Origin: a virus
IMG/VR virus record: IMGVR_UViG_3300050821_002720
Coordinates: 1-37,910 of that record
DNA length: 37,910 nucleotides
Strand: one strand, 5' to 3'
Part shown: piece by piece, positions 1 to 37,910 of the stretch
Numbering within the stretch: the first letter of the stretch is position 1
How the letters are laid out: every line of letters begins with the position of its first letter
Notes under the pieces: generated by a model
What the model was told of the DNA's origin: nothing
Databases searched by the model: none
Seen by the model: the letters and a program-made list of their open reading frames with translations, nothing else
Made by a program: the position numbers and the translations under genes

Positions 1-363
1 GGTGACTTAGATGCTCGTCAGAGATATGCCGAAGAAGAAATGAAGCGCCATAAGGCTGAAACCATCGAGCGCGAAAATGAGGTAAAAAATAAGGAGAGTA
101 TCGCAAACCAGGCTAACTATAAGCAGGGCTACGCAGATGGCCACATAGATGGCTATAAGGCAGCTTCCAAAGAGCATTCTCTTGCTGTCGAGCGCCAATC
201 TAAGTTACTCGAATTGCACACTGTCGCCCTAAGCCAATCCCCTACCTTGCTCAACCCAGATAAAGACCCAAGCGAAGCTAGTAAGCAGCTTAGTGAAGCC
301 TTCGCCAAGCACTTAACTGGCACTGTTGAGAAGCTGATGGATGATGGAGAAGACGATGAGTAG
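1..363 (+). CDS. Hypothetical protein, 5'-truncated by window edge
   Basis: The frame is open from the first base, so this is the C-terminal 120 residues of a longer protein and the ATG at 40 is probably internal. The visible part is charged and helical (many Lys, Glu and Gln in the first 60 residues, likely coiled coil) and ends in an acidic tail, DDGEDDE. The next CDS starts inside its last codons, which suggests one transcript. No family is recognised. A DNA-metabolism or virion role cannot be told apart from this fragment. Confidence 0.7.
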   Translation, partial: GDLDARQRYAEEEMKRHKAETIERENEVKNKESIANQANYKQGYADGHIDGYKAASKEHSLAVERQSKLLELHTVALSQSPTLLNPDKDPSEASKQLSEAFAKHLTGTVEKLMDDGEDDE

Positions 364-571
364 AGTAACCGGCCCGCGCTGCCCTAACCACGCAGTCCCC
401 TTGGTGGATTGCCATAAGGGTGTGGGCATCTGCCCAATCTCTAGTTGCCAATTCACCTATAAAGAGGATATAGAGGCACTGGATGGCAGCATGAAGATAG
501 ATAAGTTTGGCAATAAGGTAAAACAATCTGCTTTTATAGTAGCCCAAGCTGATGGTGGAACTGGGGGTTAA
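356..571 (+). CDS. Small putative zinc-binding protein (71 aa)
   Basis: The start is taken at ATG 356 because GGAG lies about 8 nt upstream and the ATG overlaps the end of the previous gene; an ATG at 341 is in frame but has no better site. Cysteines and histidine are spaced like a small zinc ribbon: CPNH near the N-terminus, then single Cys residues at about 10-residue intervals. The C-terminal half has no recognisable feature. It sits in a tightly packed early-type operon. Function unknown; a nucleic-acid or protein contact domain is possible. Confidence 0.65.
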   Translation: MSRVTGPRCPNHAVPLVDCHKGVGICPISSCQFTYKEDIEALDGSMKIDKFGNKVKQSAFIVAQADGGTGG

Positions 572-573
572 AT

Positions 574-969
574 ATGGATTTTAAGGGTTTTGAACAGATA
601 ACACCCGAGTTTGGTATAAAGCAAATTAATAAAAGTGAATTTCTAAAAGTTAGAAAAAACACTATTAGATTGCCAAGTAAATATATTCATCGGTTTGGTA
701 TTTCCAAAGATTCCAAAACCGCTGTATTTATATACTATAACCGCACTAAGAAAGCCTTGCGCTTTGTTAAAGCACCGAACAAGGATGCGCTAGGGGCATA
801 TATCTTGGAAATACCAAAGGGCGCTCACCATGTATCGCCACTGATAAGATTCCCTAGTGCTCTCAAGAGATTAGGGTTGGAAAGAGGGATATATACCCCG
901 CACCATGAACTACCTGATACATTTGTCTTTAACAAAGCCTATGTACCAAAGATTAAACTTAAGGATTAG
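574..969 (+). CDS. Hypothetical protein, possibly AbrB-like fold
   Basis: 131 residues; the start has a G-rich ribosome binding site (GGGGG) and follows the previous stop by 2 nt. Around residues 28-62 the pattern NTIRLPSKYIHRFGISKD followed by an alternating hydrophobic strand recalls the swapped-hairpin AbrB/SpoVT DNA-binding motif (strand, LP-x-K, short helix, strand). The match is loose, and the C-terminal 70 residues do not fit that family. Its neighbour is the ParB-fold gene 9 nt downstream. I give the fold only as a suggestion. Confidence 0.6.
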   Translation: MDFKGFEQITPEFGIKQINKSEFLKVRKNTIRLPSKYIHRFGISKDSKTAVFIYYNRTKKALRFVKAPNKDALGAYILEIPKGAHHVSPLIRFPSALKRLGLERGIYTPHHELPDTFVFNKAYVPKIKLKD

Positions 970-978
970 GAGAATAAT

Positions 979-1725
979 ATGTCACAAGATAAGACTACAT
1001 TAATTGAAGAAGTGCCTACATATTCAACAACCGACTATAGCAAATTTAAGGTTTTGCAAGGCAGTCGGGAAGTTAATAAGCAGCATGTAAGTTATTTGCA
1101 AAAGAAGATTCAGGCGAAAAATCTTAATAAAGATTTTCCCATCATTGTCAATGAAAAGATGGAAGTTGTGGATGGTTGGCACCGTATTACAGCCCTTAAG
1201 GAGCTGGGCTTTCCGGTCTACTACCAAGTTAAGGCTCATCTAAATAGTGACGATATGACCCAGATCAACACTGGGATGCGTAACTGGACATGGCGCAATT
1301 TTGCCCAAAGCTTTGCTGAACGCAATAATGAGAACTATAAGCAATTTCTACAATTGTTTGAAGATTTTAGCAATAAGCGCTTCCAAGTAGCTCTCACATA
1401 TTGCGGGAGTAAGGACGAGCATATCGCCGCAGGCAGCTCCGTAGATAGTGGTTCGATCAGTAGGACGTTTAGAGAAGGTGATTTCAAGATGAAAGACTAT
1501 AAGCTTACCCAACAGCTATTAAGGCAACTAGATGAGATTGTAGAAGCCTCTGAAGTTAATACCCGAGAATTGGCTATAGCCCTCTATCAATATATGCGTA
1601 CACCAAACTATAACCATGAAAAAATGGTGGATCATGTTCGTAAGTTCGGTAGCACCTTAACCACTTGCTATGCAGTCTCAGACTATATCTATGAGCTAGA
1701 GAAGATATATAATGTCCACCGATGA
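979..1725 (+). CDS. ParB/sulfiredoxin-fold domain protein
   Basis: 248 residues with an AGGAG site 6 nt before the ATG. Residues about 28-90 carry the ParB-N/Srx signature: a REVN...V.YLQKKI helix, a PIIVNEKMEVVDGWHR strand-turn (the DGxHR nucleotide-binding motif) and then ALKELGFP. In ParB this fold binds and hydrolyses CTP; in phages the family also occurs in nucleases and in proteins with other roles. The remaining 150 residues are helical without a clear helix-turn-helix. No ParA partner is visible, so a partition role is not supported; DNA binding or a nucleotide-dependent switch is likelier. Confidence 0.8.
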   Translation: MSQDKTTLIEEVPTYSTTDYSKFKVLQGSREVNKQHVSYLQKKIQAKNLNKDFPIIVNEKMEVVDGWHRITALKELGFPVYYQVKAHLNSDDMTQINTGMRNWTWRNFAQSFAERNNENYKQFLQLFEDFSNKRFQVALTYCGSKDEHIAAGSSVDSGSISRTFREGDFKMKDYKLTQQLLRQLDEIVEASEVNTRELAIALYQYMRTPNYNHEKMVDHVRKFGSTLTTCYAVSDYIYELEKIYNVHR

Positions 1726-1895
1726 GCAAGTTAAGCAAACTTTCTAGGAATCGTCGCACTGAAGCGGCCAAACGAAAACGCAGCCAACAACCATTACGCA
1801 CTATGGCTAATAAAACTCGCAAGTTGAGGAAACATGTCAATAAATACCCCGAGGATAAACAATCCAAAGCATTACTCAATGATAAGAAGGTATAG
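1722..1895 (+). CDS. Small basic protein (57 aa)
   Basis: The ATG overlaps the TGA of the ParB-fold gene (ATGA), a translational-coupling arrangement. The product is very rich in Lys and Arg (for example AAKRKRSQQ and TRKLRKH) and could bind nucleic acid. Its last 62 nt overlap the zinc-ribbon CDS in another frame, which weakens the case. The same basic-ORF/zinc-ribbon overlap, also 62 nt, recurs at 4438-4615. No family recognised. Confidence 0.45.
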   Translation: MSKLSKLSRNRRTEAAKRKRSQQPLRTMANKTRKLRKHVNKYPEDKQSKALLNDKKV

Positions 1896-2043
1896 ATGCC
1901 CTATTTGTTGGAGACGCTATAACGGCTATACAGAGGATAAACTTCATCGGGGTATGCAACGACACTTCCCTATAACTTATGGGCATGGTTGGCTAATTTG
2001 TAAGGATTGTCTACCAGCTCGTTTGGCAAATTTAAGAAGTTAG
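1834..2043 (+). CDS. Small zinc-ribbon protein (69 aa)
   Basis: Two CxxC knuckles are visible, CPIC and CKDC, separated by about 35 residues that contain several His, as in four-Cys zinc ribbons. The ATG at 1834 is preceded by TTGAGGAAAC, a good Shine-Dalgarno at the right spacing; the in-frame ATG at 1879 has none, so 1834 is chosen despite overlapping the basic ORF. Likely a small DNA/RNA or protein adaptor. It is the last gene before a 72-nt gap with a possible promoter. Confidence 0.65.
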   Translation: MSINTPRINNPKHYSMIRRYRCPICWRRYNGYTEDKLHRGMQRHFPITYGHGWLICKDCLPARLANLRS

Positions 2044-2115
2044 AGAGAGATTTTTACAACACTATTATTGACATTTTATAGACATCTGACATTAAGCAAA
2101 GTAGCCTGTTAGGAC
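2044..2115 (+). promoter_or_regulatory. Possible promoter upstream of the nuclease gene
   Basis: The 72-nt AT-rich gap holds a perfect TTGACA at 2068-2073, but 17 nt downstream the sequence is ATTAAG (2091-2096), a poor -10. A weak AGGA abuts the ATG at 2116. A promoter is plausible but not well formed. Confidence 0.3.
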
Positions 2116-2946
2116 ATGGCTACCCAAGATATTCAGACCAGTTTATATAATGGCAAATATAGCGTTAAGTTTCAGTCTAAAGCTCATAGGTACTATATTG
2201 ATGGCCAGCCCAAAATAGGGGTCACCACGATCCTTGGCAAAGTTCTAGCCAAGCCCCAGCTCATGCTCTGGCCGCTCAATATGGCTATAGCCTATATGAG
2301 GGAGCATATAGATTACACCGAAACCTATACGGGTCGAGATATTGAGCTACTCCTAGAATCAGCATATAAAGCCCACTCGGTACGCCGAGATAAAGGCAGC
2401 GATACTGGCAGTATTGTACATGATCTAGCGGAGAAGCGGCTACAAGGCCATACCTTTACAATTAAGGAGATAGCCGATTTACCCAGTGAAGTGGCCTTAG
2501 CCCTTGGAGCTTTCGAGGGCTTTATGTCTAAGGCCAAGCCAAAGACTATTGCCACCGAACAAATAGTCTACTCCCCTACCCTTGGCTATGCCGGAACATA
2601 CGACTCGATCCTTGAAATAGACGGCAAGATATATCTTGTGGATTTGAAAACAACAAACGCTGGCCGATCAGCCCCAGCTGGAGTCTACCCCGAGAACTTT
2701 CTTCAGTTAGGAGCCTATGCCTATGCCTATGAGGAGCAGCGCCTCTACGAGAAAGGGATTGGTGTCACTAAGTTAAAAGAATTGGATGACCTTATGATAA
2801 TTTCAGCTAAGAAAGATGGGAAACTGCATACTAAGACAGCTAGCGAACTAGGATTGAGTTTGCTGGACTGTATAGTGGCGTGGGAACATGTAGTTTCCGT
2901 TTATTATATGCTTAATGGCTTAGACCAGAAATTAGCGACGGCTTAA
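2116..2946 (+). CDS. PD-(D/E)XK nuclease, RecB/Cas4-like
   Basis: 276 residues. The motifs of a RecB/Cas4-type exonuclease are in order: GSIVHDLAE (active-site His), GYAGTYDSILEIDGK (metal-binding Asp), VDLKTT (D-x-K catalytic pair) and QLGAYAYA (the QxxxY motif). There is no iron-sulfur Cys cluster, unlike classical Cas4. Phage members of this family process DNA ends in recombination or degrade host DNA. The downstream HTH and putative ssDNA-binding genes fit a replication/recombination cluster. No CRISPR array is present, so an adaptation role is not suggested. Confidence 0.85.
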   Translation: MATQDIQTSLYNGKYSVKFQSKAHRYYIDGQPKIGVTTILGKVLAKPQLMLWPLNMAIAYMREHIDYTETYTGRDIELLLESAYKAHSVRRDKGSDTGSIVHDLAEKRLQGHTFTIKEIADLPSEVALALGAFEGFMSKAKPKTIATEQIVYSPTLGYAGTYDSILEIDGKIYLVDLKTTNAGRSAPAGVYPENFLQLGAYAYAYEEQRLYEKGIGVTKLKELDDLMIISAKKDGKLHTKTASELGLSLLDCIVAWEHVVSVYYMLNGLDQKLATA

Positions 2947-2948
2947 GT

Positions 2949-3170
2949 ATGTCTGCCGATGTAAACCACCTAACAAATGATGAGCTGGCAAGCATCTATG
3001 ATTTCCTTAATGGCCACATCACTCAAGTTCAATTGGCCAAGGAGTTAAAGCGCAGCCGTACCAACACCTATTACTATATTGGCCGCGCCGTAGACTATTG
3101 GCTGAAGACTGGAGTTGTAAAGTTCGATCAAGTTAATAAGCCAGAAGATTTAGGAGGCATAGATGTCTGA
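2949..3170 (+). CDS. Small helix-turn-helix protein (73 aa)
   Basis: Starts 2 nt after the nuclease stop without a strong Shine-Dalgarno, so it is probably coupled. Residues about 20-50 read as a helix-turn-helix: GHITQVQLAKELKRSRTN then TYYYIGRAV, where the ribosomal-type pattern Q-x-x-LAKEL-x-x-S is typical of the recognition helix. Likely a DNA-binding regulator or an accessory factor to the neighbouring DNA-processing enzymes. Its stop overlaps the next start by 8 nt. Confidence 0.65.
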   Translation: MSADVNHLTNDELASIYDFLNGHITQVQLAKELKRSRTNTYYYIGRAVDYWLKTGVVKFDQVNKPEDLGGIDV

Positions 3171-3645
3171 ATATACTGTTGCCAAGGTAAGCGCTAATTC
3201 GCCGCGTACTTGGGCTTTCAAAGATAAGCGCACTGGCGCAGATATCCAAATGGAAACATATAAGGTTATGCTAGATGGCATCGATGAACCAGTAGACCTT
3301 AACCGGAAGCCTCACAATCCACCTAATAAGGGCGAAGTATTGATAGGCAGCTTAGAAGACTCAGACTTTGGCAAGAAGTTTAAGCCAGAGCGAAAGCCTT
3401 TTACGCCTGGTGGTAAAGATGAGAAGGCTATCCGCGCAATGTGGGCTATTAATGCTGCTATCGCTTGGCTGACTGATAGCACCCCAGATCCAGATGACAT
3501 TGCCAAGATTGAATCCTTAGCTACAGATTTCTTTGCTATGGTCGATAGAGTAAAAGGAGCTGAATCAATTAAACCAGATAAAGTCTTTCCTGTAGAAGAT
3601 GGTGAACCTGTGAAGCTTGACGATATACCGGATCAATTTAAGTAA
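3163..3645 (+). CDS. Putative ssDNA-binding (OB-fold) protein
   Basis: 160 residues with an AGGAGG site 7 nt before the ATG. The first 75 residues alternate hydrophobic and polar residues in short strands (YTVAKVSANS, ADIQMETYKVML, GEVLIGSL) as in an OB fold. A helical segment and a charged C-terminus follow. The extreme tail, LDDIPDQFK, resembles the acidic DDIPF tip with which bacterial SSB recruits partners. Location directly after an exonuclease also fits a recombination module. The assignment is inference; no signature residue proves ssDNA binding. Confidence 0.55.
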   Translation: MSEYTVAKVSANSPRTWAFKDKRTGADIQMETYKVMLDGIDEPVDLNRKPHNPPNKGEVLIGSLEDSDFGKKFKPERKPFTPGGKDEKAIRAMWAINAAIAWLTDSTPDPDDIAKIESLATDFFAMVDRVKGAESIKPDKVFPVEDGEPVKLDDIPDQFK

Positions 3646-3663
3646 TAAAGTAAGGAGGATAGA

Positions 3664-3963
3664 ATTATAAAACTCGCAGAAGCATTGGTGCTTAGGAAGC
3701 ACCTCGAAGCAAAGGTTAAGCAACTGGAGCCTATCAAGCTCCAGGGTGATCGCGGGCTGTTTGAAATCCAGACCCAGCGCTCTAAGATCAGTGAGGAGGT
3801 AGATGAGATCAAGACTCAGCTACCACGCATCACTATCGAGTCAGTGACCAAGGAATATAACAAGTATTCTAAGGCACTTCGCGAACTCGATACAGCTATC
3901 CAGCAAACCAACTGGGCAGCAGATCTCAAGGGTACAGTTACCCTTGATGGAATCGAAGTTTAG
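3664..3963 (+). CDS. DIP1984-like (septicolysin-type) protein, ATT/ATA start
   Basis: The N-terminus IKLAEALVLRKHLEAKVKQL resembles DIP1984/septicolysin-type proteins, which normally begin MKLAEAL. There is no ATG, GTG or TTG at that point: codons 3664-3669 are ATT ATA, behind a perfect AAGGAGG at 3652-3658 (5 or 8 nt away). The first TTG (3685) would remove the conserved segment and lies 26 nt from the ribosome binding site. I therefore start at ATT 3664 (99 aa). The protein is helical, probably coiled coil, and ends with a conserved-looking NWAADL segment. Biochemical role unknown. It immediately precedes the tRNA locus. Confidence 0.7.
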   Translation: MIKLAEALVLRKHLEAKVKQLEPIKLQGDRGLFEIQTQRSKISEEVDEIKTQLPRITIESVTKEYNKYSKALRELDTAIQQTNWAADLKGTVTLDGIEV

Positions 3964-3969
3964 CAAAAT

Positions 3970-4102
3970 GCGGTAATTATCTGCCGCTATCCGGTTATGA
4001 CTTGGCCTGTGAAAGTCTTTGGGAGTCAGACTTTAAAGACTAGTTTCCTGGCCAGGATACGTTCCTTCACAGACTGGTTGGCTTTACCAGCCACTTACAT
4101 TT
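3970..4102 (+). ncRNA. Structured 5' flank of the permuted tRNA
   Basis: This 133-nt stretch has no ORF but dense pairing: GCGG/CCGC near 3970-3986; a 7-bp helix CTGTGAA (4007-4013) with TTCACAG (4066-4072); inside it AAAGTCT (4012-4018) with AGACTTT (4028-4034) and the palindrome TCCTGGCCAGGA; then TGGCT (4079-4083) with AGCCA (4089-4093). TTGGCTT (4078-4084) is also complementary to AAGCCAA (4273-4279) in the other flank, so the two flanks could pair across the tRNA halves. The overall look is a folded RNA, possibly half of a split intron. Confidence 0.5.
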
Positions 4103-4143
4103 GGACAATGTGGTAGCGGGTTCGACTCCCGTCGGGGCCACCA
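4103..4143 (+). tRNA. 3' half of a circularly permuted tRNA
   Basis: Reads in order: anticodon 3' strand CAATG (4106-4110), 5-nt variable loop TGGTA, T arm GCGGG-TTCGACT-CCCGT with a canonical T loop, acceptor 3' strand CGGGGCC (4133-4139), discriminator A and encoded CCA (4141-4143). No matching 5' half lies upstream. The exact partner, GGCCCCG...CATTG, begins at 4223 downstream of tRNA-Gly. The first base of this half is uncertain (4103 to 4105). Confidence 0.8.
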
Positions 4144-4145
4144 AC

Positions 4146-4222
4146 GCGGGTGTAGCTCAGTTGTTTAGAGCGCGTCCTTGCCAAGGACGAGGTCAAGGGT
4201 TAAAGCCCCTTCACCCGCACCA
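4146..4222 (+). tRNA. tRNA-Gly (GCC)
   Basis: Complete 77-nt cloverleaf with CCA encoded: acceptor GCGGGTG/CACCCGC, D stem GCTC/GAGC, anticodon arm CGTCC-TTGCCAA-GGACG (anticodon GCC), T stem AAGGG/CCCTT. The T loop TTAAAGC departs from the usual TTCRANN, as phage tRNAs sometimes do. It starts 2 nt after the CCA of the permuted 3' half and ends directly against the 5' half, so its processing by RNase P and 3' maturation would also create the mature ends of the permuted tRNA. Confidence 0.9.
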
Positions 4223-4258
4223 GGCCCCGTAGCTTAACGGTAGAGCACATTGCTGTAA
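4223..4258 (+). tRNA. 5' half of a circularly permuted tRNA
   Basis: GGCCCCG acceptor strand, TA at 8-9, D arm GCTT-AACGGTA-GAGC with G18G19, A26, anticodon strand CATTG (4248-4252), then the loop bases CTGTAA. With the 3' half this makes a regular 76-nt class-I tRNA. If the junction follows position 37 the anticodon is GTA (Tyr, compatible with A73). If it follows T4256 and joins at G4103 it is GTG (His). Downstream there is no T arm or acceptor that could complete it in the ordinary order. Confidence 0.8.
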
Positions 4259-4437
4259 GAAGCAGCGGCATTAAGCCAAAGTTCACAAGATCACTGCCGA
4301 AGTCAAGAAGAATGTAATAAGCCCCGGCGTAAGTCTTCGTGCTAGCCAGCAGTCGGGAGAACAATAGAACGATTTAATTTTTTAGACATTTTTAATTACT
4401 CACCAACATGGGGAGTCGTAGCCGGATAGGAGCAGAT
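4259..4437 (+). ncRNA. Structured 3' flank of the permuted tRNA
   Basis: There is no ORF here. The first bases pair back onto the 5' half: TTGCTGT (4250-4256) with GCAGCGG (about 4262-4268), 7 bp closing on a U-G wobble and a 5-nt loop, which is how group I introns form P1. Further on, AAGCCAA (4273-4279) matches TTGGCTT in the upstream flank, CGGCA pairs TGCCG, and CGAAG pairs CTTCG. I could not identify a full group I core. The stretch after about 4370 is T-rich and may end the transcript. Confidence 0.45.
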
Positions 4438-4560
4438 ATGATAAAGCCCAATAAGAAAACAACCGATCGCATTAGGCGACCGAGATATAGGAATAATAAT
4501 GATCGAATTTCTCTGCGGGGATTGCGGAAAGCCGATCAAGCCTTGGCTCCGCAAAAATAA
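4438..4560 (+). CDS. Small basic peptide (40 aa), tentative
   Basis: ATG 4438 follows AGGAG by 6 nt. The product is strongly basic (RIRRPRYR, LRGLRK) with no recognised domain. It overlaps the following zinc-ribbon ORF by 62 nt in another frame. The strong ribosome binding site is the main evidence; it could alternatively be a leader peptide for the next ORF. Confidence 0.4.
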   Translation: MIKPNKKTTDRIRRPRYRNNNDRISLRGLRKADQALAPQK

Positions 4561-4615
4561 GGCTAACTGTAGTTGTGAAATCCCGAAAAGACCAACTGGC
4601 CAGATCAAAGACTAA
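4499..4615 (+). CDS. Tiny zinc-ribbon peptide (38 aa)
   Basis: ATG 4499 is preceded by AGGAATAATA (Shine-Dalgarno AGGA at 7 nt). The sequence has LCGDCGKPIKPW and then NCSCEIP: two Cys pairs (CxxC and CxC) about 15 residues apart, a minimal zinc knuckle. This compositional pattern on the + strand argues against the overlapping minus-strand ORF. It is the last + gene before the convergent lysis operon. Role unknown. Confidence 0.6.
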   Translation: MIEFLCGDCGKPIKPWLRKNKANCSCEIPKRPTGQIKD

Positions 4616-4647
4616 TCTAAGCAATTTTAAACTTAACTACGAAGATC

Positions 4648-4914
4648 TTAAGAAGCCTTGGTTTCTACGCTTCCGGCGGAAGCGGAAGAAGTAGGCGATT
4701 TAGTCAGATATTTATTGTGAATCCAGCTAACAATTCCGGCGGGTAGGCCAACTAATAGTGTCAAGGTTGCGAAGACTGAAGCTTCATTACCGATGACATA
4801 ACTATGAATAGCTCCTGGCACTCCAGGTACATGCCAAATAGCTAGAGCCAAGCCAACTAAAAGGCCAATTAAAGTTTGTAGAAAAGTTCTGGTACCTCTA
4901 ACTGATGGTGACAT
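4648..4914 (-). CDS. Holin-like membrane protein (88 aa)
   Basis: Two hydrophobic segments, at about residues 11-31 and 48-66, separated by a short polar loop, with a basic N-terminus and a Ser/Thr-rich C-terminal tail. This is the topology and size of class II holins. It directly follows the endolysin gene (1-nt gap) at the end of the lysis operon, where holins commonly sit. Expected role: permeabilise the inner membrane at the end of the cycle to release or activate the endolysin. Other small membrane proteins upstream are rival candidates. Confidence 0.7.
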   Translation of the reverse strand: MSPSVRGTRTFLQTLIGLLVGLALAIWHVPGVPGAIHSYVIGNEASVFATLTLLVGLPAGIVSWIHNKYLTKSPTSSASAGSVETKAS

Positions 4915-4915
4915 A

Positions 4916-5731
4916 TTATATTCCTTTCAAAACAGCTTTAATGAAATTAATTACAAAATCATACCAATGACGTTTGACGGTAGTTATCGTTATGGTAGGT
5001 ATTAACGGTTTGCGTGGGGTTGTAATGCTCGGAGTGGTAGTTGAAGTTACCGGCGGTGGCGCTATTGGGTTAGGGGCTTCGGTCGCGGGTTCGGGAACAA
5101 CCACTGGGGGCGCTTCAACCGGGGGAGGCGGCGGCGCGGGTGCTGCCTGATTATTGGGATCGTTAGTTGCGTGATATCCATAGGCTTTAAACTCCTCTAT
5201 TGTGCCAAACCATTCGTCATGATCGTAGTTAGGGCCATCACTATATTGCTGCATGACATAGCTATGCACTGTGTTAATAGTTCCAGATGGATCATTATTC
5301 CAATCGGCTAGCCATAGACCACAATTAGCTAGAACTGGCGACCAGTCATAACTATTCAGGGTATTTAGGTTCATATAGATCAAGGGCCAGACACCAATCT
5401 TATCGTGAATGGTTTGCATGAAAGTCTGGCACCACTCCACTGCCCCGGCTGTGCCTACTGGTAATTCCCAGTCTAAGGCGTAAACATCGTTTTCAGCCAA
5501 TGGAGACATCGCTTGCATAAAGTAGGTAGCTTCAGCAACCGCATTAGTATTACCAGCAAAATGATAACCCCCAACAGCGCGACCGGCAGCCGCAGCACCA
5601 CTATAGTTAGTAGCAGCGTTGCTATCCATGTAGAGTCCATCATCGCCTCCTGACATCTTAATCATTACGATTGGTTCGCCAGTATCTTGCCACGCTCCTT
5701 GATATTTGCTGATGTCCTTGGCAGGAATCAT
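4916..5731 (-). CDS. GH25 endolysin (muramidase)
   Basis: 271 residues. The GH25 lysozyme features are in order: DISKYQG (catalytic-side Asp6), a GGYHFAGNT segment, YALDWELP (the DWE acid motif at 87-89), and MQQYSDG near the barrel end. GH25 enzymes cleave the MurNAc-GlcNAc beta-1,4 bond of peptidoglycan. After about residue 190 there is a Pro/Thr-rich linker of about 50 residues and then an amphipathic basic C-terminal helix (WYDFVINFIKAVLKGI), perhaps for wall or membrane contact. There is no signal peptide, so export should depend on a holin. Start overlaps the upstream gene's stop (ATGA). Confidence 0.92.
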   Translation of the reverse strand: MIPAKDISKYQGAWQDTGEPIVMIKMSGGDDGLYMDSNAATNYSGAAAAGRAVGGYHFAGNTNAVAEATYFMQAMSPLAENDVYALDWELPVGTAGAVEWCQTFMQTIHDKIGVWPLIYMNLNTLNSYDWSPVLANCGLWLADWNNDPSGTINTVHSYVMQQYSDGPNYDHDEWFGTIEEFKAYGYHATNDPNNQAAPAPPPPPVEAPPVVVPEPATEAPNPIAPPPVTSTTTPSITTPRKPLIPTITITTVKRHWYDFVINFIKAVLKGI

Positions 5732-5889
5732 GGCTTACTCCAAGGTGCCTTGAATGATGGGCCGTCCCCGACTAGCAATCCTAAAACAATGAAGATTATG
5801 GCTGTCACTAGAACTGCCTTAATTTCTACTACTGTAAATACCTGCTGTAGAATCCAATCTACTAAAAATGCTAAACCAATAAATAACAT
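5728..5889 (-). CDS. Two-helix membrane peptide (53 aa), possible holin
   Basis: The ATG (complement of 5887-5889) has GGAGAAT just upstream. The product has two hydrophobic stretches, LFIGLAFLVDWIL and AVLVTAIIFIVLGLLVG, and a short polar tail. The stop TGA overlaps the endolysin start (ATGA), so the two are translationally coupled. Coupling to the endolysin makes it a second holin or antiholin candidate. The overlapping + strand ORF at this place is its shadow. Confidence 0.7.
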   Translation of the reverse strand: MLFIGLAFLVDWILQQVFTVVEIKAVLVTAIIFIVLGLLVGDGPSFKAPWSKP

Positions 5890-5898
5890 ATATTCTCC

Positions 5899-6198
5899 TT
5901 ATTTATAAATTCCTAAATGTTTCTTGATCTTGTCTAGTTCTCCCATATGCTCCTTGTGATGCTTAGTAAGATGTTTGATAGTTGTGTCCGCTTGAAGTTT
6001 CTGCCCAACCATAATCACGCTCAGTAGGACTAGCTGTAGGAAGGTCTGGGCTACCCAGGCCACGATGACTATCAGACTATGGGATGAGATTGCGGCTGGG
6101 AGACTAATAAGGGCGATGACTGCGAAAACATAAGCACAAGCCATTGTCGATACCCCATCAGTAATCTTTACAGCTAGCCAAGTATTAAAGCGATTCAT
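5899..6198 (-). CDS. Small membrane protein, permease-like (99 aa)
   Basis: Two membrane helices (about residues 17-36 and 40-63) are followed by a hydrophilic helical tail with repeated H and K (THKHHKEH-like spacing). The arrangement, N-terminal FNTWLAVKITDG followed by two helices, resembles the low-affinity iron permease/DUF1003-type small membrane proteins found in some phage lysis regions. A transport role is unlikely in this context; a holin/antiholin or membrane-remodelling role fits better. It overlaps the upstream gene by 4 nt. Confidence 0.6.
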   Translation of the reverse strand: MNRFNTWLAVKITDGVSTMACAYVFAVIALISLPAAISSHSLIVIVAWVAQTFLQLVLLSVIMVGQKLQADTTIKHLTKHHKEHMGELDKIKKHLGIYK

Positions 6199-6578
6199 GG
6201 TTTGCTCCTTATAATTATGTAAAGAATGCCTACCCCTATAGTCGCCAGGGCTACAAATACCGCCCAGCTTTGGGAATAACCGGCACTCTTGCCCTCAGTT
6301 CTATTTATTCGATCAGTCAGTGCCGCCACTTGGTCGGCTAAGGATTTGTGCTGCACAGTATATTCAGTCCTAGTCATAAAAGTATTAGTCTGGTCAGCCA
6401 ATTGACCCCTAAATTCATTAACGGCATCGAAGCGTTTGTCGGCTGCAATCTCAGCTTTCGTAACCGCTTCCTTAGCTGCCTGAAGCGCTGCCTGTACTGC
6501 CTTATCTTGGTCACTGAAGCGTTGGTCAACATATTGTTTCCAAGAGACTAAAGACGCTGGCATTGGGGAAGTATTCAT
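6195..6578 (-). CDS. Coiled-coil protein with C-terminal membrane anchor (127 aa)
   Basis: Residues 10-95 are a long charged helix (heptad-like Ala/Leu positions, DQDKAVQAALQAAKEAV and QVAALTDRINRTEG). It ends in one transmembrane segment, WAVFVALATIGVGILYIII, and a short basic tail. This tail-anchored coiled-coil form matches XhlA/hemolysin-like accessory proteins of phage lysis cassettes. A second protein of the same layout is encoded at 6845-7180. Function inferred from layout only. Confidence 0.65.
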   Translation of the reverse strand: MNTSPMPASLVSWKQYVDQRFSDQDKAVQAALQAAKEAVTKAEIAADKRFDAVNEFRGQLADQTNTFMTRTEYTVQHKSLADQVAALTDRINRTEGKSAGYSQSWAVFVALATIGVGILYIIIRSKP

Positions 6579-6584
6579 AATAGC

Positions 6585-6848
6585 CTATGGCTTCACCATG
6601 GGGGCTTTATTAAAGCAAATTGCTTCTTGTGTCTTTATATTACTTTGGGGGTTAATAGTTAGAAGACATGCGATATAGGTCTTTACGGCATTAGTTCCTT
6701 TGGCCTGATTAAGCTGGATAGTACTCTGCTGATTGTTTAATTTCTGGGTAACACTAACTGCGAATGGCACTTCTACTAGAGCCGTTAATATGACCAAAAT
6801 AAAAATTATGTAGGTCATATTTATATTGTTCAGTAATGGTAATTTCAT
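6585..6848 (-). CDS. Membrane-anchored small protein, spanin-like topology (87 aa)
   Basis: An N-terminal hydrophobic segment (about residues 10-30, MTYIIFILVILTALVEVPF) acts as a signal anchor. It is followed by a polar domain with two Cys (ACLL and AICF) that could form a disulfide outside the cytoplasm. It resembles an inner-membrane spanin in topology, but there is no lipoprotein partner nested in it, so spanin function is not established. Start overlaps the upstream stop by 4 nt. Confidence 0.55.
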   Translation of the reverse strand: MKLPLLNNINMTYIIFILVILTALVEVPFAVSVTQKLNNQQSTIQLNQAKGTNAVKTYIACLLTINPQSNIKTQEAICFNKAPMVKP

Positions 6849-7180
6849 TTAAAAATCCTTAACCATATAGCCTGGGAAATTCCAGTTAATATAATAATCG
6901 TAACGACCCCTATGATAGCCATTTGCTTAGATACCACAGCATTGTTTTCGCTATCAATACTACTAAGTTTTATAAACTGTACTTGCAAGTCTTGATACTT
7001 TCCTTCTAATCTGGTCAATCGACCGGCTTCTAATGTTTCAAACTGTCGGCGTAAATCTGTTAGTTCAGATTTATGCTCACGACTAGAATCTTGAATGAGT
7101 CTTGTTAGCTCTTTTCTCTGGGCATCAAGACGATCATATATATCTGCATTAGTGATAGGTCTGGAGCTGCTGTTAGCCAT
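6845..7180 (-). CDS. Coiled-coil protein with C-terminal membrane anchor (111 aa), XhlA-like
   Basis: Residues 10-80 form an amphipathic coiled coil (RLDAQRKELTRLIQDSSREH and RRQFETLEAGRLTRLEGKY), followed by the transmembrane helix MAIIGVVTIIILTGISQAIW and a basic end, RIFK. This is the layout of XhlA-type hemolysin/holin-associated proteins. Together with the protein at 6195-6578 it may form a membrane-bound coiled-coil pair. The role in lysis is inferred from the operon. Confidence 0.65.
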   Translation of the reverse strand: MANSSSRPITNADIYDRLDAQRKELTRLIQDSSREHKSELTDLRRQFETLEAGRLTRLEGKYQDLQVQFIKLSSIDSENNAVVSKQMAIIGVVTIIILTGISQAIWLRIFK

Positions 7181-7191
7181 CTACTATATAC

Positions 7192-7317
7192 CTACTCTTT
7201 AAACTTCAGCTTAATCTTAAGACTCTTAAGTTGCTTGCTATTCTTCCCAGCGACATTCAATGCCTCTTTAATCGGGGAGCCTTTACTACCAAGTACCTCT
7301 TTGACTTTCTTACTCAT
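7192..7317 (-). CDS. Small basic protein (41 aa)
   Basis: ATG at 7317 overlaps the TGA of the upstream gene (ATGA). The product is Lys-rich with regular hydrophobics (MSKKVKEVLGSKGSP, LKSLKIKLKFKE), so it is probably a short amphipathic helix plus a basic strand. It is in the same operon as the lysis genes. No family recognised. Coupling and its clean fit between two genes are the evidence. Confidence 0.6.
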   Translation of the reverse strand: MSKKVKEVLGSKGSPIKEALNVAGKNSKQLKSLKIKLKFKE

Positions 7318-7601
7318 TTCTTGCACTCCTTACAATTATCTTCTAAATGTGATTCAAGATTCGTGATCTGCTTCTTTACTTCTACAAGGCTTTTAGCGGC
7401 ATAACTATGGGCTTTACTAGGATTAACCATATGTAACTTCTTGAGCTGGCCAATTACATTATCGCCATGATCACCAAAATGGCGGATATTGTGATCTATG
7501 GAATCAGGCACATGCTTTTCGCGCATCTTTACATCGGCCATAGTTGGCGGATAGTCATGCGGTAAATTCTTTTGCTTAAGAACCTCTTTAACAGCCTTCA
7601 T
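7314..7601 (-). CDS. Hypothetical protein with C-terminal Cys pair (95 aa)
   Basis: First gene of the lysis operon, with GGAGAAGG directly before the ATG. Hydrophilic and helical with many His (DHNIRHFGDHGDN) and a terminal CKECKK that could bind metal or make a disulfide. No membrane segment or signal peptide. It lies directly behind attenuator-type leader 1. Function unknown. Confidence 0.7.
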   Translation of the reverse strand: MKAVKEVLKQKNLPHDYPPTMADVKMREKHVPDSIDHNIRHFGDHGDNVIGQLKKLHMVNPSKAHSYAAKSLVEVKKQITNLESHLEDNCKECKK

Positions 7602-7670
7602 TCCTTCTCCAAATAAAAAGCCCTTCCCTGTTATGAGAAGGGCTACAGTTGCCTACTTCATATTATATCA
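7602..7670 (-). promoter_or_regulatory. Late leader 1: extended -10, TAGGCA, terminator-like hairpin
   Basis: Reading the minus strand: TGATATAAT (-10 at 7662-7667, extended by TG), 6 nt, TAGGCA (7650-7655), 5 nt, hairpin AGCCCTT/AAGGGCT (7619-7644, 12-nt loop), TTTTTATTT, then GGAGAAGG and the ATG. The hairpin plus T-tract sits between promoter and first gene, so transcription should stop unless antiterminated. No -35 at normal spacing. Confidence 0.75.
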
Positions 7671-7685
7671 CGTTGATCTAAGCCC

Positions 7686-7714
7686 TTGATGTCAATAAAT
7701 GCTCTATGTTTATC
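7686..7714 (+). promoter_or_regulatory. Early promoter of groES-groEL, leaderless
   Basis: TTGATG (7686-7691), 17-nt spacer, TTTATC (7709-7714). The ATG of groES is at 7725, 10 nt beyond the -10, so the transcript should begin within about 4 nt of the start codon and carry no Shine-Dalgarno. The 14-mer CTTGATGTCAATAA spanning the -35 recurs exactly at the promoter at 20156. Confidence 0.65.
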
Positions 7715-7724
7715 TTAGTGTAAG

Positions 7725-8012
7725 ATGTTAGCCCTTAAACCGTTACCAGGCCGGATACTTGTTGAGCTAGTAGACAAATATACTCATGTGGCTACAACGG
7801 AACAGAAATATGATACTAATACTGCTGGTATTTGTATTAAAGTTCATACTCTTGGAACAGAATCCTATGAAGATAGGTATTTTGAAATACCGGGTAAACT
7901 TGTCTTCTTCGAGGAGTATAAGGCTCATGCCACCATTGAACGTGACGGCAAGAAATACGCCTTTGTTAAGATAGAAGACCTCGATGGATATGAAGATGTC
8001 GAAACTAACTAA
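7725..8012 (+). CDS. groES: GroES-like co-chaperonin
   Basis: 95 residues, the usual GroES length. LKPLPGRILVELV is the conserved first strand; residues about 20-40 would be the mobile loop that docks on GroEL, here unusual in sequence (HVATTEQKYDTNTAGI). The C-terminal half keeps GKLVFFEEYKA and KYAFVKIEDLDGY, matching the GdiVlF...DIlgv pattern of the family. It caps the GroEL cavity during ATP-driven folding. It overlaps groEL and is transcribed from what looks like a leaderless promoter. The divergent mobile loop suggests it pairs with the phage GroEL rather than the host's. Confidence 0.88.
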   Translation: MLALKPLPGRILVELVDKYTHVATTEQKYDTNTAGICIKVHTLGTESYEDRYFEIPGKLVFFEEYKAHATIERDGKKYAFVKIEDLDGYEDVETN

Positions 8013-9564
8013 AAAAATTATCCACGGAGAAGAAGTCCAGCGTCATATTGCGGCTGGTATTAGCCAGGTTTATGAAGTAGCTAAGGCATCTTATGGCCCC
8101 TCAGCTGGGAATGCTCTCATCGAACTGCCTTATGGTGACCCCCTTATCTCCCGCGATGGTGTAACTAATGTCGAAAAGATCTATTTAGAGGAACCAACCG
8201 AAAATATGGCTGGACGACTCTTAGTTCAGGCCGCCCGCAAGAATAATAAGAAGGTGGGCGATGGCACTACCGCTGTTATTATCCTAGCCTATCATTTATA
8301 CAAGAAAGCTACAGAATTAGTAGCAGCTGGGCAAAACCAAATGGAGGTTAGTCGAATCCTGCAATCCACCGCCGCAGATATTATTGCCCAACTTGATAAG
8401 ATGAAAGTACCAGCCAATGATGCCATCTTGCAGCATGTAGCTAGAGTTTCAGCCGGAGATGAAGCCATTGGTTCTATGATTGCTGACGTTATCAAAGAAG
8501 TGGGTACAGATGGTGGTGTGACAGTTGAGGACTTTGCTGGCTTGGGCATCTACAATGAGCTAGTCGATGGCTTTTACTTCCGCAAAGGTTTTACCAATGT
8601 CAACCTTATTAATGATCCTACTAGCTTAGAGTCACGACATATTGATGCAGACATCCTAATAACCGAGAAGCGGATGGCTACGCCCGCAGATATAGCTCCT
8701 ATCCTAGAAAATATCGTGGCCGCCAGTGGACTTGGCAAAGATTTGGTTCTAGTTGGAGATGTCTCCGAAGAAGTAATGGGGATGCTGCTACTTAATAGGA
8801 TGAAAGCCATTATTAATGTCACGCCAGTTGATCTACCTATTCATGGATCAATGCGCTCTCTGGCTCTCGAAGATCTAGCCCTAGTGACCGGTGGCAAAGT
8901 CTATGTTCAAGGTGCTAATCCTTCAGACTTTGATATCACCATGCTAGGTGCAGCCGAGAAGGTTATTATCAATGAGTTCAGCACTACTATCATTGGTGGC
9001 GAGAGTGCCGCCGAAGATGTGTCTATACGGGTAGCCGAGCTTCATAAGCAATTAGGTGAAGCTGACTCAACGGTGACTACAGACGCGCTCAAAGAACGTT
9101 TGGCGCGGCTAACTGGCAAAGTAGCCATTATCCGAGTCGGTGGTGCAACTGAGGTAGAGCAGAAAGAAGTTAAGTTACGGGTAGAAGATTCTGTCTGTGC
9201 TGTCCAGGCGGCTATCAAAGATGGCGTAGTTCCTGGTGGAGGCGTAGCCTTGGCTAGAGTTGCTCCTCTAAGCCTATTCTTGGTAGATGTCTTCAATGAG
9301 CCTTTCAATCAATTGGTAGAGAATGCTGGCTATAGTGCAGATAAGGCTTTGTGGACTATGCTGGCCAAAAAGAATGATTGGTTTGGCTACGACCTGACCG
9401 CTAAAGACTTTGCCTATAAGCCGGTTGATCTTATGGAGGCTGGGATCATTGACCCTACTCTAGTTGTAAAAGAAGTAGTCCAAAATGCTACTAGCATTAT
9501 CGCCAAACTTATAACGGTTAAGCCTAGCATTACTATTGCTAACAGGGATGAGAAACATGACTGA
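7996..9564 (+). CDS. groEL: GroEL-like chaperonin, phage-encoded
   Basis: About 522 residues (E. coli: 548). ATPase signatures are present: SYGPSAGN near 32-39, DGVTNVEKI, VGDGTTAVI (catalytic-loop Asp at about 89), RVEDS (equivalent of Asp398), GGGVAL, and AGIIDPT near the end. The apical domain is divergent, and the C-terminal GGM-repeat tail is missing; it ends in a charged NRDEKHD. The start is uncertain between 7984, 7990 and 7996; 7996 gives the most family-like N-terminus. Expected role: folding of capsid or other phage proteins with the adjacent GroES. Few phages encode both partners. Confidence 0.93.
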   Translation: MSKLTKKIIHGEEVQRHIAAGISQVYEVAKASYGPSAGNALIELPYGDPLISRDGVTNVEKIYLEEPTENMAGRLLVQAARKNNKKVGDGTTAVIILAYHLYKKATELVAAGQNQMEVSRILQSTAADIIAQLDKMKVPANDAILQHVARVSAGDEAIGSMIADVIKEVGTDGGVTVEDFAGLGIYNELVDGFYFRKGFTNVNLINDPTSLESRHIDADILITEKRMATPADIAPILENIVAASGLGKDLVLVGDVSEEVMGMLLLNRMKAIINVTPVDLPIHGSMRSLALEDLALVTGGKVYVQGANPSDFDITMLGAAEKVIINEFSTTIIGGESAAEDVSIRVAELHKQLGEADSTVTTDALKERLARLTGKVAIIRVGGATEVEQKEVKLRVEDSVCAVQAAIKDGVVPGGGVALARVAPLSLFLVDVFNEPFNQLVENAGYSADKALWTMLAKKNDWFGYDLTAKDFAYKPVDLMEAGIIDPTLVVKEVVQNATSIIAKLITVKPSITIANRDEKHD

Positions 9565-9745
9565 TATAAACTATCGCATTGTCCCTGGTGATGGATACTT
9601 CCTGGTGGAAGCATATAAACCTATAGGTAAAAGCAATAATATTAAAGCAGGATGGATCAAGGTTACAGAGAGTATTGATGTCAAAGATCTTAGGGACTAT
9701 ATGCTTAAAGCCATGGAGATTTTGCTTAAGGAGTTGGCTAAATGA
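9557..9745 (+). CDS. Hypothetical protein (62 aa)
   Basis: The ATG at 9557 overlaps the end of groEL, with GGATGAG a few bases upstream; ATG 9548 is an alternative. Small alpha/beta-like protein with a YFLVEAYKP strand and a C-terminal helix (DYMLKAMEILLKEL). In operon with the chaperonins and overlaps the next gene by 4 nt. No family recognised. Confidence 0.65.
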   Translation: MTDINYRIVPGDGYFLVEAYKPIGKSNNIKAGWIKVTESIDVKDLRDYMLKAMEILLKELAK

Positions 9746-10026
9746 CTAGCACTTATGAAGTGGCGATATTAATTCTCCTAGCATTACTCTTTTACATTGT
9801 CGTCTTTGTATTGTCCGTTATTAGGATCATTGACGCCATTCGGGATAAACCTAAGTCCATAGCCCCCAAAGTAGAGCCATTTGTGACATCCAGTAATCCG
9901 GCTCTTAGCAATGAGTTTACTGCCGGAAATGACGATGAATCGGTTATTGTTAATCCTAAATCTCCTCAACTTGTAGCTTGGGAGGAGGAACAGGCTGTGA
10001 ATAAGATTAACCTGAAACCACAATGA
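9742..10026 (+). CDS. Single-pass membrane protein (94 aa)
   Basis: An N-terminal transmembrane helix (residues 7-29, VAILILLALLFYIVVFVLSV) is followed by a basic stop-transfer (IRDKPK) and a polar, disordered cytoplasmic-type tail. Start overlaps the previous stop (ATGA). Early-region membrane proteins of this kind sometimes act in superinfection exclusion; nothing here proves that. Confidence 0.65.
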   Translation: MTSTYEVAILILLALLFYIVVFVLSVIRIIDAIRDKPKSIAPKVEPFVTSSNPALSNEFTAGNDDESVIVNPKSPQLVAWEEEQAVNKINLKPQ

Positions 10027-10226
10027 AAATATTTCATCGGCACAAATGGAAAACATATATTAGAGTCCCTTATATATGGTATCAAGGCCCAAGTTACAAA
10101 GAAGTCGTACTTCATATAAAGACCTGTGAGAACTGCCCTGCTGTTAAATATGTGGCCAAGCCTTCGGGATATTTGATCTTGGAAAAAGGCATTCATGGAA
10201 AAGCAATTTTGGTGGATGGCAAATGA
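10023..10226 (+). CDS. Hypothetical protein with CxxC (67 aa)
   Basis: Starts at ATG 10023, overlapping the previous TGA. Aromatic-rich (YIRVPYIWYQGPSY) with one CENC pair and an N-terminal HRHK cluster, so it could coordinate a metal through His and Cys. Coupled at both ends by 4-nt overlaps. No family recognised. Confidence 0.6.
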   Translation: MKIFHRHKWKTYIRVPYIWYQGPSYKEVVLHIKTCENCPAVKYVAKPSGYLILEKGIHGKAILVDGK

Positions 10227-10453
10227 AATCGACAGGATATATTATCAACGGTATTTACTACACCAAAGATCCCACTGTGCCGGAGCTTATAGATAAGCAT
10301 AGTAGTACAGATAAGCTTTATGACCATGACCGGCAACGTGAGAACCACGGCCGGGACTTGATACAACCGTGGGTGAACGGTGATCCTAACCAACAATTTA
10401 TCGAACAATATCCAGAAGAAGCTAAACAATATGGGTTTATAGAAGGAGAATAA
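10223..10453 (+). CDS. Conserved-type small phage protein (76 aa)
   Basis: Has the pattern IINGIYYTKD ... HDRQRENHGRDLIQPWVNGDPN ... EEAKQYGF. Small proteins with this hydrophilic D-R-Q-R-x-x-H-x-x-D-IQP-x-x-NG-PN core recur in many phages without a known function. Predicted mainly helical and soluble. Coupled by overlap to the upstream gene; the next gene starts 2 nt after its stop. Confidence 0.65.
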   Translation: MKSTGYIINGIYYTKDPTVPELIDKHSSTDKLYDHDRQRENHGRDLIQPWVNGDPNQQFIEQYPEEAKQYGFIEGE

Positions 10454-10454
10454 G

Positions 10455-10706
10455 TTGGGCAGCATAAAGAACAAAACCAATGATGAACAATCACATACAT
10501 TGACCGAAACTGAATTTAATGTAGTAATGAACTTAAATGTGGCCAAGCAGACTGCCCTAGAGCAAATGAATAGAGCCATCTCAACCTATCTAAAAGGTGT
10601 GTGCAGCACTAGGCTGGGCTACACAGCTGAAGAAGACTTGCAGTTTGAACTAGACTTTGCTAATGAGAAACATGAGCTTAAGATTACTAGATTTCCTAAG
10701 AAGTAA
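10455..10706 (+). CDS. Hypothetical protein (83 aa), TTG start
   Basis: TTG at 10455 lies about 6 nt after GAAGGAG, which decides the start. Sequence: polar N-terminus, a central helix (VVMNLNVAKQTALEQMNRAI) and a charged C-terminal strand/helix. Single Cys. Last gene of the groES-groEL operon before a 90-nt gap with its own promoter. No family recognised. Confidence 0.6.
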   Translation: MGSIKNKTNDEQSHTLTETEFNVVMNLNVAKQTALEQMNRAISTYLKGVCSTRLGYTAEEDLQFELDFANEKHELKITRFPKK

Positions 10707-10758
10707 GGGCGTCCAATATTGTAATGTGCGACATGTCCTTTATTAACATAAAGGTATA

Positions 10759-10787
10759 TTGACATCATTATTGACAATTGATACAAT
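10759..10787 (+). promoter_or_regulatory. Consensus sigma70 promoter, leaderless
   Basis: TTGACA (10759-10764), exactly 17 nt, TACAAT (10782-10787). This is the best sigma70-type match I found in the window. The ATG at 10797 is 9 nt past the -10, so the mRNA should start at or within about 3 nt of it. The -35 region TTGACATCA is the reverse complement of the core of the TTGATGTCAA motif at the 7686 and 20156 promoters. Confidence 0.75.
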
Positions 10788-10796
10788 ACCCCTGTT

Positions 10797-11321
10797 ATGA
10801 AGAAAATAGTGGCAGTCGTGATATCAGTAATAGTTCTAGCTGGTGGAAGTGCTGGGGCCATACATTTAGCTAATACAAGCAAGAGCTATACATTCACTAC
10901 TGGACATGATTCACAGACAATTGGCTCCAAAGCAATTCAGTCCACTAAGCAGACCGGATCTGAACCACCAACTACACCTGTAAATAGCAGTTCTAGCCCG
11001 ACGCCTACTGCTAATCAAACTAGCAGTGATGCCCCTATTGCTAATGCATCGCCTTCTAGCCAGTCTAGTATCGAGTCGTCAAATCCATCACCGGCCAGCA
11101 ATTCTAATGCCTGTAACCCAAATATAGTCTCTCAGTGGGATTCCCTAATCCAACAGGTTATAGCGAATGATAATAATGAGGCTAATATAAGAAGTCAGAT
11201 TGCTGCCTCCGGCAATACACCTTATCTCACCAATCAATTACAGCAATATATCACCCAATATAACACCTTAGATATACAAGAGAGTGTTATTAAGGGCCAG
11301 AATCCTAACTGTACTCTTTAA
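10797..11321 (+). CDS. Secreted or membrane-anchored protein with Ser/Thr linker (174 aa)
   Basis: N-terminal signal sequence or anchor (KK then VAVVISVIVLAGGSAGAIH, residues 1-24), followed by about 75 residues rich in Ser, Thr, Pro and Asn (an extended, low-complexity surface linker). The C-terminal 70-residue helical domain is bounded by two Cys (NACNP and NPNCTL) likely to form a disulfide. It has its own near-consensus leaderless promoter. Expected outside the cytoplasmic membrane. A phage protein displayed early on the host surface could alter receptors or block superinfection; this is inference. Its stop overlaps that of the convergent gene. Confidence 0.75.
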   Translation: MKKIVAVVISVIVLAGGSAGAIHLANTSKSYTFTTGHDSQTIGSKAIQSTKQTGSEPPTTPVNSSSSPTPTANQTSSDAPIANASPSSQSSIESSNPSPASNSNACNPNIVSQWDSLIQQVIANDNNEANIRSQIAASGNTPYLTNQLQQYITQYNTLDIQESVIKGQNPNCTL

Positions 11322-13300
11322 GGCGTAGCAGCTGTAGGCACAGTTCCTAATAGGCCCCCACTATTTCCACCAATAGCATTTAGAATGCTCTGTAAAGTAT
11401 TCATGCTCCCTGCGGCAGCCGGAGCATTCTGAGTCAGGCTAGGTAGTGGGGTAGAAATGCCAAGGCTTTGTAGCTGTTGGTTAAGTTGATTGGCCTGGGC
11501 ATTATAGCCACTACTACTAGTTAAAGAAGCCGGGCCACCAGTAAAGGTTTGGCCTATCTCATTTAGTAGACCAGGAGCAGCGCCTTGTCCACCTCCGGCT
11601 TGGCCAAACTCCTGCTCCAATGCCTGCAAGGTGGCATTGGCTACAGATGCTTTTTGTAGAGTAGGAATGAGCGCTTGTAAGGCACTCGTGCTAGAAGTCA
11701 TGGCCGCTGGTGAGGTTGCTCTTAAAGGATCGGCTTGGGCAGTTTGCATATTGCCCATTAATTGTTGGACAAGTTGTAGGAGTGGGCTTGTTGCTGCGGT
11801 TATATTAGCGGTCGTGTCAGATTGACCTCCGGCACCGCCCATAGATGTTGGTGACATATTATTACCTCCTTGCTGTGGTTGTGTAATGTCGTTAGGTGAA
11901 TTGGCTACTACTTGGGCAACTGGTGGTACGAATTTGGACACGCGCTGAAGCAGCCCACCGGCTTTCGGGGCAATAGCACCGCCACCCTTCATTGCTCCCT
12001 TGAATAAACTAGCTAGGGCGCTCCCATGATTACCCTGAACAGTATGTGCGGCCGCATTAGCTAAATCATGTATGCCTGGGCTGGATGGCGCGGGTCTATC
12101 TGCTGCCCCAGCTAATTTAATTCTGCCTAATGCCCTGTCGGTATTGGTAACATTCTCAATATCATCTATAGCCTTATTAGATAGATTGCCCATCTGAGCA
12201 AATTTCTGCATTTCAGGTATGATGTCGCTGTAACTTTGAGCGCCATTGACAGTGTTTGCTATATGCTTAGATAATGGTTCACCATATTTCTGAGCCAAGA
12301 CCGCCTGTTCATCAGGAGTAATTTCAGATGCTTTAATATTAGCATTGACTTCAGGACTTGAGTTTAGCTTATTAACTAAATCATCTCTTATGCTTTGTAG
12401 CTGGGCGCGATTAGCCTTTAGCTGAGTAGTGTCTGCGCCACTGCCGCTGCGTTCAATCTGAGCAATCTGATAATCCTTGTCGCCCATTTCAGAACCAAGC
12501 GACTGGGTTAGTTGCCGAACTGAAGTTGCCGGAAGTTGGTTTGGTATAGAGCCATCTGGCCCCACAGGGATATTAGCGTTAGTATATGCCCGTAGTAGCG
12601 AATTGGCTTCTGGAGTACCTAACTTTCCTTCTTGCGCTAATTTGTATGCAGGATTTGTAGCACCTGAAGTATCTATATTTATATTTTGCAAGCTTTTATC
12701 TATAGCACCATTCAGATCGAAACCAGCATTAGCCACTTGCTTCATTTGGTACGGATCAGATGAGTCAAAACCCATACTGTCTACAAACTTCTGGTTCTCG
12801 CCAAGTTTAGATAGGCTTGCTACTTTCTGAGGGATAGCACCATAGTTAAGTTTAGTAGCCGCAGCTTTATTCTCTAGTGCGTCTTGAGCTACGCCTTCTT
12901 CAGCTTTGGTTGCAGTATTCTCCCCTACTTTAGATAACAAACCGCCAAAGCCATTTAGCGCACCACCTATCGCTTCTCCACCAGCCTGCCCAATGCCTCC
13001 TTCTAAAGCAGAAGTCCCCACTCCGCTAGCTATCCCTTGATGTGTAAATAAGTTTTCTAAGGCTTTACCAGCCGCGCCACCGGCTGCGGCTGCCCCGGCA
13101 TCTAAGGCCGTACCTCCAACACCTGTGACCGCATCTAGTGCATTTAGAGGGACGCCTATGATACCACCGGCAATGCTGCCCGCAGTTGGGAGTAGTCTTT
13201 CTAGTAGGTTTGGCTGGCCAGAAGATCTTGTGGCATTACCTCCTCCACTATTGCCTGGATCGGTTGCACCCGCATAGCCTTGTGGAATATTAGGATTCAT
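11318..13300 (-). CDS. Putative internal virion / DNA-injection protein (660 aa)
   Basis: Long, low-complexity Ala/Gly/Gln/Asn-rich protein. The first 150 residues contain Gly/Ala-rich hydrophobic stretches (AGSIAGGIIGVPLNAL, DAGAAAAGGAAGKAL) that could insert in membranes; the centre is helical; the C-terminal third is Gln/Pro/Ser-rich. Podovirus ejection proteins have this composition and position, downstream of tail genes. It starts 2 nt after the upstream stop without a Shine-Dalgarno (coupled). No sequence motif confirms the role, and no lytic transglycosylase motif is visible. Confidence 0.6.
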   Translation of the reverse strand: MNPNIPQGYAGATDPGNSGGGNATRSSGQPNLLERLLPTAGSIAGGIIGVPLNALDAVTGVGGTALDAGAAAAGGAAGKALENLFTHQGIASGVGTSALEGGIGQAGGEAIGGALNGFGGLLSKVGENTATKAEEGVAQDALENKAAATKLNYGAIPQKVASLSKLGENQKFVDSMGFDSSDPYQMKQVANAGFDLNGAIDKSLQNINIDTSGATNPAYKLAQEGKLGTPEANSLLRAYTNANIPVGPDGSIPNQLPATSVRQLTQSLGSEMGDKDYQIAQIERSGSGADTTQLKANRAQLQSIRDDLVNKLNSSPEVNANIKASEITPDEQAVLAQKYGEPLSKHIANTVNGAQSYSDIIPEMQKFAQMGNLSNKAIDDIENVTNTDRALGRIKLAGAADRPAPSSPGIHDLANAAAHTVQGNHGSALASLFKGAMKGGGAIAPKAGGLLQRVSKFVPPVAQVVANSPNDITQPQQGGNNMSPTSMGGAGGQSDTTANITAATSPLLQLVQQLMGNMQTAQADPLRATSPAAMTSSTSALQALIPTLQKASVANATLQALEQEFGQAGGGQGAAPGLLNEIGQTFTGGPASLTSSSGYNAQANQLNQQLQSLGISTPLPSLTQNAPAAAGSMNTLQSILNAIGGNSGGLLGTVPTAATP

Positions 13301-13302
13301 GG

Positions 13303-14139
13303 TTATTGTAAGTTAATATTTCCGCCTTGTAAGCCTCGGCTATTAGCTGTACCCAAGCTTAAAGTTCCAGGGTTTGCTGTCGTAACTTTTAGACCAGAAC
13401 TAGGAACTGACGCATTAGTGCTTGATGGCTTACTAGCATTTGGCTGGTTTTGCTGAACCTGTAGATTAATGAGTGCAGCTTGGGCCAAAGATTGCTGGGC
13501 GGCGGCATAAGAAGCTTGGGCTGCTCCATATTGGGCTGCCTGTTGAGCAGATAGAGTTCCCTGTTGCTGGTAAAGGTTAGCGAAGTATTGCATCTGACTC
13601 TGGGCAGATTGCTGTTGAGATAGAGCATTAGCATAGATGTCTTGGAGGTTCTGGGACTTCAGCTGTTCGCCTTGCAAGCCAAGACCGGTTTGCTGATTGG
13701 CTTGGGTCTGGCTCAGGCTAGCTAATCCCATCAGGTTAGTCAGTGAGTTATTGGCATTAGTCAGTCCAGGCTGCATATTGCCTAATAGATTAGAATAGAG
13801 ATTGGCTGTCTGACCGGCAGTAGCGCCAGAATAATTACTCATCTGTTGAGTAGCTGTTGGTAGATTAGCGATTTGATTCTGAATAGCTGTTAGTTGATTG
13901 GTGGCCTGAGCGGTTTGCTGAGGGTTGTATCCGTACATGCTCTGGGCATTACTAAGATTCTGCCCATATTGCTGATTTAAATCAGGCAAATTATTGGTAT
14001 ATGCTTGGAGATTGGCATTGGCTCCTTGGGCCTGATTAACATCATTGCCATATTGCTGCCCATATTGCTGACTCTGAGCATTAAACTGATTAGCCATTTG
14101 CTGACCCTGAGCGTAGATACCGGCGGTAGTAGGATTCAT
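13303..14139 (-). CDS. Gln/Asn/Ala-rich virion protein, likely ejected (278 aa)
   Basis: ATG at 14139 has GGAGAA 5 nt upstream; a longer reading from a TTG at 14169 lies inside the terminator hairpin and is rejected. About a third of the residues are Gln, Asn or Ala in helical repeats (YGQQYGNDVNQAQG and QSAQSQMQYFANLYQQQG), predicted as long helices. This resembles coiled, Gln-rich internal virion proteins of podoviruses. First gene of a two-gene operon behind leader 2. Confidence 0.6.
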   Translation of the reverse strand: MNPTTAGIYAQGQQMANQFNAQSQQYGQQYGNDVNQAQGANANLQAYTNNLPDLNQQYGQNLSNAQSMYGYNPQQTAQATNQLTAIQNQIANLPTATQQMSNYSGATAGQTANLYSNLLGNMQPGLTNANNSLTNLMGLASLSQTQANQQTGLGLQGEQLKSQNLQDIYANALSQQQSAQSQMQYFANLYQQQGTLSAQQAAQYGAAQASYAAAQQSLAQAALINLQVQQNQPNASKPSSTNASVPSSGLKVTTANPGTLSLGTANSRGLQGGNINLQ

Positions 14140-14206
14140 ATTTTCTCCAAATAAAAAAGCCCCCAACAAGAGTTGAGGGCTAGGTGCCTATGGCTGTATT
14201 ATAGCA
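14140..14206 (-). promoter_or_regulatory. Late leader 2: extended -10, TAGGCA, terminator-like hairpin
   Basis: Minus strand: TGCTATAAT (-10 at 14198-14203), 7 nt, TAGGCA (14185-14190), CCT, then AGCCCTCAAC/GTTGGGGGCT (14158-14181, 10 bp, TCTT loop), a T6 tract, ATTT, GGAGAA, ATG. The hairpin and T-tract are nearly identical to those of leader 3 (a single base differs over about 32 nt). Confidence 0.8.
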
Positions 14207-14208
14207 TG

Positions 14209-14859
14209 TTAGGTGGCAGTCTCCTGAAGTAAGAAATATGTTATAGGTATGGGGGCCATTGTATCGACGGTTGATCCTTGCACAGAAGCTTCAATATAAA
14301 TATTTGCTGCATCTACTCCAAATAATATTGCCGCACTATAATTTGTTCCAGGTGTGGTGCTGGGAAACCAGTAACTTTGTAATGTTGTCGCTCCTACATA
14401 TATTGGAAGCGGTATATAGCTTGAGGTAATAAAAGAGGAGTCGCTAAATTTTAATAAAGCGGCTGACGCATAAATATTTACTATAGGTGTAAAAGATTGA
14501 CCATGCGGAATTGTTATAAGAGCAAAGCCTGGGTGACCAGTCCCTATGGCAAAACTTGGGATAATTGCAGTGCCTTTACTAATAATCTTAAATATATCCT
14601 GATTACTATTAAATATAAGGTGATTATCAGTAGCCGCATTTGGGTCATTGGCTTCTTGTCCTGGCTGGCTAACCCATACTCCATAGGTACTATCAGGTAG
14701 CAAGCCCTCAATAAACCTAGAGTTATTTTTATCATAATAGATAGTGCTGGTATAGTCACTCTGGTAAACCAGATCATTGGGGTTAGCCTGGTTGACATCC
14801 ACACCTGGCTTGCTAACCTTAACCCCGAAGAAGCCCTGACCTTGACTTGATGGATTCAT
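14209..14859 (-). CDS. Virion-associated protein, beta-rich (216 aa)
   Basis: Beta-strand-rich sequence with many Ser, Thr, Asn and Tyr (LVYQSDYTSTIYYDKNNSRF, YGVWVSQPGQ) typical of fibre, spike or decoration domains. No catalytic motif. Last gene of the 19.8-14.2 kb tail operon; overlaps the upstream gene by 4 nt. Could be a receptor-binding or tail accessory protein. Confidence 0.6.
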   Translation of the reverse strand: MNPSSQGQGFFGVKVSKPGVDVNQANPNDLVYQSDYTSTIYYDKNNSRFIEGLLPDSTYGVWVSQPGQEANDPNAATDNHLIFNSNQDIFKIISKGTAIIPSFAIGTGHPGFALITIPHGQSFTPIVNIYASAALLKFSDSSFITSSYIPLPIYVGATTLQSYWFPSTTPGTNYSAAILFGVDAANIYIEASVQGSTVDTMAPIPITYFLLQETAT

Positions 14860-15239
14860 AACGCCGCCTGCGTATTAGCAGTATTGAGAATGCTACTAGC
14901 ACCACCGGGCTGAAAGCCGCTAAGTACCCTACTCGTCCCAGCCGCGTCAGTATTGGTATAAGCTCCTTGGACAACCTGTTCACCAACATTATTACCACTT
15001 TTAATATTCACTGGAGCCAGTGAAGGATTACTGGCTTGCTGTTGATAGAACAAGGCAGCTAAAGATAGATATGGCACAGTTGGAAAGCCTCGGCCAACTT
15101 CACCAGGACTGGGTGGCTGAATAGCAAAAGCACCATTACCAAAGGTGGTGTTATACATCGTGAACATCATGCTCATATTAGGCATGTTTTGATAAGTCTC
15201 AGCGCTGTCTGTATTGGGGTCTTCTGTACTAGGATACAT
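14856..15239 (-). CDS. Hypothetical virion protein (127 aa)
   Basis: Met/Asn/Pro-rich N-terminus (NMPNMSMMFTMYNTTFGNG), then a Gly/Ser-rich body with no charged clusters. Composition matches structural proteins of this operon. It starts 2 nt after the stop of the large tail protein. No family recognised. Confidence 0.55.
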   Translation of the reverse strand: MYPSTEDPNTDSAETYQNMPNMSMMFTMYNTTFGNGAFAIQPPSPGEVGRGFPTVPYLSLAALFYQQQASNPSLAPVNIKSGNNVGEQVVQGAYTNTDAAGTSRVLSGFQPGGASSILNTANTQAAL

Positions 15240-15241
15240 AA

Positions 15242-17332
15242 TTAACCATCATCCCTTAATTCCACTTCCTCGGTCAGCGGATCAACTTCCATAGTTAGAC
15301 CAGTAATGGTCGGAGGCGTTGTTAGTCCTGGCGGACATGTGCCTTGGAAGCCCCACTGGATTTCGTGAAAACGGGAATTATTTGTTTCATAGATTAGGCT
15401 AGTAGCTCCAGCGGGTGCTGTCGGCCCGGACACAAATGCACCTCGATCTAAAGAGATTAACGGTTGGAGAGTACAGCCTGTTGGTAAGGCTACGAAACTA
15501 AGTTTGAATCTATAGGCATTCTTGGTCTTATATCGGACACCGCCATCATAAATTAGAGAGGTAAGATTAAAAATGCTAGCAGCTGTTGAAGAATTGTCTA
15601 CAAGGTCTAGGCCATAACGTGTGATGCCACCACTATCTATATAGCTCCATGAGCTGTACATACTATCTACGAAATTTACACAACAGCCTATCTGTAATTG
15701 ATTCGCACTAGAGTAATTAAGTAGGCCGTGGCTTTGAGTATATGATAGTCCATAAGAGTCTGGGAAAGTCAACTCGACCGTTCCCCAACTCCAGATACCA
15801 TAGCCCAGACTGGTATTAGTTGTAGATGTAGGATAGCCCATCATTAATAGGTTATAGCGGCTAGTAAACATATTAGGATTAACAATAGTTGAGTCTACAA
15901 CGCCTAAATAATCAGTGTTCTGATAGGCCAATTTCCTGACTTTGATAACTGTTTGGCCACCACTCCAAGCAAATAATGATCCGGCACACGCAAAGTAAGT
16001 AACATTATTAAAGGTATATAAGCCATAGGGCGCTCCCATTGGTACGTCAATGCGAAAGTCTGGCTGGTTTGTAGTTCCGCTCCAGAAGTATAGTGTCCCG
16101 GCTTGGTAGTTTCGGTTGGCATTACTAGAGCGTCGTTCGCAGGCAATGACTAGGTACTGGTTGTTGGTAGAAATACCACAGACTTCCTCCCCTACTTTAA
16201 ATGTCAGAGTATGTCTACTCCACTGGCCATTACTAGGATTGGCGTCATTGCCAAAATTGTATGTCGAAAGGTATGGGCCATTGCCAATGCATAGGGTCTG
16301 GGTTCCAGTACCAGTGAACATGGTTGTCGGATGCCAACCATTGCGGGTCTTGACTAGTCGGTAAGCAAAGAGCAGAAAATTTACACTAGATAGATCATTG
16401 GTATTGATAGTCTGCACCGTTGCAGTATCGTTAGTTACCGAGCTAGTCAAGTGGAAATGATATGTGGGAGAGTTGCCTGTCTGGGAAGCATTAACTAGGG
16501 CCGTAATGCCACCAGAAGTTGCAAATTTAAATTCGTTAAACTGGTTGGCAATTAGATTGGCATTAGTAATAGTCACAGCTTCTAAGACATTATTGAGACT
16601 ATCGTGGAGGGTTAGTGTCCAGTTCCCTGTTCCAATAGTTTTAATAAAGATTTGGATCGAATAGAAAGGTTCAATGTCTGGAGCAAAATAGCATTTGTTT
16701 ACTAGATCGTTCTCTATGATAGTGGTCGGAAGTATATAAGTGCTAGTTCCAGTAGAGGTGACTTGTTGGACATTTGCTTCTGTAATGCCAGTTATAAAGG
16801 ATTGGGCATTGTTACGGGGAAAGCCATCAAAAAGCCCGTCAGTATTATTAAACAAAAAGATAGTGCCAGCACCTTGAGAAGCGCTCTGGGCAAACTGATC
16901 TAACCGAAGTCGTGGGCCACCAGAATTAGTCATAGTGCATTGGCCATACATACTGACAGTTTGCTGACCAGGGATATATAGCTGATCGGTAGTCTGGTTA
17001 TAATAGAGTGCTGCAGAGCCATTACTTGTTAGCTGGCCAATGCTACTGACAGCATTGGAGGTATTAATCCTATATAATCCGCCATTATTGCCTACCCCAT
17101 AGCGGACTCCATTCAAATCCTGATCCATAGCCGTAATTAGGTCAGTTAGGTTGGTAGCCATTTGTCGGCTGGCTGGCAGCACGGATATTTGGCTGGGATC
17201 AGTTCTAAAGTCTAAATTAGTTGAAGTATAGAATGAATTGGCAACAGCTAATTTGCGTGACACACTATTTCCGCCTTGGAAATAGTTTTGATTAACAGAC
17301 ATCTTCTGGCTATTGCGTGGGCCTTTGGGCAT
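15242..17332 (-). CDS. Tail hub / DNA-stabilisation-type protein (696 aa)
   Basis: AAGGAG 5 nt before the ATG. Beta-rich throughout with repeated strand-turn units and Gly/Asn turns (LYRINTSNAVSSIGQLTSNG, TGTGTQTLCIGNGPYLSTYN), as in propeller-like podovirus tail proteins (packaged-DNA stabilisation/tail nozzle). Size and position next to the adaptor gene support a tail-tube or nozzle component. No enzyme motif seen. The family assignment rests on order, size and composition. Confidence 0.6.
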   Translation of the reverse strand: MPKGPRNSQKMSVNQNYFQGGNSVSRKLAVANSFYTSTNLDFRTDPSQISVLPASRQMATNLTDLITAMDQDLNGVRYGVGNNGGLYRINTSNAVSSIGQLTSNGSAALYYNQTTDQLYIPGQQTVSMYGQCTMTNSGGPRLRLDQFAQSASQGAGTIFLFNNTDGLFDGFPRNNAQSFITGITEANVQQVTSTGTSTYILPTTIIENDLVNKCYFAPDIEPFYSIQIFIKTIGTGNWTLTLHDSLNNVLEAVTITNANLIANQFNEFKFATSGGITALVNASQTGNSPTYHFHLTSSVTNDTATVQTINTNDLSSVNFLLFAYRLVKTRNGWHPTTMFTGTGTQTLCIGNGPYLSTYNFGNDANPSNGQWSRHTLTFKVGEEVCGISTNNQYLVIACERRSSNANRNYQAGTLYFWSGTTNQPDFRIDVPMGAPYGLYTFNNVTYFACAGSLFAWSGGQTVIKVRKLAYQNTDYLGVVDSTIVNPNMFTSRYNLLMMGYPTSTTNTSLGYGIWSWGTVELTFPDSYGLSYTQSHGLLNYSSANQLQIGCCVNFVDSMYSSWSYIDSGGITRYGLDLVDNSSTAASIFNLTSLIYDGGVRYKTKNAYRFKLSFVALPTGCTLQPLISLDRGAFVSGPTAPAGATSLIYETNNSRFHEIQWGFQGTCPPGLTTPPTITGLTMEVDPLTEEVELRDDG

Positions 17333-17341
17333 TCTTACTCC

Positions 17342-18235
17342 TTAAGTAATCGGATTCGGTGGCAAAGTAAAGATGCTATAACGATAGTCCTCAATACTTT
17401 GCTGTACCTGTCCAGTAGTTTTAGCTGCATAAGTTTCTTTGTATTGGGTCAATAAATCCTCGAATAATGCTTTATACATAGTGGCAGTATCATTATCTTT
17501 TCGTTTAAGGAAGAAGTTATAACAAGCAAAATAAACCAAACCTAACTGATAATCTTCTGGAATATCTGGCACTGATCCGATGGTGCATGGCACATTAGCA
17601 TTAGTTGGCCCTTGATAGTAATTCTCTAGTGTCAAAGTGCTGGTATTAGGTACGGCTATGATTGGGTACCAATTACCATCAGAGCCATCTGTCACACTAA
17701 GTGACATGCCAACCATATTGGTATTAAAGGCGCTACTGCTTGTGACAGTTTGGGAATTATTAGTTACTCCGACTGAAGTAAGGAGAGTATCAGCCTGCGA
17801 CATATCGGGTAGCCGAGCTTCATAACTAACTATCAGCCCGGCCGAAACATTAGTTGATGGAATTGGCCATAAGCCAATCTCATTCCGGCCACGAATAAAG
17901 TAATACATCGGAAGATTAATAGTCATGGCCGGGATAATATTAATGCGATTCCACATAGCTTCGGAATCTACCTGATTAACTGGAAAGTTTAAGCCACTAG
18001 AATTAACGCGCACTTCAGTTCCGCGCACAATATCGGCAGCAAATGTGTAGTATTGCTGGTTAGCTACTAAGGCGGCGGACACTTCTTTGCGTGTCCAATA
18101 ACGCCGAGAAGCATTCTTAAATAGGCGCAAACCCTGATTAATATCCATCTGAAAGTTTGTAGTATCTGTAGTATTGCCCGTTATAACGCCCGTAATATCC
18201 TGAACACGACTAGTAAGCATAGAGAAAGTCAGCAT
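17342..18235 (-). CDS. Head-tail adaptor-like protein (297 aa)
   Basis: N-terminal helical region, SRVQDITG ... MDINQGLRLFKNASRRYW, then SAALVANQQYYTFAADI, and PEDYQLGLVYFACYNFFLKRKDN near the C-terminus. This pattern (helix bundle, beta insertion, helical end with a long tail) matches podovirus adaptor proteins such as P22 gp4/T7 gp11-type, which attach to the portal ring after packaging. ATG overlaps the upstream stop by 1 nt. The C-terminal 40 residues could be the tail that docks on the portal. Confidence 0.65.
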   Translation of the reverse strand: MLTFSMLTSRVQDITGVITGNTTDTTNFQMDINQGLRLFKNASRRYWTRKEVSAALVANQQYYTFAADIVRGTEVRVNSSGLNFPVNQVDSEAMWNRINIIPAMTINLPMYYFIRGRNEIGLWPIPSTNVSAGLIVSYEARLPDMSQADTLLTSVGVTNNSQTVTSSSAFNTNMVGMSLSVTDGSDGNWYPIIAVPNTSTLTLENYYQGPTNANVPCTIGSVPDIPEDYQLGLVYFACYNFFLKRKDNDTATMYKALFEDLLTQYKETYAAKTTGQVQQSIEDYRYSIFTLPPNPIT

Positions 18236-19233
18236 TAGGTTGCACTCATTAAGAAGCCTTGAAAATATGTGTAATTGGAGCCTGGCGTACCACTTCCGCC
18301 TGTTCCTTGATAATATACTTGGATATAATCACCAGCAGATAGCTGCAATAATCCTGATACTCCATTACCTGCAACAAAAGAACCATTTATCTGGGTGCCG
18401 CGCAGAACTTCTGAACCATTCTTGTATAAAGTCGCAAAACTATAGCCTGATGTAATATTTGATTGTACAGATGCAGAAAAGAGATAAAAGCCATTAACAG
18501 GAGCAGTAAATTTGGCTGTTGACGTTGAATAGTTGGAACCAGTATCAAAAGCCGTGGGTGCCGGTGAATTAGTATCAAATGTAATTAAACCTGGGCTGCC
18601 ATTGGCGGCGGTAAAGGCAGCATTTCTATAAACGCTAAATTTATAGTTATTAAAGAATTTTGTATATGACACGCCAGTAGCTAAGGCTGTAGGGAGGATT
18701 GAACTGGCAGTGCTGATCTGTCCAGTAGTAATTCCTATCCCATAAATAGTTCCTGTGTTAGAAACCGTATAACCAATGATGGCATCAGCGCTAATCGTGG
18801 CATTCGTTATGGTCGGGGCGTTTATTGTTGGACTGGTAAACGTCTTGTTAGTCAATGTCTGGGTGGCAGTTAGAGTTACCAAAGTATCAGACAAATCAGG
18901 CAGAGTATATGTACGGGTATTGCCTGTCGTAATACTAGATGCGGAAAACTTGGCTATCTTGGTGGCATCGGCCGCGCTCTGGATACTAAGGCTGGAATCC
19001 TTAATGTTAGCTACCGTACTATTAGCTAGCGTCTTATTACTAAAACTCTGGCTGGAGGAAATATCGGCCGGAGTACCGGATACTCCTAAGAAAGTGCTGC
19101 GGTTAATGGCCTGGGTTGCTGTAGCACTAGCTGTATAGATGGGGAGTAAATCTAATGTCCCGTCAATCGTGCTGGCTGCTGGTAGTGCAGTTGCACCTGT
19201 GGCTGTGCCGCCAATAATTACATTCCCAGCCAT
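18235..19233 (-). CDS. Tail fibre protein with C1q/TNF-like C-terminal domain (332 aa)
   Basis: Residues 1-180 are Ser/Thr/Ala-rich strand repeats typical of trimeric fibres (SFSNKTLANSTVANI, TLTATQTLTNKTFTSPTI). From about residue 195 a C1q/TNF-like jelly roll appears: ITFDTNSPAPTAFDTG, KFTAPVNGFYLFSASVQS, ATLYKNGSEVLRG, LLQLSAGDYIQVYYQG and a final YTYFQGFLMS strand. C1q-like heads at fibre tips bind ligands, so this is a candidate receptor-binding protein. Immediate upstream partner is the 59-aa gene. Confidence 0.75.
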   Translation of the reverse strand: MAGNVIIGGTATGATALPAASTIDGTLDLLPIYTASATATQAINRSTFLGVSGTPADISSSQSFSNKTLANSTVANIKDSSLSIQSAADATKIAKFSASSITTGNTRTYTLPDLSDTLVTLTATQTLTNKTFTSPTINAPTITNATISADAIIGYTVSNTGTIYGIGITTGQISTASSILPTALATGVSYTKFFNNYKFSVYRNAAFTAANGSPGLITFDTNSPAPTAFDTGSNYSTSTAKFTAPVNGFYLFSASVQSNITSGYSFATLYKNGSEVLRGTQINGSFVAGNGVSGLLQLSAGDYIQVYYQGTGGSGTPGSNYTYFQGFLMSAT

Positions 19234-19412
19234 TACGATCCCGTCAGAGTCCAGGCAGTAGCATATTTGCCAGCAACCTGAATTAAGTTAGTTGAGATAT
19301 TATTCCCTAAGTTATCAATTAGTAAATTGCCTTTATTATCCTGAAAGTCTAGTAGGCCAATATAGGTTATATAGCCAGGTATCCATTGGGTCGGATTTCT
19401 AACTGCCGTCAT
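19233..19412 (-). CDS. Small virion-operon protein (59 aa)
   Basis: ATG at 19412 follows GGAGG at 6-7 nt, and its TAA overlaps the fibre ATG by one base (TAATG). The sequence is strand-rich (WIPGYITYIGLLDFQDNKGN, AGKYATAWTLTGS). No family recognised. Tight packing and a strong ribosome binding site support it. Possibly a fibre-associated chaperone or minor structural protein. Confidence 0.65.
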   Translation of the reverse strand: MTAVRNPTQWIPGYITYIGLLDFQDNKGNLLIDNLGNNISTNLIQVAGKYATAWTLTGS

Positions 19413-19421
19413 AAAAGCCTC

Positions 19422-19796
19422 CTAAATTATCTGAAATTGAAAAGATACCGCAGTGCTACTGCCGGTCTTAAGGTAGACATATTGCTGATTGGCACACTGG
19501 AAAGTAAAAGGTGTTGCCGCTGGCAAAGAAAAATATGCCGATTGGGTAGAGTCTTCAGATACTTGGACAGCATTTGTGACGCTAACAATTGTGACAGCTA
19601 CCGCATTCTGAGGAACAGTTAGCGTGGCTGCGGTATTAACCGTCACTGGGGATGTTACGGGAGTGGCCGTAGCATCTATCGACTGCATTGTATTAGCAGT
19701 CGTGCCGGTCAGGGCGACTCGATTTCCATCTGTTCGTAGACCACCAAAATCATTAGGTGAAGTCTTTAATTTTGAGGGGCTAGCAGTGTAAGCCAT
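19422..19796 (-). CDS. Beta-rich virion protein (124 aa)
   Basis: ATG at 19796 with AAAGGAAAC upstream; a TTG reading from 19829 lies inside the hairpin and is rejected. Thr/Val/Ala-rich alternating strands (TVNTAATLTVPQNAVAVTIV) end in VYLKTGSSTAVSFQFQII, a small beta-sandwich-like domain often seen in phage decoration or fibre-attachment proteins. First gene of the tail operon behind leader 3. Confidence 0.6.
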   Translation of the reverse strand: MAYTASPSKLKTSPNDFGGLRTDGNRVALTGTTANTMQSIDATATPVTSPVTVNTAATLTVPQNAVAVTIVSVTNAVQVSEDSTQSAYFSLPAATPFTFQCANQQYVYLKTGSSTAVSFQFQII

Positions 19797-19866
19797 CAGT
19801 TTCCTTTCAAATAAAAAAGCCCCCAACAAAAGTTGAGGGCTTGGTTTGCCTACACGGATTATATCA
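19797..19866 (-). promoter_or_regulatory. Late leader 3: extended -10, TAGGCA, terminator-like hairpin
   Basis: Minus strand: TGATATAAT (-10 at 19858-19863), CCGTG, TAGGCA (19847-19852), 5 nt, AGCCCTCAAC/GTTGGGGGCT (19818-19841, 10 bp, TTTT loop), a T6 tract, then the ribosome binding site of the first tail gene. It lies back to back with leader 4 on the other strand, with the two -10 boxes only about 20 nt apart. Confidence 0.8.
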
Positions 19867-19879
19867 TTATTTACCTATA

Positions 19880-19942
19880 TGGTATACTACATATATAGGC
19901 AAGCAGCCCTCTCAGTCGAGAGGGATTTTTAATTATAAGGAG
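19880..19942 (+). promoter_or_regulatory. Late leader 4: extended -10, TAGGCA, terminator-like hairpin
   Basis: TGGTATACT (-10 TATACT at 19883-19888), 7 nt, TAGGCA (19896-19901), AGC, hairpin CCCTCTC/GAGAGGG with AGTC loop (19907-19924), ATTTTTAATT, AAGGAG (19937-19942). Same order of elements as leaders 1-3, on the opposite strand. Confidence 0.8.
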
Positions 19943-19948
19943 AATAAT

Positions 19949-20134
19949 ATGGAAGATGCTCTTACACAAATCGAGAATGCACAATCTGCATTGGACACCG
20001 CCTTGACCGATCTTAATAGCCAAGTCGTAACTGAAGACCCAACTTGGGCTGCTATCCAATCTGCCCTAGTTAATGCTGGCTGGACACCGCCAGTTAGCCC
20101 GGCTACTGATTCGGCAGCAGCAACCGCCGCCTAA
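19949..20134 (+). CDS. Small acidic protein (61 aa)
   Basis: ATG 19949 follows AAGGAG by 6 nt; a longer reading upstream would run through the leader hairpin and is rejected. Acidic helical N-terminus (MEDALTQIENAQSALDTALT), a WAAIQSALVNAGWTPP segment and an Ala-rich end. No family recognised. The only gene between leader 4 and the next promoter, so it may form a one-gene late transcript. Confidence 0.65.
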   Translation: MEDALTQIENAQSALDTALTDLNSQVVTEDPTWAAIQSALVNAGWTPPVSPATDSAAATAA

Positions 20135-20155
20135 TCTATTAACCAGCTACTTTGC

Positions 20156-20184
20156 TTGATGTCAATAATATTGGTGTGTTATAT
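20156..20184 (+). promoter_or_regulatory. Early promoter, leaderless
   Basis: TTGATG (20156-20161), 17 nt, TTATAT (20179-20184). The ATG at 20193 is 8 nt past the -10, where transcription should start. A GTG at 20187 is excluded for that reason. Shares the 14-mer CTTGATGTCAATAA with the groES promoter. Confidence 0.65.
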
Positions 20185-20192
20185 CTGTGCTT

Positions 20193-20381
20193 ATGAATAG
20201 AGAATCTTTAGAGGAACGCAAGGCCAAGATCGAACAACAATTTAATGACTACGACACTGAGATGAAACGCCTCCAAGGTGAGCATCGTGTATTGGTGGAT
20301 ATGATAACCGCTCTTGAGGAGCAAGAAACCGTTAAAGTAAAGCACAAACCGTCTGCCAAACAGCGGTTAAGAAAGGGTTAA
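20193..20381 (+). CDS. Small coiled-coil protein (62 aa)
   Basis: Charged helix with heptads over residues 5-45 (EERKAKIEQQFNDYDTEMKR, LVDMITALEEQE) and a basic tail (KHKPSAKQRLRKG). Leaderless start inferred from the promoter. First gene of a three-gene operon whose third product is also a coiled coil. No family assigned; a nucleic-acid-binding tail is possible. Confidence 0.65.
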   Translation: MNRESLEERKAKIEQQFNDYDTEMKRLQGEHRVLVDMITALEEQETVKVKHKPSAKQRLRKG

Positions 20382-20384
20382 GCC

Positions 20385-20939
20385 ATGCCCAAAATTTCCC
20401 CCAGTAAAGTACCTGGAGCCGGATCAGATGTTCAACAAAAGCAGACCATGCGGCAACGTCTCATGGAACGCTTTGCTGGCCACGAATGGGTAAGGGTTAT
20501 CAATATTGATGATGAGCCATATATTTGGCTGTACTTGCCTTCTCATGCTGAAGATTTTGAATTTACGCCCGACCCTATGAAGATTACCCGCCGGGGCGAA
20601 GTAGAAGCCTATCAGCTTGATCCCGGCGAAAGTGAGGTTATTCTAGGGGAGAATGCCTACATTATGATCGAAGGCTTATACAAACGATTGGCTGGCAAAG
20701 CAGTTATTAATCGTTCTCCTAATGTCGCACCCGGTTATGCCCGCAGTTTTAATTGGGATGATGGTGTACAACAGGAAGAATTTATTGAACGCATCTATTT
20801 AGGTAAGGAAGATCCTAGCTTCAGACGTGCGCTTCCTAAAGCATCGCCTATTCGTACTCAAGTAGATACAGATTTGGAGCTAAAAGCACATGAAAACTCT
20901 CAACCAACTCGAATGCGACAAGAGAAGCAAAGAGCTTGA
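20385..20939 (+). CDS. Hypothetical protein (184 aa)
   Basis: Starts 3 nt after the previous stop. The centre has an alpha/beta pattern with HEWVRVINIDDEPYIWLYLP, GEVEAYQLDPGESEVILGEN and AYIMIEGLYKRLAGK; the C-terminus is polar. Small phage proteins with this layout often accompany structural or packaging genes, but I do not recognise a family. Overlaps the coiled-coil gene by 50 nt in another frame. Confidence 0.6.
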   Translation: MPKISPSKVPGAGSDVQQKQTMRQRLMERFAGHEWVRVINIDDEPYIWLYLPSHAEDFEFTPDPMKITRRGEVEAYQLDPGESEVILGENAYIMIEGLYKRLAGKAVINRSPNVAPGYARSFNWDDGVQQEEFIERIYLGKEDPSFRRALPKASPIRTQVDTDLELKAHENSQPTRMRQEKQRA

Positions 20940-21699
20940 CGCTAGAGAAGAATATTTAGTAGAGCGGGAGAAACTTCTCGAAGAAGCCCCTCTTAGTATT
21001 AAGGTTCTTAAAGGTACTATCGAGGCCAAGCAACACCAACTAGATATTCTAAATAAGAAAATTAAAACAGCGGATAGCAGTTACGAAGTTCGTATTTTGG
21101 AATATAGAGTTGAATTATCACGGACTGAACAGCAAACAGAAATTGAAGGCCACAAACTGCATAAATTGGAAGATATGCAGACTGATATAATTAACAAAAA
21201 TAATTCCCTTAAAGCCAAGCAGCGTGATCTTCAGAAGGGAATTAAAGATGACCGCGCATATAAACTCGAACAAGATAAGTTAATAGAAGATTCTATTACT
21301 GAAGGCAATACTACCCTTAAGGCTTTACAGTATGAAATTGATGGTCTGGAAGAAATCAAGAAAACTATTAACTATGAGATAGCAATCTTGGGTACTACCC
21401 ATAATGAGATTCAAGCAGCTGTTCGGGCAGATGAACAGCAATTAGAAGATCTGCATAGACAACATGACCTAACGGAGAAAGATTTGCAAAAATCATTAAA
21501 ATTGATACAAGAAGACATTAAGGCAGCTAATTCCAAACATAGACTAATAATTGCAGATACGAAAGAAAAGTTATCTATTCTTAAACGCAAAGAAGAAGAA
21601 ATCATGGCCTTGCGTGGTGCGATGAAGCGGGAGCGTATTGAATTGGATACTGATAAGCGCCGCTGGGAGAATAGTAAAACACAACTCTATACTTTATAA
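20890..21699 (+). CDS. Long coiled-coil protein (269 aa)
   Basis: Almost the whole length is charged heptad-rich helix (KRSKELDAREEYLVEREKLL, RADEQQLEDLHRQHDLTEKD, LSILKRKEEEIMALRGAMK). No membrane segment, Cys cluster or ATPase motif. GGAG lies about 10 nt before the ATG. Could be a structural, scaffold or cytoskeletal-like protein. Its last codons contain the -10 of leader 5. Confidence 0.7.
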   Translation: MKTLNQLECDKRSKELDAREEYLVEREKLLEEAPLSIKVLKGTIEAKQHQLDILNKKIKTADSSYEVRILEYRVELSRTEQQTEIEGHKLHKLEDMQTDIINKNNSLKAKQRDLQKGIKDDRAYKLEQDKLIEDSITEGNTTLKALQYEIDGLEEIKKTINYEIAILGTTHNEIQAAVRADEQQLEDLHRQHDLTEKDLQKSLKLIQEDIKAANSKHRLIIADTKEKLSILKRKEEEIMALRGAMKRERIELDTDKRRWENSKTQLYTL

Positions 21700-21765
21700 T
21701 ATAGGTGGTTGCAAACCCGGCACTTAGCCCTTCTTTGGAAGGGCTTTTTATTTTAAGGAGTTATA
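21688..21765 (+). promoter_or_regulatory. Late leader 5 (variant): -10, GGCA-N3-AGCCC, hairpin
   Basis: TATACT (21688-21693) or TATAAT (21695-21700) as -10, TAGGTG 8 nt after the first, then CCGGCA-CTT-AGCCCTTC/GAAGGGCT (hairpin 21726-21745, TTTG loop), TTTTTATTTT, AAGGAG (21755-21760) and a TTG start. The GGCA-N3-AGCCC spacing is kept although TAGGCA itself is degenerate. Confidence 0.65.
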
Positions 21766-23610
21766 TTGTCTGATCCCATAACACGTTCCGGTTCAAATTA
21801 TTCAGCACCACGGGATTCTAATAGGGTGCCAATAATGATGGGTGTCTCTAGTGCTGATGGTATTACAGCCACGCCACTAGAGGTTAATGGTTCTGGCCAA
21901 CTGCTAACTACTAGTTCTGGTGGGGGCAGCATTACCCAGTATGCTGAAGGTGCCACAAATTCCCCTGGTACTGGAGACTTATCACTAGGCCGTTATCTAA
22001 CAGCCGACCCTACCCTTACAGCCAATCAAATGTACGCCTTAAGGCTGGATGTTAATCAGCGGCTTATGGTCAACACAGCCGCTCTAAGCGCGGCTAATGA
22101 TACCATTACAGCCTATCAAGGAGGTGGATGGTCAGTTACCGCTACCACTAATGCGGATGGCTCCTTAACGGGCGGAGCGGCTGGTAGTAAATCCCTAGCA
22201 ACTGGCGGGATATATAACACTACTTCTCCAACCCTTACAAACGGCCAGCAGGCTGCTCTCCAACTAGATTCCTCTGGCAATCTATTAATTAATGGTTCAG
22301 GTTCAACTCAACCAATATCAGTAGCCTCCCTCCCCCTGCCTACTGGGGCCGCTACTAGCGCTAATCAGACTAATGGTTCACAACTAACGCAGATCACCGA
22401 TGCAAATTCTGTAGTTGCCACTAATATGACTCCTGGTACCCCTAACAGTTCAGGCAATGCTCAACTCATCGCTCCAACCTCACAGACCCAAGCCTTCTCT
22501 GTGGCCGCTGTTCAGGCTGGTACAACCTATGATGTAGGAAATTATAGTAGTGTAAAACTACAGATTCTAACCCAATATACTGGTACTACGCCGACCATCA
22601 CCTTCCAGACATCTAATGATGGTACTACCTGGGTATCACAAGTCTTGGAACAATCCACCGGTACTGATACTCTGCCAGTAGCCTCTACCACTGGCACTGG
22701 TATGTTCTATGGCGCTCTCACTGGGCGTTATTTCCGATTAAACTTTACCGGCGTATATTCATCAGGCAACGCCACCGGTACAATTGTTTTCTCAACCCTA
22801 CCGGTTTCGCAAATGTCTATGGGCGTTGCTTCTTTAGCGGTGGGCGGTGCAGCAACAGCTGGCACCATCACCACATCCGCTAGTTCAATTTCTAGCACTT
22901 CGGCTTCCACCCTTGGTGGATTTGCCCTAGTCTCAGTTCATGGTACTTATGCTGGCGTTTCATTTGGCATTACGCTATCAGATGATGGCGGTACTACCTT
23001 TTATCCGGTTTCGATTTATGATGCCCAGGCCCAACAATGGTTAGCACCTGGGAGTACTATAACACCAGGCACAAATGCCTCTAGGCATTATTGGGTAGCA
23101 GTTGCTCCAGTCTCCAATATTATTAAAGTTTTAGCCTCAGCATATACTTCTGGTACTGCCAATATCCGCATAGATGTGGGCTTCACGGCAGATGCCCCTT
23201 CAAATATGTCTCAGATTATGGATGCGGCCGGTAATAACCGTGGGGCTAATGTAAACGCTTCTAACCAACTTCTAGTATCTGATGCCAACTTAGCGCCAGT
23301 GGGGACTGCCTTAAATACCTATTCAATTCATCTTACCTCTAACACCACCACTACCCCCACCGCTTCCACCGCCTATATCTCATCAATCGCTATCAGTAAT
23401 GAGGTTGGCGGCACGACAAGCTCTATAACCATTCAAGATAAACAAGGGACGCCGTTGAAGTTAGTGAACGGCATAGCTACGACTGCCCTCACCACAGCAC
23501 CGACTATTATTACATTCCCTACCCCAGTAAAGATGGTTTCTGGCATAGATATCATCACGGCTGGGGCCGTTGCTGCGACAGTGGATGTCTGGGTGAATTT
23601 TTACCAATAG
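21766..23610 (+). CDS. Large tail fibre / spike-type protein (614 aa), TTG start
   Basis: TTG 21766 lies 5 nt after AAGGAG. Residues 1-240 are linker and repeat segments with LDSSGNLLINGSG and LRLDVNQRLMVNTA-type strand-turns common in fibre shafts. Two similar globular beta domains follow (about 245-355 and 375-490; compare TPTITFQTSNDGTTWVSQVL and GVSFGITLSDDGGTTFYPVS), then a C-terminal beta domain. No catalytic motif. Likely a receptor-contacting appendage. It has a transcription unit of its own and converges with the glycosidase gene. Confidence 0.7.
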   Translation: MSDPITRSGSNYSAPRDSNRVPIMMGVSSADGITATPLEVNGSGQLLTTSSGGGSITQYAEGATNSPGTGDLSLGRYLTADPTLTANQMYALRLDVNQRLMVNTAALSAANDTITAYQGGGWSVTATTNADGSLTGGAAGSKSLATGGIYNTTSPTLTNGQQAALQLDSSGNLLINGSGSTQPISVASLPLPTGAATSANQTNGSQLTQITDANSVVATNMTPGTPNSSGNAQLIAPTSQTQAFSVAAVQAGTTYDVGNYSSVKLQILTQYTGTTPTITFQTSNDGTTWVSQVLEQSTGTDTLPVASTTGTGMFYGALTGRYFRLNFTGVYSSGNATGTIVFSTLPVSQMSMGVASLAVGGAATAGTITTSASSISSTSASTLGGFALVSVHGTYAGVSFGITLSDDGGTTFYPVSIYDAQAQQWLAPGSTITPGTNASRHYWVAVAPVSNIIKVLASAYTSGTANIRIDVGFTADAPSNMSQIMDAAGNNRGANVNASNQLLVSDANLAPVGTALNTYSIHLTSNTTTTPTASTAYISSIAISNEVGGTTSSITIQDKQGTPLKLVNGIATTALTTAPTIITFPTPVKMVSGIDIITAGAVAATVDVWVNFYQ

Positions 23611-23611
23611 A

Positions 23612-24607
23612 CTACTGAAATAAAGGTCTAGCAGGATAAGAAGTTCTATTTGGTACACTTGTCCTATTTACAGAAGTTCTTATTACGTCTGCCCTTTGTC
23701 CAGTTGAATATTGGGTAGGGTTAGAAGTGAAGAAATCAAACCACATGGGATTAGTTGAGCCGTTAGTATAAAGTTGAGCGAATTGGTTATCTGCATTAAG
23801 TTCTCCGACGAAAGAATAAAGTATAAACTTGTTCAACCCTGATGAGGTTATTGTGCTAAAAAAAGTCTGCATATTTGACACCGTGGGAGCGGTTTTTAGC
23901 GCCGCCAAATCTGAGGCATCTGCGTCTAGGTTAAATTCTGATATGTAGGCTTTGGTACCAAAGGCCGAAAACATTTCGGATATTTGATTATTTGGAACTG
24001 TGAATGAAACCGTCTGAGCACTGATGTTGATTGTCCCATAAGGGTGGAACGAGATGGTATCCAGCCCACCGAGCCCATTAGCTATCCAGTCCGTTAGTGA
24101 AGCATCGGAGTGAGTTGCGTAACTAATCGGACTTAAATTGTAAACAGCTTTTACGTCGGTAGCAAGTTGTCTGATATTAACATTCAATTGAGCAAGAGTG
24201 AGAGTTGTACCGTCAATGAAAGACTCCAGTTCATTTCCTAATTCAAAATCTCCTAGCGCTATTCCTTGAGATTGTAAATAGGTCGCTTCAGAAATCATGG
24301 CTGTATGATAACTAGCCCATAATGTTGCTGTAAGTCCTCCTCCGCCAGGACTACCTTCACCTTGGGGACCGCTACATCCCCATGTTACGAAAAATCCGGC
24401 GTTAGCAAATGTTTGGGCGCAGAGTCTCCAGTAAGCATTTATATTCGCAGTAGTGCCTAATGTTGGTGTTCCAGCTGACCAAGGAATAGGGACAGATTTT
24501 AAATTGGGTCTTATAGTATTTAATCCAATTTTATTAAAATAGATTATATCTTTAGACCAGTTAGTTTGACTAGATTTATAGTTAACCCCAAAACCAAGAT
24601 AGACCAT
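23612..24607 (-). CDS. Clan GH-A-like glycoside hydrolase, virion-associated (331 aa)
   Basis: TIM-barrel glycosidase pattern: VYLGFGVNYKSS and GLNTIRPN at the first strands, FELGNELESF (the Asn-Glu pair carrying the acid/base Glu at strand 4), TISFHPYG, and AYISEFNLD (nucleophile Glu at strand 7), as in clan GH-A families such as GH5 and GH39. This suggests retaining hydrolysis of a host surface polysaccharide. There is no signal peptide, and the gene follows fibre genes, so it is probably a tail depolymerase. The substrate cannot be read from sequence. The last 40 residues are a polar tail. Confidence 0.75.
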   Translation of the reverse strand: MVYLGFGVNYKSSQTNWSKDIIYFNKIGLNTIRPNLKSVPIPWSAGTPTLGTTANINAYWRLCAQTFANAGFFVTWGCSGPQGEGSPGGGGLTATLWASYHTAMISEATYLQSQGIALGDFELGNELESFIDGTTLTLAQLNVNIRQLATDVKAVYNLSPISYATHSDASLTDWIANGLGGLDTISFHPYGTINISAQTVSFTVPNNQISEMFSAFGTKAYISEFNLDADASDLAALKTAPTVSNMQTFFSTITSSGLNKFILYSFVGELNADNQFAQLYTNGSTNPMWFDFFTSNPTQYSTGQRADVIRTSVNRTSVPNRTSYPARPLFQ

Positions 24608-24608
24608 T

Positions 24609-25766
24609 TTAGGCTGCTGTGGTGACGTTCGTCCAAGTAGTAGAACCGTTAGTGTTCACATAAAGTCGCGTTGAAGTACTTGAGCCGTCTGAGCGGAGAT
24701 AAATCGATCCTTGAGCTGCACTGACGGTAGGCGCTCCAGATCCGTAATAGACGCCAAATGATGCGGTGGAACCAAATAGCAGAGACGCCGCAGCAGATCC
24801 GGCCGCAGGGGTGGCAACGCCAGGTTGAACTGTTATGGTTCCGGTCCCTTTGGCAGCGATACTCAAGTTAGAATTTGACCCGGAGTCGGTTGCGGCTATG
24901 GCAGTAGTGCCACCAGTTGCAGCGTTCGTTACGGATACACCCGTGACGCCAGAGGCGGTGTTGGTAACTAATGTAAGTGTAGGATTAGTGGAACCGTTCG
25001 GACCAGCCGTGAAAGCTGTGGCAGAACTTGTGAATATAACTGCCTTTCCTAAAGTAGTTGCACCAGTAGAAGTATTGCCAATTTGTATAGTACCAGAGCC
25101 CTTAGCGTTAATAGTCAAACTACTATTAGATCCCGAATCGATAACACTTAGAGCTAAGGCACCGCCAGTCGCGGCACTCTTAATATTTAGCCCATTAGCG
25201 GCACTAGCAGTACTTCCATCGATATTGAAACTAGGGTTAGTCGCACCGTTAGGCCCCACCTGAAAAGCTGTTGCAGAACTAGATGTCAAAGGAGTAGTAA
25301 TCGGAACCGCACCTCCAATTGTACTTGAGGCAGGCAGCGCCACAATCCCCGTAGCCGTACCATTAATAGTTACTGTACCAGAGCCTTTGGCGTCAATAGT
25401 GAGGTTTTCGTTGGTGCCGGAGCTGATGGTAGCGATAGCCAAGCCTGAACCTGCAGCGGCGGAAGTTACACTGATACCTGTGGCAGAGCTGGCCGTATTG
25501 GTATTAACATTTAGTGCTGGATTAGTATTGCCATTTTGGCCGACAGATAGCGCGTTAGCAGAGGTAGCTGTAATAGTCTGTGCTCCCGTAAGGTCTGATC
25601 CGCCACTAATTGAACCACCTACCGTCACATTACCCGCTACCCACAAATTTGGCGTAGCCCCATTAATACCAATGTTCACATTCTTATTAGTATTAAGGCC
25701 GTCCTCGCGGACAACTTGGGAATACTTTTCTAGTAATCGATTCTTGTTGGTAAGTGATTGTGCCAT
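24609..25766 (-). CDS. Repeat-containing tail fibre protein (385 aa)
   Basis: N-terminal 20 residues are charged and helical (KNRLLEKYSQVVRED), a likely virion attachment; residues 69-313 hold three copies of a roughly 67-residue beta repeat (see repeat entry); residues 340-385 (GAPTVSAAQGSIYLRSDGSS...TTWTNV) form a C-terminal cap seen in many phage fibres. No enzyme motif. It sits immediately upstream of the glycosidase and may carry it to the tail. An intergenic hairpin precedes its ATG. Confidence 0.7.
   Translation of the reverse strand: MAQSLTNKNRLLEKYSQVVREDGLNTNKNVNIGINGATPNLWVAGNVTVGGSISGGSDLTGAQTITATSANALSVGQNGNTNPALNVNTNTASSATGISVTSAAAGSGLAIATISSGTNENLTIDAKGSGTVTINGTATGIVALPASSTIGGAVPITTPLTSSSATAFQVGPNGATNPSFNIDGSTASAANGLNIKSAATGGALALSVIDSGSNSSLTINAKGSGTIQIGNTSTGATTLGKAVIFTSSATAFTAGPNGSTNPTLTLVTNTASGVTGVSVTNAATGGTTAIAATDSGSNSNLSIAAKGTGTITVQPGVATPAAGSAAASLLFGSTASFGVYYGSGAPTVSAAQGSIYLRSDGSSTSTRLYVNTNGSTTWTNVTTAA
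24828..25562 (-). repeat. Three tandem ~67-aa coding repeats in fibre gene
   Basis: Residues 69-135, 164-230 and 248-313 align: each runs (A/T)AxxxGxNGxTNPxxxx, TAS...G(I/L/V), A..GxxLA, SGxNxxL(T/S)I, AKGxGT(V/I). Copies are diverged at many positions, so the duplication is old or under selection for variation. Confidence 0.75.
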
Positions 25767-25772
25767 ATGGTT

Positions 25773-25798
25773 ATACCTCTCTGGCTAATGCCAGGTAT
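25773..25798 (-). promoter_or_regulatory. Intergenic hairpin over the fibre ribosome binding site
   Basis: Minus strand: ATACCT pairs AGGTAT with inner TGGC/GCCA and an ATTA loop. The AGAGAGG that would serve as Shine-Dalgarno for the fibre gene (ATG at 25766) lies in the 3' arm. It could tune fibre translation relative to the capsid genes upstream. No T-tract follows, so it is not a terminator. Confidence 0.45.
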
Positions 25799-25804
25799 CT
25801 TAAG

Positions 25805-26563
25805 TTAATCTATTGCCAGTTCTACTGATGCATTGCCACTAGAGGCCGAGGCTTTGAACCAGCCAATATTGCCTGTGGTGGCCGCGCTGTTAATGACATA
25901 GCCAGCCGTACCAGACTGGTCTTGGGCAACGCCCAAACCAATTGTGCCAGAGGTAGCCTTAACAATAGCGTGACCCTTAGTCTGTACCCAACCATAATTG
26001 GTCACAGAAGCCGTATTAGGGATCACGTTGGTTGTTACGCCGACAGGAGCGTTACCAGTGGTAGAGGCCGTCGGGCCATTAAACTTGCTAAGTACCAAGT
26101 TTACCGTGTCGGTGCCAGGGACTAGGGCTGTAATGTTCTGCGGTAATGGATCGCGCAATGAGACCGTGATATAGCCAGTGGTGGCAGCAGCGGCCGTATT
26201 GCCACTCAGACGCAGACTATAAAGTGGCAAAGTACCTCCTACCATAATCTCGATGAATTGAAATTGATCTACGGTTACTGCGGTAGCACCATTGGTGACT
26301 ACCAAAGTTTGTGAGCCAGCAGTCAAGTTACCAGCGGCCTGTTGGCCTGTACCAACGGCTGTGATAGCTAAGGCGGTAGAGTTCGTTGGTGCGGCTGGGC
26401 CTACCAAAAGGAGACCGGGATTAATGGTTGAAGTACCACCGAAGGTGACATACCTAAATGTGCGGCCGTCGGCCGTCATACCAATAGCTCCAAGCTGCTC
26501 TTGCTTGGTCGTAGTAAAAGTATTGAGGTCTGTTAGGGTTAGTTGTCGTACACCTGATTCCAT
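25805..26563 (-). CDS. Putative capsid decoration/structural protein (252 aa)
   Basis: Begins MESGVRQLTLTDLNTF, then almost all beta: repeated strands rich in Thr, Val, Gly and Ala (GSQTLVVTNGATAVTVDQFQ). Lies 14 nt downstream of the capsid gene in the same operon, where decoration or head-completion proteins are usual. No catalytic residues. The family is not certain. Confidence 0.6.
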   Translation of the reverse strand: MESGVRQLTLTDLNTFTTTKQEQLGAIGMTADGRTFRYVTFGGTSTINPGLLLVGPAAPTNSTALAITAVGTGQQAAGNLTAGSQTLVVTNGATAVTVDQFQFIEIMVGGTLPLYSLRLSGNTAAAATTGYITVSLRDPLPQNITALVPGTDTVNLVLSKFNGPTASTTGNAPVGVTTNVIPNTASVTNYGWVQTKGHAIVKATSGTIGLGVAQDQSGTAGYVINSAATTGNIGWFKASASSGNASVELAID

Positions 26564-26577
26564 ATATATGTCTCCTC

Positions 26578-27660
26578 TTAGTTGCTGGTAATGCCGGTTA
26601 GTTTGCCATTTCTTCGAGGTTGCGTGTGGATCAGGTTACCCATCAAGAGCAACAGACCAACTTCACCGTACTGGTTGACTGGAGAAATTAGCTCCCTGAA
26701 CTGGAAAGCGCTGGGCATCGGAACGTCTTTGTAGTAGCCTTCGGTAACTTCGACAGTTGAGGCAATCTGGTTGAGTGAACTGTCGATCAGGCGCTTAAAA
26801 CTCATGTAGTTTTCGTTCAGCCAGAAGAATAACTGGGAAGGACAATTGTCATCTGCAACCAATGGCCGGGCACGATAGCTCAAAGCATTGAAACCACCGA
26901 AGCCACTTAGTCGGCTGTCGCCTGCAGGTACGCTGGTACCAGCCGGAATCCCACCATCAATGCGGTCGTAGCCTTTAAGCTGCATAGTCTCATAACGCGC
27001 GGAAACCATTGGCTGAATCAGGCCCTCAATATATGTCCAGATAGCCTTGGTGGTCAGGCCAATGGTCGGACTCTCAGAAGTTGACCCGGCAGCGCTGACA
27101 TTATCAAATTCACTCGATAGATAATCAAGAGTAATGATACCGCTAGCGACAGCAGTCACATCGCCATTAATGAATGGAGAGCTAGATCGGGTAATACCTG
27201 CATAGCTGCTGGTATTGGTGCCATTGTCTACAATCAAACCAAGGCCATCAAAGTCTTTGCCGAGGCCATAACCATAGAAGATTGGCCCGATAGCCTGGGC
27301 CATTGAGATCTTAGCCTCATCCATGCGAGTAGCTAGCAAACGAAGAACTTGCTTCTCGTTGTTGGCATTAACTGCCCGCTCGATGCCAGGGACAACAACG
27401 CTCTGCTCGTAAGCAGCAACATACCACGTCATCAGCCGGGTGTTGTTAGTAGCAGCAGTTGGGAAAGTGTCCATTCCTGAGAATGAAGCACCAGTGGTAC
27501 TGTTAGCCGTCTCAATTGGCTGGTTCTCGGTGACACCCTTCCAGGTGGCGGGCTTAGTTAGGACTTTAGCCAGGAAGACATTAGAGTTGTTAATTTGGTC
27601 AACAATGCTAGGTAGAATCTCCTGATAGGTGATGTCTACTACTCTGTCGGTGAATACCAT
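26578..27660 (-). CDS. Major capsid protein (360 aa)
   Basis: Length, position (after scaffold and portal) and sequence fit an HK97-fold coat protein: helical N-terminus (VVDITYQEILPSIVDQI), AAYEQSVVVPGIERAVNANNEKQ, RMDEAKISMAQAIGP (long spine-like helix), a domain with a DRIDGGIPAGTSVP loop, and C-terminal NQYGEVGLLLLMGNLIHTQPRRNGKLTG. It would assemble the head shell around the acidic scaffold. Its 5' leader is the longest here, with an extra hairpin and no good ribosome binding site next to the ATG. Confidence 0.82.
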   Translation of the reverse strand: MVFTDRVVDITYQEILPSIVDQINNSNVFLAKVLTKPATWKGVTENQPIETANSTTGASFSGMDTFPTAATNNTRLMTWYVAAYEQSVVVPGIERAVNANNEKQVLRLLATRMDEAKISMAQAIGPIFYGYGLGKDFDGLGLIVDNGTNTSSYAGITRSSSPFINGDVTAVASGIITLDYLSSEFDNVSAAGSTSESPTIGLTTKAIWTYIEGLIQPMVSARYETMQLKGYDRIDGGIPAGTSVPAGDSRLSGFGGFNALSYRARPLVADDNCPSQLFFWLNENYMSFKRLIDSSLNQIASTVEVTEGYYKDVPMPSAFQFRELISPVNQYGEVGLLLLMGNLIHTQPRRNGKLTGITSN

Positions 27661-27767
27661 GCCTGCGATAGAGCTATCCTCACTTTCAAATTAGATCTCC
27701 AGAAAAGTGAGGACATAAAAATAGCCCTCCAACTGGAGGGCTTAAATAATTGCCTACCCGAATTTTA
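27661..27767 (-). promoter_or_regulatory. Late leader 6 (capsid): -10, TAGGCA, terminator-like hairpin plus second hairpin
   Basis: Minus strand: TAAAAT (27762-27767), TCGGG, TAGGCA (27751-27756), 8 nt, AGCCCTCC/GGAGGGCT with AGTT loop (27723-27742), ATTTTT, then a second hairpin CCTCACTTT/AAAGTGAGG (27678-27712, 9 bp, 17-nt loop containing GGAG), and 17 nt to the ATG. The promoter overlaps the end of the HNH gene. Confidence 0.7.
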
Positions 27768-28235
27768 CATATTACTAGAAGACATTGCAACTAAATTGGA
27801 TGGTATGCTTGTTTTGACGGCATCTACCCGTCTACATACTCGACATCTGCGCTCAAGGCTGCCACGATCTTTACGGATAAAGGTTTGGGTATTTGCAGGA
27901 GTACGCGGATGGCCTCGGCGACAAGATTGAGCTGATTTTATGCTATTGCCATGTCGGCCGCGCTTAACCATATCCATGACATTATCACGCTGAGTACCAA
28001 TAATAAGATGGCTAGGATTTATACATGCCCTAATATCGCACTTATGTCTCACAAATTTACCTTGGGGTATTTTGCGTCCATGAGCTTTTTCCCAAGAATA
28101 TCTATGTAAGAGTATGTGCTCACCGTCAACTGATGGAAAGGCATATCCAGCAGATGTTTTAGCACCTTGCCATATCCAGCAGTCACCTAATCCATACGGC
28201 GCTGCTACCAATATATAATTATCGAACTCCTCCAT
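27765..28235 (-). CDS. HNH endonuclease (156 aa), likely homing
   Basis: Carries CWIWQG, LLHRYSWEKAHG, VRHKCDIRACINPSHLIIGT (the H-N-H core with its Cys cluster) and DNVMDMVKRGRHG, the standard phage HNH module. A second Cys set follows (SCRRGH ... RRCRVCRR), a zinc-finger-like DNA-binding tail. Standing alone between scaffold and capsid genes, it is probably a free-standing homing endonuclease inserted in the head operon. The -10 of the capsid leader overlaps its last codon. Confidence 0.88.
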   Translation of the reverse strand: MEEFDNYILVAAPYGLGDCWIWQGAKTSAGYAFPSVDGEHILLHRYSWEKAHGRKIPQGKFVRHKCDIRACINPSHLIIGTQRDNVMDMVKRGRHGNSIKSAQSCRRGHPRTPANTQTFIRKDRGSLERRCRVCRRVDAVKTSIPSNLVAMSSSNM

Positions 28236-28240
28236 AGCAA

Positions 28241-28417
28241 CTATTTATTCTTTTTGAAGTCTTTAAGGAGTTTCTCGACAATAATGTGGGCATCCTGAAA
28301 GTTCTGGGGATGAGTCTTAAGTGGTAATTCCTTGGCCAGATGTTCAGCCTCCTCCATAGTCAGACCTTTGCCGCGCTTCTCAATATGTACCAAAATAGAG
28401 ATAAGCCAATTAATGAT
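28241..28417 (-). CDS. Small helical protein (58 aa), probable ATC start
   Basis: The frame begins IINWLISILVHIEKRGKGLT and ends KLLKDFKKNK. AGGA lies exactly 7 nt before an ATC codon (28417); the first TTG is at 28393 and the first ATG, with a weaker AAAGG site, at 28357 (38 aa). The amphipathic N-terminal segment looks coding, so I start at ATC. Function unknown. It sits between the 77-aa gene and HNH. Confidence 0.5.
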   Translation of the reverse strand: MINWLISILVHIEKRGKGLTMEEAEHLAKELPLKTHPQNFQDAHIIVEKLLKDFKKNK

Positions 28418-28421
28418 AGAA

Positions 28422-28655
28422 CTATCCTGCCTTTCTTATTAATAAATCATTCCTTTGTGTAGGCCACATACTAAGGTCGTCGGCAGTAGCAAATTTCTTA
28501 GACTGGACATTTACTAGCCAAGCCTCTTGATTAACTGGCCGCGCAATATTAGTGACAACTATATCCTCCGGCATATCATGGTTTTCAATTAGGTATCGCT
28601 CTAAGTCTGCGCGGCTGAGAGTAAAAGTCTTAATGCCAATTCGTTGGGTTGTCAC
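28422..28655 (-). CDS. Hypothetical head-operon protein (77 aa)
   Basis: Begins directly after the scaffold stop. Alpha/beta pattern: GIKTFTLSRADLERYLIENH, DIVVTNIARPV, EAWLVNVQSKKF. No motif recognised. Its position suggests a head-assembly accessory. Confidence 0.65.
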   Translation of the reverse strand: MTTQRIGIKTFTLSRADLERYLIENHDMPEDIVVTNIARPVNQEAWLVNVQSKKFATADDLSMWPTQRNDLLIRKAG

Positions 28656-29615
28656 CTAGAATCCCTCTTGTGCATCGAAGCGATCTAAGATATCGCCTAT
28701 GCGTGTGCCGCTCTTAATTAGTGGGCGCTTGAACTCTTTGGCGGCTAAGCCGCGATTAACATTCATATGATCGGCAACTTCCTCACGGTTCTCGTCTTCT
28801 TTCTTCTGCTCAGGCTTCTCGGCCGGATGCTGGCGATCATACATAAAATAGGCTTCCTTGAAACCAATATGGCGGTATGGCCTGCCTTGGTTATATTCAG
28901 CTAAATATTGGCCATTACGCTCTTTCATGTAATTAACCACGGCCTCCATGCGTTCAGCATCGGCATCGGTCTTGAATGTTGGATTATCCTTCGGTCCGGT
29001 GAAATTAGGAATGATGCCCTCTTGCTGAAGCTCCGCTACATCTACCCAAATAGAATCATCTTCTAACTTTTCAAAGTTCTTAGCTTGTTCAGTTTGCTGG
29101 TTCTGCCGGAATTGATTTTGTAAGGATTGAGCGCGATTTTCTTGAGCGGTCAAGGCATTCATAAAAGATAGCTCATCACGCTTTGAGGCAAATGTTACAT
29201 CCTCTGGCAATTGCGTCCATGATTTAACTTGTAGTTCTTTAATATTGTCACCATCTTTAATGCGGGCCACCATAAATGGTAGATTGTCTACAATATACTT
29301 GCCTTCATCATTGAGATTATCAGTATTAACCGGAGCAGTTTCAACTTCGGTAGTTGGTGCATCTTCAGCTTTGCGCTCTACTTCGGCAGCCGTGAAGTCT
29401 TCGTCCTCTTTTTCGTCGGGCTTATTTTTGTCATCGCTATCACCATCTTTAACATCAGGCTTCTTGTCTTCTGGCTTAGGGTCGTCTTTCTTATCCTCTT
29501 TGGGATCGGGCTTCTTGTCGGTGGTTTCTACTTTTGTGTCTTTTTCGTCTAGGGGTTTTAGATCATCACCTAGTCCGTCGGTTGCCTTGGTTAGTACCTC
29601 ATCTACTGTGGGCAT
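28656..29615 (-). CDS. Capsid scaffolding-type protein (319 aa)
   Basis: The first 100 residues are extremely acidic/Lys-rich and disordered (KKPDPKEDKKDDPKPEDKKP). A helical middle follows (ALTAQENRAQSLQNQFRQNQ) and then a basic C-terminal part (GLAAKEFKRPLIKSGTRIGD). Highly charged, helical proteins between portal and coat genes are the usual scaffold; the basic C-terminus normally binds the coat. No protease domain is seen. The nearest Shine-Dalgarno is 11 nt from the ATG. Confidence 0.75.
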   Translation of the reverse strand: MPTVDEVLTKATDGLGDDLKPLDEKDTKVETTDKKPDPKEDKKDDPKPEDKKPDVKDGDSDDKNKPDEKEDEDFTAAEVERKAEDAPTTEVETAPVNTDNLNDEGKYIVDNLPFMVARIKDGDNIKELQVKSWTQLPEDVTFASKRDELSFMNALTAQENRAQSLQNQFRQNQQTEQAKNFEKLEDDSIWVDVAELQQEGIIPNFTGPKDNPTFKTDADAERMEAVVNYMKERNGQYLAEYNQGRPYRHIGFKEAYFMYDRQHPAEKPEQKKEDENREEVADHMNVNRGLAAKEFKRPLIKSGTRIGDILDRFDAQEGF

Positions 29616-29742
29616 AAGGGCTATTTCTCCTTGAATTAAAAAAGCCCTCCTCTCTAAAACAAGTTAGTCTACGCTGCAAGACTAAATCTTACTAGCCAAG
29701 TTCTAGATTTGTGGAGGGCTATGTGCCTATAGCCCTATACTA
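29616..29742 (-). promoter_or_regulatory. Late leader 7: TAGGCA and a branched terminator-type RNA
   Basis: Minus strand: TAGTAT (29737-29742), 7 nt, TAGGCA (29724-29729), CAT, then AGCCCTCC (29713-29720) pairing GGAGGGCT (29643-29650) over a 62-nt interior, a T6 tract, AAGGAG. The interior folds into AAATCT/AGATTT (with an inner CTAG/CTAG) and TTAGTCT/AGACTAA (8-nt loop), making a multi-branched structure unlike the simple hairpins of the other leaders. Confidence 0.75.
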
Positions 29743-29751
29743 CACCACTAC

Positions 29752-31989
29752 TTATAAGGTTGGCAATGCGGTCAAGTTCTGTGGGCCTTGGATGCGCGGA
29801 TTAGCTGGGTTGGTCAGGCCAGCTCCGGCCATTACTCCAGGTGGTCCTGGCTGCGGCGGTAGACCACCGGGGATCATTCCTGGCTGGCCAGGTGGCTGCG
29901 GTGGTGGGGGCATTTGGGGAGGTGAGCCTGGCGGCATCATACCCGGTGGTGGCGGTGCTCCGGGCTGACTTATCTGGCCGCCAGGCATCATTGGTTGGGG
30001 TTGTGGCATTGGAGGGGGTGGAGGTTGAATAGGAATTTTAGGGTCTAGCATCTGTGGCCCCTCTTGGCTCATTTCATCTAGGCTGGTTCGCAGTTCAAGC
30101 GAAGACAGTTCTTTCTCAATATGGGTAAGTAGTTTGTTCTGGATAGAGCGTTTGGCCTTTAAGAAGTCATCGGTTAGCATTTGCTTGCGGTGGGTAAGGA
30201 TATGCTCTTGGCTGGCGTCATCCCTTGGCTTGGCCTCTTTGCCGTTCATAATCTCAACGTAATCTACATAAGCACTACTCTCGCTCATGGCATCATCAAC
30301 ATTGCGCGAAAGGCTAGATGGGTCTGTTTTCCACTTAAACCAGGAATCGTAGCGCTTCTGAGGATTATCCATATGGAGATCTTTGAATAGATTGTAGGGG
30401 TCTATCATGCCCATCTTTGCTAGTTGGAGAGCAATCGCCTCTTGGCGCTGTTTATCAAATGGTAGTGTGGTGCCAGATTTAACGGTCACGGCAATGCCAT
30501 CCTCAATCAGGTTGCGCTTCATGGTGATGTAGTCGAACTCACCATCACCACCGTTATAGACAAAATAATGGTTTTCGTTATACCAAGTCACCATCATCTG
30601 CGTCAGAAAGTTGTAGTAGTGATCCATGAAGCGATCAATTGATCGGCCAACTAGATCTTGGCGGCCAGAAGCCTGATTCTTAGCCATCATGGATTGGCCC
30701 AAGGTCTTCTCGCTGCTGCCCGGCTCATTGCTATCTGCGCCGGTAAATTCAGTTGGCGTACCCATAAGGTTTAGGACTGTCATACGCTGGTCGAGTTTGT
30801 CGTCCATAACGTAGCTTGGCAGTTGATGTGGTGGTACTTGGTAGACCAGATCGCTAACATGCTGGCCATTAGTTTTAATGATTAGTTTCTGATTGGGATC
30901 GCCAGTGAGATTCTGGGCATCATCTTTGGTTAGTCCAGAGTCAGTTGAAATAATCAGGACACCATTAGCTTTATCAGCATTCTCCATAATCTGCCGTCCG
31001 CGCTTATTTAGGATATTCTGCATATTGGCCGCCTGCTCTACTGGTGTGGTCATATCTATCAGGTGGTTACCGTCGTTGATATAGTTCAGGAAGATAAATG
31101 GCTTCTCCGGCATCTCTAAGAAATTCTCACTGTTGTATAACCAGTTAGGGTTCTTGTACTTAGCTAGCACTGTCTTGCCAAAATAGGTCACGCAAGCCTC
31201 AACTGGTTTGCCTTTGTCGTAGTGGGTTAGCCAGACGCGGCGGATAGCAACCTCTTGGGTCATTTGCTTGGGCGTCCCCCGCACAATACCTAGCGCCTTG
31301 TAGATATCGTCCTTCTTATCTGGGTATTCAAAGATTAGCTCCTCGACAGAATACTTCAGCAAATGGCAAATGAATGCCGGATTGCTGCCGAGCGTGGCAT
31401 TCTTGTCGAGGATCAAATGTTCAGGGTCTACGGCTATCGGGATAATCTCGCCGTTTTTGCCATAGTGCTTATCAAAGTGGAAGTAGATGCAGCCTAAGCG
31501 CTTAGTGAATAAGTTACGCACACAAGTCTCTACTAACCTATTCAGCTGGAACCTCTCGGAGTGAGCCATCAGTGCCTTCTCAAGATCAATTGCTAAGAGC
31601 TTGGAGCGATCACTATCCTGGGCTGGGTAAACCTCTGGCTGGGAGTTCTGGGTGGTGAGGTAGCTAACGATAGTCTCCAGCGCCAGGAAGATCTCATTCT
31701 CGACATAAGGCACCTGGAAGCGATAGAGATGGCTAACGTCTATCTGCTTGCCTAAGAATAGGCGCATATTCTCATTGCGGGATTCCCGTAGGTTGTAACC
31801 TTCTGGGAGATCCCAGTATGTCCGTGAGTCCTCAATGCGGGCGTTAAGGTTGCGGATAATGTCAGTGTCAGGAATATCTAGGGTCAAGGCCGCCAGACGG
31901 TCTATTTGTCCGGTGGCATCACCGTCTAGCCGGTCAACTCTAGTGTCGGCGAACGGCGGCGATATCTGCTCGTAGTCCCAGCCAGCGAT
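29752..31989 (-). CDS. Portal protein, P22-like (about 745 aa)
   Basis: Contains stretches typical of podovirus portals: EMSQEGPQM region, NRLVETCVRNLFTKRLGCIY, IAVDPEHLILDK, VRRVWLTHYD-like segment, FIFLNYINDGNHLIDMTTPV, NILNKRGRQIMENADKANGV and TEFTGADSNEPGSSEKTLGQ. The last 110 residues are Pro/Gly/Met-rich. It forms the dodecameric DNA gate. No ATG, GTG or TTG is near the ribosome binding site GGGAGAG (31997-32003); the codon 7 nt downstream is ATC (31989). A TTG at 32028 falls inside the leader hairpin and lacks a Shine-Dalgarno. Confidence 0.85.
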   Translation of the reverse strand: MAGWDYEQISPPFADTRVDRLDGDATGQIDRLAALTLDIPDTDIIRNLNARIEDSRTYWDLPEGYNLRESRNENMRLFLGKQIDVSHLYRFQVPYVENEIFLALETIVSYLTTQNSQPEVYPAQDSDRSKLLAIDLEKALMAHSERFQLNRLVETCVRNLFTKRLGCIYFHFDKHYGKNGEIIPIAVDPEHLILDKNATLGSNPAFICHLLKYSVEELIFEYPDKKDDIYKALGIVRGTPKQMTQEVAIRRVWLTHYDKGKPVEACVTYFGKTVLAKYKNPNWLYNSENFLEMPEKPFIFLNYINDGNHLIDMTTPVEQAANMQNILNKRGRQIMENADKANGVLIISTDSGLTKDDAQNLTGDPNQKLIIKTNGQHVSDLVYQVPPHQLPSYVMDDKLDQRMTVLNLMGTPTEFTGADSNEPGSSEKTLGQSMMAKNQASGRQDLVGRSIDRFMDHYYNFLTQMMVTWYNENHYFVYNGGDGEFDYITMKRNLIEDGIAVTVKSGTTLPFDKQRQEAIALQLAKMGMIDPYNLFKDLHMDNPQKRYDSWFKWKTDPSSLSRNVDDAMSESSAYVDYVEIMNGKEAKPRDDASQEHILTHRKQMLTDDFLKAKRSIQNKLLTHIEKELSSLELRTSLDEMSQEGPQMLDPKIPIQPPPPPMPQPQPMMPGGQISQPGAPPPPGMMPPGSPPQMPPPPQPPGQPGMIPGGLPPQPGPPGVMAGAGLTNPANPRIQGPQNLTALPTL

Positions 31990-32063
31990 AGTATTTCTCT
32001 CCCGTAAAATTAAAATAACCCCTCCCAAATGGGAAGGGCTATATGCCTAATATGCTAATTATA
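31990..32063 (-). promoter_or_regulatory. Late leader 8 (portal): -10, TAGGCA, terminator-like hairpin
   Basis: Minus strand: TATAAT (32058-32063), 8 nt, TAGGCA (32044-32049), TAT, AGCCC entering the hairpin CCCTTCCC/GGGAGGGG with ATTT loop (32019-32038), an AT-rich tract, then GGGAGAG (31997-32003). Confidence 0.75.
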
Positions 32064-32065
32064 TA

Positions 32066-32413
32066 CTAAGTCTTCTTTTTGGTTGCCTTTCGTTCTTTCT
32101 GTGTCCAATATTTAAGCAGGGTTTCATGGCCAGCCAGGGCTAATTTCTCAGATGGATAACGCATTTGGTCATAGTCTTGACTAAAATCATGTTTACCGTG
32201 TTTAGCACCAAATACCATTGATTCAAAAATTAATGGAGTGGAGTTTCCCCCAAATGAATGGTCTATGCCCAGCCAGACAGTGCTTATCCAATACTTCCCT
32301 TTAGGGGTATATTCCTGCTTAATTATCTTGTAGTCATTGTCTTCAAAGAGTTTTGCCCATGCCTTAACATCATCATAAGGATTGCCCGCTTTGTCATAGT
32401 ATAAAGGCTTCAT
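32066..32413 (-). CDS. Conserved-type small phage protein (115 aa)
   Basis: Carries the pattern YYDKAGNPYDD...WAKLFED, STVWLGIDHSFG, PLIFESMVFG and SEKLALAGHETLL. Proteins with the core STVWLGxDHxFG...P.IFE(S/T)MVFG...GHE recur in many phages and prophages; no biochemical function is established. The C-terminus is basic (KERKATKKKT). Not behind a TAGGCA leader of its own. Confidence 0.7.
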   Translation of the reverse strand: MKPLYYDKAGNPYDDVKAWAKLFEDNDYKIIKQEYTPKGKYWISTVWLGIDHSFGGNSTPLIFESMVFGAKHGKHDFSQDYDQMRYPSEKLALAGHETLLKYWTQKERKATKKKT

Positions 32414-32433
32414 TAAATATAATTATAACATAT

Positions 32434-32673
32434 CTATTGAAATAAAACTCGGTAGAGAGTCTTACATGAGTGGCACATAATCTCCTGGTACTTCACAGAG
32501 GATGGCAAAGTTTCATAAGGCACTCCACTGTTAGTAGCTACTAACTTATTAGCGTCAGCCTTAAAAATAATCCGCTTACAGTTACCGTTCATGCAACTTA
32601 TAGGGGTCAGATCATATCTTGGTAGCTGGCTACCATATAGGTATAGGGTGACATGACCTTGCATAAACCTCAT
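32434..32673 (-). CDS. Small putative zinc-binding protein (about 79 aa)
   Basis: Two Cys pairs, CMNGNC and CHSC, about 35 residues apart, could form a zinc ribbon. A GTG at 32691 and ATGs at 32673 and 32664 are in frame; none has a strong ribosome binding site and I use 32673. It is transcribed away from the origin-like region; the first DnaA box lies just upstream. Function unknown. Confidence 0.55.
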   Translation of the reverse strand: MRFMQGHVTLYLYGSQLPRYDLTPISCMNGNCKRIIFKADANKLVATNSGVPYETLPSSVKYQEIMCHSCKTLYRVLFQ

Positions 32674-32691
32674 ATAAGCTAAGAATAGCAC

Positions 32692-32990
32692 AAACCTGTG
32701 GATAACTTTTCTATCAGTAGCAGTAAATAAAATATCTTGCTATGTGGATAATGGTCATGTTAGGATAAATAGGACTACTCGCTTAAGAATGATCCTTCTG
32801 AAGCAGAAGTAGTTACTCTGTATAGCCGACAGATTGGTCGGCCGATCTTGCTATGCAAAGTCAATACAAAAAGAGAAACCCCCATACAAGATGGGGGACT
32901 CGCTAAGAATGATCCTATACACAATATATAGGGTCTGGGAAAGAATGTCAATAAATATATGCAGCAAATTTCTGAAGTTATCCACAGCTC
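32692..32990. other. Origin-like region with three perfect DnaA boxes
   Basis: Three exact TTATCCACA boxes: 32697-32705 and 32743-32751 (minus strand) and 32978-32986 (plus strand). Between them are a direct repeat pair (separate entry), hairpins CTTCTG/CAGAAG (32795-32809) and CCCCCAT/ATGGGGG (32879-32897), the palindrome TCGGCCGA near 32840, and an AT-rich stretch at 32917-32960 that could unwind. Apart from the ORF start at 32959 the interval is non-coding. Three perfect boxes in 300 nt is far above chance. Confidence 0.65.
32777..32916 (+). repeat. Direct repeat pair in the origin-like region
   Basis: ACTCGCTTAAGAATGATCCT (32777-32796) and ACTCGCTAAGAATGATCCT (32898-32916) are the same except for one T. 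They lie 121 nt apart between DnaA boxes 2 and 3, so they may be iteron-like initiator sites. Confidence 0.7.
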
Positions 32991-33270
32991 CTCGCGCGAT
33001 TACACTAACACTAGTGATAGTGAAGTTAAAAACACTAACACTAACACTAGTGTTAAATCACTAAGAGAAGTACAGCTAATAGCCAATAAGCTTGAGCAGG
33101 CTCTTGGTAAGCAAATTCCCAGTAGATACCCGTACTACTGCAAGGTGGCCCGCGAACTACCTGAGAACCTTATCTGGAACTCCCTAGAAGCGGCCATGAA
33201 GGGCCAGTACCCGCCGCGCCTATTCAGCTATCTATCTAGCCAGTACATGAAAAAAGCCCCTACTATTTGA
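32959..33270 (+). CDS. Hypothetical protein inside the origin-like region (103 aa)
   Basis: The N-terminal 40 residues are low complexity and encoded by the ACACTA hexamer repeats (NTNTNTS). The rest is a compact helical domain, LREVQLIANKLEQALGKQIP, YYCKVARELPENLIWNSLEA, PRLFSYLSSQYMK. Replication initiator and replisome-organiser genes often contain the origin, so an initiator role is attractive but unproven. Its stop codon lies in the loop of the terminator at 33252-33281. Confidence 0.6.
   Translation: MQQISEVIHSSSRDYTNTSDSEVKNTNTNTSVKSLREVQLIANKLEQALGKQIPSRYPYYCKVARELPENLIWNSLEAAMKGQYPPRLFSYLSSQYMKKAPTI
33002..33055 (+). repeat. ACACTA hexamer clusters and 14-bp palindrome
   Basis: ACACTA occurs twice in a row at 33002-33013 and three times in a row at 33032-33049, each run followed by GTG. 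The second ends in the perfect palindrome TAACACTAGTGTTA (33042-33055). The six-base period keeps frame (Asn-Thr repeats), so it could be both coding and a protein-binding array. Confidence 0.65.
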
Positions 33271-33281
33271 GTGGGGCTTTT
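33252..33281. terminator. Bidirectional terminator
   Basis: AAAAGCCCC pairs GGGGCTTTT (9 bp) around a 12-nt loop; A-tract on one side and T-tract on the other, so it works on both strands between the origin ORF and the convergent RHH-like operon. Confidence 0.75.
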
Positions 33282-33327
33282 AACAAAGCAGACTGTCTTC
33301 CTTCGCGGTCAGTTATTAATTCTACTC

Positions 33328-33672
33328 CTAACTATTCAGCCTTTCAAGTACCTGGACTAAGGCACTCTTGCCTACGTTCTCCGAGTAGTCGGTAAGTGTC
33401 AGGTTAAGGGCTATCCGCATTATCTCGTTCTCCGAAGTAGGCAAACCTTGCTTCCTAAAAGCATAAACTAGGTCACGCAGAGCTTCCTTCTCCTCGGCAC
33501 TGAGACGGTAGTTAGTGGTTTCTTTGCCTACTAGTCTAACCGCCTTACGAATAGCCTCATGCGAACCACCATCCTTGGGGTCATGGTATGATGGGGTCAT
33601 GGGGTCATCAATCTGTTTAATTGGCTTTTCTTCTTTAGATTTAGCGGTGGTCATGCGGTCATATTTACCCAT
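33328..33672 (-). CDS. Putative ribbon-helix-helix DNA-binding protein (114 aa)
   Basis: Disordered basic N-terminus (KYDRMTTAKSKEEKPIKQ), then a ribbon-helix-helix-like segment: strand NYRLSAEE, helix EKEALRDLVYAFRKQG and helix TSENEIMRIALNLTL, as in ParG/CopG-type regulators. In operon with an ExeA-type ATPase, next to the origin-like region. Could be a partition centromere-binding protein, repressor or ATPase partner. The fold is inferred from pattern. Confidence 0.55.
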   Translation of the reverse strand: MGKYDRMTTAKSKEEKPIKQIDDPMTPSYHDPKDGGSHEAIRKAVRLVGKETTNYRLSAEEKEALRDLVYAFRKQGLPTSENEIMRIALNLTLTDYSENVGKSALVQVLERLNS

Positions 33673-33673
33673 T

Positions 33674-33880
33674 TTAATTGTTCTCCTCGTCTATTATTTT
33701 TATAGGGATCTTGCCTGTTAAGGGCATCTCATCCTTGTAAAGTGCTACATACATTTTGTCAAAAAAGAGGGGTTCAAAGCAAAGTTCATACCCGTCTCCA
33801 AACTTAAAACTAAAATAATCTATACCGTTAGCTTGTTTGTGCTTAAAGGCGTCAGCTAAAGCTTCCATAGTAGTTTTCAT
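33674..33880 (-). CDS. Hypothetical protein (68 aa)
   Basis: Overlaps the ATPase stop by 4 nt and is followed 1 nt later by the RHH-like gene. Strand-rich: DYFSFKFGDGYELCFEPLFF, MYVALYKDE, IPIKIIDE. No family recognised. Its coupling to the ATPase suggests a shared complex or regulation. Confidence 0.65.
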   Translation of the reverse strand: MKTTMEALADAFKHKQANGIDYFSFKFGDGYELCFEPLFFDKMYVALYKDEMPLTGKIPIKIIDEENN

Positions 33881-34701
33881 GCAATTTCCTTACTACTAAG
33901 TCGCAATTCTTTAGCGGCGTCAATCACCATATTAGCGTCTATGGCCTTTTCCTGGGCATCATAGGCGCTTAAAAGGCTTTCGTTGCACAACTTATTAATC
34001 TCGCGGGGAAGGCCGTTAGAAAGCTGGAAAATGGCCTCTAGCGCCTTATCGTTGAACGGGTGGCTAGACTTGCCATTACTAGCGATATTCCAACGGAAGG
34101 CAATCATCTCGTTAGTATCGTCGCTGTTCAGATTCTCTAGTGGAGCGAAAGCCGCCACCCGACTCTTGATGGCCGGGATACGATCGATAATGCCAGCCAG
34201 TTCTAGTTGGCCGATCAGGACAATCTGCAAGAACTTCTCGGTGTTAGACTCGAAGTTAAGTAGGGTATGCAGAACATCCAGCATCCGCATGTTAAGTTTC
34301 TGGGCTTCATCGACGATTAAGACGAGATTTTGGCCTTTCTCCTTGGCCTCTAGGATATAATCTTGGAAACCACTGAGTGATAGGGCATAGGAACGCTTGA
34401 GCGGGGCATCAAATTCTTCCATGATAGCCCGCAAAAAGGCTGTTTCTGTCTTAAGCGCCGGTGTGATTAACTGCGCGACCTTATAGTTTGGTTCATCACG
34501 CAGGCTATCATAGAGATGGCGGGCAATAGTTGTCTTACCCATACCTATAGCCCCATAGATAACCACTAAGCCACCGCGCTCCTTAATATTATATTCACAC
34601 TTACCGATGGCCTCTCGGTGTTGAGGGGTCATATATAGAAAACGCGGATCAGGCGTGATCTTGAATGGCATTTCTACCAAGTTAAAGTATGTTTGATACA
34701 T
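33877..34701 (-). CDS. AAA+ ATPase of the ExeA/GspA type (274 aa)
   Basis: N-terminus MYQTYFNLVEMPFKITPDPR and FLYMTPQHREAI are diagnostic for ExeA/GspA-like ATPases. Walker A is GAIGMGKTT (about 50-58), Walker B LVLIVDEAQKL, sensor-type LQIVLIGQLEL, and the C-terminal lid includes GLPREINKLCNESLL. In secretion systems ExeA assembles secretin; related short ATPases serve transposition (MuB/TniB) or replication loading. No peptidoglycan-binding domain follows. Next to an origin-like region a helicase-loader or DNA-targeting role is more likely. Confidence 0.85.
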   Translation of the reverse strand: MYQTYFNLVEMPFKITPDPRFLYMTPQHREAIGKCEYNIKERGGLVVIYGAIGMGKTTIARHLYDSLRDEPNYKVAQLITPALKTETAFLRAIMEEFDAPLKRSYALSLSGFQDYILEAKEKGQNLVLIVDEAQKLNMRMLDVLHTLLNFESNTEKFLQIVLIGQLELAGIIDRIPAIKSRVAAFAPLENLNSDDTNEMIAFRWNIASNGKSSHPFNDKALEAIFQLSNGLPREINKLCNESLLSAYDAQEKAIDANMVIDAAKELRLSSKEIA

Positions 34702-34735
34702 ATATATTTCCTTTTAATTTAATTATTACATTAGC

Positions 34736-34786
34736 ACTATAGCTAGTTAAGATAACTATTGCAAGTTAAATATCTTTTGTTATACT
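34736..34786. promoter_or_regulatory. Divergent promoters sharing one palindromic -35
   Basis: TTGCAA at 34759-34764 reads the same on both strands. Plus: TTGCAA-N16-TATACT (34781-34786) with the ATG at 34798, so leaderless. Minus: TTGCAA-N17-TATAGT (34736-34741) toward the ATPase operon, whose ATG (34701) has its own AAGGAAA site. The two polymerases cannot both occupy the shared box. Confidence 0.65.
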
Positions 34787-34797
34787 ATCCAATATAT

Positions 34798-35073
34798 ATG
34801 GGCGCATATCCTAAATTTACTCCAGAAGAATTTACTAAATATTATATGGAAGTTTACAGAAAAGGCGGTACCTGCGTTAATCTTGCTGCAAAGTTGGGTA
34901 TATCAGTTCAAGCTACGCGGCAATTAACACACAGATATCGCCGCAAAGGCATAAAGCTGCCTAAGCTTGAACGCCAAACCACCAATGTTCTCAGTGAGCG
35001 GCGCATAAAGGGCCTGAATGATATTATTGCCAAAGATTTAAATCAGCACCATAGGGAATTGAGTAGGCCATGA
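34798..35073 (+). CDS. Helix-turn-helix regulator (91 aa), leaderless
   Basis: ATG 34798 is chosen because the -10 ends at 34786; a TTG at 34759 lies in the -35. Residues 5-50 read FTPEEFTKYYMEVYRKGG then NLAAKLGISVQATRQLTHRYRRKG, a helix-turn-helix with a basic recognition helix, as in phage regulators. First gene of the rightmost + operon; the natural candidate to act on the shared divergent promoter. Confidence 0.7.
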   Translation: MGAYPKFTPEEFTKYYMEVYRKGGTCVNLAAKLGISVQATRQLTHRYRRKGIKLPKLERQTTNVLSERRIKGLNDIIAKDLNQHHRELSRP

Positions 35074-35321
35074 ACACCGACTGGCTGGGTGAGATATTAG
35101 TCCATGACCCTGATTGTCCAAATTACCACTCATTGCATGGTGGTTTAGAACAAACTTGTACCTGTAACTACTTCTCCACTAAAGCCGCCATCCTAAAGCA
35201 TGTAGAGGAGATTATCGGGGAGGATGAATGGGATGAGGCCAACATCCGAGACCACGCACTGATTGATATAGCCGCTAGAAATGAACTGAGAGCTGAGCAA
35301 AGACGGAGGGCTGGACTATGA
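35070..35321 (+). CDS. Small Cys/His protein (83 aa)
   Basis: Overlaps the regulator's stop by 4 nt. The N-terminal half has HDPDCPNYHSLHGGLEQTC followed by CNY, so Cys and His residues may coordinate zinc. The C-terminal half is a charged helix (NELRAEQRRRAGL). The early-operon position suggests a small regulator or host-takeover protein. No family recognised. Confidence 0.65.
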   Translation: MNTDWLGEILVHDPDCPNYHSLHGGLEQTCTCNYFSTKAAILKHVEEIIGEDEWDEANIRDHALIDIAARNELRAEQRRRAGL

Positions 35322-35413
35322 AACTATTAACCTATTTACTAAAGTATAGTAAGCCCACCCCTCCAGATATAGCTGAAGCTATAAATAAATATTTTTGGGA
35401 GAGTAAGCCATGA
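35318..35413 (+). CDS. Tiny protein (31 aa)
   Basis: ATG overlaps the previous TGA and its own TGA overlaps the next ATG (ATGA at both ends), with GGAGG about 8-9 nt upstream. Sequence MKLLTYLLKYSKPTPPDIAE continues with a short helix. Coupling on both sides is the evidence for translation. Function unknown. Confidence 0.6.
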   Translation: MKLLTYLLKYSKPTPPDIAEAINKYFWESKP

Positions 35414-35694
35414 ACAATGATTGGTTAGACACAATAGCCTTCAAATTTGCGGAAGAAGCGGGGACTATCGCCATGACTACCCGTGACATGGATGAGTTGA
35501 AAAAGCTATATGTACAATTTGCTACTGATGTCCAAGCCGAAATCCAACAGCTTGTTCTTCAGGGGAAGATTGAGGAACTGGAAGCATTACCAGTTAATAG
35601 ACCTAAAGTTGGCATACCAGGGGTATCTGAAGTATATTTAGTTTCCCAAATAGCCACTCTCGAATCCCAGCTAGAGGAGTTGGAAGATGACTAA
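35410..35694 (+). CDS. Hypothetical helical protein (94 aa)
   Basis: Helical N-terminal half (DTIAFKFAEEAGTIAMT, MDELKKLYVQFATDVQAEIQ), a PVNRPKVGIPGV turn and a C-terminal coiled coil (ATLESQLEELEDD). Starts by ATGA overlap. No family recognised. Confidence 0.65.
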   Translation: MNNDWLDTIAFKFAEEAGTIAMTTRDMDELKKLYVQFATDVQAEIQQLVLQGKIEELEALPVNRPKVGIPGVSEVYLVSQIATLESQLEELEDD

Positions 35695-35905
35695 AGCCCC
35701 TACAATCCAAGAGACATTAGCCCTTATAGGAAAAGCTATCGATGAAACTAACGCGGGCATGGAGGCGATATTCATGCTCTTAATAGACAAAGGAATTGCC
35801 ACGCCCGAAGAGATACAGGCAGCTTATAGGGAGAAACTTGCTAGAAAAGCTGCGGCACTTAAGGCTGCTATTGATCTCAAGAAGAAAGAGAAGGGCAAAT
35901 CATGA
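35687..35905 (+). CDS. Hypothetical helical protein (72 aa)
   Basis: Two helices: IQETLALIGKAIDETNAGME with a MLLIDKG segment, and EEIQAAYREKLARKAAALKA with a Lys-rich end. Overlaps the previous gene by 8 nt and the next by 4. Possibly an oligomeric accessory factor. No family recognised. Confidence 0.65.
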   Translation: MTKAPTIQETLALIGKAIDETNAGMEAIFMLLIDKGIATPEEIQAAYREKLARKAAALKAAIDLKKKEKGKS

Positions 35906-36192
35906 GCGCTACAACTGATAAAGATGAAGAACTAGAAGCATCTATATATCAGCTTCTTACTGTACTTAGAGATGATGCTATGCGCCTAGAAAGAGTCTCT
36001 AGTTATGTCCCTCCAGTGGACGAATATGTTGACGCTATATGTGCCCTATTCCAATCTAAACTAAAATCAATCAAGGATTCATTGCCAAAACTTAAAGATT
36101 TACCCACATATGATTCAAGCAAATCCAATCAGGAAGGTTTTGTAGAAGCAGTTGAAAAAATAACCGCAATTATTGATAAGAATATGCTATGA
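35902..36192 (+). CDS. Hypothetical helical protein (96 aa)
   Basis: Mostly helical and acidic, with two Cys-free amphipathic helices (EASIYQLLTVLRDDAMRLE, VEAVEKITAIIDKNML). Overlaps the XRE-type regulator downstream by 4 nt, an arrangement sometimes seen for toxin-antitoxin or regulator-partner pairs; no toxin motif is visible. Confidence 0.6.
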   Translation: MSATTDKDEELEASIYQLLTVLRDDAMRLERVSSYVPPVDEYVDAICALFQSKLKSIKDSLPKLKDLPTYDSSKSNQEGFVEAVEKITAIIDKNML

Positions 36193-36440
36193 GAACTCTA
36201 CCACTATCACTAGAAATTAGTGGCGCTCTCAAAAATATGCGAATTAAGGCTAGCCTTACCCAAGAACAGCTGGCTATACTAACCGACACTCATCAGGAAG
36301 GTATTGCTAGACTTGAATCTGGAGATTATCTACCTAGCTTAAGGCTGCTCAATAAGGTAGCTAGGGCTATGGGATATGAGGTTGAAATTGGATTCAGATA
36401 TATCGCCAGTCCTGAACAACCTGGCCAGATTCCTGAATAG
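36189..36440 (+). CDS. XRE-family HTH regulator (83 aa)
   Basis: A textbook HTH_3 domain: LKNMRIKASLTQEQLAILTD, then HQEGIARLESGDYLPSLRLL and NKVARAMGYEVEI. This family represses phage promoters or acts as antitoxin. Last gene of the rightmost + operon, and its 3' end overlaps the terminase gene by 47 nt on the opposite strand, with no terminator between. Together with the HTH at 34798 it could form the regulatory circuit of the divergent switch. Confidence 0.85.
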   Translation: MRTLPLSLEISGALKNMRIKASLTQEQLAILTDTHQEGIARLESGDYLPSLRLLNKVARAMGYEVEIGFRYIASPEQPGQIPE

Positions 36441-37910
36441 CTTTGCCTACGTCATAACTAAAGCCATGAGTCTCATCCACAACAAAACTTTGCTTCCGGC
36501 CAGGATTCCTAGTACTATCTGGGCTATAAATCCAACTTTCCTTATCCGTTACCACCATTAAGCCATAGGTTAGGGCGTCGTAGGCATGGTCTTCGGATTT
36601 GTCGTTTATCTCCTCTGGCTTAGTATCGGAGTAGGGCAGATCAGGAATGGTGCGAATAGCATTCGGACAATTCTTAGATAGCTGAATATATGGTAGGCCA
36701 TCCTCAGCAATTTCAAACAGCTGGTGGAGAAGCGCTTGGCGGTGCATCTTAGCGCTATGGCTGAGGCTATCGGCCCGAACGTGAGGAATATTATAGTCGC
36801 TAAAGGTTCGGGCAATCGTCTGGTTGCCGCCAAGGTGCGAAAAGCAGTCGTGCGGTAAGATCATAAACTCCACTGGCTCATCCTTAATAATATCGGCTAT
36901 TGTCTCGGCCCACCAAGTCGGGCTTTTTTGGCGGTCGTAGATCTCACGGTAGGCATAAAGGCGCTTAATACCGTCCTGGGATTCCGGGGCTTGGGCTAGC
37001 CAGATAGCACAGCCGTGGTCGTTGTAGCCCCAATCGAAGCCAATGTACTTATGGCAGGCATCCAGATCCACCGGCAGTTTGCCTGGTAGGACATGCAAAT
37101 CCTTATCCCATTCCGTGTAGACCTGGCCCTCAAAGACATTCCAATCGCCGTCAAGCAAGGCCGCCCGGAGCTGGTCATCCGGTATGGCATTTAAGACTTG
37201 AGTATAGCTTTCGCGGAACTGAGCCGATGGGTGGTCACTCACCTTAGCTGGGATAAAGATCCTAGATAAGCCAGTGCCAACATCAGTATATGGTTTCTCC
37301 GGTTTATATTTAACATTAGGGTCTTTTGGTTTAATGAAACGATCTTTTACCCAGCCATGACCAACATTGCCGGGGTTGCTACAGGCCATGACCCTACACC
37401 GTGGATATGTATCAGAGCGAAGTCGGGTCTTTAGGTACTCGTAATCGTCTTCCAGAAAGTGAGTAAGCTCGTCGATCAGCAGCACATGGATCTCAGCAGA
37501 CTGGTAGTTATAGCGGTCACTAATGCTGTCTAGGTAGGCTAGCTGGATAAAGCTACCATTGCTAAACTTAAAGATAGACTCCTGGGAATTATATGTAATG
37601 GTTAGCCTACGGCCATCCGGCAGCATAGCCTTGCGGCTAGTTGGAAGATTCTGGTATTTAGCAATCTGCTTCATAATCTCCTCATAGACAGACTGCTTAA
37701 GTTCTTTTAGAGTACGCCGGAAGATATAAACATGGGTATTTTCCAGCTCAATAGCGGAGGTTATAGCCTCAGCACAGAGGGCGGCCGTCTTACCACCACC
37801 AGCTGCACCGCCATAAAGTGTCTCAAAGCATTCGGTAATGTGGAACTTAGTCTGGCGCGGGGAAGGTTTATATTCCGGCAGTTTGATCTTCTGCGGCTTA
37901 GGAAGCGCTG
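36394..37910 (-). CDS. terL: Large terminase subunit TerL, 5'-truncated
   Basis: The frame runs to the window edge, giving 504 residues of the protein. The visible N-terminal part has Walker A GGAAGGGKT (about residues 36-44), then Walker B VLLIDELTHF and CSNPGNVGHGW in the ATPase domain. The nuclease domain follows: YIGFDWGYNDHG (metal-binding Asp), MILPHDCF, and DHAYDALTYGL at the C-terminal catalytic Asp. TerL translocates and cuts concatemeric DNA through the portal. An internal ATG at 37674 would drop Walker A and is not the true start. The small subunit must lie outside. Confidence 0.93.
   Translation of the reverse strand, partial: ALPKPQKIKLPEYKPSPRQTKFHITECFETLYGGAAGGGKTAALCAEAITSAIELENTHVYIFRRTLKELKQSVYEEIMKQIAKYQNLPTSRKAMLPDGRRLTITYNSQESIFKFSNGSFIQLAYLDSISDRYNYQSAEIHVLLIDELTHFLEDDYEYLKTRLRSDTYPRCRVMACSNPGNVGHGWVKDRFIKPKDPNVKYKPEKPYTDVGTGLSRIFIPAKVSDHPSAQFRESYTQVLNAIPDDQLRAALLDGDWNVFEGQVYTEWDKDLHVLPGKLPVDLDACHKYIGFDWGYNDHGCAIWLAQAPESQDGIKRLYAYREIYDRQKSPTWWAETIADIIKDEPVEFMILPHDCFSHLGGNQTIARTFSDYNIPHVRADSLSHSAKMHRQALLHQLFEIAEDGLPYIQLSKNCPNAIRTIPDLPYSDTKPEEINDKSEDHAYDALTYGLMVVTDKESWIYSPDSTRNPGRKQSFVVDETHGFSYDVGKAIQESGQVVQDWRYI

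What the first reader, a model, noticed from the sequence alone, without database searches (positions are those of the whole stretch)
4103..4258. Circularly permuted tRNA with a complete tRNA-Gly nested between its halves
Seen: the 3' half (4103-4143: CAATG, TGGTA, T arm, CGGGGCC, A, CCA) precedes the 5' half (4223-4258: GGCCCCG, D arm, A, CATTG, CTGTAA). Acceptor pairs 7/7 and anticodon stem 5/5, and together they give a regular class-I tRNA with all usual invariant positions. Known: permuted tRNA genes are described in a red alga and some archaea, where a BHB endonuclease splices them; bacteria lack that enzyme. Inferred: processing of tRNA-Gly would create the CCA end and the 5' end, leaving only the anticodon-loop joint. 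Anticodon is GTA (Tyr) if joined at 37/38, or GTG (His) if joined at 35/36.
Basis: partly seen in the sequence, partly recalled or inferred. Interest (0 to 1): 0.93.

Follow-up and report, generated by a model that had tools for sequence, protein, structure and literature searches.

The report
tRNA mimic inside unnamed phage RNA
The 'back-to-front tRNA' is real, but it is not a tRNA waiting to be spliced: it is a tRNA-shaped module carried by a large, previously uncatalogued folded RNA that many bacterial viruses encode beside one small gene, and in this virus a complete glycine tRNA sits inside the module.

Summary
The interpretation (a permuted tRNA gene needing an anticodon joint) is not supported. 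The flanks belong to a structured RNA of about 443 nt (3987-4429): a 17-bp closing stem, a pseudoknot, and a hairpin with a self-complementary loop. The same RNA lies beside a DUF6847 (DIP1984-type) gene in dozens of phage contigs and in cultured Vibrio phages PS32B.1 and 1.264.O; Rfam has no family for it. At one variable site its members carry a short hairpin, a whole tRNA, or a circularly permuted tRNA-like module (17 distinct ones examined). Every module helix covaries, the 'anticodon stem' included, but U33 is not kept. Two relatives close the 'acceptor' with a tetraloop, so no tRNA could form there. The architecture is that of the bacterial Y RNA YrlA, but the larger RNA is not a Y RNA by the tests made. 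I infer, without proof, a self-pairing phage RNA that displays a tRNA mimic; in this phage, processing of tRNA-Gly would also release that tRNA and expose a CCA end.

The parts
3685..3963 (+). DUF6847 (DIP1984-type) coiled-coil gene, the landmark of the RNA; real start is probably ATT/ATA at 3664-3669 behind AGGAGG
   Evidence: Pfam PF20935 E 4e-8; homologs next to the RNA in most loci
3987..4429 (+). the structured RNA as a whole (about 443 nt)
   Evidence: 17-bp closing helix, fold z-score -4.55, family model R2 trained without the window
3987..4003 (+). closing stem, 5' strand CTATCCGGTTATGACTT
   Evidence: score 14.6, best of 30 shuffles 10.4; 36 of 52 family members reach p <= 0.033
4413..4429 (+). 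closing stem, 3' strand GAGTCGTAGCCGGATAG
4013..4041 (+). pseudoknot: a AAGTC 4013-4017, b AGTC 4024-4027, a' GACTT 4029-4033, b' GACT 4038-4041
   Evidence: descriptor hit; the same form with covariation in the family
4046..4057 (+). hairpin TCCT-GGCC-AGGA with self-complementary apical loop GGCC (candidate homodimer kissing loop)
   Evidence: palindromic apex in 39 of 46 distinct family hairpins
4094..4105 (+). CTTACA (can pair with 4254-4259) plus scaffold motif TTTGGA before ac3'
4106..4143 (+). permuted tRNA-like module, 3' half: ac3', variable, T arm, acceptor 3' strand, ACCA
4146..4222 (+). complete tRNA-Gly(GCC) with encoded CCA, in the loop of the module's acceptor stem
   Evidence: ARAGORN; Rfam
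4223..4252 (+). permuted tRNA-like module, 5' half: acceptor 5' strand, D arm, ac5'
4252..4266 (+). possible hairpin GCTGT-AAGAA-GCAGC
   Evidence: sequence and minimum-energy fold; not tested across the family
4267..4277 (+). hairpin GGC-ATTAA-GCC; similar hairpins in L105, L106, L110, L111
   Evidence: sequence comparison

Best explanation
The finding is the tRNA-like module of a large structured non-coding RNA of the phage (3987-4429), not a split or permuted tRNA gene. Shown by sequence comparison: the module is joined to the RNA through its 'anticodon' stem and folds as T arm, acceptor stem, D arm, the arrangement of the tRNA-mimic domain of bacterial Y RNA (YrlA). The surrounding scaffold (closing stem, pseudoknot, hairpin with palindromic loop) is conserved in other phages beside a DUF6847 gene. 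Inferred: the palindromic loops let two or more copies kiss, so that the RNA works as a homo-oligomer. Inferred: the module presents a tRNA elbow to tRNA-handling proteins of the host (RNase P, tRNA-modifying enzymes, PNPase or EF-Tu are candidates). Inferred: in this phage the acceptor loop also carries tRNA-Gly, so RNase P and 3' processing would free that tRNA and leave a two-piece RNA with an exposed ACCA end. No anticodon loop is made. The confidence given is for the identity (module of a conserved scaffold RNA, not a spliced tRNA); for the inferred oligomer and mimic function it is about 0.35.
For: Permuted modules in 18 of 73 DUF6847-adjacent regions, 0 of 730 shuffled regions and 0 in about 2,900 600-nt units of related phage contigs. 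17 distinct modules: 97.4% of cells pair, 15 of 18 pairs change on both sides, 86 such cells against 23 in shuffles, 5 of 5 in the 'anticodon' stem. YrlA is the best Rfam match to relatives' modules, with T arm, closed acceptor and D arm aligned (L169 37.6 bits). Scaffold: pseudoknot and hairpin descriptor in 35 of 73 regions against 7 of 1,460 shuffles; covariation; palindromic apex in 39 of 46 hairpins. R2, trained without the window, has its best match at 4005-4064, 20.8 bits, E 0.009, next 9.5 bits. 17-bp closing stem. Fold z -4.55. Tetraloop acceptors in L125 and L169. Scaffold in cultured Vibrio phages.
Against: The module counts were made on hits chosen partly by pairing, so they are optimistic. 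The window and three relatives (L105, L106, L110) keep ACCA after the acceptor stem, which a purely structural mimic would not need; this leaves room for charging or CCA-dependent processing. The outer helix that would occupy the 'anticodon' is significant in L110 (p < 0.005) but not in the window alone (p = 0.07) nor family-wide. No expression, binding or dimerisation data exist.
Confidence: 0.8

Rival explanations
1. A true circularly permuted tRNA gene: the halves are cut from the leader and trailer and ligated in the anticodon loop to a tRNA-Tyr or tRNA-His.
For: Perfect stems, all usual invariant bases, CCA, and a normal-looking loop CTGTAAA when joined at 37/38.
Against: No BHB geometry (a 1x6 internal loop instead); class-I body while bacterial tRNA-Tyr is normally class II; no G-1/C73 for His; relatives lack U33 and CCA and close the acceptor stem; no splicing enzyme among the window proteins scanned.
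Confidence: 0.06
2. A permuted group I intron (permuted intron-exon order): the leader is the 3' intron half and the trailer the 5' half, splicing after U35 through a P1 made by CTGT and GCAGC.
For: GCTGT-AAGAA-GCAGC looks like the P1 of genuine group I introns in phage tRNAs found in passing (L006, L007, L011-L013).
Against: No group I match in either flank or the whole record; no omega-G at the matching 3' site for a 7-nt loop; the AGTC/GACT repeats first taken as P7 are a pseudoknot that is conserved in relatives.
Confidence: 0.03
3. A two-piece, tmRNA-like RNA: RNase P and 3' processing at the nested tRNA leave two pieces held by the acceptor and anticodon stems; the ACCA end is charged and used.
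For: ACCA directly after the acceptor stem in window, L105, L106, L110; processing sites coincide with tRNA-Gly ends.
Against: No tag frame was sought or is known; Rfam permuted tmRNA only 18.1 bits (threshold 47); no G3-U70; other members have no CCA and closed stems.
Confidence: 0.08
4. Debris of a tRNA array (tandem duplication and deletion leaving two half genes).
For: Half genes do occur in phage tRNA arrays (general knowledge, not tested here).
Against: The same arrangement with different, compensated stems at the same place in many phages; 0 of 730 shuffles.
Confidence: 0.02

Closest known systems
YrlA, bacterial Y RNA (Rfam RF02553; tRNA-like module described in PMC8394870 and its references)
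   Same: T arm, closed acceptor-like stem and D arm strung in permuted order on a stem; long stem joins the 5' and 3' ends
   Different: The RNA is about 443 nt, not 90-150; it has a pseudoknot and a palindromic hairpin; it scores below YrlA's threshold; no Ro60/Rsr (TROVE) gene in 19 records; the window has ACCA and a nested tRNA
GOLLD and ROOL ornate RNAs (PMC12286853)
   Same: Large structured phage/prophage RNAs near tRNAs; GOLLD linkers sometimes contain tRNAs; kissing loops between copies
   Different: No Rfam match to GOLLD or ROOL; smaller; different pseudoknot and motifs; oligomerisation here is only inferred from palindromic loops
Circularly permuted tRNA genes of algae and archaea (review PMC3978253)
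   Same: 3' half before 5' half, break at the anticodon loop
   Different: No BHB motif, no conserved anticodon loop, acceptor stem closed in relatives, embedded in a larger RNA
Two-piece (permuted) tmRNA (Rfam RF04321)
   Same: Order T arm, acceptor 3' strand, CCA, spacer, acceptor 5' strand
   Different: Has a true D stem; no G3-U70; Rfam score 18.1 against threshold 47; no tag reading frame known

Membership tests
Circularly permuted tRNA gene | 3' half precedes 5' half with matching acceptor and anticodon stems | tested here: met
Circularly permuted tRNA gene | BHB motif at the junction | tested here: not met
   Junction is C / TTTGGA (1x6) between CATTG/CAATG and TGTAAG/CTTACA; read by eye against the definition in PMC3978253
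Circularly permuted tRNA gene | Joined product has a functional anticodon loop, kept in relatives | tested here: not met
   U33 absent in most relatives; acceptor closed by tetraloop in L125 and L169
Circularly permuted tRNA gene | Joined mature tRNA in RNA | not testable with these tools
   no RNA data
Bacterial Y RNA (YrlA) | tRNA-like domain with D, T and acceptor arms on a stem | tested here: met
   alignments; module anatomy
Bacterial Y RNA (YrlA) | Rfam gathering score (69 bits) | tested here: not met
   window 25.1 bits (partial, mixing in the D arm of tRNA-Gly), relatives 36-39 bits
Bacterial Y RNA (YrlA) | Length 90-150 nt with basal stem joining the ends | tested here: not met
   basal stem present (17 bp) but about 443 nt
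Bacterial Y RNA (YrlA) | Partner Ro60/Rsr protein | tested here: inconclusive
   no TROVE domain in 19 phage records; a host Rsr was not tested
GOLLD / ROOL | Match to the Rfam models | tested here: not met
   no match
Permuted tmRNA | Rfam gathering score | tested here: not met
   18.1 bits, threshold 47
Group I intron (permuted) | Conserved core (RF00028) | tested here: not met
   halves tested apart, not as one rejoined sequence
DUF6847-associated phage RNA (defined here) | Next to a DUF6847 gene; closing stem; pseudoknot; hairpin with palindromic apex | tested here: met

The most novel reading that the evidence does not exclude
A new class of phage RNA that self-associates through palindromic kissing loops into a homo-oligomer and carries interchangeable tRNA cargo, whole tRNAs or permuted tRNA mimics, at one port; in this Saccharibacteria-type phage the mimic is opened by processing of a nested tRNA-Gly into a two-piece RNA with a chargeable CCA end.
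Probability: 0.3. Interest if true: 0.93.

Novelty: new variant of a known kind. Interest (0 to 1): 0.76.

Why it matters
It replaces an improbable reading (a bacterial permuted tRNA gene with no splicing enzyme) by one that can be tested: a conserved phage RNA, absent from Rfam, that displays tRNA mimics or tRNAs at a fixed site and has loops whose sequence varies while their self-complementarity stays. It would add a further phage RNA beside GOLLD and ROOL with tRNAs built in, extend Y-RNA-type tRNA mimicry to many phages, and is present in cultured Vibrio phages.

Tried and rejected
(1) Permuted group I intron: suggested by a P1-like hairpin and, for a while, by an apparent P7; dropped after Rfam found nothing and the 'P7' proved to be a pseudoknot shared by the family (checkpoint notes). 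(2) BHB splicing: geometry does not fit. (3) Permuted tmRNA: score too low. (4) Exact and degenerate D-arm patterns in viral and genome collections found no second copy of this element; they found ordinary tRNA-Tyr and group I intron tRNA-Asn genes instead. (5) Relatives found by terminase and GroEL show no permuted tRNA and no DUF6847 homolog, except L027. (6) Model R1 misses the window; R2, built from more divergent members without the window, finds it. (7) A pattern scan for the scaffold gave mostly chance hits in coding DNA; its one clear member, L187, again lies beside a DUF6847 gene. (8) An outer helix over the 'anticodon' is not significant family-wide.

Full report
Observation. The two tRNA halves, their order and the nested tRNA-Gly are exactly as described. 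All four stems pair, and rejoining them in silico gives what ARAGORN calls tRNA-Tyr(gta) or tRNA-His(gtg), according to the joint. A scanner for permuted tRNAs finds only this place in the window; 300 dinucleotide-shuffled windows give no hit of that quality. So it is real and not chance.

Where it is. The record is a 37.9-kb phage contig of IMG/VR. GroES/GroEL, a GH25 lysozyme, an SU10-like portal and a terminase whose best-covered match is to TM7 phage DolZOral124_53_65 (MG269973, which also has a chaperonin and an exonuclease) point to a Saccharibacteria-type host; this is inference.

First tests of mechanism. Bacteria are not known to have a BHB endonuclease (general knowledge), so I looked for a self-splicing solution. 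A hairpin GCTGT-AAGAA-GCAGC after the 5' half looks like the P1 of group I introns that sit in phage tRNA-Asn genes. But no group I model matches either flank or the record, and the repeated AGTC/GACT strings that I first took for P7 turned out to be something else.

The turning point. Scanning 80 contigs that hold a related terminase gave one more permuted tRNA, in L027, downstream of a homolog of the same small gene that precedes it in the window (DUF6847). Searching with that protein brought 70 phage loci. Downstream of the gene most of them carry a stretch of non-coding sequence with shared motifs, and in many a tRNA-like element at the same place. The 20 loci scanned against Rfam at its curated thresholds gave tRNAs only, no family for the surrounding RNA.

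The scaffold. Its 5' domain is an H-type pseudoknot (a, b, a', TTAA, b') followed by a hairpin. The form is constant while the letters change: 82.6% of cells pair against 57.0% in shuffles, covariation score 0.67 against 0.21, with 104 doubly changed cells against 34 in shuffles. A descriptor for it is met by 35 of 73 regions and by 7 of 1,460 shuffled ones; in the window it hits 4013-4057 (one further window hit at 33010; 0.17 hits expected by chance per window). The apex of the hairpin is a self-complementary tetramer in 39 of 46 distinct hairpins, with eight different palindromes (GGCC, GCGC, CCGG, TGCA, AGCT, TCGA, GATC, ACGT); one in sixteen would be expected. Selection for self-complementarity rather than for a sequence suggests pairing between identical copies. 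The 5' and 3' ends close in a long helix, 36 of 52 members at p <= 0.033; in the window CTATCCGGTTATGACTT 3987-4003 with GAGTCGTAGCCGGATAG 4413-4429. The window RNA folds 4.55 standard deviations below shuffles, though that figure includes the stable tRNA-Gly.

Is the window a member? A first model (R1) missed it, as it missed L105 and L106, while finding 55 family loci including the cultured Vibrio phages PS32B.1 and 1.264.O. A second model (R2), trained on more divergent members without the window, places its best match in the whole window at 4005-4064, 20.8 bits, E 0.009; the next is 9.5 bits. Together with synteny, the closing stem, the pseudoknot and the module I regard membership as established, though the window is a divergent member. 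Except for L027 itself, R1 finds nothing in 1.09 Mb of other phage DNA, and an independent pattern scan found one clear new member, again beside a DUF6847 gene.

The module. Permuted modules stand in 18 of 73 regions (strict rules), in none of 730 shuffles and in none of about 2,900 600-nt units of related phage contigs. In 17 distinct modules all four helices covary; the stem that corresponds to the anticodon stem has changes on both sides at 5 of 5 pairs. The hits were chosen partly by pairing, so these counts lean upwards, but the controls use the same rules on shuffled and unrelated DNA. The acceptor stem is closed by GAAA in L169, GAGA in L125, 1-16 nt in most others, 26 nt in L148 and a whole tRNA-Gly in the window. 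U33 is not kept. Bases just before ac3' show a recurrent (T)TGGA motif (a GGA/GGG string near ac3' in 9 of 17). These facts speak against an anticodon loop being made in the family.

What it resembles. The best Rfam match to the relatives' modules is YrlA, the bacterial Y RNA, with stem, T arm, closed acceptor hairpin and D arm aligned in order (L111 39.3, L169 37.6, L105 37.1, L125 36.3 bits). YrlA's tRNA-like domain is bound by PNPase and modified by DusA and TruB, and its basal stem holds the Ro60 ortholog Rsr (PMC8394870). Here the scores are below YrlA's threshold, the RNA is about three times longer, and 19 phage records have no TROVE gene, so the module looks and may work like the YrlA module but the RNA is not filed as a Y RNA. 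The nearest systems in kind are GOLLD and ROOL, phage RNAs near tRNAs that form cages by kissing loops and A-minor contacts; GOLLD linkers sometimes contain tRNAs (PMC12286853). Their models do not match here.

Most likely working. Shown: a conserved RNA with a tRNA-shaped module. Inferred: self-association through the palindromic hairpin; presentation of a tRNA elbow to tRNA-binding proteins; in this phage, and perhaps in L105, L106 and L110 where ACCA follows the acceptor stem, processing by RNase P and 3' nucleases into a two-piece RNA with a CCA end, with tRNA-Gly freed in the window. Whether that end is charged is unknown.

Limits. No RNA data; only one contig carries this exact arrangement; the paper library searched is open access only, so an earlier description of this RNA family cannot be excluded.

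Noticed in passing
window 4146-4222: The nested tRNA-Gly has U19 in the D loop and A56 (TTAAAGC T loop) in place of the near-invariant G19-C56, a compensated elbow pair.
   Followed up: no
L015 6328-6456: Phage tRNA with an insertion of about 50 nt in the anticodon loop and no group I match (Rfam tRNA 47.8 bits); the contig also has a tmRNA and a gene ARAGORN calls tRNA-Pyl.
   Followed up: no
L006, L007, L009, L011, L012, L013: Phage tRNA genes interrupted by group I introns after U35, apparently tRNA-Asn(GUU) (clear in L007, L012); Rfam hits in L007, L011, L012.
   Followed up: partly
L118, L130, L131, L144, L160, L170, L172 around 3370-3470; L171 2051-2126: Whole tRNAs in normal order sit at the place of the permuted module inside the same RNA, some with odd anticodons (TTA 'stop' in L171, ATG in L172, AAT in L160).
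   Followed up: partly
L175 (MW824407) 1801-2072 and L176 (MG592629) 1871-2143: Cultured Vibrio phages PS32B.1 and 1.264.O carry the RNA scaffold without any tRNA-like module, un-annotated.
   Followed up: yes
L017: A contig filed under a Thaumarchaeota genome holds a phage endolysin 74% identical to the window's and a GroEL; probably a mis-binned Saccharibacteria-type phage.
   Followed up: no
window 3651-3685: The DUF6847 gene probably starts at a non-ATG codon (ATT 3664 or ATA 3667) behind AGGAGG, as its relative in L027 reads MKIAEALLLRK where the window reads IKLAEALVLRK.
   Followed up: partly
L127 3460-3650, L141, L162: A second T arm and D arm in front of the permuted module; possibly two tRNA-like modules in tandem in one RNA.
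   Followed up: no
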